From contig NZ_CP053452.2 in NCBI RefSeq assembly GCF_013128195.2, forward strand, positions 4,402,001-4,466,000: 64,000 nucleotides of DNA, given 5' to 3'. This document shows, in pieces, positions 1 through 64,000 of the stretch. The position numbers and the translations under genes were made by a program. The DNA is from Frigoriglobus tundricola (GTDB lineage: Bacteria; Planctomycetota; Planctomycetia; Gemmatales; Gemmataceae). Each line of letters opens with the position of its first letter. Position 1 is the stretch's first letter. The notes below the pieces were generated by a model, which had not been told where the DNA came from, made no database searches, and saw nothing but the letters and a program-made list of their open reading frames with translations.

Positions 1-2188
1 ACCACAGGAACTCGTCCATCAGGTCGGTCGGCCCCTGGCCGGTCACCAGGGCCTGCCCGCTGACGACCCGCACGTATGCCGGGCCGGTGGCGGTCCCCCC
101 GATAATGTCGGCGTACCCGTCGCCGTTGATGTCGCCCACTGTGAGGTTGACGCCGAGGAGGTACTGCGGCGGGTACAGGAAGTAGTCGGGGATCAGTTTC
201 TGGACCCCGAGGCCCGTCGCGAGGGCGCGGCCGTCGAACGTGGAGATCAGCGGCACCCCGTTCCCGGGCGCGGTCACGATGTCGGCGTACCCGTCGCCGT
301 TGATGTCGCCGACCGCCACTCTCGCGCCGCCCGGGGTTCCTGCCGGGAACGCGAAGAACGCAGCGAGAACGTTCAGGCCGTGCCCGTCGAGGACGGCCAC
401 GACCGGTAGGGCGATCTGGTCCGTGCCGAGAACGATGTCGGGGTGCCCGGGGCCGTACACGTCGCCGGCCGCGACGAAGAACCCGCCGGTGTAGCCGGGG
501 AACGGATCGGCGCTGGCGATCGGCGCGCCCGTCGCGCCGTCGAAGACGCGGATCACCCCTTCGGCGCCGGCCGCGGGGACGGTGATGAGGTCGGGGACGC
601 CGTCGCCGTTCAAATCGGCCAGCGCGAACCGGACGCCGCCGGTGTAGCTCGGTCCGTACGGCGTGACGGAAAAGGCCAGGCTCCCGTCCGGGCGGAACAC
701 GAACACCTGCGACGCATACGGCCCGGAATCCAGCGCCACCGCCCAGCCGGTCGGGACGGCGGCCTGGGCCACCGGCGCCGCGGGGGGCGGTGGCGGCACG
801 GCGGGCGGGACGACCGGCGGGGTCGTGACGACCGGCGCGGCCGCCAGCCCGTATGGCAGGTTCACATTGGTCATCGCGTAACTGGCGCTGACCGGGTCGA
901 GGTTGCTGTCAACAGTGGTCGTGGCCACCAGCCCGGCGAAGGTGAGTTGCCCGCCGTACTCCGCCGCAACGGGATAGTAGAGCTGGTTGTGGATCGGGTC
1001 CGTCTGGGGGAAGACGGTTCGGAGGGACCAGGCCGAGCCGGCGAGCGTCGCCACCCGGATCTGCCCGGAGAACTCGTTGGCGTGGCTGACCGTCAAGTGC
1101 TGGGCGCCTTCGTCGGAGAAGACGATGTTCGGCCGCCCCTGGGCGTCGAAGAACAACTGCGGGGCGAACCCGGTGTAGTGCGGGCCGTCGGCCCCGACGT
1201 AGCCGCCCGGGCCGTTCGCCACCACCGCACTCGTCCAGGTGCCGTTCGCGAGCGTGTGGTACAGCAGCTCCGAACCTTCGGGCGACCCCGTCGCGTACCG
1301 CTGGACGTAATAGCTCGCGATCGCCACCTGACCGGTGGGCGACACGGCGATGCTCGCGCCCAGCCCGGCGTCCGCGGGGCCGCCGTTGATCGGCGCCTGC
1401 ACCACCTGGGTCGCCCACGACCCGCCGCTGTTGGTGGCGTACATGAGCGTGCTATCGATCGTGGAGAACGCCCCGGCGATGTAGAACTCCGGCGTGTACG
1501 CGACGTGGGCGTGGTTCGCCGCGTCCACGGCCAGCGAGATGAACCGGGGCGCCCACCGCGCACCCGATTCCCACACGTCCTGGTTCAGGTCGGCGGTGGT
1601 CGCGATCGCGGCGAACGACCACGCCCCGCCGGCGTTCGTGGCGTAGTTCAGCGTCCCGGTGCCGAAGTTGCTGACCCCCGTTGCGGCCACGCTCGTTTCG
1701 GTGAACACGAAGCTGATCGAGCCGTTCGGGCCGGCGGCGGCCACCAGCGTGTTCGGTCCCCACAGGCTCTGCATCGGCGGCGCGATCGTTTCGACCTTCT
1801 GCCACCCGGCGCTGGTCCGCTCGAAGTGCTCGATGCGGGTCGCGTACAGGCTCCCGTTCCACTGTTTCTCCAGGAGCAGCACGTGTGCGGTGCCGTCGGA
1901 GGTGAACACGAGCTGCGCGGCCCGCGCCGCGTCCTCCACCTGCGCGGCGGAACCGTACTGGCTCCGGGTGAACGTGGCGGCCGTGGTGACCGTCGTGTCC
2001 TGCCAGGCGCCGGCGACGCGGTCCTGGAACACGAGCGCGTTGCCGTTCCAGACCAGTTCCGCGAGTTCGCCCGTGGGGCTGTACTGGAGGTAGTTGAACT
2101 GCCCGGCGGGCACGACCGAACCGGCGGGGGTGAGGCGGTCTTCGAGCCGTTCGGCCTGGAGCGCGGGCGAGGGCGCGCGACAGTGCAT
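1..2188 (-). CDS. Secreted FG-GAP/VCBS repeat protein, C-terminus beyond the window edge
   Basis: The frame is open from an ATG at 2188 to the window edge (at least 729 codons); an in-frame stop at 2192-2194 lies one codon upstream, so the start is well fixed. The N-terminus carries ERLEDRLTPAG, a short motif found near the start of many Gemmata extracellular proteins. Residues about 20-440 repeat units such as YATNSGGSWATQVV that look like a BNR-type beta-propeller. A proline-rich linker follows at about 446-475, and then calcium-binding-like FG-GAP repeats (DLNGDGVPDLI, VGDINGDGYADIV, VGDINGDGYADII). The family is usually cell-surface or secreted; ligand and role are unknown. A long plus-strand frame over the same DNA (443-2269) is an antisense artefact. 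Confidence 0.85.
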   Translation of the reverse strand, partial: MHCRAPSPALQAERLEDRLTPAGSVVPAGQFNYLQYSPTGELAELVWNGNALVFQDRVAGAWQDTTVTTAATFTRSQYGSAAQVEDAARAAQLVFTSDGTAHVLLLEKQWNGSLYATRIEHFERTSAGWQKVETIAPPMQSLWGPNTLVAAAGPNGSISFVFTETSVAATGVSNFGTGTLNYATNAGGAWSFAAIATTADLNQDVWESGARWAPRFISLAVDAANHAHVAYTPEFYIAGAFSTIDSTLMYATNSGGSWATQVVQAPINGGPADAGLGASIAVSPTGQVAIASYYVQRYATGSPEGSELLYHTLANGTWTSAVVANGPGGYVGADGPHYTGFAPQLFFDAQGRPNIVFSDEGAQHLTVSHANEFSGQIRVATLAGSAWSLRTVFPQTDPIHNQLYYPVAAEYGGQLTFAGLVATTTVDSNLDPVSASYAMTNVNLPYGLAAAPVVTTPPVVPPAVPPPPPAAPVAQAAVPTGWAVALDSGPYASQVFVFRPDGSLAFSVTPYGPSYTGGVRFALADLNGDGVPDLITVPAAGAEGVIRVFDGATGAPIASADPFPGYTGGFFVAAGDVYGPGHPDIVLGTDQIALPVVAVLDGHGLNVLAAFFAFPAGTPGGARVAVGDINGDGYADIVTAPGNGVPLISTFDGRALATGLGVQKLIPDYFLYPPQYLLGVNLTVGDINGDGYADIIGGTATGPAYVRVVSGQALVTGQGPTDLMDEFLW

Positions 2189-2428
2189 CGATCACCTGTC
2201 CGGGGGCGGGTTCGTGTGGGGGGACCGCGCGACCTCGACCGGGGTCGCTTCGCATTTGGGGTGAGGTGAGTGTAAATCGTCACGGTGGCCGAAGAGAAGG
2301 CGGTGAGCCCCGTCACATCCGCGCTCACTGTCGAAGTCCCCGCCCGTGACCGGCCCGATCGGCACCGGTTCGCCGGCCGCACCCGTCCCCCGATCCCCGC
2401 CGCGCTCCCTGACCGGTGCGACCGCACC

Positions 2429-2434
2429 TAGAAT
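2429..2434 (+). promoter_or_regulatory. Possible -10 element (TAGAAT) for a leaderless ABC mRNA
   Basis: TAGAAT lies six bases before the ATG at 2441, so transcription would begin at or next to the start codon. No convincing -35 box is spaced at 16-18 bases, so this is tentative. Confidence 0.3.
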
Positions 2435-2440
2435 GGGGGC

Positions 2441-3478
2441 ATGGAACACCCGGCGATCCGCACCGACGGACTGACCCGCACATATCGCAAACCGCGCAAG
2501 CGGCGCTGGCCCTGGTCGAAGCCGCGATCCGCCGCGGACGAGCCCCAGGACTTCGTGGCCCTCAACGGGGTGTCGCTCGAGGTGCGGCCGGGCGAACTGT
2601 TCGGGCTGCTCGGGCCGAACGGGGCGGGCAAGACGACGCTCATCAAGATCCTCACGACGCTACTCGGCCCGACGAGCGGCACGGCCCGCGTGGACGGCCT
2701 CGACGTGGTCGCCGACGCCGCGGCGGTCCGCCCGCGCATTAACATGGTGTCCGGCGGCGAGTCCAGCGGGTACGGCATCCTGAACGTGCGCGAGAACCTG
2801 TGGCTGTTCGCCCGCATCTACGGCGTCCCGACCGCGGTCGCCGAGGCGCGCATCGACAAGATGCTCGGGGTGGTCGGCCTGGCGGACAAGGCCACGAGTC
2901 GCATCAGCCACCTGTCCACCGGGCAGCGGCAGAAGATGAACTTTTGTCGCGGCTTCATCACCGATCCCAAGATCCTGTTCCTCGACGAGCCGACGCTGGG
3001 CCTGGACGTGACCAGCGCGCGGGCCATCCGCGGCTTCGTGAAGGAGTGGATCAAGGAGAAGCCCGACCGCACGCTGCTGCTCACGACGCACTACATGGCG
3101 GAAGCGGACGAACTGTGCGACCGCCTGGCGATCATTGATCGGGGAAAGGTGCTGGCGTGCGACACGCCGGCGAACCTGAAGCGCCAGGTGCAGAAGTACC
3201 CGCTGTACGAGCTGACGCTCGCCCCGAGCGCGAACGGCTGGGCCGAGGTCGGCCGGCTGCCCGGCGTCCACCAGAGTACCGTGACCAGCACGCCGACCAC
3301 GGTGGAGCTGAAGCTGTCGCTCTTCGAGGAACCGGTGATCGGGGCCGTGGTGCAATCGCTGGTGACCGCGGGCGGGCGCATCCTGGCCATGAAGAAGGTC
3401 GAGCCGACGCTGGAAGACGTGTTCATCGAACTGGTGGGCCACGGGTTGGCGGAAGACGACCCGGGAGCGAAGGGGTGA
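2441..3478 (+). CDS. ABC transporter ATP-binding protein, ABC-2/DrrA type
   Basis: This 345-residue cytoplasmic ATPase would power the permease encoded 57 bases downstream. Visible motifs are Walker A GPNGAGKTT (about residue 64), an ABC signature of the variant form LSTGQRQKM, Walker B ILFLDEPTLGLD, and a TTHYMAEADELCDRL switch region. The last about 80 residues match the accessory C-terminal domain common in DrrA/NatA-like ATPases. A basic insert sits before the first beta strand (KPRKRRWPWSKPRS). The substrate cannot be told from sequence; drug, lipid or polysaccharide export are all possible. Confidence 0.93.
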   Translation: MEHPAIRTDGLTRTYRKPRKRRWPWSKPRSAADEPQDFVALNGVSLEVRPGELFGLLGPNGAGKTTLIKILTTLLGPTSGTARVDGLDVVADAAAVRPRINMVSGGESSGYGILNVRENLWLFARIYGVPTAVAEARIDKMLGVVGLADKATSRISHLSTGQRQKMNFCRGFITDPKILFLDEPTLGLDVTSARAIRGFVKEWIKEKPDRTLLLTTHYMAEADELCDRLAIIDRGKVLACDTPANLKRQVQKYPLYELTLAPSANGWAEVGRLPGVHQSTVTSTPTTVELKLSLFEEPVIGAVVQSLVTAGGRILAMKKVEPTLEDVFIELVGHGLAEDDPGAKG

Positions 3479-3535
3479 GCCGCGGGTCGGCGGCTCCGCG
3501 AACCCCGCACCTGGTGGCGCCCAAATGAGGAACCC

Positions 3536-4345
3536 ATGCCCACGCCGTTCAAACTGTTCTTCGCCGCGGTCGGCGCGCGAACGTACCCGCGGGTCGCGTG
3601 GCTGTTCCGCAGCAACTCGTGGATGGTTCAGGAAACGGTGCTGCCGGTCCTCGCCGTGTCGGCGTTCGTGTACGCGTACCGGGCGATGGGCGCGCGCCCG
3701 GAGTTCGCCGGGTACATCGTACTCGGGGCGGCGATGACCACGTTCTGGCTGAACGTGCTGTGGGGGATGGGCGCGCAACTGTACTGGGAGCGCGACTCCG
3801 GCAACCTCGAACTGTACATCATGTCGCCGGCGCCCATGACGGCGATCCTCACCGGCATGGCGATCGGCGGCATGCTGACCACGATCATCCGCGCCGCGGC
3901 GATCTCGGTCGCGGGCGTGCTCCTGTTCGACGTGCCGGTGGACCCGTCGAGCTGGTGGCTGCTCGGGCTGGGGTTCGCGGTGACGCTCGCGGCGCTGTAC
4001 GGGCTGGGGATGCTGTTCGCGTCGCTGTTCCTGTTGTGGGGCCGCGAGGCGTGGCACCTCGTGAGCCTGTTGCAGGAACCGGTGTACCTGCTGAGCGGCA
4101 CGAACTTCCCGATCTCGGTGCTGCCGCGGGCGGTCGCGGTCGTCGCCAGCGCGATCCCACTGACGCTCGGCATGGACGCGATGCGCCAGGTCCTCTTCCG
4201 CGCGCCGGGCCTCTTCGACGTGTGGGGGGAGATCGGCGTTCTGGCCGGACTGGCGGTGGTGTTCTTCTTCGCCGCCCGCCGGGGCCTGCGGTACCTCGAG
4301 CGCCGCGCCCGCGAAGAGGGGAAGCTGTCCGTGCGGTGGCAGTGA
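3536..4345 (+). CDS. ABC-2 type permease
   Basis: A 269-residue integral membrane protein with about six hydrophobic segments (for example IVLGAAMTTFWLNVLWGMG, MAIGGMLTTIIRAAAISVAG, and a C-terminal VLAGLAVVFFFAARRG). It follows the ATPase gene after 57 bases, which is the standard two-gene exporter arrangement, and would form the transmembrane pore as a dimer. The ATG at 3536 follows a short AGGAACC stretch. Membrane topology and context support the family; specificity is not inferable. Confidence 0.88.
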   Translation: MPTPFKLFFAAVGARTYPRVAWLFRSNSWMVQETVLPVLAVSAFVYAYRAMGARPEFAGYIVLGAAMTTFWLNVLWGMGAQLYWERDSGNLELYIMSPAPMTAILTGMAIGGMLTTIIRAAAISVAGVLLFDVPVDPSSWWLLGLGFAVTLAALYGLGMLFASLFLLWGREAWHLVSLLQEPVYLLSGTNFPISVLPRAVAVVASAIPLTLGMDAMRQVLFRAPGLFDVWGEIGVLAGLAVVFFFAARRGLRYLERRAREEGKLSVRWQ

Positions 4346-4538
4346 GGCCAACTCCCCAGCGAGCGAGCCGCGAGCCCGCCGGTGCTACGAACGCCCAACA
4401 ACCGGCACGGGCGCGGGTTTCCGAATGTCGGGCTCGCGAACGCGGGTGAATCGCACCGGCGGGCTCACGCCGCGCCGCTCGCCGAGCCGGTGTGGCGACC
4501 GTTCTTGTCGGCGCCGCGACCCGGGCCGAATCGGGGGG

Positions 4539-4566
4539 CTGACGACCCGCGCGGCTTTCTTAGAAT
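4539..4566 (+). promoter_or_regulatory. Possible promoter of the oxidoreductase gene
   Basis: CTGACG (4539-4544), 16 bases, then TAGAAT (4561-4566). Both boxes are imperfect matches to the housekeeping consensus. A start near 4573 would leave a 40-base leader containing the GGAG ribosome site at 4602. Confidence 0.35.
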
Positions 4567-4612
4567 CTCCGGCACGTTTCCTCTTCCCGACCCTCTTCCT
4601 CGGAGTCCCACC

Positions 4613-5800
4613 GTGCCGACCAACGCGCCGCTCAACCGCAAACTCCGCATGGGCCTCATCGGCGGCGGACAGGGTTCCTTCATCGGCCGCGTTCACGCCA
4701 CCGCCGCCGTACTCGACAACCGCGCCGCCCTCGTTGCCGGGGCGCTGTCCAGCGACCCCGTCCGGGCGAAAGCGTCGGCGGCGGACTACGACATCCCGGC
4801 CGAGCGCGCCTACGCCTCCTACAAGGAGATGGCCGAGACCGAGGCCCAGCGCGCCGACAAGGTGGACTTCGTCTCCGTCGCCACGCCCAACCACACGCAC
4901 TTCGAGATCGCCAAGACCTTCGTGGAGGCCGGCTTCAACGTCGTCTGCGACAAGCCGCTGACGCTCGACCTCCCGCAGGCCGAGGAACTGCTGAAGGTGG
5001 TCGAGACGAGCGGCGTGGTGTTCGCCGTCACGCACAACTACACCGGTTACCCGCTCGTGCGCCAGGCCCGCGAGATGGTGCTGAGCGGCGAACTGGGCGA
5101 GATCAACGCGATCCGCTCCAACTACATCCAGGGCTGGCTCCGCACCCGGCTCGAAGCGAGCGACCAGAAGCAGGCCAAGTGGCGCACCGACCCGAAGCAG
5201 AGCGGCGCCGCCGGGTGCTTCGGCGACATCGGTACGCACGCGTACAACCTCGGCCGCTTCATCACCGGTCTGCTGCCGAAGGAGCTCTCCTGCTCCCTGA
5301 AGATCTTCGAGGAGGGCCGGGCGCTCGACGACTACGGCGTGGCGCTCGTGCGGTTCGAGAACGGGGCGCTGGCCACCGTCACCGCGAGCCAGATCTCGCA
5401 CGGCCGCGAGAACGACCTGTTCATCGAAGTGGACGGCACGAAGGGCGCGATCGAGTGGCACCAGGAGGAGCCGAACAAGCTCCTGGTGCGGAAGAACGGC
5501 GAGCCCCACAAGCTGTACACCCGCAACGGCGGCCCGTACCTCGGTGCGGCCCAGGCCAGCAGCGTCCGCCTGCCGAGCGGCCACCCGGAAGCGTTCTTCG
5601 AGGCGTTCGCTAACGTTTACGGCACGGCCTACGACGCGATGGTGAAGCGGGACGCCGGTCAGAAATTCGAGACGGTCAACACGATCTACCCGAACGTGTA
5701 CGATGGCGTGGAGGGGATGCTGTTCATCACGCAGTGCGTCGAGAGCAGCAAGCACAACGGCGGCTGGGTGCCGTTCCGCCACCCGAAGAGCCGGAAGTGA
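4613..5800 (+). CDS. Gfo/Idh/MocA family oxidoreductase
   Basis: A predicted NAD(P)-dependent sugar or polyol dehydrogenase of 395 residues. The N-terminal Rossmann fold has GLIGGGQGSFIGRVH; CDKPLTLDLPQAEELL corresponds to the family's EKP motif; and GAAGCFGDIGTHAYNLGRF carries the catalytic D and H. I choose the GTG at 4613 because GGAG lies eight bases upstream and the Rossmann strand begins 12 residues later. The open frame extends to 4382 but that extension is low-complexity and lacks family similarity. Planctomycetes carry many members and the substrate is unknown. Confidence 0.9.
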   Translation: MPTNAPLNRKLRMGLIGGGQGSFIGRVHATAAVLDNRAALVAGALSSDPVRAKASAADYDIPAERAYASYKEMAETEAQRADKVDFVSVATPNHTHFEIAKTFVEAGFNVVCDKPLTLDLPQAEELLKVVETSGVVFAVTHNYTGYPLVRQAREMVLSGELGEINAIRSNYIQGWLRTRLEASDQKQAKWRTDPKQSGAAGCFGDIGTHAYNLGRFITGLLPKELSCSLKIFEEGRALDDYGVALVRFENGALATVTASQISHGRENDLFIEVDGTKGAIEWHQEEPNKLLVRKNGEPHKLYTRNGGPYLGAAQASSVRLPSGHPEAFFEAFANVYGTAYDAMVKRDAGQKFETVNTIYPNVYDGVEGMLFITQCVESSKHNGGWVPFRHPKSRK

Positions 5801-5829
5801 TGTGAGTTCGACCCGCAAGGGGCTTTATC

Positions 5830-6684
5830 ATGCCGCGACGCTACGTTCTCGTTCTCGTCGCGGTCACGCTCGTGGTCCTTGGCGCGGGATTGTTGTTCAC
5901 GGCGGTGTCTCGCGTGCGCGAAGCCGCCGCACGCATGGCCTGCACCAGCCACTTCAAGCAGTGGGCGCTCGCGCTGCACAACTATGCAGCCTTGTTCCCA
6001 GACGAGCGCGGTACGAAGAAGCTCGATGCATTTCCCGCCGGAACAGTTCCGAATTCCGTTCTTCCGCCCGAGGAGCGGTTGAGCTGGTGGGTTCCGGTGC
6101 TGCCATTTATGGAACAGGGCGCTGTCTGCGACCAGTTCGACCTGACAAGGGGGGCCGGCGATCCGCGCAACGCGGAACCCGTGAGCCACCGTTTACAGTG
6201 GCTTGTGTGCCCTTCGTCCGGCGAGTACGACCGCGGCACGCACGAATGGAAGTCGGCAGCTCCGCTCACGCATTACGTCGGCGTAGCCGGGGTCGGCCCG
6301 GACGCGGCGACACTTCCCCTCGGCCATCCGCGCGCCGGCGTCTTCGGCTATGACCGACGCACGGCGTTTCTCGGCGACTTCCCCGACGGCGTCTCGAACA
6401 CGCTGCTTCTCATCGAAACGGCGCAGACCCCCGGCCACTGGGCGTACGGCGGCGCCGCGACCGTGCGCGCGTTTGCGCCGGACATGGCGCCGTACATCGG
6501 GCCGGGTCGGCCGTTCGGCGGCTGGCACAACGGCACCCCGGTGCTGTTCGGACAGCGCACGCACACGTGCGTCGTGGCGATGGCCGATGGCGCGGTGCGC
6601 TCGTTCAGCAACGCGACCGCGCCGGAGGTACTTGAAGCACTCGCCACGGTCGCAGGTCACGAATCACTTCCCGCGGACTGGTAG
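5830..6684 (+). CDS. DUF1559-like protein without a prepilin signal
   Basis: 284 residues. A single N-terminal hydrophobic helix (VLVLVAVTLVVLGAGLLF) runs into SRVREAAARMACTSHFKQ, the hallmark that follows the pseudopilin helix in planctomycete DUF1559 proteins. The usual prepilin cleavage motif FTLIELLVV is missing, so it may be membrane-anchored rather than assembled into a pseudopilus. The C-terminus has HTCVVAMADGAVRSF, a shortened relative of the H-X9-DG motif. Function is unknown. The gene stands alone between the oxidoreductase and the sigma factor. Confidence 0.75.
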   Translation: MPRRYVLVLVAVTLVVLGAGLLFTAVSRVREAAARMACTSHFKQWALALHNYAALFPDERGTKKLDAFPAGTVPNSVLPPEERLSWWVPVLPFMEQGAVCDQFDLTRGAGDPRNAEPVSHRLQWLVCPSSGEYDRGTHEWKSAAPLTHYVGVAGVGPDAATLPLGHPRAGVFGYDRRTAFLGDFPDGVSNTLLLIETAQTPGHWAYGGAATVRAFAPDMAPYIGPGRPFGGWHNGTPVLFGQRTHTCVVAMADGAVRSFSNATAPEVLEALATVAGHESLPADW

Positions 6685-6758
6685 CCGCAATTTTTTCGCA
6701 GATGTGAACCGCGCTGTCGCGCCTCTTTATTGCGGTTAAAACAACCGCGGGTTCTTCG

Positions 6759-8423
6759 ATGCCCCCAACGCCGATCCTTCACGCCCTGTCCGTCGCCATC
6801 GGGGCCGACACGGCCCCGGACTCCGAACTGCTCCGGCGGTTCGCGGACGGGAACGACCGGACCGCGTTCGAACTGGTCGTCCGCCGGCACGCCGAACTGG
6901 TGTGGGGCGTCTGCCGGGCGACGCTGCCGCACGATCTGCACGCGGCCGAAGACGCGTTCCAGGCCACGTTCCTCGCCCTCGCCCGGCGGGCCGCCTCGGT
7001 CCGCGACGGCTCGGCGGCCGGCTGGCTGTTCCGCGTCGCGCGGAACGCGGCCGGTCGCGCGAGCGCCCGCAGTGCCCGGCGCCGGACCGAACCGCTACCC
7101 GACCGGCAGGCCGCGGACGCGCCATCGGTTGAAGAGACCGCGGCCGTGCGCGAACGGGCGCCGGTCGTGATCGAAGAAGTGGACCGGCTCGCCGCCGTGC
7201 TCCGCGAGCCCGTCGTGCTGTGTTTCTTCGAGGGCTGCACGCACGCCGAGGCCGCGGCCCGGCTCGGCTGGCCGGTGGGCACCGTCGCGAGTCGGCTGGC
7301 GCGAGCCAAAGACCTCCTGCGCGCCCGGCTCGTGCGCCGCGGGGTCACGCTGCCATCAGCGGGAGTAGGGGCGGTGCTGGCGGCGGACGGTGCGAGCGCC
7401 GCGCCCGTCCGCCACGTTCTCGGGATCGTCGGCGCCCCGGTCGGCAGGATTCCGCCGGGGGTTCTTTCTCTCACGCAAGGAGTGCTATCAGCCATGCGAT
7501 TCGCACAACTCAAGACTGCTGTCGTGGTCGTCGTGCTCGCCGCCGGGTTGGCGGCGGGCGCCGCCGTGCCGCGGACCGGGTCCGCGGCGCCGACCAGCGA
7601 TCGCGCCACGCTCGCCCGGCCCGCCGCGTCACGCGCCCCGCAGAAGGACAAGCCGGACCCGAAGGAGCGGGAGGCGAAGGAGCTGAAAGCCCTCAAGGGC
7701 GAGTGGCGGGCCGTGGAAATCGAGGCGGACGGAATGAAACTCAGCGAGGTCGGATCAGCCGCGATCGTCGCGACCGTCCGAGCGACCTTCTCCGACAATG
7801 ATTTCCGGTTCTCCATGATGGGTAACAAAGGGGACTTCAAGCTGGCCCTCGCGCTCGCCGAGTCCCCGCACCGCATCAACCTGACAGTGCAGGGCGGGGG
7901 CGAAAATCCTGATGCGGGCAAGGTCGTTCATGGGATCTACGAGCGGACCGGCGATACGCTCAAATTTTCCTTCGATCCGAAAAAAACGCCGACGAAGTTC
8001 AAGGCCGGTGCGGGGCAGAGCTTCTTCATCATGGAGCGAATCAAGGACGAGGGGGAGGAACTGAAGGCGCTCGCGGGCGAATGGAAGAACGCCAAGCCGA
8101 GTACTGCCGAGCAAGTACACGCCGGAACTGAGGACTTCGCGATAACGCTGAACATTGAGCAGGCGAGTGCGCGAATAAAGAGCGGAGAGGTCGATGAAAC
8201 GCTCGCGATCCGAGTCGACCCGTCGGCCGTCCCGCCGACGATCGACCTGGTCGCAACGGACGGCAAAGAAAACGGCACCAAGCTCGCCGGAGTTTACTTC
8301 CGACAGAGGGATAAATTGATGGTCTGCTTCTCCGCAGACGCTGAGGACGCGCCACGTCCAACCGAACTGAAGCCCGGTGACGGTCGGATGTTCCTCGTCC
8401 TCGAACGCGCCCCGAAGAAGTGA
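6759..8423 (+). CDS. ECF RNA polymerase sigma factor fused to a membrane segment and two TIGR03067 domains
   Basis: 554 residues. Region 2 (about 24-105; [17 protein letters not shown] and [13 protein letters not shown]) and region 4 (about 140-195; [20 protein letters not shown]) mark a planctomycete-type ECF sigma factor. A hydrophobic helix (about 251-270, [18 protein letters not shown]) and two copies of a TIGR03067-like domain ([31 protein letters not shown]) follow. The layout suggests a sigma factor tethered to the membrane with an exported sensor. An AAGGAG and an in-frame ATG at 7494 precede the helix, so the exported half might also be made separately. No anti-sigma gene is adjacent. 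Confidence 0.88.
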
Positions 8424-8433
8424 CCGCTCGCGT

Positions 8434-9483
8434 TCACCGCCCGGCGAGTGCCGCGGACAGTTCGCGGGCGAACCGGGCGGTGAACTTCGCCCCCCCGCCT
8501 TTGAGCAGGTGGTGCGAGTCGTAGAAATCGTTCTCGTCGTCCAGCCAGAACCGGGCGTCGATCACCGGCGTCCCGAACTCGCCCGCCGTCCGTGCGACGT
8601 ACTCGTCGAACGCCCGCAACCCGTCCGGATCGTACCAGCTCCGAAAGACCGGCCCCTCGGGCATCCGCAGCAGAACGACCGGGATGCCGTGTTCGGCCGC
8701 CTCGCGGAGCGTGTCCCGGAACGCCCGATCGGCGGCCGGGCGCACGGCCATCTTCTTCACGGCGCCGTTGGCCGCCATCGCGCTCGCCATGTACCGCGCG
8801 CGGTCCTCCGGGCTGAGGTCATTGAGGATGGAACTCCGGCCGCCGCGCGGGAGGGGCACTTCTTGACCGGCGAACGGGTCGTCCGCGCGAGCGAGGTCCC
8901 CGATCCGCTTGAACCGGTGCCGCAGGAAGTGGTACTCGTACCCGAACGGCGCGTCCGAGTAGGCGTGAACGAGGGGCATGTCCGCAAGGGCGAAGTGTGC
9001 GCAGACGAACCCCTCGTTCTCCCGCGTGAAAAACGTGGGCATCAGTTCGATCACCACCGCCGCCGGGCGCACGCCGTCGCGGAGCAGGTTGTGGAGGATC
9101 AACCGGGTGAGGGACGGCCCCGCGCCCATGTGCGCGGCGCTTACCCAGACCGGGCCGCCGGGCTCGTCGGGCATCTGTTCGGGTTGGAACCCGTGCAGCA
9201 CCCGGGAACTCCCGATGACGACCCCGAGCGGGCGGTCGGGGTGGTCCGCGGCGGTGGCTTTCACCACCCGTAACCGGACGAAGTAGTCGGTGTCGGTGAT
9301 CTCCGGCACCGCGGCCTCGACGGCCGCCCACACCCCGAGCAGCACCAGGACGAATGCGGGGGGGAAGAGCAACACCGCCCGCCGTGCGCGACGGGTCCGA
9401 GATGGGACCGGAGCGCGTGCCGGGGCAGCGCGAGGGGTCCAACGAAGGAACGCGGTCGTCAGCCGCGAAGCGGTCGCACGCAT
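8434..9483 (-). CDS. Membrane-anchored SGNH/DUF1574-like protein
   Basis: 349 residues with an Arg-rich N-terminus, one membrane helix at about 36-57 (VLLFPPAFVLVLLGVWAAV) and an extracytoplasmic domain. VIGSSRVLHGFQP resembles the block I serine region of SGNH-type esterases, and DSHHLLKGGGAKF near the C-terminus supplies a candidate Asp/His pair. Proteins of this kind often act in polysaccharide acetylation or cell-wall decoration, but no such genes are adjacent. It converges with the sigma factor gene, with 10 bases between them. Confidence 0.65.
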   Translation of the reverse strand: MRATASRLTTAFLRWTPRAAPARAPVPSRTRRARRAVLLFPPAFVLVLLGVWAAVEAAVPEITDTDYFVRLRVVKATAADHPDRPLGVVIGSSRVLHGFQPEQMPDEPGGPVWVSAAHMGAGPSLTRLILHNLLRDGVRPAAVVIELMPTFFTRENEGFVCAHFALADMPLVHAYSDAPFGYEYHFLRHRFKRIGDLARADDPFAGQEVPLPRGGRSSILNDLSPEDRARYMASAMAANGAVKKMAVRPAADRAFRDTLREAAEHGIPVVLLRMPEGPVFRSWYDPDGLRAFDEYVARTAGEFGTPVIDARFWLDDENDFYDSHHLLKGGGAKFTARFARELSAALAGR

Positions 9484-9489
9484 GGAATG

Positions 9490-9518
9490 TGTATTGACGA
9501 CCGCAAAGAACCTGTCAA
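9490..9518 (-). promoter_or_regulatory. Promoter of the SGNH-like gene, apparently leaderless
   Basis: On the minus strand TTGACA (9518-9513), 17 bases, then AATACA (9495-9490). The -35 box is perfect; the -10 box matches 3 of 6. The ATG at 9483 begins six bases after the -10 box. Confidence 0.45.
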
Positions 9519-9565
9519 GCGGAACAGCCCGCGGCGCGATCTCATCCGGCCGGACGGCGCGGGCC

Positions 9566-10558
9566 TCACTTCAGCGCGGCGACAAAATCGTAAGTCGTTG
9601 CAATCCACGGTATTAGCAGGATGAGACAGGGGACGGCGAGCCACGTCCCGTGTCGCGGTTCGAGGGCGTCGCACAGCGGGCAGAACACCGCTCGCACCGT
9701 TCCGGGGAAGTTCGACACGATCGCGCCGAGGACGGTCCACCAGATCAGTGCCGCGCCGGCCCCGACGAACAGCCCGGCGGCGGCGGGGGCCAACGTCGGG
9801 CTAGCGGGAATCGCCTCGAGTAACTTCCGGTCCTCTTCGAGCTGCGCCGCCCATCGCTCCTTCCGGTCCTTTTCGCGCAACCTCTGGTAGCTGGACGGGT
9901 GTCGGACGCTCTCCGGCCGGTCGTGGTTTTGCACCCGGTACGTTGCTTCCGACACTTCTTGAGCCGCTGCTATACCCAGACCCGCCGGCCACACGATCGC
10001 CGCGATTAGCAGCGTCGCACTCACGAGAACCACCGGCGGGTAGAGCAGCCACTTCCGCCCGGTGCCGAGGACCAGACCCTTCTCGCGGGCGTGCGCCAGT
10101 CCGGCACGGGAGAGCAGGTAGCTCACCGGCAGACACACCGGGAGCAGGACGCCGAACGTGAGGACCCCGAGCGCGAACACGCCGAACGACAGGTACGCCA
10201 GCCGCCAGTCTTCCGGCCCGCTCCACAGCGTGAACCGGACCCGCCGCGCCTGCGCGACCGCCGCCGTCCGCGCCCCGCGGAGCAGGTGCGTTGCCCGGAA
10301 CCACAGGGTCGGGTCGTCGCCGGTCCCCCACTGCGACGGCGGCCCGAGCCGGGCCAGCACCGCGTCGAGCGCGGCCAGCGGCACGGGCCGCGGCGCGCCC
10401 AGCAGCTCGCGCTCGACGTGCTCGCGGATGTCCGCCTCGATGTCGTCCGGGTTCACGTCCGGCGAGCGCGCCAGCGCCGCCCGCGTCTGGCGCAGGTAGT
10501 CGTCGAACCGGTCCGCGGCGTCCGGGGACAGCCCGATGTCAGCGGGTGCGTGTGTCAT
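9566..10558 (-). CDS. HAAS-domain multi-pass membrane protein, partner of PadR
   Basis: 330 residues. The first about 70 (FDDYLRQTRAALARS and IEADIREHVERELLG) form the helical HAAS/DUF1700-like domain usually encoded next to PadR regulators. Four hydrophobic stretches follow (GVFALGVLTFGVLLPVCL; VVLVSATLLIAAIVW; AAGLFVGAGAALIWW; WLAVPCLILLIPWI). The ATG at 10558 lies five bases after the PadR stop, so the two are co-transcribed. PadR-HAAS pairs are thought to act together as a regulator and its membrane modulator; the signal is unknown. A longer open frame extends to 10846 but overlaps PadR and is rejected. Confidence 0.8.
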   Translation of the reverse strand: MTHAPADIGLSPDAADRFDDYLRQTRAALARSPDVNPDDIEADIREHVERELLGAPRPVPLAALDAVLARLGPPSQWGTGDDPTLWFRATHLLRGARTAAVAQARRVRFTLWSGPEDWRLAYLSFGVFALGVLTFGVLLPVCLPVSYLLSRAGLAHAREKGLVLGTGRKWLLYPPVVLVSATLLIAAIVWPAGLGIAAAQEVSEATYRVQNHDRPESVRHPSSYQRLREKDRKERWAAQLEEDRKLLEAIPASPTLAPAAAGLFVGAGAALIWWTVLGAIVSNFPGTVRAVFCPLCDALEPRHGTWLAVPCLILLIPWIATTYDFVAALK

Positions 10559-10563
10559 GACTG

Positions 10564-10905
10564 CTACTCTCCAACGGTGACCGTTTCGATGCCGTCGCGA
10601 ACCTCGGCCCACGCCTTCATCATCTTGGTCAGCAGCAGCCGCCCGCGGGCGGTGAGCTGGTAGTACTTGCGCGCCGGCCCCTCGGGCGACTCGACGAGCG
10701 TCGTGTCCACCAGCCCCTCCTTCTTGAACCGGCTGAGGATCGGGTAGATCGTGCCCTCCCCCATCACCAGCCCGTTCACCCCGGAGAGCCGCTTCGCGAT
10801 GTCGTAGCCGTACATGCGGTCGCCCTTCAGGGTGGCCAGAACGCACAGTTCGAGCAGCCCCTTCCGCATCTGCGTCGTCCAGTTGGCGAGGAAGTCCGCG
10901 TCCAT
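10564..10905 (-). CDS. PadR family transcriptional regulator
   Basis: 113 residues, a typical short PadR winged-helix repressor: MRKGLLELCVLATLKGDRMYG, GEGTIYPILSRFKKEGLV as recognition helix and wing, then ARKYYQLTARGRLLL. I start it at 10905 because the family begins here and a consensus promoter ends seven bases upstream; the open frame to 11079 runs through that promoter and repeats. It heads a two-gene operon with the HAAS protein. Autorepression is likely, since many PadR proteins bind their own promoter. Confidence 0.9.
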   Translation of the reverse strand: MDADFLANWTTQMRKGLLELCVLATLKGDRMYGYDIAKRLSGVNGLVMGEGTIYPILSRFKKEGLVDTTLVESPEGPARKYYQLTARGRLLLTKMMKAWAEVRDGIETVTVGE

Positions 10906-10911
10906 GTCGGA

Positions 10912-10940
10912 ACTATAGTGCAACGCAAGGTAGCTGTCAA
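10912..10940 (-). promoter_or_regulatory. Consensus promoter of padR, leaderless
   Basis: Minus strand: TTGACA (10940-10935), exactly 17 bases, TATAGT (10917-10912). The ATG at 10905 starts after seven more bases, so the transcript would begin at or within a base or two of the start codon, with no room for a ribosome site. Confidence 0.65.
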
Positions 10941-10955
10941 TGGGCAGAAGCTGGC

Positions 10956-10986
10956 AAAAAAGAACCCGCACACGAGGTGCGGGTTC
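10956..10986 (-). terminator. Rho-independent terminator upstream of padR
   Basis: Minus strand hairpin with a perfect 10-bp stem (GAACCCGCAC with GTGCGGGTTC) and 5-base loop, followed by six T. It would stop readthrough from the RND operon just before the padR promoter. Confidence 0.7.
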
Positions 10987-11037
10987 GGAGCGCGGAGCCG
11001 GGGGTGGGGTGTAATACCAAGTCGTGTTGATCGGTAC

Positions 11038-11150
11038 CCCTGGGACCGCGGGCGTCCCGCCCGCTGCGTTGCGGATCAATTCGCTATACGTGACACGCCG
11101 GCGCGATTTCGTGGGCGTAGCAAGCGGGCGGGACGCCCGCGGTCCCAGGG
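11038..11150. repeat. Perfect 28-bp inverted repeat, intergenic palindromic element
   Basis: Arms 11038-11065 and 11123-11150 are exact reverse complements, and a further about 10 bases outside match imperfectly (TTGATCGGTA against the complement of the right flank). Two direct copies of GATCAATTCG lie at 11074-11083 and 11156-11165. No transposase is present. Translations of the arms give strings such as WDRGRPAR that recur as small spurious ORFs in planctomycetes, which suggests a dispersed non-autonomous repeat. Confidence 0.75.
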
Positions 11151-11206
11151 TTACTGATCAATTCGATCCCGTATCACATCCCGAGCGACCGGCTCCGGAA
11201 GGTCGG

Positions 11207-11273
11207 TCACTCGCTCCGCGAGTGACACCCTCGACCATCTCCACGTGCCACGGCACGACTCGCGGAGCGAGTC
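11207..11273. repeat. Pair of small hairpins in inverted orientation
   Basis: Hairpin 11207-11225 (TCACTCG stem, CTCCG loop) and hairpin 11257-11273 (GACTCG stem, CGGAG loop) share the core ACTCGCTCCGCGAGT in opposite orientation. They lie 3' of the RND gene and could act as weak transcription stops, but have no T-tract. Confidence 0.5.
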
Positions 11274-11328
11274 GACTACTTTCCTGAACCGATTCCTTAC
11301 AGGAAACGGCGGCTGCTTGTTTAGGCCC

Positions 11329-14300
11329 TCACGAGCCCGTCGGGGCCGCGTCGGGTTCCGCTTCGCGCACCGGAACCGGTACTTCGAGCACGGTCTCCTT
11401 CATCTCGTCCGGTGCCGGCTCCGGCCGCGCGGCCCGGGCGCGCCGTCGGGTGGCCCACGCCGCGATCCGCTTTCCGCGGTGCAACAGGTCGTCCCAGATC
11501 GAGTAGGCGACCGGCGTGACGAGCAGCGACAGCAGCAGCGACAGCAGTTGCCCGCCGAGGATCACCTTCGCCATGCTCGCGCGGGCGCCGGCGCCGGGGC
11601 CGCGCCCGGTGGCGATCGGGATCATCGCTGCCACGAGCATCACGGTCGTCATCAGGATCGGCCGGAACCGCGCCTCGTTGGCCCTCAGGATGGCCTCGTC
11701 GCGGGGCAGCCCCTTCGCCCGCAGCACGTTCGTGTAGTCCACCTGGAGGATGCCGTTCTTCTTCACGATGCCGAACAGCATGAACAGCCCGATCATCGCG
11801 TAGATGTCGAGCGGGGTGCGGAGCAGCATGAGGGAGACGAGCGCGAACGGGAGCGTAAGGGGCACTGCCATCAGGATGGTGATGGGGTGAATGAGGCTCT
11901 CGAACTGCGCCGCGAGGATCATGTACATGAAGAGGAAGGCCAGGAAGAACGCGAGCAGGAAGTTCGCGTTCGAGTCGGCCATCAGCTTCGCTTCGCCGAG
12001 GAACTCGTAGCGGTACTCCGGCGGCAGGTCGAGGCCCTTCACGTACGCGTCCACCTCCGGCAGCGCGTCGCCGAGCGCCACGCCCGGCGCGAAGTTGCAC
12101 TGGATGCCGATCTGCCGCTGCCGGTTGTAGCGCTCGATGGTCGCCGGCCCCTTTTCGTCCACGAGCGTCGCGAACGTGCGCAGCTCCACCGGCTTCCCGC
12201 TCGCGTCGGGTACGGTGAGTGCGTTGATGGCGTCCGGCCGGTCGCGGCCGGGCAGCGCGGCGCGGAGCCACACGTCGTACTGGTCGGCGCCCTCCTTGTA
12301 CTTCGTCACCGGCTCGCCGCCGACGAGCAGGCCGAGCGCCGTCGCGACGCCCTGCACGTTCACGCGCTGGTCGGCGGCGCGCTGGCGGTCGATGCGGACC
12401 TGGAGTTCGGGGGTGCGGGCGGCGGCGTTGGTGTCCACGTCGGTGAAGCGCGGGTTCGCCTTCATCTTCCGGGTGATCTGCGCGGCGTACTCTTCGAGCT
12501 TCGCGGTGTCGGGGCCGCGGATGCTCAGGTCGAGCTGGGCGTTCTTGAACGCGCTGGAGCTGAACAGCTTCACGTCCTGCACGCCGGCCCGCATGTCGGG
12601 GTAGTCGGCCAGGATCGTGCGGGCGTCGGCCATCGCCTCGCGCTGGTCGAAGTCGCGCTCGCGCAGGTCGGTCATGCGGCAGTAGATGTTGACCAGCGTC
12701 ACGTCGCCCTGGCCCTTGGGCGCGCGGCCGTCGGTCGGGCCGATCACGGTGAACACGTTCGTCACCCCGCGCACCGCCTTCAGCCGGGCCTCCAGTTCCG
12801 CGCACTGGGCCTCGGCCTGTTTGAGCGTGGTGCCCTCCTTCAGCGTGACGGCGACCTCGAACTCGCTCTGGTCGTCCTTCGGCACGAAGTCGGTGCCGAC
12901 GATCATGAACAGCACCGGCGTGCTCAAGAAGGTGAGGACCGTCGCGAGCACGATCACCCACCGGTGCCGGAGCGACCACGCGAGGGTGGCGACGTAGCTA
13001 CGTGTGAGCCAGCCGGAGGCGTGGGGGTCTTTGTTTTGGCCCTCTCCCGCAAGGGGAGAGGGCGAAGAACGCAGCGGCTTCAGCACCCACGCGCAGAGCA
13101 TGGGGGTGAGGGTGAAGCTGACGCCCATGCTCATCAGGATCGAGAACGCGACCACGAACCCGAAGCTGTTGAAGAACCGCCCCACCTGCCCGGACATGAA
13201 CGCGATCGGGGCGAAGATGACGACCAGCGAGAGCGTCGTCGCGATGACCGCGAGGGCGATCTCCTTCGTCGCGTTGCTCGCCGCGTCCCAGCCGCTCGAG
13301 CCCTCCTCTTCCATGTGCCGGAACACGTTCTCCAGCACCACCACCGCGTCGTCGATCACGATGCCGACGGCGAGGATGAGGCCGAGCAGCGTCATGTTGT
13401 TCAGGCTGAAGCCCATCACGTCCATGAACGCGAACGTGCCGACGATGCTCGTGGGCACCGCGGTCGCCGCGATCAGGGTGGCCCGCCAGTTGCGGAGGAA
13501 CAGGAAGATCGTGGCGATCACCAGGAGCGCGGCCAGCACGAGGTGGAACTTCACCTCCTCGATGGACCCCTTGATGAACTTCGACTGGTCGCGGATGATC
13601 TCGGTTTTGATGTCGGCCGGGAGCGCGGCCTGGATCTTCGCGAGCCGGGCCTTGACCCGGTCGGCGACGGCCACGGTGTTCCCGCCGGACTGCTTCTGCA
13701 CGATGAGGCTGACCGCGACGTTGCCGTCCAGCCGCGACTTGCCCCGCGGCTCCTCCACGCCGTCGGTCACGGTCGCGAGGTCCTTCACGCGGATCGAGTA
13801 CTTGAGCCCGTCCTTGCCGGTGCGGGTGTCGATGATGATGTTCTCGAAGTCCGCGGGCGTCTGAACGCGGCCCACGGTGCGCAGCCCGAACTCCGTCAGG
13901 CCGCTGTCCACCTTCCCGCCGGGCAGTTCGACGTTCTGCGCCGCCAGGGCCCTCCGCACGTCCTCGGCCGAGAGGTCGTAGGCCCGCAGCCGGTCCGGCT
14001 TGAGCGTGACGTTCACCGCCCGCTGCTCGCCGCCGACCAGCACCACCGCGCCGACGCCCGTGACCGCCTCCAGGTCCTCTTTGATGAGCTTCTTGGCGAT
14101 CTCCGTCACCTCGCGGAGCTTGCGCCCGGGGCCGCCGGACACCACCACGGTGATGACCGGCGCCGCGTCCAGGTTGAACTTCTCCACGACGGGCGGATCG
14201 GTGCCGAGGGGGAGGCGCGGGAGCAGTGTGGACACGCGGTCGCGCACGTCCTGCGCCGCGATGTCGCCGTTGCGCTCCAGCTTGAAGCCGATGACCACGC

Positions 14301-14568
14301 TCGACACGCCTTCGCGCGTGGTGCTGCGCAGCTCGTCGATGCCCGACACGGTGTTCACGGCCTCTTCGACGGGCCGCGTGACGCTCGATTCCATTTCCTC
14401 GACGCCGGCGCCGCGGAGCGTGGTGGTGACCACGACGACGGGCACGTCCACGTTGGGGAACAGTTCCACGCCGAGCCGCGTGTACGACGCCATGCCGAGC
14501 ACCACCGGCCCGAGCACGAGCATGGTGGTGAACACCGGCCGGCGGATGCAAATGTCCCAAATCGACAT
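11329..14568 (-). CDS. RND efflux pump, inner-membrane subunit (HAE1/AcrB type)
   Basis: 1079 residues, usual size for the family. It starts MSIWDICIRRPVFTTMLVL and has the RND pattern of one helix, a large periplasmic domain, a helix bundle including GIVIDDAVVVLENVFRHMEEE (motif with the proton-relay Asp pair), then the same again, ending in the GKRIAAWATRRR tail. It is the proton-driven transporter of a tripartite pump with the adaptor encoded upstream; no outer-membrane channel gene is in the window. Residues about 497-520 (PSPLAGEGQNKDPHASG) between the two halves come from an inserted palindromic repeat. Substrates are unknown. Confidence 0.95.
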   Translation of the reverse strand: MSIWDICIRRPVFTTMLVLGPVVLGMASYTRLGVELFPNVDVPVVVVTTTLRGAGVEEMESSVTRPVEEAVNTVSGIDELRSTTREGVSSVVIGFKLERNGDIAAQDVRDRVSTLLPRLPLGTDPPVVEKFNLDAAPVITVVVSGGPGRKLREVTEIAKKLIKEDLEAVTGVGAVVLVGGEQRAVNVTLKPDRLRAYDLSAEDVRRALAAQNVELPGGKVDSGLTEFGLRTVGRVQTPADFENIIIDTRTGKDGLKYSIRVKDLATVTDGVEEPRGKSRLDGNVAVSLIVQKQSGGNTVAVADRVKARLAKIQAALPADIKTEIIRDQSKFIKGSIEEVKFHLVLAALLVIATIFLFLRNWRATLIAATAVPTSIVGTFAFMDVMGFSLNNMTLLGLILAVGIVIDDAVVVLENVFRHMEEEGSSGWDAASNATKEIALAVIATTLSLVVIFAPIAFMSGQVGRFFNSFGFVVAFSILMSMGVSFTLTPMLCAWVLKPLRSSPSPLAGEGQNKDPHASGWLTRSYVATLAWSLRHRWVIVLATVLTFLSTPVLFMIVGTDFVPKDDQSEFEVAVTLKEGTTLKQAEAQCAELEARLKAVRGVTNVFTVIGPTDGRAPKGQGDVTLVNIYCRMTDLRERDFDQREAMADARTILADYPDMRAGVQDVKLFSSSAFKNAQLDLSIRGPDTAKLEEYAAQITRKMKANPRFTDVDTNAAARTPELQVRIDRQRAADQRVNVQGVATALGLLVGGEPVTKYKEGADQYDVWLRAALPGRDRPDAINALTVPDASGKPVELRTFATLVDEKGPATIERYNRQRQIGIQCNFAPGVALGDALPEVDAYVKGLDLPPEYRYEFLGEAKLMADSNANFLLAFFLAFLFMYMILAAQFESLIHPITILMAVPLTLPFALVSLMLLRTPLDIYAMIGLFMLFGIVKKNGILQVDYTNVLRAKGLPRDEAILRANEARFRPILMTTVMLVAAMIPIATGRGPGAGARASMAKVILGGQLLSLLLSLLVTPVAYSIWDDLLHRGKRIAAWATRRRARAARPEPAPDEMKETVLEVPVPVREAEPDAAPTGS
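13040..13062. repeat. Palindromic repeat inside the RND gene
   Basis: A 9-bp perfect stem (CCCTCTCCC with GGGAGAGGG) and 5-base loop, read in frame as SPLAGEG in the cytoplasmic linker between the two RND halves. The flanking residues also look foreign to the family. Confidence 0.65.
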
Positions 14569-14590
14569 GCGACTCCTCAGCTCCTGGGTA

Positions 14591-14701
14591 CACAGGGCTT
14601 CCGCCCTGTGCTACGAAGGCCGGCCCCTCCGGGGCGAAGAGGAACCCCGGTCTTCCGCCCCGGAGGGGCCGGCTTTCGTGGCACAGGGCGGAAGCCCTGT
14701 G
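14591..14701. repeat. 46-bp near-perfect inverted repeat between RND and adaptor genes
   Basis: Arms 14591-14636 and 14656-14701 match as reverse complements with two mismatches. Each arm itself begins with a nested palindrome (CACAGGGCTTCCGCCCTGTG). The whole unit fills the gap between the adaptor stop (14720) and the pump start (14568), so the operon mRNA would carry a very strong hairpin here. Confidence 0.85.
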
Positions 14702-14719
14702 CGCATTGGGGGGACGCGG

Positions 14720-16084
14720 TCACCGCACCCGAATCACAGAGCCGTCCACCAACTGCGACTGCCCGCTGGTGATCACTTTCGCGCCGGCGGGCAGCCCGCC
14801 GACCTCCACCCAGTCCTTGTCCCGCGTGCCGATCGTGACCTCGACCGCCCTCGCCCGGTCGCCGTTCACCACGAACACCTTGTTCACCCCAGCGAACTGG
14901 ACGAGCGCGTCTGCCGGGACGGTCGTGATCGTGTCCGAGCGGAGCACGATCTCGGCGGTCGCGAACCCGCCGGCCTTCAGCCGGCCGTCGCCGTTGCGGA
15001 CGCCGATCACCACGCCGAACGTGCGGTTGCCCGCGTCGGTCGTCGGGCTGATACGGGCCACGATGCCGGCGAACACCTTGCCGGGGTGCGCCTCCACGCG
15101 GATCTCCACCGCCTGGCCGAGGGTGACGTCCGGCGCGTACTTCTCGGGGATCGCGGCGCCCAGTTTCAGGATGTGATCGATGACCAGCCGGTAGCAGTTG
15201 GTGACCGGCGTCGATTGCACCATTTCGCCGGCCGACACCATCTTCTGCGCCACGGCGTACTTCAGCGGCGTCGTCGTGGGGCCGAGTTCCTTGAGCCACA
15301 TGGCCCACTCGTCCGGTGCCGGGGCCGTCAGCCGCGTGTCGGCCAGGCGCCGTTCGGCGTCCTCCAGCGCGGCCTTCAACCGGCGGGCGTTGGCGAGCGT
15401 GACGCGGGTCTCCGTCTCGGCCACCTGCACGCGGACCTGTGCCACCGCCACCCGGTTGACGACCGAATCGAACACGTCCCGCGAGCCGACCCCGCCGTCA
15501 ACCGCCTTCTGGGTGCGTTCGAGGTCCGACTCGGCCAGTTTCAGGTTGGCGCGGGCCTCGCGGACCGCGTCCACGTTCGGCAGGTGCTTCTCGAACACGG
15601 CGTCGTTCGCGGGTAGCGCGGTCAGTTTGAGCTTCCGCAGTTCGGCCTCGAACGCCGGCCGCGCCTGTTCGACCGTCAGCCGGAACTCGGCCTCGTCCAG
15701 TTCCATGAGGGGTTCGCCGGGGCCGACGCGGTCGCCCACGTCCTTGAACACGCGGAGCACGCGCCCGCCGACCTTCGGCGCGAGGGTCACGTCCTCATAA
15801 GGGTTCAGCGTGCCCACGACCGGCACCGTCCGGCGCAGCGTCGCCGGCCTGGCGTCGGCCACCGTGACCGGCACCGGCTTCGCCTCCTCGCTCTTACCGG
15901 ACGTCTCGGACTTCGGCGCGCACGCCGGGATCAGAAGCGCGACGAGGAGGACAACCGACCTCGGCGAGCGGGGGGCGTGAGCCCCCCGAGTAAACGAGGA
16001 CCCATCTCGTTCCACTCCGCCTTCGTTTCCGTTTGCTCGGGGGGCTAACGCCCCCCGCTCGCCGAGGCGGTTCCAGTCTGTCAT
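14720..16084 (-). CDS. RND efflux periplasmic adaptor (HlyD/membrane fusion protein)
   Basis: 454 residues. Beta-barrel and lipoyl segments (TVPVVGTLNPYEDVTLAPK, PKVGGRVLRVFKDVGDRV), a coiled-coil hairpin (about 190-270) and the C-terminal membrane-proximal domain (RARAVEVTIGTRDKDWVEV) are clear. It links the RND pump to an outer-membrane channel. A lipoprotein-type signal (VVLLVALLIPAC) places the candidate lipidated Cys at residue 55 rather than near residue 20, because a palindromic repeat lies between the start codon and the signal. The ATG at 16084 overlaps the TetR stop, indicating translational coupling. Confidence 0.9.
   Translation of the reverse strand: MTDWNRLGERGALAPRANGNEGGVERDGSSFTRGAHAPRSPRSVVLLVALLIPACAPKSETSGKSEEAKPVPVTVADARPATLRRTVPVVGTLNPYEDVTLAPKVGGRVLRVFKDVGDRVGPGEPLMELDEAEFRLTVEQARPAFEAELRKLKLTALPANDAVFEKHLPNVDAVREARANLKLAESDLERTQKAVDGGVGSRDVFDSVVNRVAVAQVRVQVAETETRVTLANARRLKAALEDAERRLADTRLTAPAPDEWAMWLKELGPTTTPLKYAVAQKMVSAGEMVQSTPVTNCYRLVIDHILKLGAAIPEKYAPDVTLGQAVEIRVEAHPGKVFAGIVARISPTTDAGNRTFGVVIGVRNGDGRLKAGGFATAEIVLRSDTITTVPADALVQFAGVNKVFVVNGDRARAVEVTIGTRDKDWVEVGGLPAGAKVITSGQSQLVDGSVIRVR
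15963..16063. repeat. 32-bp inverted repeat at the 5' end of the adaptor gene
   Basis: Arms 15963-15994 and 16032-16063 are reverse complements with two mismatches, each containing a run of six C or G flanking an internal palindrome. It encodes residues of about 8-41 of the adaptor (GERGALAPRAN and RGAHAPRSP). Confidence 0.85.
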
Positions 16085-16722
16085 TGCGTCTCCTGCTTCG
16101 GTGCCAACAGACCGTTGAGAATCACGTCCAGGACGTCCGTCGCTTGCGCCTCGGGGTCGGCCGGGCGACTGGTGAGCAGGTTCGTCATGATGGTGCCGTA
16201 CAGGAGGTCACCGATCACCGCGAAGAACCGGTCCCGCGGGACCGGCCGGATCACGCCGGACTCCACGAGGCGATTGAAGAACGCCTCGTGCTTGCACTCG
16301 ATCTCGTCGTCCTTCGTGACGAAGTACAACGGCCGGTGGTGGTGCGGGAACGCGGCCCGCTCCTGGATGAACAGCTCCACCAGTTCCGGCCGGCGGTTGA
16401 AGAACGAGAGGTAGGTGCGGACCGCCGCGCGAATCAGGTCCGCACCGGTGTGCGGTTGCGCCATCACCGCGTCCATCTCCGCTTCCAGTTCCTTCAGCCC
16501 GCGTTCGACGGCGCTGAGGAAGAGTTGCTCCTTCGTGGGGAAGTAGCGGTAAACGGTGCCGTTCCCGACGCCGAGGTGGTTCGCGATCGTCTGCACCTGA
16601 GTATTGGCGAACCCGTAAGTCGCGAACACGCGCGCGGCGGTGTCCAGAATCTGGGCCTTGCGGCGTGCTTCCAGTTCGGGGTCTTTCGGTCGCCCCGGCT
16701 TGCGATTTTCGGCCAGGCTCAC
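16081..16722 (-). CDS. TetR family transcriptional regulator of the efflux operon
   Basis: 213 residues. The N-terminal helix-turn-helix is clear: KAQILDTAARVFATYGFANT, VQTIANHLGVGNGTVYRYF. The C-terminal ligand-binding domain is alpha-helical as in AcrR relatives. First gene of a TetR-adaptor-pump operon; it probably represses its own promoter through the palindrome at 16749-16762 and is released by a pump substrate. The start at 16722 gives a basic lead-in (NRKPGRPKDPELEARR) typical of the family. Confidence 0.92.
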   Translation of the reverse strand: MSLAENRKPGRPKDPELEARRKAQILDTAARVFATYGFANTQVQTIANHLGVGNGTVYRYFPTKEQLFLSAVERGLKELEAEMDAVMAQPHTGADLIRAAVRTYLSFFNRRPELVELFIQERAAFPHHHRPLYFVTKDDEIECKHEAFFNRLVESGVIRPVPRDRFFAVIGDLLYGTIMTNLLTSRPADPEAQATDVLDVILNGLLAPKQETQ

Positions 16723-16748
16723 AGCCGCGTGCCTCCGAAATTTATTTA

Positions 16749-16798
16749 ACGGATTGATCCGTCCGCAAAACTATAAGCCCAAGTACCAAAAGCGACAA
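16749..16798 (-). promoter_or_regulatory. Promoter and putative TetR operator of the efflux operon
   Basis: Minus strand: TTGTCG (16798-16793), 17 bases, TATAGT (16775-16770). The predicted start is near 16763, and a perfect palindrome ACGGAT-TG-ATCCGT (16749-16762) sits directly at it, 26 bases from the TetR ATG. This is the position expected for an autorepressor site. Confidence 0.6.
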
Positions 16799-16917
16799 GC
16801 CCGATTTCTCGGTTCTGATGCTGCAAAAGCTCTCGTTTTTCGAAAACACGTTCGGAAAAGCGATTTCCCACTCGACCGCTTGAGCAACGGTTTGGTGCCG
16901 GTGCTTCTGGAGACGGC

Positions 16918-16966
16918 CCCTGTGAGGCCGGAGCGACGGGATATGCGGACCACCGGCCTCACAGGG
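16918..16966. repeat. 14-bp perfect inverted repeat
   Basis: CCCTGTGAGGCCGG (16918-16931) and its exact complement (16953-16966) with a 21-base loop, in the 352-base divergent gap between the TetR and DHH genes. No T-tract, so more likely a dispersed palindrome than a terminator. Confidence 0.6.
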
Positions 16967-17074
16967 ACCGCGTACAGAAAGAAATCGCACGATTCCGCAT
17001 CCGTCGGTTGCGCATTCCGCGAATTCCGGTTCCCCTAAGAGACGTTCGGGTTACAATTTACTCATCCCCGCCGA

Positions 17075-18061
17075 ATGGAACGCGTCCTCATGCCGCTAGA
17101 CTGGTCCCCGTTTGTTGATTTCATCCACCGGTACAACCGCCCCCTGTTGATGACCCACATTCGCCCGGACGCGGACGGATTGGGAGCCCAGCTCGCCCTC
17201 CACGACGCCCTTACGGCCATCGGTAAGACGCCGCGCGTCGCCATCGCCAGTAAGTTGCTCCCGCGGTACGAGTTCCTGGACCCGAAGCGGGCGGTCATCG
17301 AGGACTTCCGACCGGCCGCGTTCACGGACTGCGACTGCGTGGTGGTGCTCGACACCGGCACCTGGAACCAGCTCGGCGACTTCGCGAAGTGGTTGCAAGC
17401 GTCGCCGCTCCCACGGGCGGTGGTCGATCACCACCGGACCCAGGACGACCTGGGCGGGTTACAGATGGTGGACGTCACCGCCGAGGCGACCGGGCGGTTG
17501 GGGTACGAGATCATTCGGGCGCTCGGCGCGCCGCTTTCTGCGAGCGCCGCGCACCACCTGTTCATGGCCGTGGCGACGGACACGGGCTGGTTCCGCCACC
17601 CGAACGCGACGGCCGCGACGTTCGCCCTGTGTTCGGAACTGGTGGCCGCCGGCGCGCGGCCCACGGAGCTGTACGAACAGCTCTACGAGGCCGCGACGCT
17701 GGCCCGGTTCAAGCTCACGGCGGTCGCGCTCCAGAAGCTCACGGTGCTGGCCGGTAGTAAGGTGGCCTATACCGAGATCGCGCTGACCGACTATGGCGCG
17801 ACCGGTAGCGTGCCGGGCGACACGGAAGACCTGATCAACTACCCGCGCAGCGTGGAGGGCGTGGAGATCGCCCTCGTGTTCATCGAGCAGCAGGACGGCG
17901 GCACGAAAGTGAGTTTCCGGTCGCGGGCGGCGGACGTGTCCAAGCTCGCCGAGCAGTTCGGCGGCGGCGGGCACAAGCTCGCCAGCGGCGCGCGGGTGAT
18001 GGGCAAGCTCGCCGAGGTCCGCGACAAAGTGCTGGCCGCGGCCGTGGCCGCGTTGGGCTAG
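17075..18061 (+). CDS. nrnA: DHH/DHHA1 phosphoesterase, NrnA-like oligoribonuclease/pAp phosphatase
   Basis: 328 residues. Metal-binding motifs are THIRPDADGLGAQ, VVVLDTGTW and VVDHHRT in the DHH domain; the C-terminal DHHA1 domain ends with FGGGGHKLASGARV. Family members degrade nanoRNA and/or 3'-phosphoadenosine 5'-phosphate in the cytoplasm. Starts at 17075 and 17090 are both ATG and neither has a strong ribosome site; the second gives MPLDWSPFVDF. A TACAAT (17052-17057) may be the -10 box. The exact substrate among DHH families is uncertain. Confidence 0.87.
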   Translation: MERVLMPLDWSPFVDFIHRYNRPLLMTHIRPDADGLGAQLALHDALTAIGKTPRVAIASKLLPRYEFLDPKRAVIEDFRPAAFTDCDCVVVLDTGTWNQLGDFAKWLQASPLPRAVVDHHRTQDDLGGLQMVDVTAEATGRLGYEIIRALGAPLSASAAHHLFMAVATDTGWFRHPNATAATFALCSELVAAGARPTELYEQLYEAATLARFKLTAVALQKLTVLAGSKVAYTEIALTDYGATGSVPGDTEDLINYPRSVEGVEIALVFIEQQDGGTKVSFRSRAADVSKLAEQFGGGGHKLASGARVMGKLAEVRDKVLAAAVAALG

Positions 18062-18187
18062 CCGGGAACGGCGGGGTGACGCAAACCCGCACAGCATCGC
18101 TCGCATTCGGTTCGCAGTCCGTCCTACCTTCCGCGTCCGGCGGGTGCCCCTCGCCGACGATCCGGGTTCGCCGAGTTGGAGCTACCC

Positions 18188-19921
18188 ATGTCGATCACGC
18201 TTCGCGAGTTGCCGCTGCCGGTGAAGGTGGTGGCGTCGGTGTTCCTGATGGCCGTGGGCCTCGGGTACACGTCGGCCATGGTGCAGTTGCACATGCAGGA
18301 CTCGAAGTCCGGCGAGGCGATGCCGACCGAGGCCGACGTCGTCCTCAAGTTCACCGGCAAGAAGAAGCGCGACCCGAACGCCCCGCCGCCCCGCCCCGTC
18401 TCGCGGCTCGAAGCGCTCGTCGCGGCGGACCCGCCTGCGATCACCGGTTCTTCGATGTCGGCGGCCTTCACGACGGAGGACCGCGCGAAAGGCGACCTCA
18501 AGTTCAGCACCCTCACCAAGGGCAAGTCGCCGGAAGCCGTTGAGGCGATCAAGGCGCACCGGAAGGGCGAGCAAACCGCCTTCCGGTTGTGGATCAACGC
18601 ACCGGAGGCCGACCGAAAGGCCGCCTACGAGGCGGACAAGTTCGTGCCGCCCGCCGGTCAGATGCCGAAGGACCTCACGCCCGCGTTCCAGGACGGCGAC
18701 GCGGTCAAAATCAAGTCGATCATCGACAACCGGTGCGGCACCTGCCACTCGAAGGGCGGCGAGAAGGAGGACGTTCCGCTCGCCACCTACGAGCACCTCG
18801 CGCCGTTCCTGAAGGTGAACGCCGTCGCGGTGACGGGCGACTGGGTGAAGGTGGAGGAGCCGATCAGCACCTCCAAGCTCACGCAATCGACGCACGCGCA
18901 CCTGCTGAGCTTCGCGGTGCTGTTCTCGCTCACGGGGCTGATCTTCGCGTGCAGCAGCTACCCGAGCTCCGTCCGGTGCGCTTTGGGTCCGTGGGTGGTG
19001 GTGGCGGTGTTCGCGGACGTGTCGCTGTGGTGGCTGGCGCGGCTGTCCGACGAGTGGGGACCGCTCTTCGCGCGGGGCGTCATCGTCACCGGCGGGCTCG
19101 CCGGGCTGGGACTAGCGCTCCAGATCACGCTGAGCCTGTTCAACATGTACGGAGCGAAGGGCAAGGTGGTGATCGCGCTGCTCTTCCTGCTCGGCGGTGC
19201 GGTTGGCGGCCTGGTCATTCAGAGCCAGATCAAACCGGCACTCGACGCGAAGGCGCTCGCCAAGCAACCGGAAGTGAAAGCGCCCGAGGGGAAGCAGCCG
19301 GACGCGAAAGAGGCGAAGACCGATACCGGCAAGGACGAACCGAAGGGCAAGAAGGACGAACCGAAGGGCAAGGGCGTGGCCCTGCACCGTCCGATTCACG
19401 ACTTCGATCGGCTGCTGACGCTCCCGGTGTTGGACGAGAAAGGCAACCCGCTTCCGCCGGCGCAGGTTCAGTGGGGCGGTGGGCCGGACGGGAGCATGGT
19501 GCCGGCGTTCTTCGAGAAGGACAAGGAGTTCAAGAAGGTGATGGACGCCGCCGCGACGCCGCAAGAAGCGAAGGACAAACTGCGGACGGAGCGAGAGGCC
19601 GAACTGGACGCGCTGCGTGCATGGGCGCGGGCCGCCGATCGCGCCCGTGAGGCCGGGTACAAGGGGAACGGCTTCGGAATCCCCACCGCTCTGGCGGGCA
19701 AGGTGAACCCGAAGTTCGTGACCGACGACAAGCTGAAGGTGCGGTCGCTCATCGAAGCCCGGTGCGTGGTCTGTCACGGACCCGAGGGCAAACAGAGCGA
19801 TTACCCGCTGGACAACTGGGAAGGGGTGTCGAAGTACCTCGCGCCCCTCCCACCGCCGGAGGCCCCGTCGGCCGTTCAGCCGAAGGCCGTTGATCCGATC
19901 CCGAGCGCGACGGACGATTGA
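18188..19921 (+). CDS. Membrane protein with two c-type heme motifs
   Basis: 577 residues. Start at 18188 rather than the upstream TTG because GGAG lies six bases ahead. One N-terminal helix (13-35), a domain with CGTCH (183-187), four consecutive helices (about 232-350), a Lys/Glu-rich linker with repeated DEPKGK, and a second CVVCH (526-530). The two heme sites lie in similar contexts (SIIDNRCGTCH, SLIEARCVVCH, both followed by a proline-leucine segment), so the cytochrome domain was duplicated. With an even number of helices between them both hemes would be on the same, probably periplasmic, side. An electron-transfer role is inferred; partners are unknown. Confidence 0.75.
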   Translation: MSITLRELPLPVKVVASVFLMAVGLGYTSAMVQLHMQDSKSGEAMPTEADVVLKFTGKKKRDPNAPPPRPVSRLEALVAADPPAITGSSMSAAFTTEDRAKGDLKFSTLTKGKSPEAVEAIKAHRKGEQTAFRLWINAPEADRKAAYEADKFVPPAGQMPKDLTPAFQDGDAVKIKSIIDNRCGTCHSKGGEKEDVPLATYEHLAPFLKVNAVAVTGDWVKVEEPISTSKLTQSTHAHLLSFAVLFSLTGLIFACSSYPSSVRCALGPWVVVAVFADVSLWWLARLSDEWGPLFARGVIVTGGLAGLGLALQITLSLFNMYGAKGKVVIALLFLLGGAVGGLVIQSQIKPALDAKALAKQPEVKAPEGKQPDAKEAKTDTGKDEPKGKKDEPKGKGVALHRPIHDFDRLLTLPVLDEKGNPLPPAQVQWGGGPDGSMVPAFFEKDKEFKKVMDAAATPQEAKDKLRTEREAELDALRAWARAADRAREAGYKGNGFGIPTALAGKVNPKFVTDDKLKVRSLIEARCVVCHGPEGKQSDYPLDNWEGVSKYLAPLPPPEAPSAVQPKAVDPIPSATDD

Positions 19922-20342
19922 TTCGGGGGGCGGGAAGGCAATACGGTCCTTCGGGCGCCTGCGCGCACGGTGCCGGACCTGTCCGGCAATGCGTGGCATA
20001 ACCGTCCGAACTCACGTTCCCTTCGGACCGCAGTGGCCCCTACGACTCGCGCGCGGGGTGAAAATTGCCACTGAGACAAAACCCCCGCGATTTGCGCGAA
20101 GAAAAGGTCTCATGTTTTGAAATTCGAGCTATAATTTGGTGTTTCCCGGCTGGAACGTGATTTGCTCTGAACTTTCTCAATCGCAACTTGCACCAATCGT
20201 TTCGTTCAACCACTTTGGCTTCACAAGTTGCGTGACCCCTTGGCCGCGAGGGCGGCCGACGAGTCGTCTATTGCCGGCGCCCGCGCTCTCGTTTGAGTGT
20301 GAGCGAGGGGTTCGGCCGCGAGTCCGACCGAGGTAAGGGGAC
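19922..20342 (+). other. Intergenic stretch without a gene
   Basis: 421 bases. No supportable ORF. TATAAT at 20130-20135 is a good -10 box but lacks a matching -35; it could start a roughly 200-base leader for the PAS gene. AGGTAAGGGG just before 20343 is a good ribosome site. Confidence 0.4.
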
Positions 20343-20891
20343 ATGGGGATTGAGACCGGTATTGTCTATCGTATCGACGATCAAGACGTTATTACTTATG
20401 TGAATGAGGAGTGGGACCGGTTCGCGAACGCGAACAACGGGCGGAGTTTGATGTCGCACCGGGTTCTCAACCGGAGCCTTTGGGAGTTTATTCAGGACGC
20501 GCCCACGCGGGGGCTGTACCGACAGGTTCTGAAACGCATTCGGGACGGCCGCTGCGTCCGGTTTCACTTGCGGTGTGACGCGCCCGGGGTCCGGCGGGTG
20601 CTGGCGATGGACATTGTTGGGAGCGAGAACGGGGGCGCGCAGTTTCACAGCCGCATCCTCTCGGCGGAGCCCCGGACGCCCGTTGCCGTACCAGGAACGG
20701 GCACCGATTCGAAGGAACTGCTTCGCGTGTGCGGCTGGTGCAATAAAGTGTTCATCGGCGGTCACTGGGAAGAAATCGAGGACGCGGTCGAGAAGTTGCA
20801 GTTGCTCCAGCGCTCGATTGTGCCCGCGCTCTCGCACGGCATTTGCGACCCTTGTTACGTGGCAGTCAAAGAGACCTTGACGGACCACTGA
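20343..20891 (+). CDS. PAS-like sensor protein with a C-terminal zinc-binding-like module
   Basis: 182 residues, no output domain. The N-terminal half (IVYRIDDQDVITYVNEEWDRF, LWEFIQDAPTRGLYRQVL) resembles a PAS fold. The C-terminal half has CGWCNKVFIGGHWEEIEDAV and SHGICDPCYVAV: the paired CxxC motifs and the wording match the segment that follows PAS domains in some signalling proteins. Probably a cytoplasmic sensory or adaptor protein. Transcribed alone. Confidence 0.7.
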   Translation: MGIETGIVYRIDDQDVITYVNEEWDRFANANNGRSLMSHRVLNRSLWEFIQDAPTRGLYRQVLKRIRDGRCVRFHLRCDAPGVRRVLAMDIVGSENGGAQFHSRILSAEPRTPVAVPGTGTDSKELLRVCGWCNKVFIGGHWEEIEDAVEKLQLLQRSIVPALSHGICDPCYVAVKETLTDH

Positions 20892-21068
20892 CACGAGCCC
20901 GCATCCCGCCGCAGTCGGAGACGGTGCCCCGCCCGCGTCGCGCGAGCCCATTTTTTTCGACCCGGCCCGCTTTTCCGACCCCCGGTGGCGTGTGCGGGGT
21001 GCCGGCGCGGTAATGTAAGCGCACCGCGAAGCGCGCCGCCGGCGCCGCTCCGGCCGGGAACGCTCGTC

Positions 21069-21449
21069 ATGACACTGAAATCGCGGGGCCAGATCGAAGA
21101 AGAGGTCAGCCAGGCGGTGATCCGCTTCGAGAAGGAGTACATGGGGCGCGGCCCCTTGGAAGCGCGGACGCACCTCGTCGAAGACCTCCTGGTCGTTCGG
21201 CTCAAGAACGTCCTGACCCCGGCCGAACTCAGCCTGACCGCCACCGGCGAGCGCGGCCGGGACCTCGTCAAGCAGATGCGACAGCAACTGATCGAGACCG
21301 GCGCGACGACCTTGTCCGAGGCGGTGACCGGGATCGTCGGGATCGAGGTGCGGAGCATGCACACGGACATCAGCACCCGCACGGGCGAACGGATCATCGT
21401 CTTCACGCTGACCGCCCGACCGGTCACGAAATCCGGCCCCCCCACTTGA
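21069..21449 (+). CDS. DUF2294 (MpsC-like) protein
   Basis: 126 residues from the ATG at 21069. Characteristic segments are IEEEVSQAVIRFEKEYMGRGP, VVRLKNVLTPAELSLTA and GIEVRSMHTDISTRTGERII. I recall DUF2294 as the MpsC subunit of membrane-potential/bicarbonate-linked Mps clusters; here MpsA and MpsB are not adjacent but a beta-carbonic anhydrase is the next gene. Biochemical role unknown. The stop codon overlaps the -35 box of the next promoter. Confidence 0.8.
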   Translation: MTLKSRGQIEEEVSQAVIRFEKEYMGRGPLEARTHLVEDLLVVRLKNVLTPAELSLTATGERGRDLVKQMRQQLIETGATTLSEAVTGIVGIEVRSMHTDISTRTGERIIVFTLTARPVTKSGPPT

Positions 21450-21473
21450 CAACAGGTTCTTGTCGGGTATTAA
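21446..21473 (+). promoter_or_regulatory. Promoter for the structured RNA/carbonic anhydrase leader
   Basis: TTGACA (21446-21451), 16 bases, TATTAA (21468-21473); with 17 bases the -10 reads ATTAAT. Predicted start about 21480. Confidence 0.55.
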
Positions 21474-21479
21474 TTCTCA

Positions 21480-21640
21480 GACGTTTGGGCCGTGTGGAAG
21501 CCGGGTGACCGGAAGCCGCACGGCAACGACGACATAAAAATGCCAAGAGTTGGTCCGGCGTGACCCGCTGAACCAGATGTAGGCCGGTGCGTTGTTCCCT
21601 CCATCACAACGGGTGGGGGAGCGACGCACCGGCTTTTTTT
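21480..21640 (+). ncRNA. Candidate structured RNA or attenuated leader, about 160 nt
   Basis: Three consecutive hairpins follow a promoter. P1 (21489-21524): 9-bp stem with one G-U, a symmetric AAG/AAG internal loop, then CCGG-GTGA-CCGG capped by a GNRA tetraloop. P2 (21551-21575): 10-bp stem with one mismatch and one wobble, loop TGACC. P3 (21583-21633): GCCGGTGCGT pairs with ACGCACCGGC, followed by seven T, as in an intrinsic terminator. It matches no RNA family I can name. It is either a free-standing small RNA or a riboswitch-like leader of the carbonic anhydrase gene. Confidence 0.5.
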
Positions 21641-21767
21641 CGTTTTTCCTCACAACACCGGAACGCGGTCCGTGACAAATCACCGGGCTCATGTGCTTTC
21701 CCACTCCCGCCCCCGCGTGACCGCCGCGAGCGGCGATGCCCCGTCCGCCACCCCGCCGGAACCCGCC

Positions 21768-22472
21768 ATGTGTGACCAGAACCACGTTCACACGGCGCTG
21801 TGTGCCGGCCCTTTGACCGCCGCAGCCCGCCAACGACCGGTCGGCGCCGCGGCTCACGTCCGCGCCGAGCGCGGGAGCGACCCTTGGGAACCCACGCCGG
21901 ACGATCTCAGCCCGGACGAGGCCCTGGACCTCCTGTACGCCGGGAACGCGCGGTTCGCCACGGGCAACCCCGCGGCCCCGAACCGCGACCTCGAACGGTT
22001 GAAGGAAGTGGCCCCGGCCCAGAGGCCGTTCGCCGCGGTCCTCGGGTGCGCGGACAGCCGCGTCCCGGTCGAGATCGTGTTCGACCGGGGCTGCGGCGAC
22101 CTGTTCGTCACCCGCATCGCCGGGAACGTGACGACGCCCGAGTGCATCAGCAGTCTGGAGTTCGGCACGCACGTTCTGGGCGCGAAAGTGCTGTACGTGC
22201 TCGGTCACACCCACTGCGGGGCGATCACGGCCGCGGTGCGGGGGGAACCGGTGCCGGGTCAGATCAGCGTGCTGTTCCAGCACCTGCGCCCGGCGGTCCG
22301 GGCCGCACAGGGCGACGTGGCGCTGGCGGTCTTGGAGAACGTGAAGGCCCAGGCCGCGGTTCTCAGCGAGGCGTCCCCCGTGATCGCCCAGTTGATCCGG
22401 GACGGCAAGTTGAAGGTGGCCGGTGGGGTGTACGACATCTCGACGGGCCGGGTCACGCCCGTCGAGATCTGA
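21768..22472 (+). CDS. Beta-class carbonic anhydrase
   Basis: 234 residues; interconverts CO2 and bicarbonate in the cytoplasm. Zinc ligands are visible: Cys and Asp-Arg in LGCADSRVPVEIVF and His/Cys in LGHTHCGAITAAV. The protein has a Cys/His-containing N-terminal extension of about 60 residues (MCDQNHVHTALCAG) before the usual LSPDEALDLLYAGNARF. The open frame reaches a GTG at 21672, but the ATG at 21768 is preferred because the earlier residues are low-complexity. A terminator-like hairpin ends 128 bases upstream. Confidence 0.9.
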   Translation: MCDQNHVHTALCAGPLTAAARQRPVGAAAHVRAERGSDPWEPTPDDLSPDEALDLLYAGNARFATGNPAAPNRDLERLKEVAPAQRPFAAVLGCADSRVPVEIVFDRGCGDLFVTRIAGNVTTPECISSLEFGTHVLGAKVLYVLGHTHCGAITAAVRGEPVPGQISVLFQHLRPAVRAAQGDVALAVLENVKAQAAVLSEASPVIAQLIRDGKLKVAGGVYDISTGRVTPVEI

Positions 22473-22542
22473 ACGGCACGGCCGAGGGCCGACGGTCGTT
22501 TCTGCCGCGTGCCATTACGAGCGAAAAATCGAGGGCCGAATC

Positions 22543-22659
22543 ATGATCGTCGGCGTGCTGTTGTCGATCCCGGTCGGGGCCATCACCGTGGCGGTGATCG
22601 CGGAATCGGCGCTGGAACTGTTCGAGTTCCTCGGCCGCCCGCGGTCGCGCCACGATTGA
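22543..22659 (+). CDS. Small single-helix membrane protein
   Basis: 38 residues: one hydrophobic helix (VGVLLSIPVGAITVAVIAES) and a short charged tail. GAGG eight bases before the ATG supports translation. It follows carbonic anhydrase by 70 bases and may be in the same transcript. No family recognised. Confidence 0.45.
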   Translation: MIVGVLLSIPVGAITVAVIAESALELFEFLGRPRSRHD

Positions 22660-22705
22660 GCCGCGCGGCGGTGAACCTCGGTCCGGTCGGGGTGTCCTTT
22701 CTCAC

Positions 22706-22791
22706 GGAAGGGCAAGCCGATTGGCTGACGGCACCCGTCTCGAAAACGGGCGAGGATCACACCCTTGGGGGTTCGACTCCCCCTCCTTCCG
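22706..22791 (+). tRNA. tRNA-Ser (anticodon CGA)
   Basis: Acceptor GGAAGGG pairs with TCCTTCC (last pair G-T), discriminator G at 22791. Anticodon stem CCCGT/ACGGG encloses the loop CTCGAAA, anticodon CGA. The long variable arm (AGG/CCT stem) is that of a class II tRNA, and the T-arm is GGGGG-TTCGACT-CCCCC. The CCA end is not encoded. Reads UCG codons. Confidence 0.95.
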
Positions 22792-22991
22792 CTTCGCGCC
22801 AGCGGCTCATCACCATTCGCCTGGCTCCACTCAATTCGTATTCTTCGCGCGGCACCCAGAGGTGAGCCGCGTGAGCGCGCGCCGTTCTGGGCACCGCAGT
22901 CACAATCCACGGGCGCGCGGATCGACCCATACCGAAGGTTGGGTATTGTAGAAACAGGATCGCGACGACACCCCGCGCTCAAGGTGCCACA

Positions 22992-23273
22992 ATGCCCGAC
23001 TGGCTCGTCCAGCTCCTGATCCAATACCCGATCGTGGTTATCGTGGGGTTCGTGGCGTGGTATGTTAATGGGATAATTGAGCGAGTGATGGGGGCTCGCA
23101 TCAAACGGGAGCAGGAGTTGCACACGACCGCGATCACGGAGTTGAAAGACGCACACAAGCAGGCGACAAACGAGGTGCAGGCGGAAGTCGGGGAACTGAA
23201 AGCCGAACTCCGCGACGAGTTCAAGAAACTCGGCAAGAAGGTGGACGAGTTGACCTGGAGGCTCAGTCCGTGA
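22992..23273 (+). CDS. Small membrane protein with coiled coil
   Basis: 93 residues: an N-terminal helix (LLIQYPIVVIVGFVAWYV), a basic stop-transfer segment and then a heptad-patterned coiled coil (residues about 40-90, ending FKKLGKKVDELTWRL). Its stop overlaps the GTG start of the next gene, so they are coupled. It resembles phage holin-associated or scaffold-type proteins in outline only; no function assigned. Confidence 0.65.
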   Translation: MPDWLVQLLIQYPIVVIVGFVAWYVNGIIERVMGARIKREQELHTTAITELKDAHKQATNEVQAEVGELKAELRDEFKKLGKKVDELTWRLSP

Positions 23274-23755
23274 ACCCGTACTTGATGTCGTTGCCGACGG
23301 TAACGGCCGCGCTCATCGTCTTGTTCTTCTCGCTCCGGGCGCTCTGCGAGGCCCGAATCGCCGACGCGGCCCACAAGGCGGAGCACGAGAAGAAGATGGC
23401 CGAATTTGCACGCCAGCGTGCGGAGCGCGAGGCGGCCGGTTGGAAGCTACCCGTGGTCCTCCGCGTCACGCTCGATCTGGCCGACCCGAATTCGGAGGTC
23501 GATATCCTTCGCACGACGCTCGAAGCCGGTCAGTTGGTTACGAGGATGAGTGAGTCCGAAACGGCGAGCGGCGGGCGCGGGCTGTTTCTTACCGAGGCGA
23601 AGATCGAACCCGGTTCCGTGCGGCTCACGTTGTCCCCGGTCGAGTACATCGGGTCGGCCGAGCGTGTGCGTCGCATTGCGGAGGAGTGGAACGCTCACGG
23701 CGGCCCGCTCCCACCAGGGGTGACCTCCGCTCACGCCGACGTCACGGCCGCCTGA
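23270..23755 (+). CDS. Hypothetical protein with N-terminal membrane helix
   Basis: 161 residues from a GTG overlapping the previous stop; GGAGG lies nine bases upstream. Helix TVTAALIVLFFSLRALCEA, then a charged helical stretch (HKAEHEKKMAEFARQRAERE) and a soluble domain of about 100 residues (LPVVLRVTLDLADPNSEVDI). Not recognised. Operon context: small coiled-coil protein upstream, macro-domain protein 22 bases downstream. Confidence 0.65.
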   Translation: MNPYLMSLPTVTAALIVLFFSLRALCEARIADAAHKAEHEKKMAEFARQRAEREAAGWKLPVVLRVTLDLADPNSEVDILRTTLEAGQLVTRMSESETASGGRGLFLTEAKIEPGSVRLTLSPVEYIGSAERVRRIAEEWNAHGGPLPPGVTSAHADVTAA

Positions 23756-23777
23756 CTTCAACCGGGAGCGCCCCGAC

Positions 23778-24380
23778 ATGAGCGCGGTAATTTTCCACCT
23801 CCGCGACCGCGCCCGGCCGATGGTCGAAGCCTGGCAACGATATTTTGAGGGCCACCCGGAAGTTCGTCCGACGGTCGGGGACATCTTCGGGGAACCCGTC
23901 GATACGGTCGTCAGCCCGGCGAACTGCTTCGGTTTCATGAACGGCGGGATCGACCGGGCGTACACCCAGCGGTTCGGCCAACAGCTCGAAACCCGGCTCC
24001 GCGAACGGATTCGTAGTCATTGGGACGGCGAAATGCCCGTCGGCGTGGCGCTCGCCATCGGGACCGGGGCGAACGACATCCCGACCCTCATCTGCGCGCC
24101 GACGTTACGGGCGCCGGTGAGTGTGGCGGGGACGCTCAACGCGTACTTCGCGTTTCGGGCGGTGCTGCGGACCATCCAGCGACTCAACGCTTCTCAGCCC
24201 GGCACCGTCCGCGCCGTCGCGTGCCCCGGTCTGGGAACGGGGACCGGCGAGATGCCGGAAGCCATCTGCGCGAAGCAGATGCACGCCGCGTATCTGGAAG
24301 TGATGGGCGGTCAGCCGTTTGAACCGAGTGGCGTGAACGACGCGCTCGTCCAGCACTACCGTCTGCTGCGCACGGATTGA
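23778..24380 (+). CDS. Macro-domain protein
   Basis: 200 residues. ADP-ribose-binding signatures are VVSPANCFGFMNGGIDRAYT and AVACPGLGTGTGEM. Macro domains bind or hydrolyse ADP-ribose, and some act as antitoxins to ADP-ribosylating toxins (DarG) or in phage-related modules. GGAG nine bases before the ATG fixes the start. Third gene of a small operon immediately after tRNA-Ser; no toxin gene is recognisable beside it. Confidence 0.85.
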   Translation: MSAVIFHLRDRARPMVEAWQRYFEGHPEVRPTVGDIFGEPVDTVVSPANCFGFMNGGIDRAYTQRFGQQLETRLRERIRSHWDGEMPVGVALAIGTGANDIPTLICAPTLRAPVSVAGTLNAYFAFRAVLRTIQRLNASQPGTVRAVACPGLGTGTGEMPEAICAKQMHAAYLEVMGGQPFEPSGVNDALVQHYRLLRTD

Positions 24381-24390
24381 GATGCCCCTC

Positions 24391-24975
24391 TCACCGTTCC
24401 CCCGGTTGCACCCACTTCGTCGTCGGTTCGGGCGGCGCCCAGGCGGTGAGCTGCGCGAGCAGGTCCGGAACGGTGTCCGCGACCAACAGCAACTCGCGGT
24501 GCTTGGGCCGGAGCAGCCCTTCCGCGACGACGTGATCGAGCCAGCTCAACAGCGGCGTGAAGAAGCCCGCCACGTTCAGCACCGCGACCGGCTTCTTGTG
24601 GATGCCGAGTTGACCCCAGGTGAGAATCTCGAATAACTCGTCACACGTTCCGAAGCCGCCGGGCAGCGCGACGAACGCGTCCGCGCGATCGGCCATCAGC
24701 GCCTTGCGCTCGTGCATCGTGTTCACCACGATCAGTTCCGTGCAGTCCTCCTGTGCCACTTCCTTGAGCGCCAACGAGTGCGGGATCACACCGACCACGC
24801 GCCCGCCGGCCGCGAGCGCCGCGGTCGCGACCTCACCCATCAACCCGACCCGCCCGCCGCCGTAAACCAGCGCCAGGGAGCGCGCGGCGAGGGCGCGGCC
24901 GAGGTCACGCGCCGTCGCCGCGTACACCGGGTTCGTACCGGGCGCCGAGCCGCAGAACACACAGATGCTTTTCAT
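24391..24975 (-). CDS. LOG family protein (TIGR00730), nucleotide 5'-monophosphate nucleosidase
   Basis: 194 residues. Signature features: SICVFCGSAPGTNPVY at the N-terminus, YGGGRVGLMGEVA, and the catalytic PGGFGTCDELFE. The family cleaves cytokinin riboside or purine monophosphates to the base and ribose 5-phosphate; cytoplasmic. It follows the antiporter gene on the same strand after 51 bases, most of which is a palindromic repeat. Confidence 0.9.
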   Translation of the reverse strand: MKSICVFCGSAPGTNPVYAATARDLGRALAARSLALVYGGGRVGLMGEVATAALAAGGRVVGVIPHSLALKEVAQEDCTELIVVNTMHERKALMADRADAFVALPGGFGTCDELFEILTWGQLGIHKKPVAVLNVAGFFTPLLSWLDHVVAEGLLRPKHRELLLVADTVPDLLAQLTAWAPPEPTTKWVQPGER

Positions 24976-24984
24976 GAAGATGAT

Positions 24985-25079
24985 TCACCGCCGAGGACGC
25001 CAAGAACGCAGAGAGAGTCAGAGTATTCAACAAGTCGGCGTCGCGACTTTCTCTGCGGCCCCTGTGGTCTCGGCGGTGA
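24985..25079. repeat. Imperfect inverted repeat spanning the antiporter 3' end
   Basis: Arms 24985-25016 and 25048-25079 share an outer TCACCGCCGAG and an inner CGCAGAGA in inverted orientation, with a mismatched centre. The last about 17 codons of the antiporter (LTAETTGAAEKVATPTC) are read from it. Confidence 0.6.
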
Positions 25080-26457
25080 GTCCCTCGCCCAGGAAGCCGC
25101 TCCGTGCGATCGGCCCTTCGATTTCCGTTCCCTTCCGGAGCCCGAGCAGGAGCGGAGTGGTGAGGACCGTCGTCGCCAGCGCCATGATGACCAGGATGCA
25201 GAACAGGTCGCGCGGCACCACGCCGAGTTCGTAGCCGAGGTTGATCGCGACGAGCGCCATGAGCCCGCGGGCGTTCATCATCGACCCGATGATACCCGCC
25301 TCCTTCCAGGTGAACCCGCTCGCGCGGGCGGCCAGCCCGCACCCGGCGAATTTACCGACCACCGCCGCGAGCACGACCGCGCCGCCGATCAGCCACATCG
25401 CCCCACCGTGAAGCGCGGTGATGTCCGTGCGCAGGCCGGTGTAAGTGAAGAATACCGGTACGAAGAACCCCGACACCACATCGCGCAAGCGGATCGCGGC
25501 GGCGGCGCGCAGGGCGTCCTGATCGGACAGCACCGCCCCGAGCAGGAACGCACCGAACACCGCGAAAATGCCGATCAGGTTCGTCGCCGTCGCACACAAA
25601 AACAGCGCCACGAACAGGACCGCGACCGGCGTCGGACCGAGGCTCCCGCCGGCCGACCGCAGCGCGAACGCGAAGTACCGAACCAGAAGGGGCCGCACCC
25701 CGACGCCCATGAACAGCACGAACCCGGCCGTGAGCGCGACCGTGCGGAGCGTTTCCATTGGGTCGAAGTTGGACTTCACAACGGCGGCCACGCTCGCCAG
25801 CAGGGTCCAGCCGATCGCGTCGTCCACCGCCGCGGCGGTGATCGTGATCGCGCCGAGCCGCGTGCGGGTGATGTTCAATTCGATCATGATCCGGCCGAGA
25901 ACCGGGATCGCCGTGACGGAGAGCGCGACGCCGAGGAACAGCGTGAGGCCGAGGAGCGAGACGGTGCCCGCCTTCGGGTGCGCTTCCAGGTGGGGGTGGA
26001 CGACCTGGGCGAGTCCCGCGCCGAGGGCGAACGGCACCGCGATCCCCGCGAGCGAGATCAGCACCGCCGCCCGGCCGTGCGCGCGGACGTGCCCGAACTC
26101 GAACTCCAGGCCGACCAGAAACATGAGAAAGATCAGCCCGAACTGCGAAATCACGGTGAAGATCTTGGGCAGCACCGCGTCCGCGAGCGGCTGTTCGACG
26201 CCAGGCAGCGGCGGCCGGAACACCACCGCAAAGAGGTCCGGCGCGAGCCACCCGAACAGCGACGGGCCGAGCAGCAGCCCGGCCACGATCTCGCCCACCA
26301 CACTCGGTTGCCCGATCCGCTTGGCCAGCGCGCCGAAGGTCCGTGCCGCCGCGATGATGACCACGAGCTGGACGAGAACCGTCAGGATCAGATGTTCGGC
26401 GTCGAGCCTGACCAGCGACTCGGCGGCGTCCGACGTCGCGGCGAGGAGCGCACTCAT
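25027..26457 (-). CDS. CPA2-type cation:proton antiporter (Kef-like)
   Basis: 476 residues with about 12 membrane helices, among them GQPSVVGEIVAGLLLGPSLF, AAAVDDAIGWTLLASVAAVV with the paired acidic residues of the ion site, and MNARGLMALVAINLGYELG. It lacks a C-terminal nucleotide-binding RCK domain. It probably exchanges Na+ or K+ for protons across the cytoplasmic membrane. The extreme C-terminus derives from an inserted palindromic repeat, which appears tolerated. Confidence 0.9.
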   Translation of the reverse strand: MSALLAATSDAAESLVRLDAEHLILTVLVQLVVIIAAARTFGALAKRIGQPSVVGEIVAGLLLGPSLFGWLAPDLFAVVFRPPLPGVEQPLADAVLPKIFTVISQFGLIFLMFLVGLEFEFGHVRAHGRAAVLISLAGIAVPFALGAGLAQVVHPHLEAHPKAGTVSLLGLTLFLGVALSVTAIPVLGRIMIELNITRTRLGAITITAAAVDDAIGWTLLASVAAVVKSNFDPMETLRTVALTAGFVLFMGVGVRPLLVRYFAFALRSAGGSLGPTPVAVLFVALFLCATATNLIGIFAVFGAFLLGAVLSDQDALRAAAAIRLRDVVSGFFVPVFFTYTGLRTDITALHGGAMWLIGGAVVLAAVVGKFAGCGLAARASGFTWKEAGIIGSMMNARGLMALVAINLGYELGVVPRDLFCILVIMALATTVLTTPLLLGLRKGTEIEGPIARSGFLGEGLTAETTGAAEKVATPTC

Positions 26458-26557
26458 GCGGCGTGACTTCTCGGGAGTGAGAATGCGATGAAATTACAGG
26501 TGGGTAGCGAGCGTGAGCGGATACCGATCGGGCGGGAGAGAGTTTACACCGGGTGGG

Positions 26558-26911
26558 TCACTTCTTTCCGGGCTTTCCGGGCTTCCCGACCTTCTTCAAG
26601 TCGTCCAGGTTGGCCTGACAGACGGGACAACCGACCGTCTTGAGGTGAAAGTCGATGTAGTCGAGCAGCTCCGGGTCGCCGGCACCGAGCAGAAAACCGC
26701 CAAGCTGATCGCGCGACAAGCAGCTCACGCGCTCACGGCGCCAGATCGCCCCGACGGTGTGCTCCCCGCGGTCCTCCTGCTCGATCACGTCCTTGTAGAG
26801 GGTGCGGAGTTTGGGGTTTTCGCGCAACGCCTTCTCCACGGCCGCCAGTTCGCCATCGGGGAGGGCGTCGTGGAGATAGTCGCGGAGCATCTGCCGGGTG
26901 ATCTCGGCCAT
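26558..26911 (-). CDS. Small protein with anti-sigma-like zinc-finger features
   Basis: 117 residues from the ATG at 26911 (MAEITRQMLRDYLHDALPDG). ELAAVEKALRENPKLRTLY resembles the helical N-terminal part of anti-sigma proteins, and HLKTVGCPVCQANL gives a His-Cys-Cys set like zf-HC2. No membrane helix, and a Lys/Gly/Pro tail (KVGKPGKPGKK). The longer open frame to 27037 is not supported by composition. A regulatory role is inferred. Confidence 0.6.
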   Translation of the reverse strand: MAEITRQMLRDYLHDALPDGELAAVEKALRENPKLRTLYKDVIEQEDRGEHTVGAIWRRERVSCLSRDQLGGFLLGAGDPELLDYIDFHLKTVGCPVCQANLDDLKKVGKPGKPGKK

Positions 26912-27238
26912 GTCGCATCTCGCGGAACGTGTTCGTCCGTCAGTATATCGGTTCGGCCCCCGCGGACGAATTGATCTTCCCCGGCCACCGTGATTCTTGA
27001 TCGACAAAGCTGTTAACTTTTCGACACATCGCGTCAATCAATCGCTACAACCCATTCAATCCGCGAGTGATGGGGCGATTCGATGGTATGCTGTAACCTT
27101 TCTGCCGTTTACTCCGATTGAGGGGGCTGCTACAAATGCCATTGGTGCGAGAAATGCTCTGAAAGTATCGTAGTTATCGATTGAGCGACTCCGTCGTCGC
27201 GTAACGATAGCTCCTGCCTCTTTTGCCCCCTCGTAGAG
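26912..27238. other. Divergent intergenic region
   Basis: 327 bases between two divergent genes; lower GC than its surroundings. It must hold both promoters, but I see no pair of boxes I would defend, and no hairpin or ORF. Confidence 0.4.
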
Positions 27239-27940
27239 ATGCGCCCCATGCAACCTCGTTTGCTTCGCCTGTGTGCGGCGGCCCTTGCGGTGGTCGGGTT
27301 CGTTGCCCTGTCGCCGCGTGCTTCCGCCGATACCATCTCGCTCACCTTTGATGGTGGCGGGAATGGCCAGAACAACGGGGGTCCGTTCAACTGGACCCAA
27401 ACGACCCCGCCCAACACGGCGGTCACCACATACTGCATCGACACCCAGGACTACGTCCGGAGCGGGACGTTCACGATCGACACGAACATCGCGGCGGCCC
27501 CGAGCATCGCGCACTCGACGACCGCTAACGTGGTGGCCAAGATCGACACGCTGTTCGATCACTACTACAGCAGCAGCTTCCAGAACGCGACGACCGAGGC
27601 CGCGTTCCAGCAGGCCCTGTGGAACCTGATCTACGGCGGTCCGCTCGACACGAGCACGACCGCCGGCAAAGAGGCCCAGAACCTGCTAAACGGCAAGATG
27701 TACAACGGCCAAGCGTACAACGGCGTGGAACACGACCTCGCCAACGCATCCCTGGTCGCGCTCGTTGACGTTTCGGGCACCCCGCTGGGATCGAAGAACC
27801 GCAACCAGGACCAGATCATGGTTGTGCCGAACGGCGTGAAGGGCGTGCCGGCGCCGCCGGCCGCGATGCTCGCCGGGATCGGCGTGCTGGCGCTCGTCGG
27901 CCGCAGCCGCTGGACCCGTCGGACGGCGGCGACCGCGTGA
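27239..27940 (+). CDS. Secreted protein with PEP-CTERM-like sorting tail
   Basis: 233 residues. Signal peptide (LLRLCAAALAVVGFVALSPRASA) and a mature domain rich in Thr/Asn with YCIDTQDYVRSGTFTID. The C-terminus VPAPPAAMLAGIGVLALVGR followed by SRWTRR has the tripartite plan of PEP-CTERM tails (short proline motif, helix, basic end), with PAPPA in place of PEP. Such tails are substrates of exosortase; no exosortase gene is in the window. ATG at 27239 or 27248 possible. Followed by a strong terminator. Confidence 0.75.
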   Translation: MRPMQPRLLRLCAAALAVVGFVALSPRASADTISLTFDGGGNGQNNGGPFNWTQTTPPNTAVTTYCIDTQDYVRSGTFTIDTNIAAAPSIAHSTTANVVAKIDTLFDHYYSSSFQNATTEAAFQQALWNLIYGGPLDTSTTAGKEAQNLLNGKMYNGQAYNGVEHDLANASLVALVDVSGTPLGSKNRNQDQIMVVPNGVKGVPAPPAAMLAGIGVLALVGRSRWTRRTAATA

Positions 27941-27973
27941 GGATGGCCCTCGCGTAGTTGCGATGTGTGACAG

Positions 27974-27998
27974 AAAACCCGCACACAGTGCGGGTTTT
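27974..27998 (+). terminator. Rho-independent terminator
   Basis: Perfect 11-bp stem AAAACCCGCAC/GTGCGGGTTTT with 3-base loop ACA, ending in T-rich sequence. The A-run on the other side makes it usable in both directions, ending the PEP-CTERM gene and the converging gene at 28020. Confidence 0.85.
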
Positions 27999-28019
27999 CT
28001 TCATTTTTGGGGCCGAACG

Positions 28020-28478
28020 TCACGATTTGGACGGCGGAATTTCCTTTCCGTCCTCGAAGAGCTTCTTGGCCTTTTTCACCTCTTCCTCGGTGGCCTTCGC
28101 GCCGCGGACGTCGATGTCCTTCACTAGCCACGCGCCGCCGGCGTTCTTCTTCAGTGTGAAGACGAGAACGCCGCGGTTGTTCGCCTGATTCGCCCCCTCC
28201 GGCACCGCGATTTCGTCGCTAACTGCTAGAGCATACCCCTTCTTGTCACTGAACAGCACCGTGGGCAACGAGAGCTTCTGCCCCGCCACGACCTCCCGCA
28301 GTTTCTTGATCGTTTCGGGTTCGGCCGTGCTCCGCCCCTCGAGGGCAAGCGGGATCGCCTCTTCTGGCTTGTCGGCGAGAGCGGCGGCGAGGTATTTCTC
28401 GGCCACCTGCCGCGGGTTCGGTTGCACCTTCTCATCTGCGGTGGGGAACAGGACGAGCGAAGCAACGAGAGCGAACAT
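28020..28478 (-). CDS. Secreted hypothetical protein
   Basis: 152 residues from the ATG at 28478, chosen for GGAGG five bases upstream. A short signal (MFALVASLVLFPTA) precedes a mixed domain with VAEKYLAAALADKPEEAIPLA and NRGVLVFTLKKNAGGAWLVKD, reminiscent of NTF2-like or DUF4878-type secreted proteins. Ends in a Lys/Glu-rich tail. Function unknown. Confidence 0.7.
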   Translation of the reverse strand: MFALVASLVLFPTADEKVQPNPRQVAEKYLAAALADKPEEAIPLALEGRSTAEPETIKKLREVVAGQKLSLPTVLFSDKKGYALAVSDEIAVPEGANQANNRGVLVFTLKKNAGGAWLVKDIDVRGAKATEEEVKKAKKLFEDGKEIPPSKS

Positions 28479-28551
28479 GGGGCCTCCGTAGGTTGTGGGC
28501 ACCAGACACGACGCCCCACACCCGCGATCGTTCCAAACCGTTCTGGTGCAG

Positions 28552-28580
28552 TTGCGGCGGCGCCGATTGTAGCGGATAAT
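28552..28580 (+). promoter_or_regulatory. Possible promoter of the secreted TPR gene
   Basis: TTGCGG (28552-28557), 17 bases, GATAAT (28575-28580). Predicted start about 25 bases before the ATG at 28612, which has GGAG at a normal distance. Confidence 0.35.
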
Positions 28581-28611
28581 CAGTTCGTATCGACGCTTCT
28601 GGAGCGAAGCT

Positions 28612-29715
28612 ATGATGCGACTCGTCCTGGCGGTGGTCGGGATCCTCGCCGTGTCTGAGCAGGCCCCCGTGCGGGCACAGTTGAGGGTCGGCCCGGCACA
28701 TCCCCACGGCCCCGGTCACGTCCCCGGCCCGGTACACACCGCCGGCCATGCCTTCCGGAGCGGGGGCGGTCTCCCGGCCGTAAGTCCACAATTTCGCGTG
28801 AACGGCTTCTCCGGCGGGTTCGTCACGCGCTCGGTCTACTCCGCGCCGCCACTGGTCGGCTTCGCCCGCCCCGTGTTCGGATATAACCCGTACTTGGCGT
28901 TCGGCTTCGGCAGCCCGTACATCGGCGGTTGGGGACCGGCCTTCAGCCCGCCGGTGGTCGCAGTGCCCGTTGCCGTTGCCGTTCCCGTTGCCGTGGGCGT
29001 CCCGGTCGTCGTCGGTGGGGCGGTCGCGGATTCGAACGAACCGGGCGATCCGACACCGGAGCCCCTGCCCATTCCGCTCCCGCCTCAGAAGGCCGCGAAG
29101 GGCGATTTCTTTGTGATCACACCCAAAAAGGAAGTCACCGTGCCGGAGGTGACCCGTGTGGCCCCGCGCCCGCCGCCCCCGCCGCGCCCGGCCCCTCCGG
29201 CGCTCGGGATCGATCCGCTCAAGCCCCCCGCGCCGGTACGCGTCGAGCTGTCCGATCCCGATCCCAAAAAAGAGGCCGCGCGGCTGATGAAGCTCGGGCG
29301 CGAGTCGTTCGCCGCCGGCGACTACGGGCGCGCGGCGGAGTTCTTCGAACGGGCGACCACCGCCGATCCCGCGGGCGCGACGGCGTACTTCTTGCAAGCC
29401 CAGGCCCAGTTCGCCGTCGGTCAGTACGTGGACGCAGCGGCCCGCATACGCGAGGGGCTGGCCCGCGACCCGAACTGGCCCAAGACCGCGTTCAAGCCAG
29501 ACGAGCTATACGGCGACCGCCCCGAACGGTTCGTCGTTCACGTGGTGGCGCTCCGGAAGGCCCTGACCGCCAACCCCAACCAGGGCGCCCTCGAATTCCT
29601 GCTCGGTTACCAGTTGTGGTTCAGCGGCGAAAAGGACGAGGCGAACAAGTTCCTCCGCGCCGCCGAGAGCCACCTCGCCGCGCCGGCTCCGGCCCGGCTC
29701 TTCAAGCTGCCGTAA
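28612..29715 (+). CDS. Secreted proline-rich protein with tetratricopeptide-like repeats
   Basis: 367 residues. Signal peptide (LVLAVVGILAVSEQAPVRA), a Gly/His/Pro-rich stretch, a Val-Pro-Ala tandem (VPVAVAVPVAVGVPVVV, about 118-135), another proline-rich linker, then two or three TPR-like units (AARLMKLGRESFAAGDYGRA, AYFLQAQAQFAVGQYVDAA). Such proteins are common in planctomycetes and probably mediate protein contacts in the periplasm. No partner visible. Confidence 0.75.
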   Translation: MMRLVLAVVGILAVSEQAPVRAQLRVGPAHPHGPGHVPGPVHTAGHAFRSGGGLPAVSPQFRVNGFSGGFVTRSVYSAPPLVGFARPVFGYNPYLAFGFGSPYIGGWGPAFSPPVVAVPVAVAVPVAVGVPVVVGGAVADSNEPGDPTPEPLPIPLPPQKAAKGDFFVITPKKEVTVPEVTRVAPRPPPPPRPAPPALGIDPLKPPAPVRVELSDPDPKKEAARLMKLGRESFAAGDYGRAAEFFERATTADPAGATAYFLQAQAQFAVGQYVDAAARIREGLARDPNWPKTAFKPDELYGDRPERFVVHVVALRKALTANPNQGALEFLLGYQLWFSGEKDEANKFLRAAESHLAAPAPARLFKLP

Positions 29716-29716
29716 T

Positions 29717-29810
29717 GCGGAGTGCAGAATGCGGAACGCGGAATAAAATGCCCCGGCGCGGCGCGCCGGGTTCCGGTTCGTGGTTCCGCGTTCCGCACCC
29801 CGCACTCGGC
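29717..29810. repeat. Palindromic repeat of the GCGGAACGCGGAA family, intergenic copy
   Basis: Arms 29717-29743 and 29784-29810 are inverted copies with about four mismatches in 27. It fills the gap between the TPR gene and ABC-F. The same unit occurs inside the radical SAM gene at 33591-33670. Confidence 0.75.
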
Positions 29811-29820
29811 GTTACTTCGT

Positions 29821-31794
29821 ATGCTCCTCCTTTCCTGCACGAACGTGTCCCGCGGGTACGGCGCGACCCCGCTGTTCGATGGCGTGGAGTTCGAGATCCA
29901 CGCCGGCGAGCGGGTCGGGTTCGTCGGCCCCAACGGGGCCGGCAAGACGACGCTGCTCCGCATCCTCGCCGGCCTCGACGAGCCCGACTCCGGCAAGGTG
30001 ACCCTGCACGCCGGCGCGCGGCTCGGGCTGCTCCAGCAGGTCGCCGAGTTCCCCACCGGCCGCACCCTCTTCGAGGAGGCGAAGTCCGCGTTCGACGAAC
30101 TGCTCGCCATGCAGCGCGAGTTCGAGCGCGTGGCCGAGGAACTCGCGACGAGTACCGACGCGGTCAAGCACCGGCAACTGAGCGAGAAGTTCGACCGCCT
30201 CACCGAGGTGCTCCGGCACCACGACGCGTTCGAGCTGGACCACAAGGTCGAGGGCGTGCTCGCGGGCCTGGGGTTCCGGGCCGCCGACTTCGGCCGCGAC
30301 GCCAACACCTTCTCCGGCGGCCAGCAGCGCCGGCTGCTGCTCGCGAAGCTGCTCCTGTCCGCCCCGGACGTGATGCTGCTCGACGAGCCGAGTAACCACC
30401 TCGACATCGGCACCACCCGCTGGCTCGAGAACTACCTGGCGCAGCAGCCCGAGGGGATGCTCGTCGTCAGCCACGACCGCTACTTCCTCGACAAGGTGAC
30501 GAACAAGACGTTCGAGCTGCACGCGCGGAAGATCACGAGCTTCCCCGGGAGCTTCAAGCAGTACGTGCGCCTGCGCGACGAGAAGTACGAGCGCGAGCTA
30601 AAGGAGTTCGAGGCGCAGCGGGAGTACATCGAGAAGCAGGAGGAGTACATCCGCCGGGCGCACTACGGGCAGCTCGCCAAGCAGGCGCAGTCGCGGGTGA
30701 AGGTGCTCGACAAGATCGAGCGCCTGGAGAAGCCGACGAAGGTGAGCGGCCCCGACATCGCGTTCAGCGAGGTGGCCCGGTCCGGCGACATCGTGTTCCA
30801 CGCGGAAGACCTGACCAAGCGCTACGGCGACAAGGTGCTCTTCGACAAGCTGAGCTTCGACCTGCCCCGCGGCAAGCGCCTCGGCATCATGGGCGCGAAC
30901 GGCTGCGGCAAGACGACGCTCCTGAAGATCCTTCTGGGTGAGGAGGAGCCGACGAGCGGCGAGGTCCACCGCGGGCACCTCGTGTTCCCGGGCTACCTGG
31001 ACCAGCACCTCGCGATCCTCGACCCCGAAAAGAGCGTGATGCGGGCGGTGTGGCCGGACGACGACCCGCAGCAGACCGAGCAGAAGATGCGCGACCTGCT
31101 CGGCAGCTTCGGGCTCCAGGGCGAGATCGTCGAGCACCCGATCAAGTCGCTCTCCGGCGGCGAGCGGTCGCGGGCGGCGCTCGCGAAGCTCACCGTGAAC
31201 GGCGCGAACCTGCTGATCCTCGACGAGCCGACCAACCACCTCGACATCTGGGCCTGCGACTCGCTCGAGCAGGCGCTCAAGGCGTTCGAGGGCACCTGCA
31301 TCGTGGTGAGCCACGACCGGTACTTCCTGAACCGGGTGGCGGACCTCATGATCGTTTTCAAGGGGGAACCCCCCGCGGGTTCCCCCGTCCCCCCTCCTGG
31401 TTTCGCCGACGGCACCACCGAAGTCGTCTACGGCAACTACGACACCTACGAGCTGTTGCGCCAGGCCCGCGAGCAGGCCGATAAGGCCGGCGGGAAGCGC
31501 GAACCGACCGGCGAGGCGACCTCCGGGCGCCGGTCCGGGGCCGCGGAAGCGTCCGGCGACGCCAAGCCCGCGAAGCGCAAACGGAAGTTCCCCTACCGCA
31601 AGGTGCCGGACCTCGAAGCGGACATCGCCGCCACCGAGCAGAAGATCGCGGACCTGGAGACCGCGCTCCAATCGCCCGACGTGTACCGCGACGCGACCCG
31701 CGTGCGCGACACGATGACCGAGCTGGAGAAGGCCAAGGACGCGCTCGCGCAGTTGTACCAGCACTGGGAAGAGGCGGTAGAATTAAACGGGTAG
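29821..31794 (+). CDS. ABC-F ATPase (Uup-like)
   Basis: 657 residues with two ABC cassettes and no membrane domain: GPNGAGKTTLL / FSGGQQRRLLLAKLLL / LLDEPSNHLD, and GANGCGKTTLL / LSGGERSRAALAKL / ILDEPTNHLD. The inter-domain linker (YIEKQEEYIRRAHYGQLAKQ) and a C-terminal coiled coil (LEADIAATEQKIADLETAL) point to Uup-type ABC-F proteins that act on ribosomes or DNA. ATG at 29821; the frame open to 29722 runs through a repeat. A 10-bp palindrome adds about 15 residues (KGEPPAGSPVPPPGF) after the second cassette. Confidence 0.93.
   Translation: MLLLSCTNVSRGYGATPLFDGVEFEIHAGERVGFVGPNGAGKTTLLRILAGLDEPDSGKVTLHAGARLGLLQQVAEFPTGRTLFEEAKSAFDELLAMQREFERVAEELATSTDAVKHRQLSEKFDRLTEVLRHHDAFELDHKVEGVLAGLGFRAADFGRDANTFSGGQQRRLLLAKLLLSAPDVMLLDEPSNHLDIGTTRWLENYLAQQPEGMLVVSHDRYFLDKVTNKTFELHARKITSFPGSFKQYVRLRDEKYERELKEFEAQREYIEKQEEYIRRAHYGQLAKQAQSRVKVLDKIERLEKPTKVSGPDIAFSEVARSGDIVFHAEDLTKRYGDKVLFDKLSFDLPRGKRLGIMGANGCGKTTLLKILLGEEEPTSGEVHRGHLVFPGYLDQHLAILDPEKSVMRAVWPDDDPQQTEQKMRDLLGSFGLQGEIVEHPIKSLSGGERSRAALAKLTVNGANLLILDEPTNHLDIWACDSLEQALKAFEGTCIVVSHDRYFLNRVADLMIVFKGEPPAGSPVPPPGFADGTTEVVYGNYDTYELLRQAREQADKAGGKREPTGEATSGRRSGAAEASGDAKPAKRKRKFPYRKVPDLEADIAATEQKIADLETALQSPDVYRDATRVRDTMTELEKAKDALAQLYQHWEEAVELNG
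31362..31386. repeat. Palindrome inside the ABC-F gene
   Basis: Perfect 10-bp stem GGGGGAACCC/GGGTTCCCCC with 5-base loop, translated in frame as GEPPAGSP before the C-terminal coiled coil. Confidence 0.6.
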
Positions 31795-31855
31795 CGCAAG
31801 CTCCCTTGAGCCGACCGAGATGGCCCCGGGCCGGAGCGCCGGGTACGATGCGCCC

Positions 31856-32701
31856 ATGTTGAACGTGAGTCGCCTGGTCGGCACGCACGACGTGCTGCTC
31901 GTCACCCTCGACACGCTCCGGTACGACGTGGCCGCCCGGCTCCACGCGGGCGGGCGCACCCCGTTCTTATCGGCCGTCCTGCCGGACGGCGGGTGGGAAC
32001 GGCGGCACACGCCGGGCAGCTTCACGTTCGCCGCGCACGCCGCCTTCTTCGCCGGGTTCCTCCCCACGCCCGCCGCACCGGGCCGCCACCCGCGTCCGTT
32101 CGCGCTCCGGTTCCCCGGCAGCGAAACGACCGCGCCGGAAACGGCCGTCTTTGATGCGCCCGATATTGTCGCGGGCTTCCGGGGCCGCGGCTATCACACG
32201 CTCTGCGTCGGCGGGGTCGGGTTCTTCAACAAGCTCACGCCGCTGGGCGGCGTGCTGCCGGGACTGTTCGACGAGAGCTACTGGGCGCCGGAACTCGGCG
32301 TCACCGATCCGCGCTCGACCGAAAACCAGGTGCGCCTCCTGCTCGGGCGCGTCGCCGAACACCCGCCACTGCGGCGGGTGTTCGCGTTCCTCAACGTGTC
32401 CGCCGTTCACCAGCCGAACCGCTTCTACCTGCCCGGGGCCGCGGACGATACCATCGAGTCGCACGCGGCGGCGCTCGAGTACGCGGACGCGCACCTCGGC
32501 CGGCTGTTCGCGGGGCTGCGCACGCGCGGGCCGTGGCTGGTCGTCATCTGTTCGGACCACGGCACCGCGTACGGCGAGGACGGGTACACCGGGCACCGTC
32601 TGGCACACCCCTCTGTGTGGAACGTGCCCTATGCTGAATTTGTCCTGAACCATTCCACGGACGCGCCGACGGAGCCGGTCGAGAAACGGGAGAACGAATG
32701 A
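31856..32701 (+). CDS. STM4013-like hydrolase (alkaline phosphatase/sulfatase fold)
   Basis: 281 residues from the ATG at 31856; an earlier in-frame ATG at 31820 adds 12 residues without family similarity. LLVTLDTLRYDVAARL carries the first metal Asp, GSFTFAAHAAFFAGF the presumed Thr/Ser nucleophile region, and VVICSDHGTAYGEDGYTGHR the Asp-His and distal His of the alkaline phosphatase superfamily. It is cytoplasmic (no signal peptide). The stop overlaps the next ATG (ATGA), so it is coupled to the radical SAM gene. The STM4013 label rests on remembered cluster content; substrate unknown. Confidence 0.8.
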   Translation: MLNVSRLVGTHDVLLVTLDTLRYDVAARLHAGGRTPFLSAVLPDGGWERRHTPGSFTFAAHAAFFAGFLPTPAAPGRHPRPFALRFPGSETTAPETAVFDAPDIVAGFRGRGYHTLCVGGVGFFNKLTPLGGVLPGLFDESYWAPELGVTDPRSTENQVRLLLGRVAEHPPLRRVFAFLNVSAVHQPNRFYLPGAADDTIESHAAALEYADAHLGRLFAGLRTRGPWLVVICSDHGTAYGEDGYTGHRLAHPSVWNVPYAEFVLNHSTDAPTEPVEKRENE

Positions 32702-34146
32702 CCGCGACCGAGCCCCACCCGGTGCTACGCGGCAGCCCGTACCGGGCCTACGTGTACGCCTATCCGCACAAAACCGCGTACCGATCCTTCGCCCCGCGTG
32801 CGCTGCGTGACGTGTGGGCCGGTGACCCGCGCGACGCACTGTTCCTGTACGTTCACGTGCCGTTCTGCACCATGCGGTGCGGGTTCTGTAACCTGTTCAC
32901 CACCGCCAACCCGAAGCCGGATCTCGTCACCTTCTATCTGGACGCCCTGCGCCGACAGGCCGAAGCCGTGCGGGAAGCGCTGCCGGACGCGCGGTTCACT
33001 CAGATGGCGATCGGCGGCGGCACCCCGACGTACCTGAGCGAATCGGAACTGGCCGAGCTATTCGACATCGTCGCGAGCGTGACGGGCGCCGGTGCGGACG
33101 CGACCCCCGCCGGCGTGGAGGTGTCGCCGGACACGCTCACGCCGGGGAAAGTGGCGCTACTCGGGGCGCGCGGAGTGGACCGCGTGAGCATCGGGGTGCA
33201 GTCGTTCATCGAAGCGGAGGCCGCGAACTCCGGCCGACCGCAATCGCGCACCGACGTGGACGCCGCGCTGACGCTGCTCGCGGGGGCGGGCTTCGGTACA
33301 GTCAACATCGACCTCATCTACGGGTTGCCCGGCCAGACGGTCGAAACGTGGCTGTACTCGCTCCGCGCCGCGCTCCGCTATGAGCCCGAGGAACTGTACC
33401 TGTACCCGCTGTACGTCCGCCCGCTGACCGCACTGGGCCAGTCGCACAAGGAGTGGGACGACACCCGGCTCGCGTGCTACCGCGAGGCCCGCGACGTCCT
33501 GCTCGCCGCGGGCTACGAGCAGGTGTCCATGCGGATGTTCCGAACGCGGAACGCGGAACGCGGAACGCGGAGTGAAAACCCAGAATCAGCGCGGAATGCG
33601 GAGCGCGGAACGCGGAGTGAAAGCCGGGAGCCTGCGTCTTTCATTCCGCGTTCCGCGTTCCGCGCTCCGCCCTTGAGGTATTGCTGCCAGGACGACGGAA
33701 TGGTCGGGCTGGGCTGCGGCGCGCGGTCGTACACGCGGAGTTTGCATTACGCGCTCGACTACGCCGTCCGGCCGAAGAGTGTGAAGGGCATCATCGCCGA
33801 TTACCTCGCGCGGACCCGCGCCGAACTGGCGACCGCGGACCACGGGTTCGCCCTCGACGACGGCGAACGGCGCCGGCGCTACCTGCTCCAGTCGGTTCTG
33901 AACGTCGAAGGTCTGGACGTGGCCCGGTACGTCGCGCGGTTCGGCTGCGACCCGGCCGCCGATTTCCCCGATCTGCACGTGTTCGAGGAGGCGGGACTGG
34001 TGGTGCTCGAACGCGTACCACGAGAGGGAACCACCCACCGAACGTGGCGCCCGACGCCGCTCGGGCTGGAGCGCTCCGACGCGCTCGGTCCGTGGTTCAT
34101 CTCGGACCGCGTGCGCACCCTTATGGCGGGGTACGAAGCGAAATGA
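32698..34146 (+). CDS. STM4012-like radical SAM protein (HemW-related)
   Basis: 482 residues. The [4Fe-4S] motif CTMRCGFC is at residues 57-64, followed by the SAM-binding MAIGGGTPTYLSESE and a HemW-like core (RVSIGVQSFIE, NIDLIYGLPGQTVETW, YPLYVRPLTALGQS). The C-terminal helical domain ends in HRTWRPTPLGLERSD. Residues about 282-325 (repeated NAERGTRSE, then FIPRSAFRAP) are encoded by an inserted palindromic repeat, just before YCCQDDGMVGLGCGARSYT. Start and stop overlap both neighbours. Probably a radical enzyme of unknown reaction rather than a heme chaperone. Confidence 0.85.
   Translation: MTATEPHPVLRGSPYRAYVYAYPHKTAYRSFAPRALRDVWAGDPRDALFLYVHVPFCTMRCGFCNLFTTANPKPDLVTFYLDALRRQAEAVREALPDARFTQMAIGGGTPTYLSESELAELFDIVASVTGAGADATPAGVEVSPDTLTPGKVALLGARGVDRVSIGVQSFIEAEAANSGRPQSRTDVDAALTLLAGAGFGTVNIDLIYGLPGQTVETWLYSLRAALRYEPEELYLYPLYVRPLTALGQSHKEWDDTRLACYREARDVLLAAGYEQVSMRMFRTRNAERGTRSENPESARNAERGTRSESREPASFIPRSAFRAPPLRYCCQDDGMVGLGCGARSYTRSLHYALDYAVRPKSVKGIIADYLARTRAELATADHGFALDDGERRRRYLLQSVLNVEGLDVARYVARFGCDPAADFPDLHVFEEAGLVVLERVPREGTTHRTWRPTPLGLERSDALGPWFISDRVRTLMAGYEAK
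33541..33675. repeat. In-frame palindromic repeat inside the STM4012-like gene
   Basis: Arms 33591-33623 and 33638-33670 are inverted with about four or five mismatches in 33; upstream (33541-33575) are tandem GAACGCG units. The insertion keeps the reading frame and adds about 45 residues. It belongs to the same family as the intergenic copy at 29717-29810. Confidence 0.8.
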
Positions 34147-35195
34147 ACCTGTCGATTTTGTACCGCGGGCCGCTGTCGAGTTGCAACTACGGGTGCGACT
34201 ACTGCCCGTTCGCGAAGCACACCGAAACGGCCGAGGAGCTCGCCCACGACCGCGCCTGTCTGGAGCGATTCGTCGCGTGGGCGGGCACGCGCGGGACCGC
34301 CTCACTCGGGGTGCTGTTCACACCCTGGGGCGAGGCACTGGTCCGCAAGTGGTACCAGTCCGCGCTCGCGGCCCTCACGCGGATGCCGCACGTCACCAAG
34401 GCCGCGATCCAGACGAACCTCTCGTGCAAGCTCGACTGGGTGGAGGAGTGCGACAAGGCGAAGCTCGCGCTGTGGTGTACGTTTCACCCGTCCGAAACCA
34501 CACGCGAACGGTTCCTGGCGAAGTGTCGCGAACTGCTCGACCGCGGGGTGCGGTTCAGCGTCGGCGTGGTGGGCTTGAAGGAACACTTCGCGGAGATCGA
34601 GGCGCTGCGCCGCGAACTGCCGTCGGACGTGTACCTGTGGGTGAACGCGTACAAGCGCGGGCGAGGCAAAGAACCCACCCCCAGCCCCTCGGTTCGCTCC
34701 CCGGCCCTGTCAGCGGAGCTTCTCGCGGGCCGGGGGAAGGGAGGGGAGCAAGCCCTCCGGATCTCTACCGCATCAGGAGGGCTCCAGGAGGCTCCGCGCG
34801 CGTTCACCCCCCTCCCTTTAGGGAGGGGGGCTGGGGGGGTGGGTTCTTTGGGGCGCGGTCTTCTTTACTATACCCCCGAAATGGTCGCAGACCTCACGCG
34901 CATCGACCCGCTGTTCCCGGTGAACGACACGTACCACGCGAGCCGGGGCGAGGCGTGTCGGGCGGGGCAAAGCGTCATCTCGGTCGATGGCGACGGCACC
35001 GTGCGGCGGTGCCACTTCATCAAGGAGCCGATCGGCAACATCTACGCCGCGGACTTCGACGCGTGCCTGCGCGAGCGCCCGTGTACCAACGACACCTGCG
35101 GCTGCCACATCGGCTACGTCCACCTCGACCGGCTCAAGTTGTACGACACGTTCGGGGACGGCGTGCTGGAACGAATCCCACTCGGCTACCGGTGA
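34143..35195 (+). CDS. STM4011-like radical SAM protein
   Basis: 350 residues; the ATG at 34143 overlaps the previous stop. Cluster-binding CNYGCDYC lies at residues 14-21, almost at the N-terminus. The C-terminal third has a Cys-rich set (GEACRAGQSV, VRRCHFIKEP, RPCTNDTCGCHIGYVH) like a SPASM/twitch auxiliary cluster site. About 55 residues in the middle (SVRSPALSAELLAGRGKGG to LPLGRGAGGVG) come from an inserted palindromic repeat. Ends LERIPLGYR, 13 bases before the first LRR gene. Reaction unknown. Confidence 0.85.
   Translation: MNLSILYRGPLSSCNYGCDYCPFAKHTETAEELAHDRACLERFVAWAGTRGTASLGVLFTPWGEALVRKWYQSALAALTRMPHVTKAAIQTNLSCKLDWVEECDKAKLALWCTFHPSETTRERFLAKCRELLDRGVRFSVGVVGLKEHFAEIEALRRELPSDVYLWVNAYKRGRGKEPTPSPSVRSPALSAELLAGRGKGGEQALRISTASGGLQEAPRAFTPLPLGRGAGGVGSLGRGLLYYTPEMVADLTRIDPLFPVNDTYHASRGEACRAGQSVISVDGDGTVRRCHFIKEPIGNIYAADFDACLRERPCTNDTCGCHIGYVHLDRLKLYDTFGDGVLERIPLGYR
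34668..34849. repeat. In-frame palindromic repeat inside the STM4011-like gene
   Basis: Outer arms 34668-34688 and 34827-34849 are inverted copies differing by a two-base bulge (AAAGAACCCACCCCC and complement). The roughly 180-base unit is a multiple of three and stays open, giving LPLGRGAGGVG. Confidence 0.75.
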
Positions 35196-35208
35196 AACGA
35201 GGGCGATC

Positions 35209-36444
35209 ATGCGCGACGTGTTCGAGCGAGCGATCATCGAGAACCCGGACGACGTGGCCAGTTACTCGGCCTACGCCGACTGGCTCCAGGAACAGGGCGA
35301 CCCGCGGGGCGAGTTCATCGCGGTGCAACTCGCCCTCGAAGACGAATCGCGCCCAAAGGAGGCACGCGAGGCGCTGAAGGCGCGGGAGACGGAATTGCTC
35401 GCCGAGTACGAACGCGAGTGGCTGGGGGAACTGGCGCAGTTCGTGTTGGACGCGGAACCGGTCTACCGCGACATTCCGCGAATCGAAGCCGAGTTCACTC
35501 GCGGCTGGCTGACCGGTCTGGAATGTCGCTCACTTTCGGTTAACGAGGCCCGCGCGCTCGCACGCACCCCGGAAGGCAAGATGCTGCGCCGGTTGCTCGT
35601 TCACGGCGCCGCGTACGAGACGTCGGGCGACGCACCGGCGCGCGGCAGCGACTCGTGCTACGCACCCGGCCCCGACGTGCCGGAGAACATCGACCAGTAC
35701 GACGGGCCGTCGCTCTACGCCCTCACTCACGTGCCGCATTTGGCCGGTGTGCGCGTCTTCCGGTACGGCGACGGCCCGACCGTTCCGGGCGACGACGGAG
35801 AGCGACACGGGCCGTGTCACACGAGCGGGGCGTTCGTCCACGGAGTCGTCGCACGGATGCCGCAGTTAGAAGAACTGTACCTGTACGCCCACAGTATGGA
35901 GCCGGCCGCGCTCTTTGCTCTACCGCTGTCACGGCTCCGGATTCTGCGCGTCGATCACGAAATGTCCTACCCACTCGACGTTCTGGCCGCGAACTCGTTG
36001 CTCGGCAACCTCACGCACATCCTCTGCCACCCACACGCACAACGACCGGAGGACCCGCACGCTTACATCCGCCTCGACCAACTCCGCGCCCTCTGCCGGT
36101 CGCCCCATCTGCCCCGCCTCACCTACCTGCAGCTCTGCCTGACAGACTTTGGTGACGAGGGAGCCGAGGAGGTCATCGCTTCGGGGGTTCTAAAACGTCT
36201 CCGCGTACTCGACCTGAGTTACGGGTGTATGACCGACAGCGGGGCCATCGCTCTCGCCGCGTGCTCCGACCTCAAGAACCTCTCTCTGCTCGACCTCACG
36301 ATGAACAGTCTGACCGAAGTGGGGATTGCCGCGCTCACTGCGACCGGCGTGCCGTTTAAAGCGGACCAGCAGCACGCCGAACATCCCAGCCGGATCGACG
36401 AACACGGCTACCTCGAATACCTCTCATACGGCGACATCGAATAA
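35209..36444 (+). CDS. A1: TIGR02996-LRR protein of the STM4011-4015 cluster
   Basis: 411 residues. The N-terminus (MRDVFERAIIENPDDVAS, YADWLQEQGDPRGEFIAVQ) is a TIGR02996 repeat-companion domain. Leucine-rich repeats fill the rest (LTYLQLCLTDFGDEGAEEVI, LKRLRVLDLSYGCMTDSGAI, LKNLSLLDLTMNSLTEVGI). The C-terminus QQHAE plus YLSYGDIE is shared with its paralogues. No signal peptide. GAGGG precedes the ATG. LRR proteins in this position correspond to STM4015 in other clusters, by recollection. Likely a protein-binding partner or substrate of the enzymes. Confidence 0.8.
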   Translation: MRDVFERAIIENPDDVASYSAYADWLQEQGDPRGEFIAVQLALEDESRPKEAREALKARETELLAEYEREWLGELAQFVLDAEPVYRDIPRIEAEFTRGWLTGLECRSLSVNEARALARTPEGKMLRRLLVHGAAYETSGDAPARGSDSCYAPGPDVPENIDQYDGPSLYALTHVPHLAGVRVFRYGDGPTVPGDDGERHGPCHTSGAFVHGVVARMPQLEELYLYAHSMEPAALFALPLSRLRILRVDHEMSYPLDVLAANSLLGNLTHILCHPHAQRPEDPHAYIRLDQLRALCRSPHLPRLTYLQLCLTDFGDEGAEEVIASGVLKRLRVLDLSYGCMTDSGAIALAACSDLKNLSLLDLTMNSLTEVGIAALTATGVPFKADQQHAEHPSRIDEHGYLEYLSYGDIE

Positions 36445-36471
36445 TCCCTCACCCTTTCGGAAACCGTCCCC

Positions 36472-37920
36472 ATGCGGACCTTTCAATTCAGCGACGCGAA
36501 GAGCCACAAGTTCTGGAACATCGACGTCCAGGGGACCTCCTTCACGGTGACCTACGGCAAGATCGGCACCACGGGACAGACCCAGACGAAGACCTTCGCC
36601 TCGGACGCGGCGGCACAGGCCGAAGCGGACAAGCTGGTCAAGGAGAAGACCAAGAAGGGCTACGTCGAGACGACGCCGAAGGCGACCGTCTCCGACGCCG
36701 AGGCGTTCGAGACCGCGCTCCGCGCCCACCCGCACGACCTCGCCGGCTGGTCCGCGTTCGCCGACTTCCTCGCGGAACGCGACGACCCGCGCGGCGAGTT
36801 CATGCAGACACAGATCGCGCTCGAAGACGAATCGCGCCCGAAGAAAGAACGCGATACGCTGAAGAAGAAGGAGGCCGCGCTCCTCAAGACGCACGCCGCG
36901 ACCTGGCTCGGGGCGCTCGCGCCGTTCCTGCTGAATCAGAAGGCGCCGAAACGCGCCTGGCGGCCGGAGACGATCAAATTCGCCTTCCGTCGCGGCTGGC
37001 TCGCGGACCTCGAGGTTCCGAACCTGGGCGTCGAGTTCGTTCGCGCGCTGAACGGCGCACCGGAGGCGAAGTTCCTTCAGCGGTTGCACGTCCACACCAA
37101 CGCCTACGAGTACGAGGAGGGTGCCCCCAACATTCCGGAATACGCGGACGGCACCTACAAACCCGGCCCCGATCTACCCAAGGGCGTCAGTCATTACGAA
37201 CTGGCCATGCACCTGCTGGCCCGGTGCCCGCACTTCGAGTCCGTGTGTACGCTCCACCTTGGGAACCCGCTCGCGGACGGGTTCGACGAGTCCGACCAGT
37301 GCCACACGGAGGGCGAACTCGCCCACCACTACGTCAAGCAGATGCCACACATCGAGGAACTGCGCTTGCTCGCGCACAACGTGGACTCGAACAAGCTGTT
37401 CGTGCTGCCGATGCCGCACCTGCGGGTGCTTCAGGTGTTTCACGCGAGCAAGTACCCGGTGGACAAACTCGCGGCCAACCCGTCGCTCGGTAACCTCACG
37501 CACCTGCTCCTCCAACCGCACGCACCGGACGAATCGAAGCCGTACATCCGCCTGCGTGAGCTACGCGCGATCTGCCGGGCCACGAACGTGCCCAAGCTCA
37601 CGCACCTCGCCCTACGCTACACGGACTTCGGCGACGAGGGCGTGCGCGAGATCATCGACTCGGGCATCCTGAAGCGGCTCAAACTCCTCGACCTGCGCGG
37701 CGGGTGCGTGACGGACGACGGCGCGCGGCTCCTCGCGGCGGCCCCGGACGCGAAGAACCTGGAGCGGTTGAATCTCGACACGAATGCCCTGTCCTCGATC
37801 GGCATCAAAGAGCTGAAGTCCGCCGGCATCAAGGCGAGTACAGAGGCCCAGCACAACGAGGTGCCGCCGTTCGATGAGGACCAAATGCCCGAATACATGT
37901 TCGAGGCCGACATCGAATGA
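36472..37920 (+). CDS. B1: WGR-TIGR02996-LRR protein
   Basis: 482 residues. Residues 1-70 are a WGR domain ([36 protein letters not shown]), known from poly(ADP-ribose) polymerases and MolR-type proteins where it contacts nucleic acid or protein. A TIGR02996 domain follows (about 82-140, [19 protein letters not shown]), then LRRs ([39 protein letters not shown]). The tail has QHNE and ends YMFEADIE. 27 bases after A1. Confidence 0.82.
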
Positions 37921-38027
37921 CCCCGCCGCACACGGCCCCGTACGCAAACCCCGAGGTCCGGAGCGTACCGCCCCGCACCGGTTGAGGCGAACCCCGCTCG
38001 GCTACTGGTAACTCGTGGAGGACGATC

Positions 38028-39284
38028 ATGCGCGACGCGTTCGAGCGAGCGATCATTGAGAACCCGGACGACCGGGCCAGTTACTCGGCCTACGCCGACT
38101 GGCTCCAGGAGCAAGGTGACCCGCGGGGCGAGTTCATCGCAGTGCAACTCGCCCTCGAAGACGAGTCGCGCCCGAAGGACGCACGCGACGCACTCAAGGC
38201 GCGGGAGGCCGAGTTGCTCGCCGAGTACGAACGCGAGTGGTTGGGGGAGCTGGCGCCGTTCGTGTTCGAGGAGGGTACGGAACGACGGACTCCGGCCGGT
38301 TACGTGGAGGATTACTCCACGGGTACGAAGACGCTGTGGGAACGCGGCGTTCTGTCGGGATTGATCATCGACCGCATCAGCACCGCCCTCGCTCACGCGC
38401 TCGTCGATTCCCCGGCCACCCGGTTCGTCCGGGAACTCCACCTCTACGGCACCATGAGCGGGTATCAAGGCAGAATTGCGGAGGAACTGCAGCGAGTCGA
38501 AACTCCCAAGGGCGTCAGCGATCATTCCGAATTGTTTGAATTGATCGGCTCGACATTACTCGCCAACCTTCGAGTCTTCCGATTCGGCGACAAGGAGGCC
38601 GAGCCACCCGAGAACGGCTGGTGCGATTGCCACACCTTTCTTCCCGGCCTGGAGCACGTCATTGCGAGCGCGCCGCGCATTGAAGAATTGCACCTCCTGT
38701 GCAACGAGTATGATTTAGATGCCGTCTTCGTGTTACCCAACTTGTCGAAGCTTCGCGTCCTCCGCGCCTATCACGTCGGTGAGTCGCGTAGTCAGAAGCC
38801 ACGCTACGAATACGGACTCGATAAGCTCGCTTCAAACCCGACGTTCGCCAACCTGACGCACCTTCAGTTTCACCCACACTGGGCCGAACAGGGCGATGGT
38901 GGCGGCGGGGACGAATCCTTCATTCCGCTCGCGCAAGTCCAAGCTCTGCTCCGTTCGCCGCACCTGAGGAAGCTCACGCACCTGCAACTCCGACTATCGG
39001 ACATGGGCGACGACGGCATCCGCGCGTTCATAGCGTCCGGCATCCTGAAGCAACTCCAGTGGCTCGACCTGCGGCACGGGTGCGTCACCGATGAGGGCGC
39101 GGCTCTACTCGCCGCCTGCCCCGACGCGAAGCGCCTCGAGCGCATCGACCTGTCCCGCAACGCGGTCACGGCGGACGGTCTGGCCGCCCTCCGCGCCGCC
39201 GGCGTCAACGCGGTCGCGAACAACCCTCTCACCCCGACCGAACTCGGATCGCGCGAGTACCTCCGCGAAGGCGATTTCGAATAA
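38028..39284 (+). CDS. A2: second TIGR02996-LRR protein
   Basis: 418 residues. The first about 79 residues differ from A1 at only about six positions, while the following about 150 are strongly diverged; the LRR pattern returns at the end (LTHLQLRLSDMGDDGIRAFI, LQWLDLRHGCVTDEGA). It ends EYLREGDFE but has lost the QHAE motif. GGAGGA eight bases upstream is a strong ribosome site. The 107-base upstream gap keeps a vestige of the STM4011 3' end (CTCGGCTACTGGT), evidence for tandem duplication. Confidence 0.8.
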   Translation: MRDAFERAIIENPDDRASYSAYADWLQEQGDPRGEFIAVQLALEDESRPKDARDALKAREAELLAEYEREWLGELAPFVFEEGTERRTPAGYVEDYSTGTKTLWERGVLSGLIIDRISTALAHALVDSPATRFVRELHLYGTMSGYQGRIAEELQRVETPKGVSDHSELFELIGSTLLANLRVFRFGDKEAEPPENGWCDCHTFLPGLEHVIASAPRIEELHLLCNEYDLDAVFVLPNLSKLRVLRAYHVGESRSQKPRYEYGLDKLASNPTFANLTHLQFHPHWAEQGDGGGGDESFIPLAQVQALLRSPHLRKLTHLQLRLSDMGDDGIRAFIASGILKQLQWLDLRHGCVTDEGAALLAACPDAKRLERIDLSRNAVTADGLAALRAAGVNAVANNPLTPTELGSREYLREGDFE

Positions 39285-39318
39285 CTCACACTCGCATTTC
39301 CCGCCAGGGCCGGCCAAC

Positions 39319-40755
39319 ATGCGGACGTTTCAGTTCAGCGACGCGAAGAGCCACAAGTTCTGGAACGTCGCCGTGCGCGGGGACTCGGTGACTGTCACGT
39401 TCGGCAAGATCGGCGCCGCGGGGAAGTCCCGGACGAAGAGCTGCGCGAGTTCCGACGCCGCACAGGCCCACGCGAACAAACTCATCAGAGAGAAGACCGG
39501 GAAGGGCTACGTCGAGACCACGCCGACGTCGAAGGTCACCTCGGACGCGGAAGCGTTCGAGAAGGCGCTCCGCGCCGACCCGCACGACCTCGCCGGCTGG
39601 TGCGCGTACGCCGACTACCTCGTCGAACAGGGCGACCCGCGCGGCGAGTTCACGCAAACGCAAATCGCCCTCGAAGACGAAGCGCGACCGAAGAAGGAAC
39701 GCGACGCGCTTCGGGCGAAAGAAGCCGCGGTTCTGAAGGAACACGAGGCGGAGTGGGTCGGGGACTGGCCGGCACTGTTCCCCGCACCAACCTCCACCGA
39801 GGGCCGCGGTCAGATCAACCACACCGGCGGGCGGAAATACGAGTTCAAGCGCGGCGTCCTGTCCACGGTCCATTTCGGCGAACTGACCGTCGCCGCGGCC
39901 CGCGCCTTCGTCCGGGCGCCCCAAACGCGGTTCGTCCGCGAACTCTTCATCGGCTACCACGCCCACAGAGAGGAATTCGACCGGGGGTCGGACATCCCTC
40001 CGGAGGTGACCACGGGCTACGACCAGCCCGCAGATCACGTCCTGCTCCGATGGCCGTACATGAGGCAGATCCGTCGGTTCCAGTACGGCTGGACCGCGGA
40101 CGAAGCGTACGGCAGCTTTTGCCACTTTCAGTGCCACCTGTCCGGCGCCCGCGTTTTCGACTTCGTCAAGCAGATGCCCAATGTCGAAGAGGTTTTGGTC
40201 TTCGCACACCTCCGGGACGCGACCAAACTCGTCGCCCTGCCGATGCCGAACCTCCGCGTACTCCAGCTCTACCACGGCCGGAGCTATCCGCTGGACCGAC
40301 TGGCACAGAATCCGTCGGGTACGAAGCTGACCCATCTGCTCTGCCACCCGCACGCGCTCGATCACGACCGGGCTTACATTCGGCTCCCGGAACTGCGCGC
40401 GATCTGCCGCTCCGAACACCTCACGAGCCTCACGCACCTCCGCCTCCGCCTCACGGATTTCGGTGACGCCGGTATCCGTGAGATCGTATCGTCCGGCATC
40501 CTGACGCGGCTGAAGGTACTCGATCTGCGACACGGGAGCGTCACCGGCGCCGGGGCCAAGACGCTCGCGAACTGCCCGGAGGTCAAGAACCTGGAGAAAC
40601 TCGACCTGTCGCGAAACGGGTTGACCGGTGTCGGGAAAGCGGCGCTCCTGGCGACGCGGGTGCCCGTCGAGTTGGACCACCAGCACGCCGAAATCGGTGA
40701 CCAGGACGCATACGGCGACCGCCCGCGGTACCTCTACGAAGGCGATTACGAGTGA
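39319..40755 (+). CDS. B2: second WGR-TIGR02996-LRR protein
   Basis: 478 residues from the ATG at 39319. WGR domain [19 protein letters not shown] and VTFGKIGAAGKSRTKS, TIGR02996 domain (YADYLVEQGDPRGEFTQTQ), then LRRs (LTHLRLRLTDFGDAGIREIV, LKVLDLRHGSVTGAGAKTLA). Tail QHAE and YLYEGDYE. Closely related to B1 at the N-terminus. Its stop overlaps the GTG of the ATP-grasp gene (GTGA), tying the LRR genes into the operon. Confidence 0.82.
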   Translation: MRTFQFSDAKSHKFWNVAVRGDSVTVTFGKIGAAGKSRTKSCASSDAAQAHANKLIREKTGKGYVETTPTSKVTSDAEAFEKALRADPHDLAGWCAYADYLVEQGDPRGEFTQTQIALEDEARPKKERDALRAKEAAVLKEHEAEWVGDWPALFPAPTSTEGRGQINHTGGRKYEFKRGVLSTVHFGELTVAAARAFVRAPQTRFVRELFIGYHAHREEFDRGSDIPPEVTTGYDQPADHVLLRWPYMRQIRRFQYGWTADEAYGSFCHFQCHLSGARVFDFVKQMPNVEEVLVFAHLRDATKLVALPMPNLRVLQLYHGRSYPLDRLAQNPSGTKLTHLLCHPHALDHDRAYIRLPELRAICRSEHLTSLTHLRLRLTDFGDAGIREIVSSGILTRLKVLDLRHGSVTGAGAKTLANCPEVKNLEKLDLSRNGLTGVGKAALLATRVPVELDHQHAEIGDQDAYGDRPRYLYEGDYE

Positions 40756-41897
40756 ACCCGCCGCGTTACGTGCTGATCGCGAACCCCGGCACGAAGCGGT
40801 GCGAGACGTACCGCGCCGAACTGCTCGCGTACTGGTCCGGGCGCGGCGCGGCTGTTGATGTGGAGGTCGTGCCGTGGGCGGACGTGGCGGCGCGTGACGG
40901 TAATCTCGATGGTCTGCCGGCGTTCGACCGGCCCGCGGTCGTGCGGATGGAATCGCCGGGCAAGGATGACACCGCGACACGCCTCCTGCTCGAAGCCGGC
41001 GCCCGCGATGACCCGGACGAACCGCCCCGCGACTGGCGCGGACTCGATCTCCCGAAAGGGTTACTCGTGCGGCCGGGGCTGTTGTACCGCGGGTTCCGCC
41101 GGGTTCTTCACGGCCTGCGGAAGTCGTTCGACGCCCGCCCGCACCTGCACCCGACCGCGTGCCCACTGGCCGTCGCTGAGATGTTCGACAAAACGGCGGC
41201 CGCCGGGAGGATCGCCGCGGCCAGCGTGCCGGTGCCCGAAATGCTCGGCACGTGCGACGCGCCCGAGGCGCTTCACGACGCGGCCGCGAGCCGCGCGTGG
41301 CCGAACGCCTACGTCAAGCTCAACACCGGTTCCTCGGCCACGGGCATCGTCGTCCTTCACCCCAATCACAACGGGCGACCGGCGTTCGGGATCACCACGC
41401 TTGCGGAGATCGACGGCGCGTTCTACAACTCGCGGCTCGTCCGCCGCGTAACGGGGGCGGACCTGGACGCCGCCGTGCAGTTCGTTCTGAACGAAGGCGC
41501 GATCGTCCAGCGCGGCATACCGATGGCGCAAGCGGACGGCCAGAACTTCGACGTCCGCGTGGTGACCGTGTACGGAAAGCCCGCGGCGACGATCTTCCGC
41601 CTCAGCCCGCACCCGATGACCAACCTGCACCTGGGCGGGCGCCGCGGGGACTACGACCGGTGCCGGGCCGCGATCCCGACGCGCGACTGGCTGGACGCAC
41701 TCGACCATTGTGCCGACGCGGCCGCGTGCTTCGATTCCGCCATCACCGGCGTGGACCTGCTGTTCGAGCGCGGCTTCCGCCGGCACTACGTCCTGGAAGT
41801 GAACGCGTTCGGCGACTTCTTCCCCGGCTGGGTGGACCCAAATGGCCGTTCCATCCACGCGCGGGAAATCGCGGCCACGGCCGAACGGCTGGCGTGA
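40752..41897 (+). CDS. STM4014-like ATP-grasp protein
   Basis: 381 residues, GTG start overlapping the B2 stop. Resembles glutathione-synthetase/RimK-type ATP-grasp enzymes: YVKLNTGSSATGIVVL gives the ATP-binding Lys/Gly region, and HYVLEVNAFGDFFPGW the Glu-x-Asn metal site. Such enzymes join a carboxylate to an amine through an acyl phosphate, often adding residues to a peptide or protein end. In STM4011-4015 clusters the gene normally sits beside the radical SAM genes; here four LRR genes separate them. Substrate unknown. Confidence 0.8.
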   Translation: MNPPRYVLIANPGTKRCETYRAELLAYWSGRGAAVDVEVVPWADVAARDGNLDGLPAFDRPAVVRMESPGKDDTATRLLLEAGARDDPDEPPRDWRGLDLPKGLLVRPGLLYRGFRRVLHGLRKSFDARPHLHPTACPLAVAEMFDKTAAAGRIAAASVPVPEMLGTCDAPEALHDAAASRAWPNAYVKLNTGSSATGIVVLHPNHNGRPAFGITTLAEIDGAFYNSRLVRRVTGADLDAAVQFVLNEGAIVQRGIPMAQADGQNFDVRVVTVYGKPAATIFRLSPHPMTNLHLGGRRGDYDRCRAAIPTRDWLDALDHCADAAACFDSAITGVDLLFERGFRRHYVLEVNAFGDFFPGWVDPNGRSIHAREIAATAERLA

Positions 41898-41912
41898 CGT
41901 GAGGCGCGCCGC

Positions 41913-42074
41913 TCACGAGTACTTCATGTGGTGGGCGATCGCGAAAATGAGCAAGCTCACTGCGAGCGCCGCGTACACGACGAGCCAGAAGGTGACCTGG
42001 TCTTCTTCGGTTGTGTTCTGCACGGGACGCAGCGCCTCGCCCACCGCTTCGCCCCGCTCGGCCGCCGTAAGCAC
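41913..42074 (-). CDS. Small membrane protein, GTG start
   Basis: 53 residues. Acidic N-terminal half (AAERGEAVGEALRPVQNTTEE), one helix (VTFWLVVYAALAVSLLIFAIA), and a short HHMKYS tail. The frame is open from 42122 and the GTG at 42074 is the first possible start; no ribosome site is evident. The helix and the coherent charge pattern argue for a real gene. Unrecognised family. Confidence 0.45.
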   Translation of the reverse strand: MLTAAERGEAVGEALRPVQNTTEEDQVTFWLVVYAALAVSLLIFAIAHHMKYS

Positions 42075-42165
42075 GAGATGGCGATTTCGGTCGCGTACTG
42101 TCGTCCGAGAGCGCCCCTGCCGTCAAGTGCAATGCCGCACGCGCCGAAAACAGCGGGTGCAAAAC

Positions 42166-42216
42166 GCGCGGGGCCGCGCCGCGACACCCCGAGGGCGCCG
42201 CGGCGCGGCCCCGCGC
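42166..42216. repeat. 18-bp perfect GC-rich inverted repeat, possible terminator
   Basis: Arms 42166-42183 and 42199-42216 are exact complements with a 15-base loop, 26 bases downstream of the secreted His/Thr-rich gene on the minus strand. Very stable but without a T-tract. Confidence 0.65.
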
Positions 42217-42241
42217 GCGGACCGGTCCGAACGGAACGCGG

Positions 42242-43198
42242 TCACCGCACCTTCAGGGCGTCGTGCAGTTCGGTGATCGCCAGATGAACGTGCGCGGCCG
42301 CGTTGTGGCCGTTCGGGATGTGTCCGTTGAGGCCGTTCAGCAGCCCCAGCGCCTGTTGCAGGTGCGCGTCCGACTGGGCCTGGGGCATACGCATCCCGTT
42401 ACCCGCCTGTCCCTGGTTGTTCCGCGCGACCTGCGCCCCGGCCGCCTGCGCGTTGTTGTTCGCACCAGCCACGGCCTGACCACCGGCCGCCTTGTTCCCG
42501 GCGGCCTGGCCACCGGTGCTGTGGTGCGTGCCGTGGTGCGACCCACTCAGTTCGTGAATCGCGTGACTGATTTGAGCCGCGGCCTTCGCACGGTGCCCGT
42601 TGTAGTCGTGGTCCGCCTGGGCGAGAAGCGTGTGGGCCTGGTGCAGCACGGTCAGCGCGTGCTTGTGCGCGTTGGCGCTGGCGGAGTTGTTCGACGTGTT
42701 CGTGTGGTTCTTGTTCGACGCCGAATGGCCCGTGCTCGTGGTCCCGCTGGTTGTGGACGCGCCGGTCGTGCTGGTCGTCGTCGAAGGGACCTTCGTCGTG
42801 GTCGCACCCGTGGTCGTCCCGGTCGTGCTTCCGGTGGAAGCCGTACTCGACGTGTGCTTCGCCGCAGATGTACCCGTGTTCGCGCCCCATGTCGTCGGCC
42901 GGACGCCGGTCGTCTCGTTGGCCGCGCCCGACGCGGGTTTCGTCGTGGTGGCCGTTCCCGCGGTGGGTCCGGTGGTGCCGGCGGCGCCCGCCGTCGCACC
43001 GGACGGGCCCTTGTGTGGCGCGTGGGCCGGGGCCGGCGTGTGGCCGGCGCCGGTCGAGACGTTTGCGGCCCGGCCCGCGTGCGCCGGGGCATGGGGCGCG
43101 GCCGCCCGATGGCCCGTCGGCGCGGCGGCCGCGGCGGTCGAGACGAGCCCGAACCCGAGCGCCACCAACGGGACGAATCGCCACTTGAGGTCGGTCAT
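42242..43198 (-). CDS. Secreted Thr/Ala/His-rich low-complexity protein
   Basis: 318 residues from the ATG at 43198, supported by AGGAG seven bases upstream. Signal peptide (FVPLVALGFGLVSTAAAAA), a Thr/Ser/Gly-rich disordered middle, then two related helical units: LHQAHTLLAQADHDYNGHRA with AAAQISHAIHEL, and QQALGLLNGLNGHIPNGHNA with AAHVHLAITELHDAL. The His-rich repeats could bind metal. Probably cell-surface. Long plus-strand frames over it are artefacts of its skewed composition. Confidence 0.75.
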   Translation of the reverse strand: MTDLKWRFVPLVALGFGLVSTAAAAAPTGHRAAAPHAPAHAGRAANVSTGAGHTPAPAHAPHKGPSGATAGAAGTTGPTAGTATTTKPASGAANETTGVRPTTWGANTGTSAAKHTSSTASTGSTTGTTTGATTTKVPSTTTSTTGASTTSGTTSTGHSASNKNHTNTSNNSASANAHKHALTVLHQAHTLLAQADHDYNGHRAKAAAQISHAIHELSGSHHGTHHSTGGQAAGNKAAGGQAVAGANNNAQAAGAQVARNNQGQAGNGMRMPQAQSDAHLQQALGLLNGLNGHIPNGHNAAAHVHLAITELHDALKVR

Positions 43199-43712
43199 TG
43201 CTGCTCTCCTGATCCCTTGAGGGATCTGCATTTGGGCGGATGGCAACCGGCCCGGCTGTGTCGGCTCGGGCCAGGGTCGCGCTTGGGCGCCGCCACGTAT
43301 TTAGAAACCGAATGGTCCGTAGTGAGTTCCGAAATACTTCGCGCTCTCGTTCGTGCAGACGGCTCACGATTTGCGCGTGACGAGAAGGGGGCGCCACGTG
43401 AGCGGATGTTTGAGACCGGGAGAGAACACCCCACCCGGCACTGGGGACCCCGGGTCGGAGTCGATTTCGGCACCGGCTTCAGAAATTCGCGCCGGGGCCA
43501 CTCATCGAGAAACGTTCGGCGCCCGCCGCCCGGCCCCACCCCGCACCGTTGAGCGAACGGGCGCATCAGGGGCACGAGACGCACCGGATTTGAACTCAAT
43601 CCATCTTCACTGCGGCAGATACGGCCCTTGATTCCGGGTGATTGTGCCGTGAGTGTGAGGCGCGCAGACACGAATCGTCTACGATAACGGAGTTGGTCGC
43701 CCCGGTGCTTGA
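43199..43712. other. Intergenic region upstream of the sensor kinase
   Basis: 514 bases with no convincing gene on either strand; open frames there have no domain or codon support. It holds a 16-bp palindrome at 43211 and presumably promoters for both flanking genes. Confidence 0.4.
43211..43226 (-). promoter_or_regulatory. Palindrome in the leader of the His/Thr-rich gene
   Basis: GATCCCT-TG-AGGGATC, a perfect 7-bp inverted repeat located directly upstream of the AGGAG ribosome site. Could be an operator or an RNA hairpin controlling translation. Confidence 0.35.
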
Positions 43713-43820
43713 CTCGCTGTCCGACTCGGTAAAACACTTATCGGCACGCCACCCCCTTTCCGCGCCCGCCCGGCAGTCCGCTTCGGCGCGGTCGCCCTCG
43801 CGTACTTCCTCGCCTCGCTG

Positions 43821-46800
43821 GTGGGCCTGGTGTTCGTCGTCCGCCCCGAACACCTGTCGGTGTTCGGGCCGGCGAGCGGGCTCCTGCTCGGGTACCTGCT
43901 CGTCACGGGTCGGCGGCACTGGGGCGGTGCGGCCCTCGCCGCGTTCGCCGGGAACCTGTGCGCGAACCTCGCGTGGGGACACGCGCCGGGCGTCAGCGCG
44001 GGCTTCGCGGTGGTGAGCGCCGGCGAACCGCTCCTCACGGCGTGGGCGCTCGAGCGGCTCCGGCGCGGGCCGCTGCGCCTCGACGCCACCCGCGACGTGC
44101 TCTGGCTGTTCGCCGGCCCGCTCGTGGTGTGCGCGGCGACCGCGCTCGTTGGGGCGGGGGTCACGGTGCTCGGGCCGGGCGCCCCGTCGTACTGGTCGGT
44201 GTGGACGGTCTGGTGGCTGGTCGATGCGTTCGGAGCGATCCTGTTCGCCGCGCTCGTGCTGGCGTGGTGCGCCCCCGACGCCCGGTGGGACTGGACCCGG
44301 CCGCGGGTGTTCGAATCCGGGGCGCTCGTCGCGCTCGTCGCGCTCGTCGACTGGGTCATCTTCGTGTCCGACCTCCCCGCGCGCGGGGGCGTCCCGGCGC
44401 TGCGCTACCCGGTGTTCCCGCTTCTGCTCTGGGTGACCCTCCGTTCGGACCTCCGGGGGACGTCGGTCGCCGTCGTGATCACGGCCCTGATCGCGACCTG
44501 GGGCGCGCTCACGAACCTGGCCCCGGCGGGCCTCTCGGGCGCGTCCGCGGCCGACCGGATCATCGTCACCCAGGGGTTCACGGCGTGTGTCTGCCTCACG
44601 TCCCTGGTACTCGGCACCGCCCTGCGGGAGCGGCGGGCGGCGGAGGCCGAACTGCGCGGGCAGAAGAACGTCCTCCGGGCGGTCCTCGACAGCATGGGCG
44701 ATGGGGTCCTGGTCGCCGATGCGACCGGTCGGGTCCTTTTGACGAACGTCGCGTTCGAGCGCCTGTACGGGGCCACGGCCGGGGCGCGGACCGCCGCGCC
44801 CGCCGACTGGTCCTGGGCGCACGGCCTGTACCGACCCGATGGCACGACGCCCTATCCGCGCGAACACCTGCCCCTGTCTCGGGCCCTCCGCGGGGAGGCG
44901 TGTGACGACGTCCGGCTGGTGGTGGTGACCGGCGCGCACCCGGACGGCGTCTGCGTCAGCGTCACGGGGCGGCCGATGGTCGGGGCGACCGGCCGCACCG
45001 AGGGCGGGGTCGTTGCGATCCGCGACGTGACCCCCGCCGTTCGAGCGGAAGCGGCCCTCCGGGAGAGCGAGCAGCGGTTCCGGGCCATCTTCCACGCGCA
45101 GTTCCAGTTCATCGGACTGATGGCCCCGGACGGTACCCTGCTGGAGGCAAACCGGGCCGCCCTGACCTCCGCCGGGGCGAGCGAGGGGGACTTTCTGGGG
45201 GAGCCGTTCTGGGAGACGAAGTGGTGGACCCACGACCCCGCGCAGCAGGAGCGGCTCCGGGCGGCCGTCGCGCGGGCCGCGGCGGGCCAGCAGGACCGGT
45301 TCGAAGCGTCCCATCCGACACCGTCCGGCGAACTCGTCTGGGTCGATTTCAGCCTCACCCCGTTCCGCGATGAGACCGGGGCGGTCGTGCTGCTGATCCC
45401 CGAGGGCCGGGACATCACCGACCGCAAGCGGATGGAGGACGAACTGGTTGCGACCCGGGACCGGATGCGGCTGTTGCTGGAGTCCACCGGCGAGGGGATT
45501 TACGGGATCGATTCCGACGGGCGCTGCACGTTCGTGAACCGGGCCGCGGCCGCCGCGCTCGGGTACGAGCCGGCCGCGGTCATCGGCCGAAACATGCACG
45601 AGTTGCTCCACCACTCGCGCCCCGACGGGTCCCCGTACCCAGTGAGCGAGTGCCCGATCTTCCGGGCGTTCCGATCGGGCGCCTGTTGCCGGGTCGCGGA
45701 CGAAGTGTTCTGGCACCGGGACGGCCGGGCCGTTCCGGTCGAATACTCGTCGTTCCCGCTGATCGAGCGGGGCGCCCCGGTCGGTGCGGTCGTCGCGTTC
45801 CGGGACAGCACCGACCGGCGCCGCGGCGAGGAAGAGCTGCGCGAAGCGGCGGCGTTCAACCGGAGCGTTCTGGACGCGCTCTCGGCCCACATTGCGGTGG
45901 TGGACCGGACCGGGGCCGTCACCGCGATCAACCGGGCCTGGGAGCGGTTCGCGGAGGACAATCCGACCGCCGAGGGGGGCGTGGTCCGCGCGGGGATCGG
46001 AACGAGCTATCTGGACGCGTGCGACCGCGGCGCCGAGCGGGGGTGTGCGGACGCGCAAGTGGCCGGGTCCGGGATCCGGGAGGTGCTCGCCGGGGGCGGC
46101 CCCTGGTCGGGGCTGGAGTACGAGTGCCACGGTCCGGCCGGGCCGCAGTGGTTCTCGATGAGCGTCACCCCGCTCGGGACGGCGCGCGGCGGGGCGGTCA
46201 TTTCGCACACGAACGTCACGGCGCGCAAGCGCGCCGAAGAAGCGGTCCGGGAGAGCGAGGAGCGGTTCCGCAGTGCGTTCGAGTTCGCCGCCATCGGGAT
46301 GGCGCTGGTCGCCCCCGGCGGCCGGTGGCTCCAGGTGAACCGGGCGCTGTGCGACCTGTTGGGCTACAGCGAACCGGAGTTGCTGCGCTCCGACTTCCAG
46401 GCCGTCACCCACCCGGGCGACCTCGACGCCGACCTGACGTTCCTCAAGCAGACGCTCGACGGGACGATCCGGGCGTACCAGATGGAGAAGCGGTACCTTC
46501 ACAAGGGGGGGCACATCGTCCCCGTCCTGTTGTCCGTCTCGCTCGTCCGCGACGCGGCGGGGCACCCGCTGTACTTCATCTCGCAGATCCAGGACGTCTC
46601 GAAGCGGAAAGAGGCCGAACGGGCGCTGCGGGTCAGCGAGGAACGGTTCCGGCTGATCATCGGGGGCGTCACGGACCACGCCATTTTCATGCTCGACCCG
46701 ACCGGGCACGTCGCCAGTTGGAACGCCGGGGCGGAACGCATCAAGGGGTTCACCGCGGACGAGATCCTCGGGCGGCACTTCTCCGCCTTCTACCCCCCCG

Positions 46801-48035
46801 ACCGGGTGGCGGCCGGGCACCCGCGGTCCGAACTGGCGGCGGCCGCGGAGGCGGGCCATTACAGCGAGGAGGGCGAGCGGGTGCGCAAGGACGGGTCGCG
46901 GTTCTGGGCCGCGGTGACCGTCTCCACCCTGCGCGACGACTCCGGCCGGCACCTCGGGTTCGTCAAGGTCGTACAGGACGTGACCGAGCGGCGGCGGGCC
47001 GAGGAGGCCCTGCGGGCGAGCGAGGAGCGGTACCGGTCCGTGGTGGAATCGCTGGCCGAGGGGGTCGTGCTCCAGAACGCCGCCGGCACCATCATCGCGG
47101 CCAACGAGCGGGCGGGCGAGATCCTCGGCCTGACCCGGGACCAGATCACCGGGCGCTCGTCCCTGGACCCCGCGTGGGGGGCGGTCCGCGAGGACGGGGC
47201 GCCGTTCCCCGGCACCGAGCACCCGGCGATGGTCGCGCTCCGCACGGGGCGGCCCGTGTTCAACGTGGTCATGGGGGTGCGCAAACCGGCCGGCGGGCAG
47301 AGCTGGATGACGATCAACGCCGTTCCCATCCGCCGCACCGGCACGCGCGACGACGGCGCCGTGGTCGCCTCGTTCCACGACATCACCGAGGCCCGCCAGT
47401 TGCACCAGCGCGTCCGCGCGTCGCTGCGCGAGAAGGAGGTGCTGCTCAAGGAGATCCACCACCGGGTCAAGAACAACCTGCAGATCGTGTCCACCCTGCT
47501 CGACCTCCAGTCCGAGCACACGCGGGACGCCCGGGCGCTCGAAATGTTCCGGGAGAGCCGGGAGCGGGTCAAATCGATGGCGATCATTCACGAGCGCCTG
47601 TACCGGTCCGAGGACCTGGCCCGCGTCAACTTCGGCGACTACGTCCGGCAGCTCGCGTTCAGCTTGTACCGGACGTACAAGACGTCCGACGCCGACGTTC
47701 GGCTCGAAGTCGACGCGTCCGCCCCGCCGCTCACCATCGACGTCGCCATGCCCTGCGGGCTGCTGCTGAACGAGTTGCTGTCGAACTGCCTCAAGCACGC
47801 CTTCGTCGGGACCGGCCGGGGAACGATCCGGGTGACCCTGTTCCAGACCGGGGACGGGACGAACGTCCTCAGCGTGGGGGACGACGGGGCCGGCCTGCCC
47901 CCGGGAATCAATGTCCGCAACACCGGGTCGTTCGGCCTACAATTGGTGAACACGCTGGCCGAGCAACTCGGCAGCACGCTCGAAGTGAACACCGACCGCG
48001 GGACCGTCTTCACCGTCCGGTTCACGAAACAGTGA
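43821..48035 (+). CDS. MASE1 sensor with seven PAS domains and a HisKA_2 histidine kinase
   Basis: 1404 residues from the GTG at 43821. Residues 1-280 are a MASE1-type membrane sensor; PAS-like domains begin at about 280, 412, 546, 678, 810, 936 and 1065 (for example SEERFRSAFEFAAIGMALVA). LLKEIHHRVKNNLQIVSTLL is the HisKA_2 phosphoacceptor (about 1213), and CGLLLNELLSNCLKHAF with GDDGAGLPPG the ATPase. The frame is open from 43713, and the segment just before the GTG (VRFGAVALAYFLASL) looks like the first MASE1 helix, so the true start is probably upstream at a non-standard codon or beyond a frameshift. Integrates several internal signals. Confidence 0.9.
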   Translation: MGLVFVVRPEHLSVFGPASGLLLGYLLVTGRRHWGGAALAAFAGNLCANLAWGHAPGVSAGFAVVSAGEPLLTAWALERLRRGPLRLDATRDVLWLFAGPLVVCAATALVGAGVTVLGPGAPSYWSVWTVWWLVDAFGAILFAALVLAWCAPDARWDWTRPRVFESGALVALVALVDWVIFVSDLPARGGVPALRYPVFPLLLWVTLRSDLRGTSVAVVITALIATWGALTNLAPAGLSGASAADRIIVTQGFTACVCLTSLVLGTALRERRAAEAELRGQKNVLRAVLDSMGDGVLVADATGRVLLTNVAFERLYGATAGARTAAPADWSWAHGLYRPDGTTPYPREHLPLSRALRGEACDDVRLVVVTGAHPDGVCVSVTGRPMVGATGRTEGGVVAIRDVTPAVRAEAALRESEQRFRAIFHAQFQFIGLMAPDGTLLEANRAALTSAGASEGDFLGEPFWETKWWTHDPAQQERLRAAVARAAAGQQDRFEASHPTPSGELVWVDFSLTPFRDETGAVVLLIPEGRDITDRKRMEDELVATRDRMRLLLESTGEGIYGIDSDGRCTFVNRAAAAALGYEPAAVIGRNMHELLHHSRPDGSPYPVSECPIFRAFRSGACCRVADEVFWHRDGRAVPVEYSSFPLIERGAPVGAVVAFRDSTDRRRGEEELREAAAFNRSVLDALSAHIAVVDRTGAVTAINRAWERFAEDNPTAEGGVVRAGIGTSYLDACDRGAERGCADAQVAGSGIREVLAGGGPWSGLEYECHGPAGPQWFSMSVTPLGTARGGAVISHTNVTARKRAEEAVRESEERFRSAFEFAAIGMALVAPGGRWLQVNRALCDLLGYSEPELLRSDFQAVTHPGDLDADLTFLKQTLDGTIRAYQMEKRYLHKGGHIVPVLLSVSLVRDAAGHPLYFISQIQDVSKRKEAERALRVSEERFRLIIGGVTDHAIFMLDPTGHVASWNAGAERIKGFTADEILGRHFSAFYPPDRVAAGHPRSELAAAAEAGHYSEEGERVRKDGSRFWAAVTVSTLRDDSGRHLGFVKVVQDVTERRRAEEALRASEERYRSVVESLAEGVVLQNAAGTIIAANERAGEILGLTRDQITGRSSLDPAWGAVREDGAPFPGTEHPAMVALRTGRPVFNVVMGVRKPAGGQSWMTINAVPIRRTGTRDDGAVVASFHDITEARQLHQRVRASLREKEVLLKEIHHRVKNNLQIVSTLLDLQSEHTRDARALEMFRESRERVKSMAIIHERLYRSEDLARVNFGDYVRQLAFSLYRTYKTSDADVRLEVDASAPPLTIDVAMPCGLLLNELLSNCLKHAFVGTGRGTIRVTLFQTGDGTNVLSVGDDGAGLPPGINVRNTGSFGLQLVNTLAEQLGSTLEVNTDRGTVFTVRFTKQ

Positions 48036-48237
48036 GGCACTTGGGCGGCGGCGCGAAAAGTGCCGGAGTACCAGCTCCAGTGCCTCATCTGCGCGTGTGC
48101 GGTGCTCGAGGGGCCGAATGCCGGTACGGCCGCCCCACACCCGCGTTGGTACCGGCCGGTCCCGGTGGACAGGTGAGCGCCATCGGCCCGGGTCCGATTG
48201 GCTCGTTTCACCGTTCGGCCCTCGCGGAGTTCCCGTC

Positions 48238-49800
48238 ATGTCCCCGGCCACTGTGCTCATCGTCGAGGACGAGCGGATCATCGCCAAGGGGCTCGAGAAG
48301 CGCCTGAAGGGGCTCGGGTACGCGGTGGCCGGTTCGGTCGCGACCGGGGCGGACGCGGTCCGGGCGGCGGTCGAGCTGCGCCCCGACATCGTCCTGATGG
48401 ACATCAACCTCGGAACGGGCATGGACGGCATCGAGGCCGCCGGGCTCGTCCGGGCCCGCGCCCGCGTGCCCGTGGTGTTCCTGACCGCGTTCTCGGACGA
48501 CGCGACCATCCAGCGGGCGAAGCTGACCGAGCCGTTCGGGTACGTGCTGAAACCGTACGAGGACAAGGACCTCCAGACCGCGATCGAGATCGGGCTGTAC
48601 AAGCACCGGGCGGACCGCCGCGTGGCGGAGAACGAGCAGTGGCTCGCCGCCACGCTCGGCAGCATCGGCGACGGGGTGATCGCCACCGACGAGCGGGGCC
48701 GGGTCCGGTTCCTGAACGCGCTGGCCGAGCACCTGACCGGCTGGGCGCAGGCGGAGGCCCTGGGGAGGGACGTGGGCGAGGTGTTCCGGGTCGTGGCCGA
48801 GGCGGACCGCGGGCCGGTCCCGAACCCCGCGCTCGAGGCGCTGGCACACGGGCGCCCCACCGCCCTGGCCGCGGGCGCCGTCCTCATCGACCGGGCCGGG
48901 GGCGAGCGGCCCGTCGACGACAGCGCGGCCCCGATCCGCGACGCCGCGGGCAACGTGTCCGGGGCGGTGCTCGTGTTCCGCGACGTCACCGAGCGCCGCC
49001 GCCTCGAAGCGCACCTGCGCCAGGCCCAGAAGATGGAGGCGGTGGGGCGCCTGGCGGGCGGCATCGCCCACGACTTCAACAACATCATGACCGTGATTAC
49101 GGGCTTCAGCGAGGTGCTGCGGAACGACGACCTCCCGGCCGAACAGCGGCACGAGTTCCTGAGCCACATCGCCGCGGCGGGGGAGCAGGCCGCGGCCCTG
49201 ACGCGGCAGATCATGGCGTTCAGCCGCAAGCAGATGCTCGTCCCGTGCGTCCTGGACCTGAACGTCGTGGTGCGGCGCATGGAGGCGATGATCGAGCGGC
49301 TGGTCGGGTCGGACGTCGTCCTCGCGACGGACCTCGCGCCGGACCTGGGGGCCGTGAACGCCGATCCGACGCAGGTCGCCCAGGTCCTTCTGAACCTGGC
49401 CGCCAACGCCCGCGACGCGATGCCGAAGCCCGGCGGCGGGCGGCTCACGATCGCGACGGCCAACGTCGATTTCGCCCGCCCGCCCGCCGCGCACCCGGGG
49501 CTGGTGCCGGGCCGGTACGCGGCCCTCTCGGTCACCGACACCGGCGCGGGCATGCCCCCGGACGTGCTGGCTCAGGTGTTCGAGCCGTTCTTCACCACGA
49601 AAGAGTTCGGGCAGGGGACCGGGCTGGGCCTGGCCACGGTGTACGGGATCGTCACCCAGAGCGGGGGCCACATCGACGCCGCGAGCGCCCCCGGGCGCGG
49701 AACGACGTTCCGCGTCCTCCTGCCGGTCTGTGCCGCCCCGCCCCCGGCGCCGGCCCGGGGGCGGTCGCCCCCGGGCCGCGCGGTCAAGAGACGGTCCTGA
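48238..49800 (+). CDS. Hybrid sensor histidine kinase (receiver-PAS-HisKA-ATPase)
   Basis: 520 residues from the ATG at 48238, with GGAG nine bases upstream. The receiver domain (TVLIVEDERIIAKGLEKRL, DIVLMDINLGTGMDG, VVFLTAFSD) is at 5-118, PAS at about 135-255, the phosphoacceptor helix GGIAHDFNNIMTVITGFSE, then the N, G1, F and G2 boxes (NLAANARDAM, VTDTGAGM, FEPFFTTK, GTGLGLATVYGIV). It ends after PPGRAVKRRS where the frame seems shifted; a second receiver continues in another frame. Pairs naturally with the MASE1 kinase 202 bases upstream. Confidence 0.88.
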   Translation: MSPATVLIVEDERIIAKGLEKRLKGLGYAVAGSVATGADAVRAAVELRPDIVLMDINLGTGMDGIEAAGLVRARARVPVVFLTAFSDDATIQRAKLTEPFGYVLKPYEDKDLQTAIEIGLYKHRADRRVAENEQWLAATLGSIGDGVIATDERGRVRFLNALAEHLTGWAQAEALGRDVGEVFRVVAEADRGPVPNPALEALAHGRPTALAAGAVLIDRAGGERPVDDSAAPIRDAAGNVSGAVLVFRDVTERRRLEAHLRQAQKMEAVGRLAGGIAHDFNNIMTVITGFSEVLRNDDLPAEQRHEFLSHIAAAGEQAAALTRQIMAFSRKQMLVPCVLDLNVVVRRMEAMIERLVGSDVVLATDLAPDLGAVNADPTQVAQVLLNLAANARDAMPKPGGGRLTIATANVDFARPPAAHPGLVPGRYAALSVTDTGAGMPPDVLAQVFEPFFTTKEFGQGTGLGLATVYGIVTQSGGHIDAASAPGRGTTFRVLLPVCAAPPPAPARGRSPPGRAVKRRS

Positions 49801-50171
49801 TCGTCGAGGACGACGACAACGTCCGGCAGATGACCAAACTCGTTCTGACCCGGACCGGCTACACGGTACTCGAAGCGGCGGACGGGCTGGAGGCCCTGGC
49901 GCTCGTCGAAAAATATCGGGAGCCGATCCACCTGTTGCTGACGGACCTGGTCATGCCGCACATGAGCGGCCGCGAGGTGGCCGACCGGGTGCTCGCGCTC
50001 CGGCCGGACGTCCGGGTGCTGTTCATGTCGGGCTACACCGAAGACGCCACGGTGATGAGGTCCGTTGAGTCCGCGGCCGCCCACTTTCTGCACAAGCCGT
50101 TCACCATTGCGGTTCTCACCCAAAAGGTGCGCGCGGTTCTGGACGCGCCGGCGGCCGCGCCCGGCACGTGA
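49770..50171 (+). CDS. Receiver domain, frame-shifted C-terminal part of the hybrid kinase
   Basis: RGQETVLIVEDDDNVRQMTK starts a complete receiver: phospho-acceptor Asp in HLLLTDLVMPHMSG, MSGYTED, and the conserved Lys in FLHKPFTIAVL. It has no start codon of its own at the right place, and the preceding residues belong to the kinase linker, so kinase and receiver were one protein. A -1 change near the CCCCC run at about 49766-49773 would restore it. Boundaries approximate. Confidence 0.7.
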   Translation, partial: PGPRGQETVLIVEDDDNVRQMTKLVLTRTGYTVLEAADGLEALALVEKYREPIHLLLTDLVMPHMSGREVADRVLALRPDVRVLFMSGYTEDATVMRSVESAAAHFLHKPFTIAVLTQKVRAVLDAPAAAPGT

Positions 50172-50192
50172 CCAACCGAAAGGCAATGGGCG

Positions 50193-50615
50193 TCATTCGC
50201 TCGGCACGTGCGGCGGCCGCACCCACGACGCGCCGGTGACCGGGACCGCGTTCGGTGCGCCCGCTGCGGTGCCGGCGATGGGGCGTATCCGCTGGGTCAG
50301 TGCGGCGGTCTCCGCGGTGTCATCGCTCTTCGCCGCTCTCGCCGCGTACTTCTCCACCAGCGCCGCGACCGCGAGCTCGAAGAACTGCTCCCGGCTCAGC
50401 CGCGTTCCGAGGGCGGCGTTGACGACCGGGACGATCCGCTTCATTTCGTCCGCCGTCTCGGCCGTCAGCCCCACGCTGAAGTACCTCAGATGAAGCGCCC
50501 GGGACCGGCGGCCCGATACGACGTGGGAGCAGTGCGGGCACGTGTAGGTGGGGATCTTCCACGGGAACGGGAGCGTGATGTTTTTCGCGCACTCCGGGCA
50601 CTGAACGACGGGCAT
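50193..50615 (-). CDS. Zinc-ribbon protein
   Basis: 140 residues from the ATG at 50615. MPVVQCPECAKNITLPFPWK and YTCPHCSHVV supply two CxxC pairs of a zinc ribbon. The rest is mainly helical (TADEMKRIVPVVNAALG, LSREQFFELAVAALVEKYAA) with a low-complexity tail. Role unknown. The frame open to 50765 is not supported. Confidence 0.65.
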   Translation of the reverse strand: MPVVQCPECAKNITLPFPWKIPTYTCPHCSHVVSGRRSRALHLRYFSVGLTAETADEMKRIVPVVNAALGTRLSREQFFELAVAALVEKYAARAAKSDDTAETAALTQRIRPIAGTAAGAPNAVPVTGASWVRPPHVPSE

Positions 50616-50765
50616 GTCCGATCTCCCAGCGGCGGGGGCCGTCCCAACCATAGGTGCGCGGACCCGGGCGGGCGGGCGAAATTCGGCCCCCGTTGCGGGC
50701 TTCTTGTCACGCGCGAAAACGGCTGAGATTGCTCTCAACCTGTGTGGGAAATCTTCGGCCCGCAC

Positions 50766-52157
50766 TTACTGCTTTACGATCTCCAGATCTTTCTCTTCGG
50801 TGACCTCGAGTTGCACCGCCCCTTGTTTGTTCGTGTTAACCTTGCCGGTCGCGCGCACGGTCTTGCCCAGGAACGTGTCCGCACCGGCCTTCTCCCATTT
50901 GCCCGTTTGCAGCTTCACCGGCACCACCACGGCGAAGTTGTCCTTCGCCCGGTAGTCCGGGTCCGAGTTCAAGTACAGGTTCGCTTTGCCGCCCACGGAC
51001 CGAACGACGAACTGAACCGTCACGGTCCCGCCGGTCTTCTTCGCCGCGTCGGCCGGGCTGAGAACACCGTCGGGCAATTTGACCGGCGGGCCGGCGCCCT
51101 TCAGTGTGCCGAGCCGCACCTTGAAGCCGCACGTGGTGTCGCCGTCCTCGTCGCGGATCTGAACCGTGAGCCGCGGATCGGCGCCGCTCCAGTCGATCGT
51201 GACGAGCCCGAAGTTGTCGCCGTAAGGCATTCCAGCAACGCGGTACGAGTTCTTCTCCGGTGCGCGCCAGGTCTTCGACGCTTGGTTGAACCCGCTGCTG
51301 GTGGCGTCGTAGAGCGGGTACCCGATGGACTTCGTATCGACGGACACGTCGGCAAGGTGCCGGTCGCCGCTGAGGATCAGCACGCCGTTGGCCCGCGTGC
51401 TGTTCAGGAGGGCGTACAGCTTCTCCCGTTCCTTGGGGAAGTTCGCCCACTTCTCGAACGGGTGTTCGTCCGCGACCACCTGAATGCTCGACACGAGCAA
51501 CCGCACTTCGGCGGGCTTCTTGAGCTGCTCCTCGAGCCACTTCCACTGCTCGTCACCGAGTACCGTCGCCCCCTCGTCGGTGTTCGGCACGTACGGCGTG
51601 ACGCGGGTTTTGGGATCGGCCGCGCCCCTCTTCAGCGGGCTGCGGAAGTACCGCGTGTCGAGCAGGATGACCTGAACGCGCTTGCCGACCGGGCCGAACA
51701 CGCGGGCGTGGTACACGCCCTTTTGTTGGCGCCGCGGGTCGTCCGGGGGCGTGCCGAAGAAGTCGTGGAACTCCTTCTGGGCGCCGTCCTTGTGTTCCCA
51801 CTCGGCGCCGGCGTCGTTCTTGCCGTAGTCGTGGTCGTCCCAGGTCGCGAGGACCTGCCCGCTGGCGGCCTTGAGTTTGATGAACCCCGGCACCTTCGCC
51901 ATCAGTTGGTACTTCTCGCGGATCACGTCGGGCGTGACTTTGCGTGCCCGGTCGAGGTCGGCGTAGATGTTGTCGCCCGTGAGTAACAGGAGGTCGGGCC
52001 GGGTCGCGGCCATCGCGTCGAATATCGGCACCGGCTTGGCCTGATCGACGCACGAGCCGAACGCGATCTTGGTGACGAGTTTCGGGTCGTCGCCGCGTGC
52101 GGGAGCGAGCGTCAGTGCGACCGCGAGTACCGAGCCGGCGAGAAAACGGGAGCGCAT
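50766..52157 (-). CDS. PhoD-like secreted metallophosphatase
   Basis: 463 residues from the ATG at 52157 (AGGA nearby). Signal peptide (FLAGSVLAVALTLAPARG), then the metallophosphatase motifs KIAFGSCVDQAKPVPIFD, LLLLTGDNIYAD, ATWDDHDYGKND and LILSGDRHLADV. Members hydrolyse phosphomono- or diesters in the periplasm using metal ions. The C-terminal about 110 residues form an extra domain (VQFVVRSVGGKANLYLNSD) resembling an OB-fold-like add-on seen in planctomycete enzymes. Confidence 0.88.
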   Translation of the reverse strand: MRSRFLAGSVLAVALTLAPARGDDPKLVTKIAFGSCVDQAKPVPIFDAMAATRPDLLLLTGDNIYADLDRARKVTPDVIREKYQLMAKVPGFIKLKAASGQVLATWDDHDYGKNDAGAEWEHKDGAQKEFHDFFGTPPDDPRRQQKGVYHARVFGPVGKRVQVILLDTRYFRSPLKRGAADPKTRVTPYVPNTDEGATVLGDEQWKWLEEQLKKPAEVRLLVSSIQVVADEHPFEKWANFPKEREKLYALLNSTRANGVLILSGDRHLADVSVDTKSIGYPLYDATSSGFNQASKTWRAPEKNSYRVAGMPYGDNFGLVTIDWSGADPRLTVQIRDEDGDTTCGFKVRLGTLKGAGPPVKLPDGVLSPADAAKKTGGTVTVQFVVRSVGGKANLYLNSDPDYRAKDNFAVVVPVKLQTGKWEKAGADTFLGKTVRATGKVNTNKQGAVQLEVTEEKDLEIVKQ

Positions 52158-52308
52158 GGCCGATCCTGGGTGAAATGCGACGGGCGGCACAGCGGTCATT
52201 CAACAACACCCGCGCCGACCGGCAACCACAATCGCTGCGGCGAACGCGCTGTGGACGAGCGGCCGTGGTACAATTGACCCGTCGCGATTCGCGCCCCGAG
52301 GGCCAGCC

Positions 52309-53553
52309 ATGCGCCCCTATCGTGCCGCCGCCCTCGCCCTGGTCGCCGGCCTCCTGTTGCCGTCGGTCGGTTTCGCGTGTCTGTGGGACTACGACACGAT
52401 CAAGATGGAGCGGACCCGCTTTCCGGGCACGCTCGAACTGATCACGGGGAAGTTCCTGCGGCACTCGCCCGAGTTCTATCAGTGGCGGATCGCGAACCGC
52501 CTCTCGCGGCTCGAAGCCGATCCGACCAACGCGGCGCTACTGGACGACCTCGCGGCGGCCTATGACAAGACCGGCCAGCACGACAAGGCCATCGAAACGG
52601 CCCAGAAGACGGAGCGCCTGTACCCCGGGCGGTACGAAACGGCGGCGAACCTCGGCACGTTCTACTTCCACGCCGGCAAGCTCGAAGAGGGGCTCCCGCA
52701 CATCGGCCGCGCGCTCGCGATCAACCCCGACGCGCACTTCGGCCGCGAGAAGTACCAGAAGTTGCTCGTGGAGTACGTCATCCAGCAGCGCAAGGGCGGG
52801 CCGCTGAAGTTGCCACTGGCCGACATCAAGCTGTACGACGGTGTGCCAACGGACACGATTGGCGCGCACGACCACACCACGTCGAACACCTTTGCCGCTT
52901 TCCTCCGCCCCAAGGATTCGGTCGAGCCGGTGGCGCGGGCCGAGATCGAGGCCGCGGTGAAGGGCATTACCGGCATGATGAAGTTCGGCAAGCACGACGC
53001 GCCGGTGCTGCTCGAGGCCCTCGGCGTGCTCCTGGTACACCGGGAGTACGACAACGAGCACGATGCGAAGCAGCTCGCCACGCGGGCGTTTTTAAAGGCG
53101 TCGTACGAGGTGCCGGAAGGCCCGGCGCGCGTGCTGTACCGCCGGATGGCGGCCCGCGCGCTGTCCATGCAGACGTCGGGGCAAAACTCAAACGAAATGT
53201 CATTAGAGCAAGTCGAAGCCGATTTTCGGAAGGAACTGGACGAGGGCCGCGCGTGGTACGCCGATTTGCGCGAGCGCGAGTTGTCGTGGATTCGCGACGG
53301 CAAAGACCCCGAAGCCGAGTTCGACCGGCTCTACGAAGCGGAACCGGAAGTGAGCGGCATGGACGTTAGCGACCCGCTGACGCCGCCCGATCGGCTCCGC
53401 CTTTTTCTCACCGCGGCGGCCGCTGTGGCCGCCTGTTCCCTCGTCGCGGGTCTCATCGGCATCGGCTTCATCATTCGACACGTGCGGCGGAACGGATCGG
53501 CCCGGACACGGCCGGTCCGCGATGGCGCGACGGGGCGTGCGGAACCGGTGTGA
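52309..53553 (+). CDS. TPR protein with signal peptide and C-terminal membrane helix
   Basis: 414 residues. N-terminal signal (ALALVAGLLLPSVGFAC; a Cys at the end could be lipidated), TPR units (ALLDDLAAAYDKTGQHDKAI, YETAANLGTFYFHAGKLEEG), a long helical region and a C-terminal helix (LTAAAAVAACSLVAGLIGIGF). Periplasm-facing scaffold anchored at its C-terminus. Divergent from the PhoD gene; TACAAT at about 52268 may be the -10 box. Confidence 0.75.
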   Translation: MRPYRAAALALVAGLLLPSVGFACLWDYDTIKMERTRFPGTLELITGKFLRHSPEFYQWRIANRLSRLEADPTNAALLDDLAAAYDKTGQHDKAIETAQKTERLYPGRYETAANLGTFYFHAGKLEEGLPHIGRALAINPDAHFGREKYQKLLVEYVIQQRKGGPLKLPLADIKLYDGVPTDTIGAHDHTTSNTFAAFLRPKDSVEPVARAEIEAAVKGITGMMKFGKHDAPVLLEALGVLLVHREYDNEHDAKQLATRAFLKASYEVPEGPARVLYRRMAARALSMQTSGQNSNEMSLEQVEADFRKELDEGRAWYADLRERELSWIRDGKDPEAEFDRLYEAEPEVSGMDVSDPLTPPDRLRLFLTAAAAVAACSLVAGLIGIGFIIRHVRRNGSARTRPVRDGATGRAEPV

Positions 53554-53620
53554 CGCCCATGCGGCGGTGGCCCGATCCGGCTGCTTCTCCGCGCCCGCTC
53601 GTCGTGGTACCATCAGGTAC

Positions 53621-54859
53621 ATGAGCGACCGCCTCGCGTTCCTGCGCGCGATCCGCGCCAGCCCCGACGACGACACCGCCCGGCTCGCGTTCGCCGACTG
53701 GCTCGACGAGCACGACGACCCGCTCGGCGCGTTCGTCCGCGTGCAGGTCGAACTCGAACCCATCCGCTACCGCATCGACAACCCCCGAGCCGTTGAACTG
53801 CACCGGCGCGAAGACGAGCTGCTCCGCCACCACGGCGACGACTGGATCGGCACTAACGAGTTGCTCACGCACCCGTCGGACTTCGGTCCGGTGTTCCGCC
53901 GCGGGCTGCCTGATTATGCGTGCCTGTCGCTCGACACCTTCCTGACCAACGGCGAGGCGCTCTTCGCCGCGCACCCGACGCTCCGCGAAGTCGCACTCTA
54001 CGGCATCGCCAACCGCTGTTCCGAACTCACCCTGTCCCCGTTGCTCGCGAAGCTCGACACGCTGGAAATCGCCGACTGGCCGACCGAAGACGACGCGATC
54101 TCGCTCTCCGTGTCGCCGCACCTGGACCGCATTTCGCGCTTCAAGTTGTGGCTCGGTGGCGAACCGCACTTCCTGCGCGAACTCGTAAAGCAGGCCAACA
54201 CCCGTTGGCCGCAAGAGATCGAGTTGGTGCAGGTGTACGGCGGTTTCGGGTGCTTCACGTCCCATGAGGCCGAAAGGGCGCGCGAACAGAACAACGAGGC
54301 CGACTCCTTCGCCCGTGAAGCTAATAAAACGCGCAGGCGCAAACTGGTTCGGGTGGCGCGCCCGTTCGAGCAGTTGTTTCCGCTCAACGGCAAGTTGAAC
54401 GGAACACTGTGTGCCGGCCGACTTCCAAATGGGAACCGGGTACTCGCGTCTGGGAGCGTTCACCACTGGTTCCTTACAACGTTCACGCAAGAGGGATACT
54501 GCCTGAACACGGTTTCCCGGTTAAACGGCGTTCGCTATCTCGGCGTCCGTGCCGGGACGCCGGAATTTTGGTTGGAGCTCGAAGCCTCGTTCCACGAGTG
54601 GGTGAGCGAAGAGTTGCAACTGCAACCCGACCTCATTTGGGTTCGCGAGTTCGACTCGTCGGATGTGCGAGTGGCGTTGTGGTCGTATCCCCTTGGTGCG
54701 CAACTCGAAAATTCGGGTACGCGCCGCGAGAACGAAACCGAATTCGACTGGCGGAGCCGAGGCGGTAACGCGCGTGGCTGGCTCGAACGCCGGAACTTCG
54801 TCATCCAAAACGGCCCGGAACACCACGCCGACTGGCGCGGGCACATCCATTCATCTTGA
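53621..54859 (+). CDS. TIGR02996 domain protein, stand-alone
   Basis: 412 residues from the ATG at 53621. N-terminus MSDRLAFLRAIRASPDDDTA and FADWLDEHDDPLGAFVRVQ is the TIGR02996 domain. The rest has only weak leucine-rich character and is not obviously LRR; it contains WLERRNFVIQNGPEHH near the end. Unlike the four cluster members it lacks the C-terminal YLxxGDxE tail. Function unknown. Confidence 0.72.
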   Translation: MSDRLAFLRAIRASPDDDTARLAFADWLDEHDDPLGAFVRVQVELEPIRYRIDNPRAVELHRREDELLRHHGDDWIGTNELLTHPSDFGPVFRRGLPDYACLSLDTFLTNGEALFAAHPTLREVALYGIANRCSELTLSPLLAKLDTLEIADWPTEDDAISLSVSPHLDRISRFKLWLGGEPHFLRELVKQANTRWPQEIELVQVYGGFGCFTSHEAERAREQNNEADSFAREANKTRRRKLVRVARPFEQLFPLNGKLNGTLCAGRLPNGNRVLASGSVHHWFLTTFTQEGYCLNTVSRLNGVRYLGVRAGTPEFWLELEASFHEWVSEELQLQPDLIWVREFDSSDVRVALWSYPLGAQLENSGTRRENETEFDWRSRGGNARGWLERRNFVIQNGPEHHADWRGHIHSS

Positions 54860-55018
54860 GCGCGAACGCGCCGCGGGTCTTCGTTACTTCACCACTTCGC
54901 GCGCCCGGCTCCCGTCGGCTACAATGCGCAGCAGCACCTCGACAGGCGCCGTTGAGCCGGCCGGGCCGCTCCTCCACGCACGGCTACGGAACCGGTGCCC
55001 ACACGGAGACCCTCCCTC

Positions 55019-55708
55019 ATGCCCAGTCCGTTTCCGGGAATGGACCCCTACCTCGAAAACGCCAAGCTGTGGCCGGCGTTCCAGCACCAGCTGCTCGCGT
55101 GCCTGTACCAGATCCTCCTCCCCGGACTCGTGGACCGGTACCGCGCCCGGGTCGGGACCCGCGCCTACGTGTCCGAGACGCCGCTGTTCACGTCCATCAT
55201 CCGCGAGCAGTACACCGAGGAGTTCATCGAGATCCGCAACCGCACCGACGGCAAACTGGTCACGCTGCTGGAAGTGGTCAGCCCCGCCAACAAGACCACG
55301 CCCGCCGGGCGCCAGGCGTACCTCGACGCCCGCCAACAGGCCGTCCACCAGCGGGCCGGGATCGTCGAGATCGACCTCGTCATGCAGGGCAAGCCCACCC
55401 TCACCTACTCCCGCGACGGGCTGCCGGAGTACGACTACGCGGTCACCGTGACGCGGTCGAACGCCCCCGACCGCTACGAGATCTACACCGCCACGCTCCA
55501 GAAGCGGCTGCCCAAGTTCAAGCTCCCGCTCGCCGCCGACGACCGCGACGCCCTCCTCGACCTCCAGGCCGCGTTCGTCCGCGCGTACGACCTCGGCACC
55601 TTCGGCACCCAGATCAACTACAAGGGGCCGCCGCCGCCCGACGTGCCGTTCACCGCGGAATACAAGACCTGGGCCGACGAGTTGCTGAAGCAGATGAAAC
55701 TCCGCTAA
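55019..55708 (+). CDS. DUF4058 family protein
   Basis: 229 residues. Starts MPSPFPGMDPYLENAKLWP, the diagnostic opening of DUF4058, followed by IEIRNRTDGKLVTLLEVVSP and NKTTPAGRQAYLDARQQAV; the E-K/E-x-V arrangement recalls PD-(D/E)XK nuclease-like folds, though this is only a resemblance. GGAG precedes the ATG. Often multi-copy in planctomycetes and cyanobacteria; function unknown. Confidence 0.82.
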   Translation: MPSPFPGMDPYLENAKLWPAFQHQLLACLYQILLPGLVDRYRARVGTRAYVSETPLFTSIIREQYTEEFIEIRNRTDGKLVTLLEVVSPANKTTPAGRQAYLDARQQAVHQRAGIVEIDLVMQGKPTLTYSRDGLPEYDYAVTVTRSNAPDRYEIYTATLQKRLPKFKLPLAADDRDALLDLQAAFVRAYDLGTFGTQINYKGPPPPDVPFTAEYKTWADELLKQMKLR

Positions 55709-56057
55709 TGCGCCGGACTTTGATTGTGATGTTGTGCGCTTGTGAATTTTTCAGGTGCGCACTGAACACGCGGACAAAGTTTCCCTAAACAAACAAACGC
55801 TCGACTGCCGGTGAACCGATCAGGCAGGGCGCGATATTTGCGACGTTTGGTAAAAGTGTGTCGGTGCTACTGTACCGAGAGGCGGCTTTCTGCTGGTCGT
55901 TTGTGTTATCCGGGCAAATTCCGGATAAGATCCTGCGATAACTGACTCTCGTAAGGCCTTCGTCCGCCGCTCCCCCTGGCGAGGGCGAGCGCGAGAGTAA
56001 GAACGGACTTCTGTTGCGCGACGGACCGCCATCCGGCCTACACGGAATCGGTGAGCC
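55709..56057. other. Intergenic region with a small hairpin
   Basis: 349 bases without a gene, lower in GC. TTATCCGG (55906-55913) pairs perfectly with CCGGATAA (55921-55928) across a 7-base loop; it may be an operator or hairpin in the kinase promoter region. A fragment like the CCCTGGCGAGGG repeat lies near 55970. Confidence 0.4.
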
Positions 56058-57055
56058 GTGGGTACTTCTGCCCTCCGCCATTTGCCATTGGACATCCCTT
56101 GCATCCCGCCGTCTGGGGCCGCACCGCTCCTGCTCCGCCGCCTGCTGGCGACCGGGATCGTGTCGGCGGAAGACTTTGACGCCCTGGCCGACCGGGCGCC
56201 CGTGGACCGCGCGCCGACCGACGACGCGGTGATCGAGGCCCTGGGGGCCGCCCGGCTGTTGACCGGCTTCCAGGCGGAACGGGTGCGGGCCGGCCGGCTG
56301 CACGGGCTCGTGCTCGGCAACTACCGGCTCCTCGACCGGATCGGCGTCGGGGGGATGGGCGTGGTGTACCGCGCCGAGCACCGGCAGTTGCGCACCCCGG
56401 TCGCGGTGAAGGCGCTGCCCCCGGCCCCCGATCAGAACCCGCGGACCCTGGCCCGGTTCTTCCTCGAGGCGCGGGCCGTCGGGCGGCTCAAGCACCCGAA
56501 CATCGTCGCCGCGATCGACGCGGGCGAGGAGCCGGCCCGCGACATCGACTGTCCGGCCATCCCGTACTTCGTGATGGAGCTGATCCCGGGCACCGACCTG
56601 GAGCAGACCGCGGCGGTCGCCCCGCTGGCCGTCGGGTTCGCGTGCCACATCGCCCACCAGATCGCGGACGCGCTGATCGAGGCGCACCGGCTCGGCCTGA
56701 TCCACCGCGACCTGAAGCCGTCGAACGTGCTGGTCACGCCGGACGGGCAGGCCAAGTTGCTCGACTTCGGGCTGGCCCGGTTGCCGGGCGAGGAGCGCCT
56801 GACCCGCACCGGGGCGCAGCTCGGCACGATCGGGTACATGGCCCCCGAGCAGTCCCGCAACGCGCACACGGCGGACGCCCGGGCGGACATTTTCGGGCTC
56901 GGCGCCACGCTGTTTTACGCGCTCACCGGGCAGGCCCCGTTCGCGGACCTGCTGGCCGCGTTCGGCCCGCCGCCGTCGGCCCGCGCCCTGCGGCCCGAGG
57001 TGCCCGCCGGCCTGGACGCGGTGCTCAGCCGCATGATGACCGCCGACCCCGCCCC
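56058..57055 (+). CDS. Ser/Thr protein kinase, N-terminal part of a broken fusion
   Basis: About 333 residues in this frame. An N-terminal region (LLLRRLLATGIVSAEDFDAL, LTGFQAERV) typical of planctomycete kinases, then a Hanks kinase domain from about 87: IGVGGMGVVYRAEH, VAVKAL, HRDLKPSNVLV, LLDFGLARL, GTIGYMAPEQ. The domain's last helix, which should read DPAQRYATADAV, is shifted by one extra C in the run 57052-57055; the frame then stays open as nonsense to 58391. GTG start. The restored protein would run on into a receiver and HD-GYP domain. Confidence 0.82.
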
Positions 57056-57081
57056 AGCGCTACGCCACCGCCGACGCCGTC

Positions 57082-58302
57082 ATGCGGGCGCTGCTGCCGT
57101 TCCTGCCGCACTCGGTCCTCCCCCGCCCGTGCCCCCCGCGCCCCGTCGCGACCGGGCGCCCCGGGTCCTCCGCGGACCCCGGTTCGCACCCCACGGCGCA
57201 CACCGCCCCGTCCCGGGTGCTGATCGTGGACGACCAGCCGGACATCCGCCGGCTGTGCCGGATCGCGCTCGGCGCGGAGGGGCTGCTGTGCGACGAGGCC
57301 GGCGACGGGCCGGACGCGGTGGCGCTGGCCGCCGGGCGCCCGTACGACCTCGTCCTGCTCGACGTGGACCTGCCGGGCTACAGCGGCGAGGAGGTGCTCC
57401 GCCGGCTCCGCCAGCACCCGCCCACGCGGCACCTGAAGGTGATCATGTTCTCCGGCGCCGCCAGCGGGGACGACCTCTCCCGCATCATGCTCGCCGGGGC
57501 CGACGACTTCGTCACCAAGCCGTTCAGCGTGGTGCAGCTCCGCGCCCGGGTGAAGACCGCGCTGCGGCTGAAGGACGCCCAGGACCGGTCCGACGTGCTC
57601 AACCGCGAGCTGCTCACGGTGAACGCGGAACTGGAGCAGTCGCTCGAGGCCCGGGACGGGGAGCTGATCCACGCCCGCAACGGGCTGGTGCTGGCGCTGG
57701 CGAAGATCGTGGAGCACCGCTCGACCGAGACCGGCAAGCACCTGCTCCGGCTCCAGCGGTACGTGCGGGTGCTGGCGGAGGAGACGGCGGCGCTGCCGGC
57801 CTTCGCCCCGGTGCTGGACGCCCACCTGATCCGCGCCCTCGAGGACGCCGCCCCGCTCCACGACATCGGCAAGGCGGCGCTGCCCGACTACATCCTGAAC
57901 AAGCCCGGCCCGCTCGACCCCGGCGAGCGGCTGCTCATGGAGGCGCACACCACCATCGGCGCGGACACGCTCCACGAGGTGTGCCGGCAGCACCCGTTCG
58001 CCACCGCCTTCTTGCGCGTCGCCACGGACATCGCCCGGAGCCACCACGAGCGCTGGGACGGCACCGGCTACCCCGACCGCCTCGCCGGCGGCGACATCCC
58101 GCTGGTCGCCCGGCTGGTCGCGATCACCGACGTGTACGACGCCCTCCGGAGCCGCCGCGTGTACAAGCCGGGGCTGTCGCACCACACCGCCGTGCTGACC
58201 ATGACCGAGGGCTCGCCCGGCCACTTCGACCCGGCGCTGTTGGAAGTGTTCCGCCGCATCGCCCCGCAGTTCGACCGCATCTTCCGCGACCACGGCGAGT
58301 GA
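57082..58302 (+). CDS. Receiver-HD-GYP protein, C-terminal part of the same fusion
   Basis: 406 residues from the in-frame ATG at 57082, which itself lies inside the kinase tail (AVMRALLPFL). Receiver: SRVLIVDDQPDIRRLCRIA, DLVLLDVDLPGYSG, VTKPFSVVQL. HD-GYP: LHDIGKAALPDYIL, the HHERWDGTGYPDRLAGGDIP signature and ITDVYDALRSRR, with the residues expected for a c-di-GMP phosphodiesterase. May be expressed separately if the frameshift is real, although no ribosome site is clear. Confidence 0.82.
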   Translation: MRALLPFLPHSVLPRPCPPRPVATGRPGSSADPGSHPTAHTAPSRVLIVDDQPDIRRLCRIALGAEGLLCDEAGDGPDAVALAAGRPYDLVLLDVDLPGYSGEEVLRRLRQHPPTRHLKVIMFSGAASGDDLSRIMLAGADDFVTKPFSVVQLRARVKTALRLKDAQDRSDVLNRELLTVNAELEQSLEARDGELIHARNGLVLALAKIVEHRSTETGKHLLRLQRYVRVLAEETAALPAFAPVLDAHLIRALEDAAPLHDIGKAALPDYILNKPGPLDPGERLLMEAHTTIGADTLHEVCRQHPFATAFLRVATDIARSHHERWDGTGYPDRLAGGDIPLVARLVAITDVYDALRSRRVYKPGLSHHTAVLTMTEGSPGHFDPALLEVFRRIAPQFDRIFRDHGE

Positions 58303-58411
58303 GCGCCGAATTGATTCATCCGAACTTCATACGTCTCGACACGGTTTTTACTTACCGTTGGAGTAAGATCGCACCTGCGCGTTTCGCTTGAACACGCCAG
58401 AGGATCGTTGG

Positions 58412-59467
58412 ATGACCGCACGCCCCCGCGCCCGTAAAGCATTCACCCTGATCGAACTCCTTGTCGTTATTGCCATTATCGCGATCCTGATTGGCCTGCT
58501 GCTGCCCGCGGTCCAGAAGGTGCGCGAGGCCGCCGCCCGCATGAGCTGCTCCAACAACCTGAAGCAGCTCGGCCTCGCGGCGCTGAACTACGAGAGCAGC
58601 CACGGCACGCTCCCCCCCAGCGAGATCGTCAACCTCGGCAGCGCGCCCGGCCAACCCGGCCAGCCCGGCTACCCGTACCCCGGCATCATCCACTCGTGGG
58701 CGATCAGCCTGCTGCCGTACATCGAACAGAACAACCTGGCGCAATTGTACGACCTGAACTACCCGTTCTTTTCGTCCCCGTCGATCGTTCCCGGCACGCC
58801 CGACAACCAGTCGGTCATCAAGACGCCGGTGAAGACGTTCCTTTGTCCCTCCACGCCCCGCGGGGCGAACGTGCTGAACACCCGGTCCTACTCGTTCGGC
58901 CCGCTGAAGTTCCCGTTCCAGGCGGCCCCGTCGGACTACGCCACCAACAGCTCGATCAACCAGGACGCGATCACCTTCATGGGCTACCCGGCCGGGACCA
59001 GCCAGACCCAGACGTGGAGCGCGATGCGGCCACAGTTGCGCGGGGCCGGCCTGTCGCTCGTGCAGTACCAGCCGATGGAACCGTACACGATCGTCGCGGT
59101 CACCGACGGGACGTCGAACACCATCCTGATCGCCGAAGACGCGGGCCGCCCGGACCGGTGGATCGCCGGCAAGCTCGTGGGGGCCGGCGCCCAGAACGAC
59201 GGCGGCTGGGGCGACCCGGACTCGGACTACGGCCTCGACGGCGTCACGGTCACCGGCACGACGACCTCGTCCCCCGGCAACTGCGTCATCAACTGCGACA
59301 ACGACAACGAGACGTACGCCTTCCACACCGGCGGGGCGAACCACGTGTTCACCGACGGCAGCGTGCGGTTCGTGAAGGCGTCGATCAGCCCGCAGACCTA
59401 CGCCGCCCTCATCACCGCCCAGGGCGGCTCGCTGACGGCGGCCGAAATCAGCCCGGGTACCGACTGA
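58412..59467 (+). CDS. DUF1559 prepilin-like protein
   Basis: 351 residues. Start at 58412 because AGAGGA lies six bases upstream. Class III prepilin signal KAFTLIELLVVIAIIAIL, then LLLPAVQKVREAAARMSCSN and a beta-rich domain ending in HTGGANHVFTDGSVRF, an exact H-X9-DG motif. Planctomycetes encode dozens of these pseudopilin-like proteins, processed by the type IV prepilin peptidase. The lipoprotein gene 136 bases downstream is a usual partner. Confidence 0.9.
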   Translation: MTARPRARKAFTLIELLVVIAIIAILIGLLLPAVQKVREAAARMSCSNNLKQLGLAALNYESSHGTLPPSEIVNLGSAPGQPGQPGYPYPGIIHSWAISLLPYIEQNNLAQLYDLNYPFFSSPSIVPGTPDNQSVIKTPVKTFLCPSTPRGANVLNTRSYSFGPLKFPFQAAPSDYATNSSINQDAITFMGYPAGTSQTQTWSAMRPQLRGAGLSLVQYQPMEPYTIVAVTDGTSNTILIAEDAGRPDRWIAGKLVGAGAQNDGGWGDPDSDYGLDGVTVTGTTTSSPGNCVINCDNDNETYAFHTGGANHVFTDGSVRFVKASISPQTYAALITAQGGSLTAAEISPGTD

Positions 59468-59603
59468 TCCGCGGTCGTGTTGATCGGCGCTGGTGCCGGT
59501 ACCGCCCGCCCTGTGGTAGCCGGTCCCTCCGCGGGCCGTGTCGGCCGGCCGCCGAACGCACCCGCACGATTCCGTATGACCACACCCCCGTCCGGTGCGA
59601 TTC

Positions 59604-60062
59604 ATGATTGCTCGGTGCCTGTGCCTCGTTGCCGGTTTCGCCGCCCTCGCGCTCTCGGGGTGTGAGGCCGGCGGCAAGCCCGCCGCCGTTGCGGCCGGCG
59701 GGACGGTGACGTTCAACAAGACCACCCCGCCGGTCGGGGCGCTGGTGGTGTTCCACCCGACCGATGCGACCGCCGAAAAGCGGATCGGCGGGAAGCCGTT
59801 CGGGAAGGTCAAAGACGACGGCACGTTCGTGCTGACCACCTACGCCGAGGGGGACGGCGCGCCGCCGGGGGAGTACGGCGTCACCATCGACTGGCGCCCG
59901 TCCACCAGGGGCACCAAGGACGCCAAATTCTCGATCGGCGACGCGGGCGCCTCGGCCGGGCCGTCGAAGCTGAACGCGAAGTACGGCAACCCGCAGCAGC
60001 CGGTGCTGAAAGCGACCGTGACCGCCAGCGGCCCGAACCAGTTCGCGTTCGACGTCGATTAG
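59604..60062 (+). CDS. Lipoprotein, partner of the DUF1559 gene
   Basis: 152 residues. Lipobox ALSGC at about residue 20 after a short hydrophobic signal. A beta-sandwich-like domain, GGTVTFNKTTPPVGALVVF, followed by FVLTTYAEGDGAPPGEYGVT, resembles carboxypeptidase-regulatory or transthyretin-like folds. Found downstream of DUF1559 genes in related genomes as far as I recall. Start at 59604 rather than the GTG at 59595. Confidence 0.75.
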   Translation: MIARCLCLVAGFAALALSGCEAGGKPAAVAAGGTVTFNKTTPPVGALVVFHPTDATAEKRIGGKPFGKVKDDGTFVLTTYAEGDGAPPGEYGVTIDWRPSTRGTKDAKFSIGDAGASAGPSKLNAKYGNPQQPVLKATVTASGPNQFAFDVD

Positions 60063-60179
60063 CCCCGATCGCAACCGATCGGCGTTGCACCTCGGGCCGC
60101 TCAACGTAAGATGGAACGATCGCGTGCGCACGCGACCCGTTCCCCCGACACACCCGCTCTGCGGGAAAAGGCTCCTTTG

Positions 60180-62132
60180 ATGGGCAAAACCCTCGACCGC
60201 CGCGGCCCCGACACCTCCGACATCAACCCCGCCTGGAAGCTCCACGACGCGTTCGAGACCTACGGCGTCAAGAACTGGGGCAAGGGCTACTTCGGGATCA
60301 ACAAGGGCGGGCACGTCACCGTCCACCCGGACAAGGACCCCGACCGGGCGATCGACCTCAAGGACCTCGTCGATCAGATCCGCACCCGCGGCATCCAGCC
60401 GCCCCTCCTCCTCCGCTTCACCGACATCCTCCAGCACCGCATCGCCGAGATCGCCGGCGCGTTCGAGAAGTCCCGCTCCGAGTACGGCTACACCGGCGAC
60501 TACCACTGCGTGTACCCGATCAAGGTGAACCAGCAGCGGCACGTGGTCGAAGAGGTGCTGAACTTCGGCAAGGGCTACAACTTCGGGCTGGAGGCCGGCT
60601 CGAAGCCCGAGCTGCTCGCGGTCCTGGCCCTCACCAACGGCGTGGACACGCCCATCATCTGCAACGGGTTCAAGGACGACGAGTTCATCAAGATGGTGGT
60701 GCTCTCCCGCAAGATCGGGAAGAACATCATCCCGGTGGTGGAGAAGTTCACCGAGCTGGAACTGCTCGTGAAGTACATGGAGGAGCTGGGCGTCCGCCAG
60801 CCGATCGGCGTGCGCGTGAAGCTCGCCTCGCGCGGCTCGGGGCGGTGGCGCGGCTCGGCCGGGTACCGGTCCAAGTTCGGCCTGACGCTGACCGAGGTGC
60901 TAGAGGCCTACGAGTACCTCAAGTCGAAGGAACTGGGCGACTGCCTGCAGATGACCCACTTCCACATGGGGTCGCAGGTGTCGGACATCCGCAAGGTGAA
61001 GGACGCGCTCTCGGAAGCGGCCCGCGTGTACGTGGAGCTATACCGGCTCGGCGCGGGGCTGAAGTACATCGACGTCGGGGGCGGCCTGGGCATCGACTAC
61101 GACGGCTCGCAGACGGCGTTCGAGAGCAGCACGAACTACACGCTGCAGGAGTACGCCAACGACGTGGTGTACCGCATCAAGTCGGTGTGCGACGAGGCCG
61201 GCGTGCCGCACCCGGCGATCATCTCCGAGAGCGGGCGGGCGGTGGTCGCGTACCACTCCGTGCTCATCTTCGACGTGCTGGGGACGTCCGACTTCGACAA
61301 GTGTACCGCGCCGGACGCGCTGCCGGAGGACGCCCCGGAGCCGATCCGCGACCTGTACTCCAACTTCCGCGAGCTGAACAAGAAGAACTTCATCGAGTAC
61401 TACCACGACGCCGTAGACCAGATGGAGAAGACGCTCAGCCTCTTCAACCTGGGCCACCTGACGATCGAGCTGCGCGCGCTGGCGGAGCGGCTGTTCTGGG
61501 CGTTCGGCCGCAAGTTGCAGCGGATCGTCCGCGACCTCGACTACGTGCCGGAGGAGCTGAACGGCCTCGACACCATGCTCTCGGACACCTACTTCTGCAA
61601 CTTCTCGGTGTTCCAGAGCATGCCCGACTCGTGGGCGATCAAGCAACTGTTCCCGGTGATGCCGATCCACCGGCTGACGGAGGCGCCGACCCGCCGCGCC
61701 GTGCTGGGCGACATCACGTGCGACTCGGACGGCAAGATCGACCAGTTCATCGACCTGCGGGACGTGCGGAGCACGCTGGAGCTGCACCCGCACAACGCGA
61801 ACGAGCCGTACTACCTGGGCGCGTTCCTTTTGGGCGCGTACCAGGAGATCCTGGGCGACCTCCACAACCTGTTCGGCGACACGAACGCGGTCCACGTGTC
61901 GCTGGCGGACGACGGCACCCCCTCGATCGACGCGGTGGTCAAGGGCGACACCGTGACCGAGGTGCTGAACTACGTGCAGTACAGTGCGGAGAAGCTCACG
62001 GACCGGATGCGCAAGGACGTGGAGAAGGCGGTGAAGCACTCGCGCATCACCGCGGCCGAGGCCCGGCAGTTCCTCCGGTTCTACGAGAACGGCCTGGAGG
62101 GTTACACGTACCTGGAAGAACCGAGCGCGTAA
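60180..62132 (+). CDS. speA: Biosynthetic arginine decarboxylase
   Basis: 650 residues; converts arginine to agmatine, first step of the agmatine route to putrescine. Visible features: FGINKGGHVTVHP near the N-terminus, the pyridoxal-phosphate lysine in CVYPIKVNQQRHVVEEVL, QMTHFHMGSQVSDI, YIDVGGGLGIDYDGS, ISESGRAVVAYHSV, and GAYQEILGDLHNLFGDTNAV near the C-terminus. Length matches SpeA. ATG at 60180 has an AAAGG-like site upstream; the frame open to 60111 is less likely. Stand-alone gene. Confidence 0.95.
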   Translation: MGKTLDRRGPDTSDINPAWKLHDAFETYGVKNWGKGYFGINKGGHVTVHPDKDPDRAIDLKDLVDQIRTRGIQPPLLLRFTDILQHRIAEIAGAFEKSRSEYGYTGDYHCVYPIKVNQQRHVVEEVLNFGKGYNFGLEAGSKPELLAVLALTNGVDTPIICNGFKDDEFIKMVVLSRKIGKNIIPVVEKFTELELLVKYMEELGVRQPIGVRVKLASRGSGRWRGSAGYRSKFGLTLTEVLEAYEYLKSKELGDCLQMTHFHMGSQVSDIRKVKDALSEAARVYVELYRLGAGLKYIDVGGGLGIDYDGSQTAFESSTNYTLQEYANDVVYRIKSVCDEAGVPHPAIISESGRAVVAYHSVLIFDVLGTSDFDKCTAPDALPEDAPEPIRDLYSNFRELNKKNFIEYYHDAVDQMEKTLSLFNLGHLTIELRALAERLFWAFGRKLQRIVRDLDYVPEELNGLDTMLSDTYFCNFSVFQSMPDSWAIKQLFPVMPIHRLTEAPTRRAVLGDITCDSDGKIDQFIDLRDVRSTLELHPHNANEPYYLGAFLLGAYQEILGDLHNLFGDTNAVHVSLADDGTPSIDAVVKGDTVTEVLNYVQYSAEKLTDRMRKDVEKAVKHSRITAAEARQFLRFYENGLEGYTYLEEPSA

Positions 62133-62149
62133 TTTAGAGGTACTTCAGA

Positions 62150-62623
62150 ATGCATCAGGCGTACAGCTCGATCCTGTTTCTGCTCGGGGTTATGGCTCTG
62201 TCCGGGTGCGGAAAGAAATCGACCGAGACGGTCGGCCCTCCGAATTCGGGTGAAAATGCGCCCGGCCCTTCTGGCAGTAGCCCAAAGGAGTCACCTGCCG
62301 GGCGGTCGGCGTTCCTCGATAAGACCAAGCAAGTGCCGCCCCGACTGGAATGGAACACGGACATCACTTCTAATAAGGGTGGTGAGGTGACGTTCCGCGT
62401 CAGTTGTGCGGCCCCAGTCGGGATCACTGTCGTCACCGATAAAGGGTATAAGGCGGTAACGGGCAAGGGGAAAATCAACAAATCCGACGTGCTTTTAACC
62501 GTGGATGCCAAGCCGCCGAGTTACGAGGGCCGGGTCGTCGTACCCGCCGGAACGTCGTGGTTCATCATCGAAAACCAATCTGGTGCCGCGGCATCGATCC
62601 GACTGGAATGTTTTGCGAAATAG
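62150..62623 (+). CDS. Small lipoprotein
   Basis: 157 residues. Lipobox ALSGC at about 20, a Ser/Pro/Gly linker, then a compact beta domain (VTFRVSCAAPVGITVVTDKG, VVVPAGTSWFIIENQSG). GAGG nine bases upstream of the ATG. Lower GC than its neighbours. Function unknown; 17 bases after speA, so possibly co-transcribed. Confidence 0.75.
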   Translation: MHQAYSSILFLLGVMALSGCGKKSTETVGPPNSGENAPGPSGSSPKESPAGRSAFLDKTKQVPPRLEWNTDITSNKGGEVTFRVSCAAPVGITVVTDKGYKAVTGKGKINKSDVLLTVDAKPPSYEGRVVVPAGTSWFIIENQSGAAASIRLECFAK

Positions 62624-62649
62624 GAGCGACCGCGCCTGGAGGCGCACGC

Positions 62650-63108
62650 GTGTCTCCCTTCCACCTCCGATTCACGCTCACGCGCCGGCAGCGGCTCGAC
62701 GTCGAACTCGTGCCGTGGGCGCCGGCGATCGCCGCGGCGCTCGGCTTCTCGGTCGGGATCGCGTTCCTGACCGTCAACGTGTCCGTGTGGTTCCTCCCGT
62801 TCCTGCTCCTCCCGCCGGTCGTGTACCGGAGCCTGATCGCGTTCCTGTTCGACATCGTCGTCCGCGGCAGACGAACGGTGGAGCTCGTCGCGGACGACGT
62901 GGGCCTGACGGTGCGATCCGAGGGGACCGCGAAGTGGTTGCCGCTCGACGGCGTTTTCCAGGTGTTCCGCTCGGGTGATGCCTGGACCGTCCTCCACCTC
63001 GACGGGTCCGTGATCACCGTTCCCACCGGCGCGATCACCGCCGAACAAATCGAGTACCTGAAGACCTTCGTCCGCCGCGCCGCGGCGGCACGGTCGGCGG
63101 GGATATGA
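62650..63108 (+). CDS. Small membrane protein with YcxB-like C-terminal domain
   Basis: 152 residues from the GTG at 62650, chosen for GGAGG seven bases upstream; an earlier ATG would overlap the previous gene. Two helices (AIAAALGFSVGIAFLTVNV, WFLPFLLLPPVVYRSLIAF) and a cytoplasmic part (VADDVGLTVRSEGTAKWLPL, DGSVITVPTGAITAEQIEYL) like YcxB or PH-type small membrane proteins. Role unknown. Confidence 0.7.
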   Translation: MSPFHLRFTLTRRQRLDVELVPWAPAIAAALGFSVGIAFLTVNVSVWFLPFLLLPPVVYRSLIAFLFDIVVRGRRTVELVADDVGLTVRSEGTAKWLPLDGVFQVFRSGDAWTVLHLDGSVITVPTGAITAEQIEYLKTFVRRAAAARSAGI

Positions 63109-63273
63109 ACGGATAAGACGAGAGTTGTTACAGGGCAGAGGGTAGTGGGACATCGGGTCGTTTGCGGCTGCTCCACGCGGCTTCCATTCCGGCCGACCAC
63201 CCAACACGCGCACAACCCGTCCTCTTTCGGTACACTGTTCGCAACCCGCCTTCCGCTCCCGCCTGGAACCCCG

Positions 63274-64000
63274 ATGGAACTCACCGATCTCGCGTGGCCG
63301 GCGGTCGCCGCGCTGCCGAAGACGACGCCCGTCGTCTTCCCCATTGCCGCGCTCGAACAGCACGGCCGGCACATGCCCGTGTTCACCGACTCGCTCCTGC
63401 TCGGCGAGGTGATCCGCCGCGTGAAGCTCGCTCCCGTTGCCGAGAAGTGTCTGTTCGCGCCGCTCCAGTGGCTCGGCAACTCGCACCACCACCTGGATTT
63501 TCCCGGCACGCTCTCCGCGTCGCCCCGCGTGTACCTCGATCTGCTCAAGGACCTCGCGGCGTGCTTCCTGGCGCACGGTTTCACGCGGATCGTCTTCGTC
63601 AACGGCCACGGCGGGAACATCACCCCGTACCAGCAGGCGCTTTTCGAGCTGAAGCAGGAGCGCCGCGACCGCCGCGACCTCCTCCTGCTCGCGCTGACCT
63701 ACTGGGACGCGGCCGGGAACCCAGCAGAGGCACTCGGTCCTCGCGACCCGGCGCCCGCAGAGCCGGGCTTCACGGCCGCTCCAATTCCCGGCCTCGTGCA
63801 ACGGCGGATGGGGCACGCGTGCGAGTGGGAAACGTCGATGGTGTTGCGGCTGAACCCGAAGCTCGTCGTGGGCGAACTGGCAGCCGTGCCGGAGGTGCCG
63901 CACGGTCGCGAGTTCACCCCCGGCTACCGCGCGTGGGTGATGCCCGACCGCAGCGAGCCGGGGCACGTCGGCACGCCGGCGGCCGCGACCCCCGAAAAGG
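63274..64000 (+). CDS. Creatininase family amidohydrolase, C-terminus beyond the window edge
   Basis: 242 codons before the window ends. Metal and active-site motifs of the creatininase/mycofactocin MftE family: PIAALEQHGRHMPVFTDSLL, VFVNGHGGNITPYQ, HACEWETSMVL. Such enzymes cleave cyclic or linear amides (creatinine, formamides, or modified peptides) with two metal ions. The exact substrate cannot be told. Start ATG at 63274. Confidence 0.85.
   Translation, partial: MELTDLAWPAVAALPKTTPVVFPIAALEQHGRHMPVFTDSLLLGEVIRRVKLAPVAEKCLFAPLQWLGNSHHHLDFPGTLSASPRVYLDLLKDLAACFLAHGFTRIVFVNGHGGNITPYQQALFELKQERRDRRDLLLLALTYWDAAGNPAEALGPRDPAPAEPGFTAAPIPGLVQRRMGHACEWETSMVLRLNPKLVVGELAAVPEVPHGREFTPGYRAWVMPDRSEPGHVGTPAAATPEK

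Follow-up and report, generated by a model that had tools for sequence, protein, structure and literature searches.

A cluster of eight genes, all on the + strand, occupies positions 31856-41897 of the window, the 64-kb stretch of Frigoriglobus tundricola DNA analysed here (Table 1). These are the genes described in the original prediction: an alkaline-phosphatase-fold hydrolase, two radical SAM enzymes, four leucine-rich-repeat (LRR) proteins and an ATP-grasp ligase. The prediction that they are tightly packed was mostly correct. Three pairs share 4-base overlaps (ATGA, ATGA and GTGA) and the gaps measure 13, 27, 107 and 34 bases, so one of them is not short. The domain search also bore out the presence of a WGR domain in two of the four LRR proteins.

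Table 1. Coordinates of genes, repeat inserts and C-terminal tails of the cluster, in window positions.
Feature	Position	Strand	Basis
STM4013/SEN3800-type hydrolase, alkaline-phosphatase/sulfatase fold, 281 aa	31856..32701	+	NF038075, Pfam Sulfatase
STM4012-type radical SAM protein, HemN-like, 482 aa	32698..34146	+	NF006067
Palindromic repeat insert, in-frame, variable loop of STM4012 gene	33546..33676	+	HMM match split
STM4011-type radical SAM protein with C-terminal Cys cluster, 350 aa	34143..35195	+	NF038073
Dispersed-repeat insert, in-frame, STM4011 gene	34664..34866	+	Genome repeat matches, alignment
LRR protein A (TIGR02996 + LRR), 411 aa	35209..36444	+	Profile matches
Tail EYLSYGDIE, C-terminus of LRR A	36415..36441	+	Translation
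WGR-LRR protein B (WGR + TIGR02996 + LRR), 482 aa	36472..37920	+	Profile matches
Tail EYMFEADIE, C-terminus of WGR-LRR B	37891..37917	+	Translation
LRR protein C (TIGR02996 + LRR), 418 aa	38028..39284	+	Profile matches
Tail EYLREGDFE, C-terminus of LRR C	39255..39281	+	Translation
WGR-LRR protein D (WGR + TIGR02996 + LRR), 478 aa	39319..40755	+	Profile matches, structure model
Tail RYLYEGDYE, C-terminus of WGR-LRR D	40726..40752	+	Translation; low pLDDT
STM4014-type ATP-grasp ligase, 381 aa, GTG start	40752..41897	+	NF038074, fold comparison

The four enzymes had been proposed to belong to the STM4011-STM4014 set, and all scored above the NCBI curated cut-offs for these families: STM4011 at 395.4 bits (NF038073, cut-off 200), STM4012 at 567.5 (NF006067, cut-off 380), STM4013 at 404.7 (NF038075, cut-off 250) and STM4014 at 250.2 (NF038074, cut-off 175). 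The hydrolase also matched Pfam Sulfatase (34.3 bits against a cut-off of 25), and its residues D19, T57, D234, H235 and H247 were invariant in 12/12 aligned rows. The CxxxCxxC motifs lay where they had been placed, with C57/C61/C64 kept in 13/13 aligned STM4012 proteins and C14/C18/C21 in 19/19 STM4011 proteins. STM4011 has five further Cys (272, 290, 314, 319 and 321) that were invariant in the same 19 rows, giving eight in all, and its C-terminal part produced a weak profile match to the RiPP enzyme SkfB (E 0.014).

Each radical SAM gene carries an in-frame copy of a repeat dispersed through the genome, which had previously gone unnoted. The insert in STM4012 is an inverted repeat that, counting itself, has 72 genome matches; it splits the HMM match, and the 12 other aligned rows either lack it or differ there. 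The STM4011 insert has 69 genome matches, itself included, and is missing from the 18 other aligned rows. In two other genomes (G404 and G416) the STM4011 HMM match is split at the same model position.

The LRR proteins matched the STM4015 model (NF038076) over part of its length only, scoring 57.3, 54.5, 49.9 and 44.8 bits, far below the cut-off of 275. They are relatives of STM4015, not members of the family. All four also carry TIGR02996 above its cut-off of 29.05 (57.0, 37.8, 59.9 and 41.7 bits), a domain absent from the original prediction. A WGR domain ahead of a related LRR was found in Myxococcota as well (L105 and L122). The Bacteroides WGR-LRR protein 2ra8, solved and annotated as uncharacterized, matched the LRR region strongly by profile (E 1.3e-78), and its WGR matches that of window protein D. 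The locus did not correspond to any catalogued defence system, PADLOC returning only partial low matches (WGR_XIII and PDC-M51A).

In all four window LRR proteins, Glu is the last residue before the stop codon. Of the LRR ORFs lying no more than 6 kb from a cluster enzyme, 136/143 end exactly in Glu, counted after two low-scoring ORFs, three duplicates and two overlapping ones had been removed. This near-universal terminal Glu, which follows a variable linker, is a new feature found in this analysis and lies outside the curated definition of STM4015. It was invariant in 68 full-length canonical STM4015-type proteins (S4015 class, 270-360 aa, >300 bits, out of the 143 ORFs), whilst the last seven kept columns of the linker before it ranked 222-299 of 304 by variability. 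Two kinds of ending were found, R-Y-x-A-V-x-E in most phyla (canonical) and mostly [YF]-L-x-x-G-D-x-E in the Gemmata lineage. The tails of G404 and G416 and one tail of G410 keep little pattern beyond the last residues. The seven ORFs without terminal Glu are scattered over L122 (1/4), L132 (2/7), L112 (1/3), L102 (1/3), L070 (1/5) and L114 (its sole one). The structure model of protein D had a mean pLDDT of 89.5, falling to 57 and 56 in the last two blocks, and its tail is thus predicted to be loose.

Overlap with the next start codon does not force the terminal Glu, as the residue is present in 65/70 LRR ORFs for which a 4-base overlap is impossible. Nor is it a general trait of LRR proteins in this genome, since only 2/38 other LRR/TIGR02996 ORFs, drawn from 31 regions, end in Glu; this set omits the orphan L057 (C1:5775659-5777134), which retains the tail QYLREGDFE. 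Searching with the tail pattern gave 11 matches in 7/19 genomes, two of them in short non-LRR ORFs (G402 and G410:C130), and the reversed control pattern was found in 2/19. One genome, G421, has a tail-bearing LRR (HWLVEGDWE) and no STM4014 above the cut-off, in an assembly that is 69 percent complete. Signals for localisation, stability or degradation typically have conserved C-terminal residues too, and the tail could be such a signal with the enzymes acting on an unrelated substrate. We consider this highly improbable, as it would explain neither the lack of terminal Glu in 36 of the 38 other ORFs nor the pairing of tail types with ligase clades described below.

All four enzymes occur together in 79 of the 110 loci that have any of them, truncated contigs included. 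In these 79 complete loci, counted without the repeat loci L093, L094, L103 and L117 and the own-genome control loci, Glu-ending LRR ORFs numbered 0 in 1 locus, 1 in 52, 2 in 17, 3 in 2, 4 in 5 and 5 in 2. The expectation that one LRR gene is normal is too strong, because 26/79 have two or more. Multiple LRR copies are thus not unusual, and the set of four in the window is not unique.

The closest solved folds to STM4014 were ArgX bound to LysW (3vpb, Z 23.4), LysX (3vpd, Z 23.0) and RimK (7qys, Z 22.5; 5zk6 with RpsF, Z 22.4). These scores are tied within about 1 Z; Foldseek puts 3vpb first, and the sequence profile also ranked LysX first, weakly (E about 4e-5). ATP-grasp folds are widespread, however, and others lay nearby, namely glutathione synthetase (Z 21.4), PPIP5K kinases (21) and D-Ala-D-Ala ligases (19-20). 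On the curated LysX model TIGR02144, STM4014 scored 15.3 bits, far from the cut-off of 275.6, and its only NCBIfam matches to E 0.01 were the STM4014 model, MptN and LysX_arch. PMC10433800 describes LysX ligating to the C-terminal Glu of LysW, its terminal residue, and PMC4741518 describes RimK appending Glu at the C-terminus of RpsF.

We lean towards reading the cluster as a system for protein-tail modification, acting at the C-terminal Glu of the LRR proteins. Each LRR protein would hold out a flexible C-terminal tail ending in Glu. STM4014, as an ATP-grasp enzyme of the ArgX/LysX/RimK type, would activate a carboxylate of this Glu and couple to it a compound with an amine group, which may be an amino acid. 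STM4011, with its extra Cys cluster, and the HemN-like STM4012 would then alter the attached group by radical SAM chemistry, whilst STM4013 may take off a phosphate or sulfate, or cleave an ester, at some step. Comparison of related clusters and the fold of the ligase suggest that STM4014 attaches its substrate at the tail Glu; we infer the order of the steps and the roles of STM4011-STM4013, and the product would stay attached. The earlier proposal of LRR proteins as scaffold, sensor or substrate can accordingly be made more specific: they are likely substrates, with the C-terminal Glu as the putative attachment point.

The LysW/LysX-ArgX carrier system shares with this cluster a Glu-ending protein substrate and the top-ranked ATP-grasp fold, tied as that rank is. 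A LysW-like tail could carry a small molecule on its Glu while the radical SAM enzymes build it, before its release as a metabolite. Unlike LysW, however, the candidate substrates are large LRR proteins (411-482 aa in the window) with tails that lack EDWGE, and STM4014 is partnered by radical SAM enzymes and a hydrolase. Up to five Glu-ending LRRs per locus, with varied front domains and unlinked copies, are more than a carrier needs, and profile searches of the eight window proteins gave no match to a peptidase family able to release the product. We therefore regard a carrier role as unlikely. Modified LRR proteins are more likely to be the end product than the carrier for one released metabolite, because copy number varies, the front domains (WGR, TIGR02996) differ and copies can sit off-cluster.

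A RimK-like activity, with STM4014 simply lengthening the tail by one or more Glu while the hydrolase and both radical SAM enzymes have some other target, would fit the place of RimK among the closest folds; RimK acts likewise on a protein C-terminus, that of ribosomal protein S6 (RpsF). By contrast with RimK, STM4014 has an LRR candidate substrate and radical SAM partner genes, and the frequent co-occurrence of the four enzymes makes a joint pathway likelier. Glutamylation of this kind is thus very unlikely.

Tail type was then compared with enzyme phylogeny. In a tree of 25 STM4014 proteins, chosen from loci with this gene, the 9 Gemmata-tail rows formed one clade against the 16 canonical-tail rows (support 100/99.8), and tail type tracked ligase clade in 25/25 chosen rows; these rows are related, so the counts are not independent. 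A tree of STM4011+4012+4013 from 25 loci, chosen from those with these genes, instead placed the canonical-tail loci L072 and L075 inside the Gemmata-tail group. Grouping the Gemmata-tail rows in this tree was rejected (AU p 0.0028), although the rows were chosen and the pattern had been noticed before the test. Tail type thus follows the STM4014 clade and not the radical SAM/hydrolase lineage, within which the two types are intermingled. Because L072 and L075 are sisters (95/92), the match represents one replacement event, and since an LRR gene usually lies next to STM4014, plain linkage could carry both together.

Three genomes have the LRR gene grouped with STM4014 at a site apart from the other three genes. 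On a single contig of G465, ~1.2 kb separates a tail-bearing LRR gene from STM4014, and the pair is 0.9 Mb away from STM4011. The interval between this LRR gene and STM4014 contains a further LRR/TIGR02996 ORF, which ends in Ser and lies outside the 143. In the drafts G118 and G399, the LRR gene adjoins STM4014 on a different contig from STM4011. The original assignment of the locus to the NCBI STM4011-STM4015 set is partly supported. The four enzymes qualify for their families by the curated cut-offs. The LRR proteins fall below that of STM4015, bear TIGR02996 and in two cases WGR, and end mostly in the Gemmata-type rather than the canonical motif, and the ligase sits in a separate clade.

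The tail might alternatively be a RiPP-like recognition sequence only, with the radical SAM enzymes changing residues inside the LRR body. The eight invariant Cys of STM4011 and its weak likeness to SkfB are consistent with this, as are non-scaffold body residues kept in canonical proteins, the Ser of S-W-I in 68/68 and the Arg of R-G in 67/68. Neither residue is kept in Gemmata-type proteins, however, and the columns invariant in both types are Leu and Gly only, yet one radical SAM lineage pairs with both LRR types. The candidate substrates, at 411-482 aa, differ from RiPP systems in that there is no short precursor peptide with leader and core. We judge this docking role to be quite unlikely, and modification at the tail Glu remains our preferred reading.

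In line with the original prediction, no function for STM4011-4015 was found in the literature searched on these families or on LRR/radical SAM/ATP-grasp/WGR/RiPP combinations; the set is named in NCBI annotation. In PMC3844500 and PMC2784778, STM4013 or STM4015 is only tabulated as a locus, and the text of PMC4431377, on CDC123 ATP-grasp, makes no mention of LRR, WGR or radical.

Tail-bearing clusters were found in at least ten phyla: Planctomycetota, Myxococcota, Cyanobacteriota, Chloroflexota, Acidobacteriota, Armatimonadota, Actinomycetota, Deinococcota, Bacillota and Pseudomonadota. Distant clusters are under-sampled, because the scan took the best 80 of at least 481 relatives. More tentatively, and with some doubt, folded LRRs may serve across at least ten bacterial phyla as genetically encoded anchors. 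The ligase would hang a building block on their C-terminal Glu, and two radical SAM enzymes would make of it a novel prosthetic group or a metabolite. In at least one lineage the anchor-plus-ligase half would have been exchanged, with the remodelling half retained. The conserved tail Glu offers one residue and one ligase through which mass spectrometry can test the pathway, and the two tail types provide a built-in test of specificity. If true, tail modification would provide a function open to testing for enzymes that have had none so far, and would point to protein-anchored radical chemistry across the ten phyla named.

The eight-gene cluster stood as described in the original prediction: all genes lie on the same strand of a 9.86 Mb genome; neighbours overlap by 4 bases at three junctions and are separated by 13, 27, 107 and 34 bases at the others. 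The enzyme families had also been rightly named, with the alkaline-phosphatase-fold hydrolase STM4013 (404.7 bits), the radical SAM enzymes STM4012 (567.5 bits) and STM4011 (395.4 bits), and the ATP-grasp ligase STM4014 (250.2 bits) each exceeding the NCBI cut-off in profile searches. Against the STM4015 model, to which the four leucine-rich-repeat (LRR) proteins had been likened, none reached the cut-off of 275 bits; they scored 45-57 bits, with matches confined to positions 166-275 of 290. All four (A-D, in gene order) passed TIGR02996 and two passed WGR. TIGR02996 alone says little, since the F. tundricola genome holds 81 matches, 78 of them above cut-off. Both radical SAM genes carry a dispersed genomic repeat inserted in frame; relatives have other inserts in the same STM4012 loop, and the STM4011 matches of genomes G404 and G416 are split at the equivalent position.

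Coordinates of the cluster and associated features
Feature	Location	Remark
Eight-gene cluster	window 31856-41897	+ strand
Repeat inserted in STM4012	window 33546-33676	72 matches genome-wide, itself counted
Repeat inserted in STM4011	window 34664-34866	69 matches genome-wide, itself counted
Segment near LRR A start	window 35214-35388	175 bases, 92 percent identical to next row
Segment near LRR C start	window 38033-38207	
Orphan WGR-LRR gene L057	F. tundricola C1:5775659-5777134	outside the cluster; tail QYLREGDFE kept
G465 STM4011	C1:4667340	
G465 tail-bearing LRR gene and STM4014	near C1:5.56 Mb	~1.2 kb apart; ~0.9 Mb from STM4011

STM4013 scored above cut-off in 13 of 392 genomes sampled from the phylum; STM4011 did so in 14 of 95 family and 6 of 19 genus genomes, F. 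tundricola included. One scan of named genomes gave 80 loci, the best 80 of 481 relatives, a few of which repeat earlier loci; further loci were taken from plasmids. The claim that one LRR gene is normal was too strong. Among 79 loci with all four enzymes, Glu-ending LRR ORFs numbered none in 1, one in 52, two in 17, three in 2, four in 5 and five in 2, so that 26 have at least two. Several LRR copies are ordinary for this gene set. A DUF6745 protein occurs on 42 of these loci and a ~98-residue protein on 41 (L072, L089, L090, L134 and others). The DUF6745 C-terminus is conserved, with Thr last in 43/44, often as Y-x-P-x-x-[EQ]-T (the L241 member ends in Ala); a domain search of the eight window proteins found no DUF6745 match. 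A second setting for this hydrolase comes from a Streptomyces albidoflavus plasmid (L240), where an STM4013-family member has no annotated LRR or STM4014 genes beside it and lies near genes for a radical SAM protein, a thymidylate kinase, a NUDIX protein and lasso-peptide B2.

Genome G410 has a parallel array of four LRR genes, three of which group with window B, C and D in the tree, where no clear partner for A was found; the orphan L057 groups with C. The 92 percent identical segments of A and C, amid otherwise diverged sequence, suggest gene conversion. A Cys-His pair common to A-D precedes the last repeats, near the place of the canonical STM4015 E-I-S-W; several relatives lack it. The LRR protein of L111 (titled Comamonas sp. 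KCTC 72670) groups with one from Myxococcus vastator (100/100), reflecting either transfer or a wrong record title.

Of the 143 LRR ORFs close to a cluster enzyme, 136 have Glu as their last residue. Most phyla share the canonical ending R-Y-[VIC]-A-V-[SGA]-E, and the window's lineage mostly ends [YF]-L-x-x-G-D-x-E (the Gemmata tail). Among the 122 ORFs, a few Gemmata tails included, that end in Glu and are aromatic at -6, Tyr occupies -6 in 110 and Val -3 in 100. In 68 aligned canonical proteins the final Glu is invariant, preceded by a variable acidic linker, and a divergent Salmonella plasmid member (ending NAMYTE) keeps the Glu and loses the rest of the ending. As a control, 38 further LRR or TIGR02996 ORFs, some of which may not be genes, were taken from 31 regions of the F. 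tundricola genome; 2 of them end in Glu. Protein D is modelled with confidence except in two loops and over the last ~18 residues. A terminal Glu forced by gene overlap was ruled out, as 65 of 70 ORFs with no possible 4-base overlap still end in Glu.

Searching the 19 genomes of the genus with a DNA pattern for the Gemmata tail yielded 11 matches, spread over 7 genomes. Two sit in short non-LRR ORFs; the other nine fall in six genomes, namely five with STM4011 and G409 (82 percent complete), where STM4014 shares a contig with the tail-bearing gene. G416 has the enzymes and no exact match to the pattern. Thirteen same-genus genomes lack an STM4011 match; STM4014, searched for in eight of them, was absent from seven and present in G409.

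Tail type and ligase travel together, a pattern first noticed in identity values, before the AU test. When 25 chosen STM4014 sequences were placed in a tree, the nine paired with Gemmata tails grouped as a single clade (100/99.8). In the STM4011+4012+4013 tree, canonical-tail loci L072 and L075 fall within the Gemmata-tail group, and forced grouping of the Gemmata-tail rows was rejected (AU p = 0.0028). From these placements, it seems that one lineage swapped its LRR genes and ligase jointly, in a single event, whilst retaining the other three enzymes. In G465 the tail-bearing LRR gene lies close to STM4014 and far from STM4011, with an extra LRR/TIGR02996 ORF ending in Ser between the first two; in G118 and G399 an LRR gene adjoins STM4014 and STM4011 is on different contigs. 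Two genomes run counter to this: G421 (69 percent complete) has a tail-bearing LRR gene but no STM4014 above cut-off was found, and in G398 (86 percent complete) STM4011 is present but neither a tail-bearing LRR gene nor STM4014 was found.

STM4014 keeps K147, K189, D335, E349 and N351, which we take to be ATP-grasp residues, in 44/44 aligned sequences. In STM4013, residues that would bind metal or act as the nucleophile are conserved. STM4012 is HemN-like by profile match; STM4011 adds five invariant Cys to the radical SAM motif and weakly matches the C-terminal part of SkfB. As one lineage of STM4011-4013 pairs with both tail types, the pattern fits these enzymes acting on the group attached, and less on the sequence of the tail. 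The STM4014 model (pLDDT 95.6) is closest in fold to ArgX with LysW, LysX and RimK, where Z values less than 1 apart are treated as tied; other ATP-grasp enzymes reach Z 19-21.4. LysX is also its best, though weak, PDB sequence match (E about 4e-5). These closest folds share action on a protein C-terminus: LysX links to the C-terminal Glu of LysW (PMC10433800) and RimK adds Glu to the C-terminus of RpsF (PMC4741518). On sequence and model grounds, we lean slightly towards a mechanism in which STM4014 would couple an amine to the LRR tail Glu and STM4011-4013 would remodel the adduct. What is novel here is the tail glutamate together with its matching ligase.
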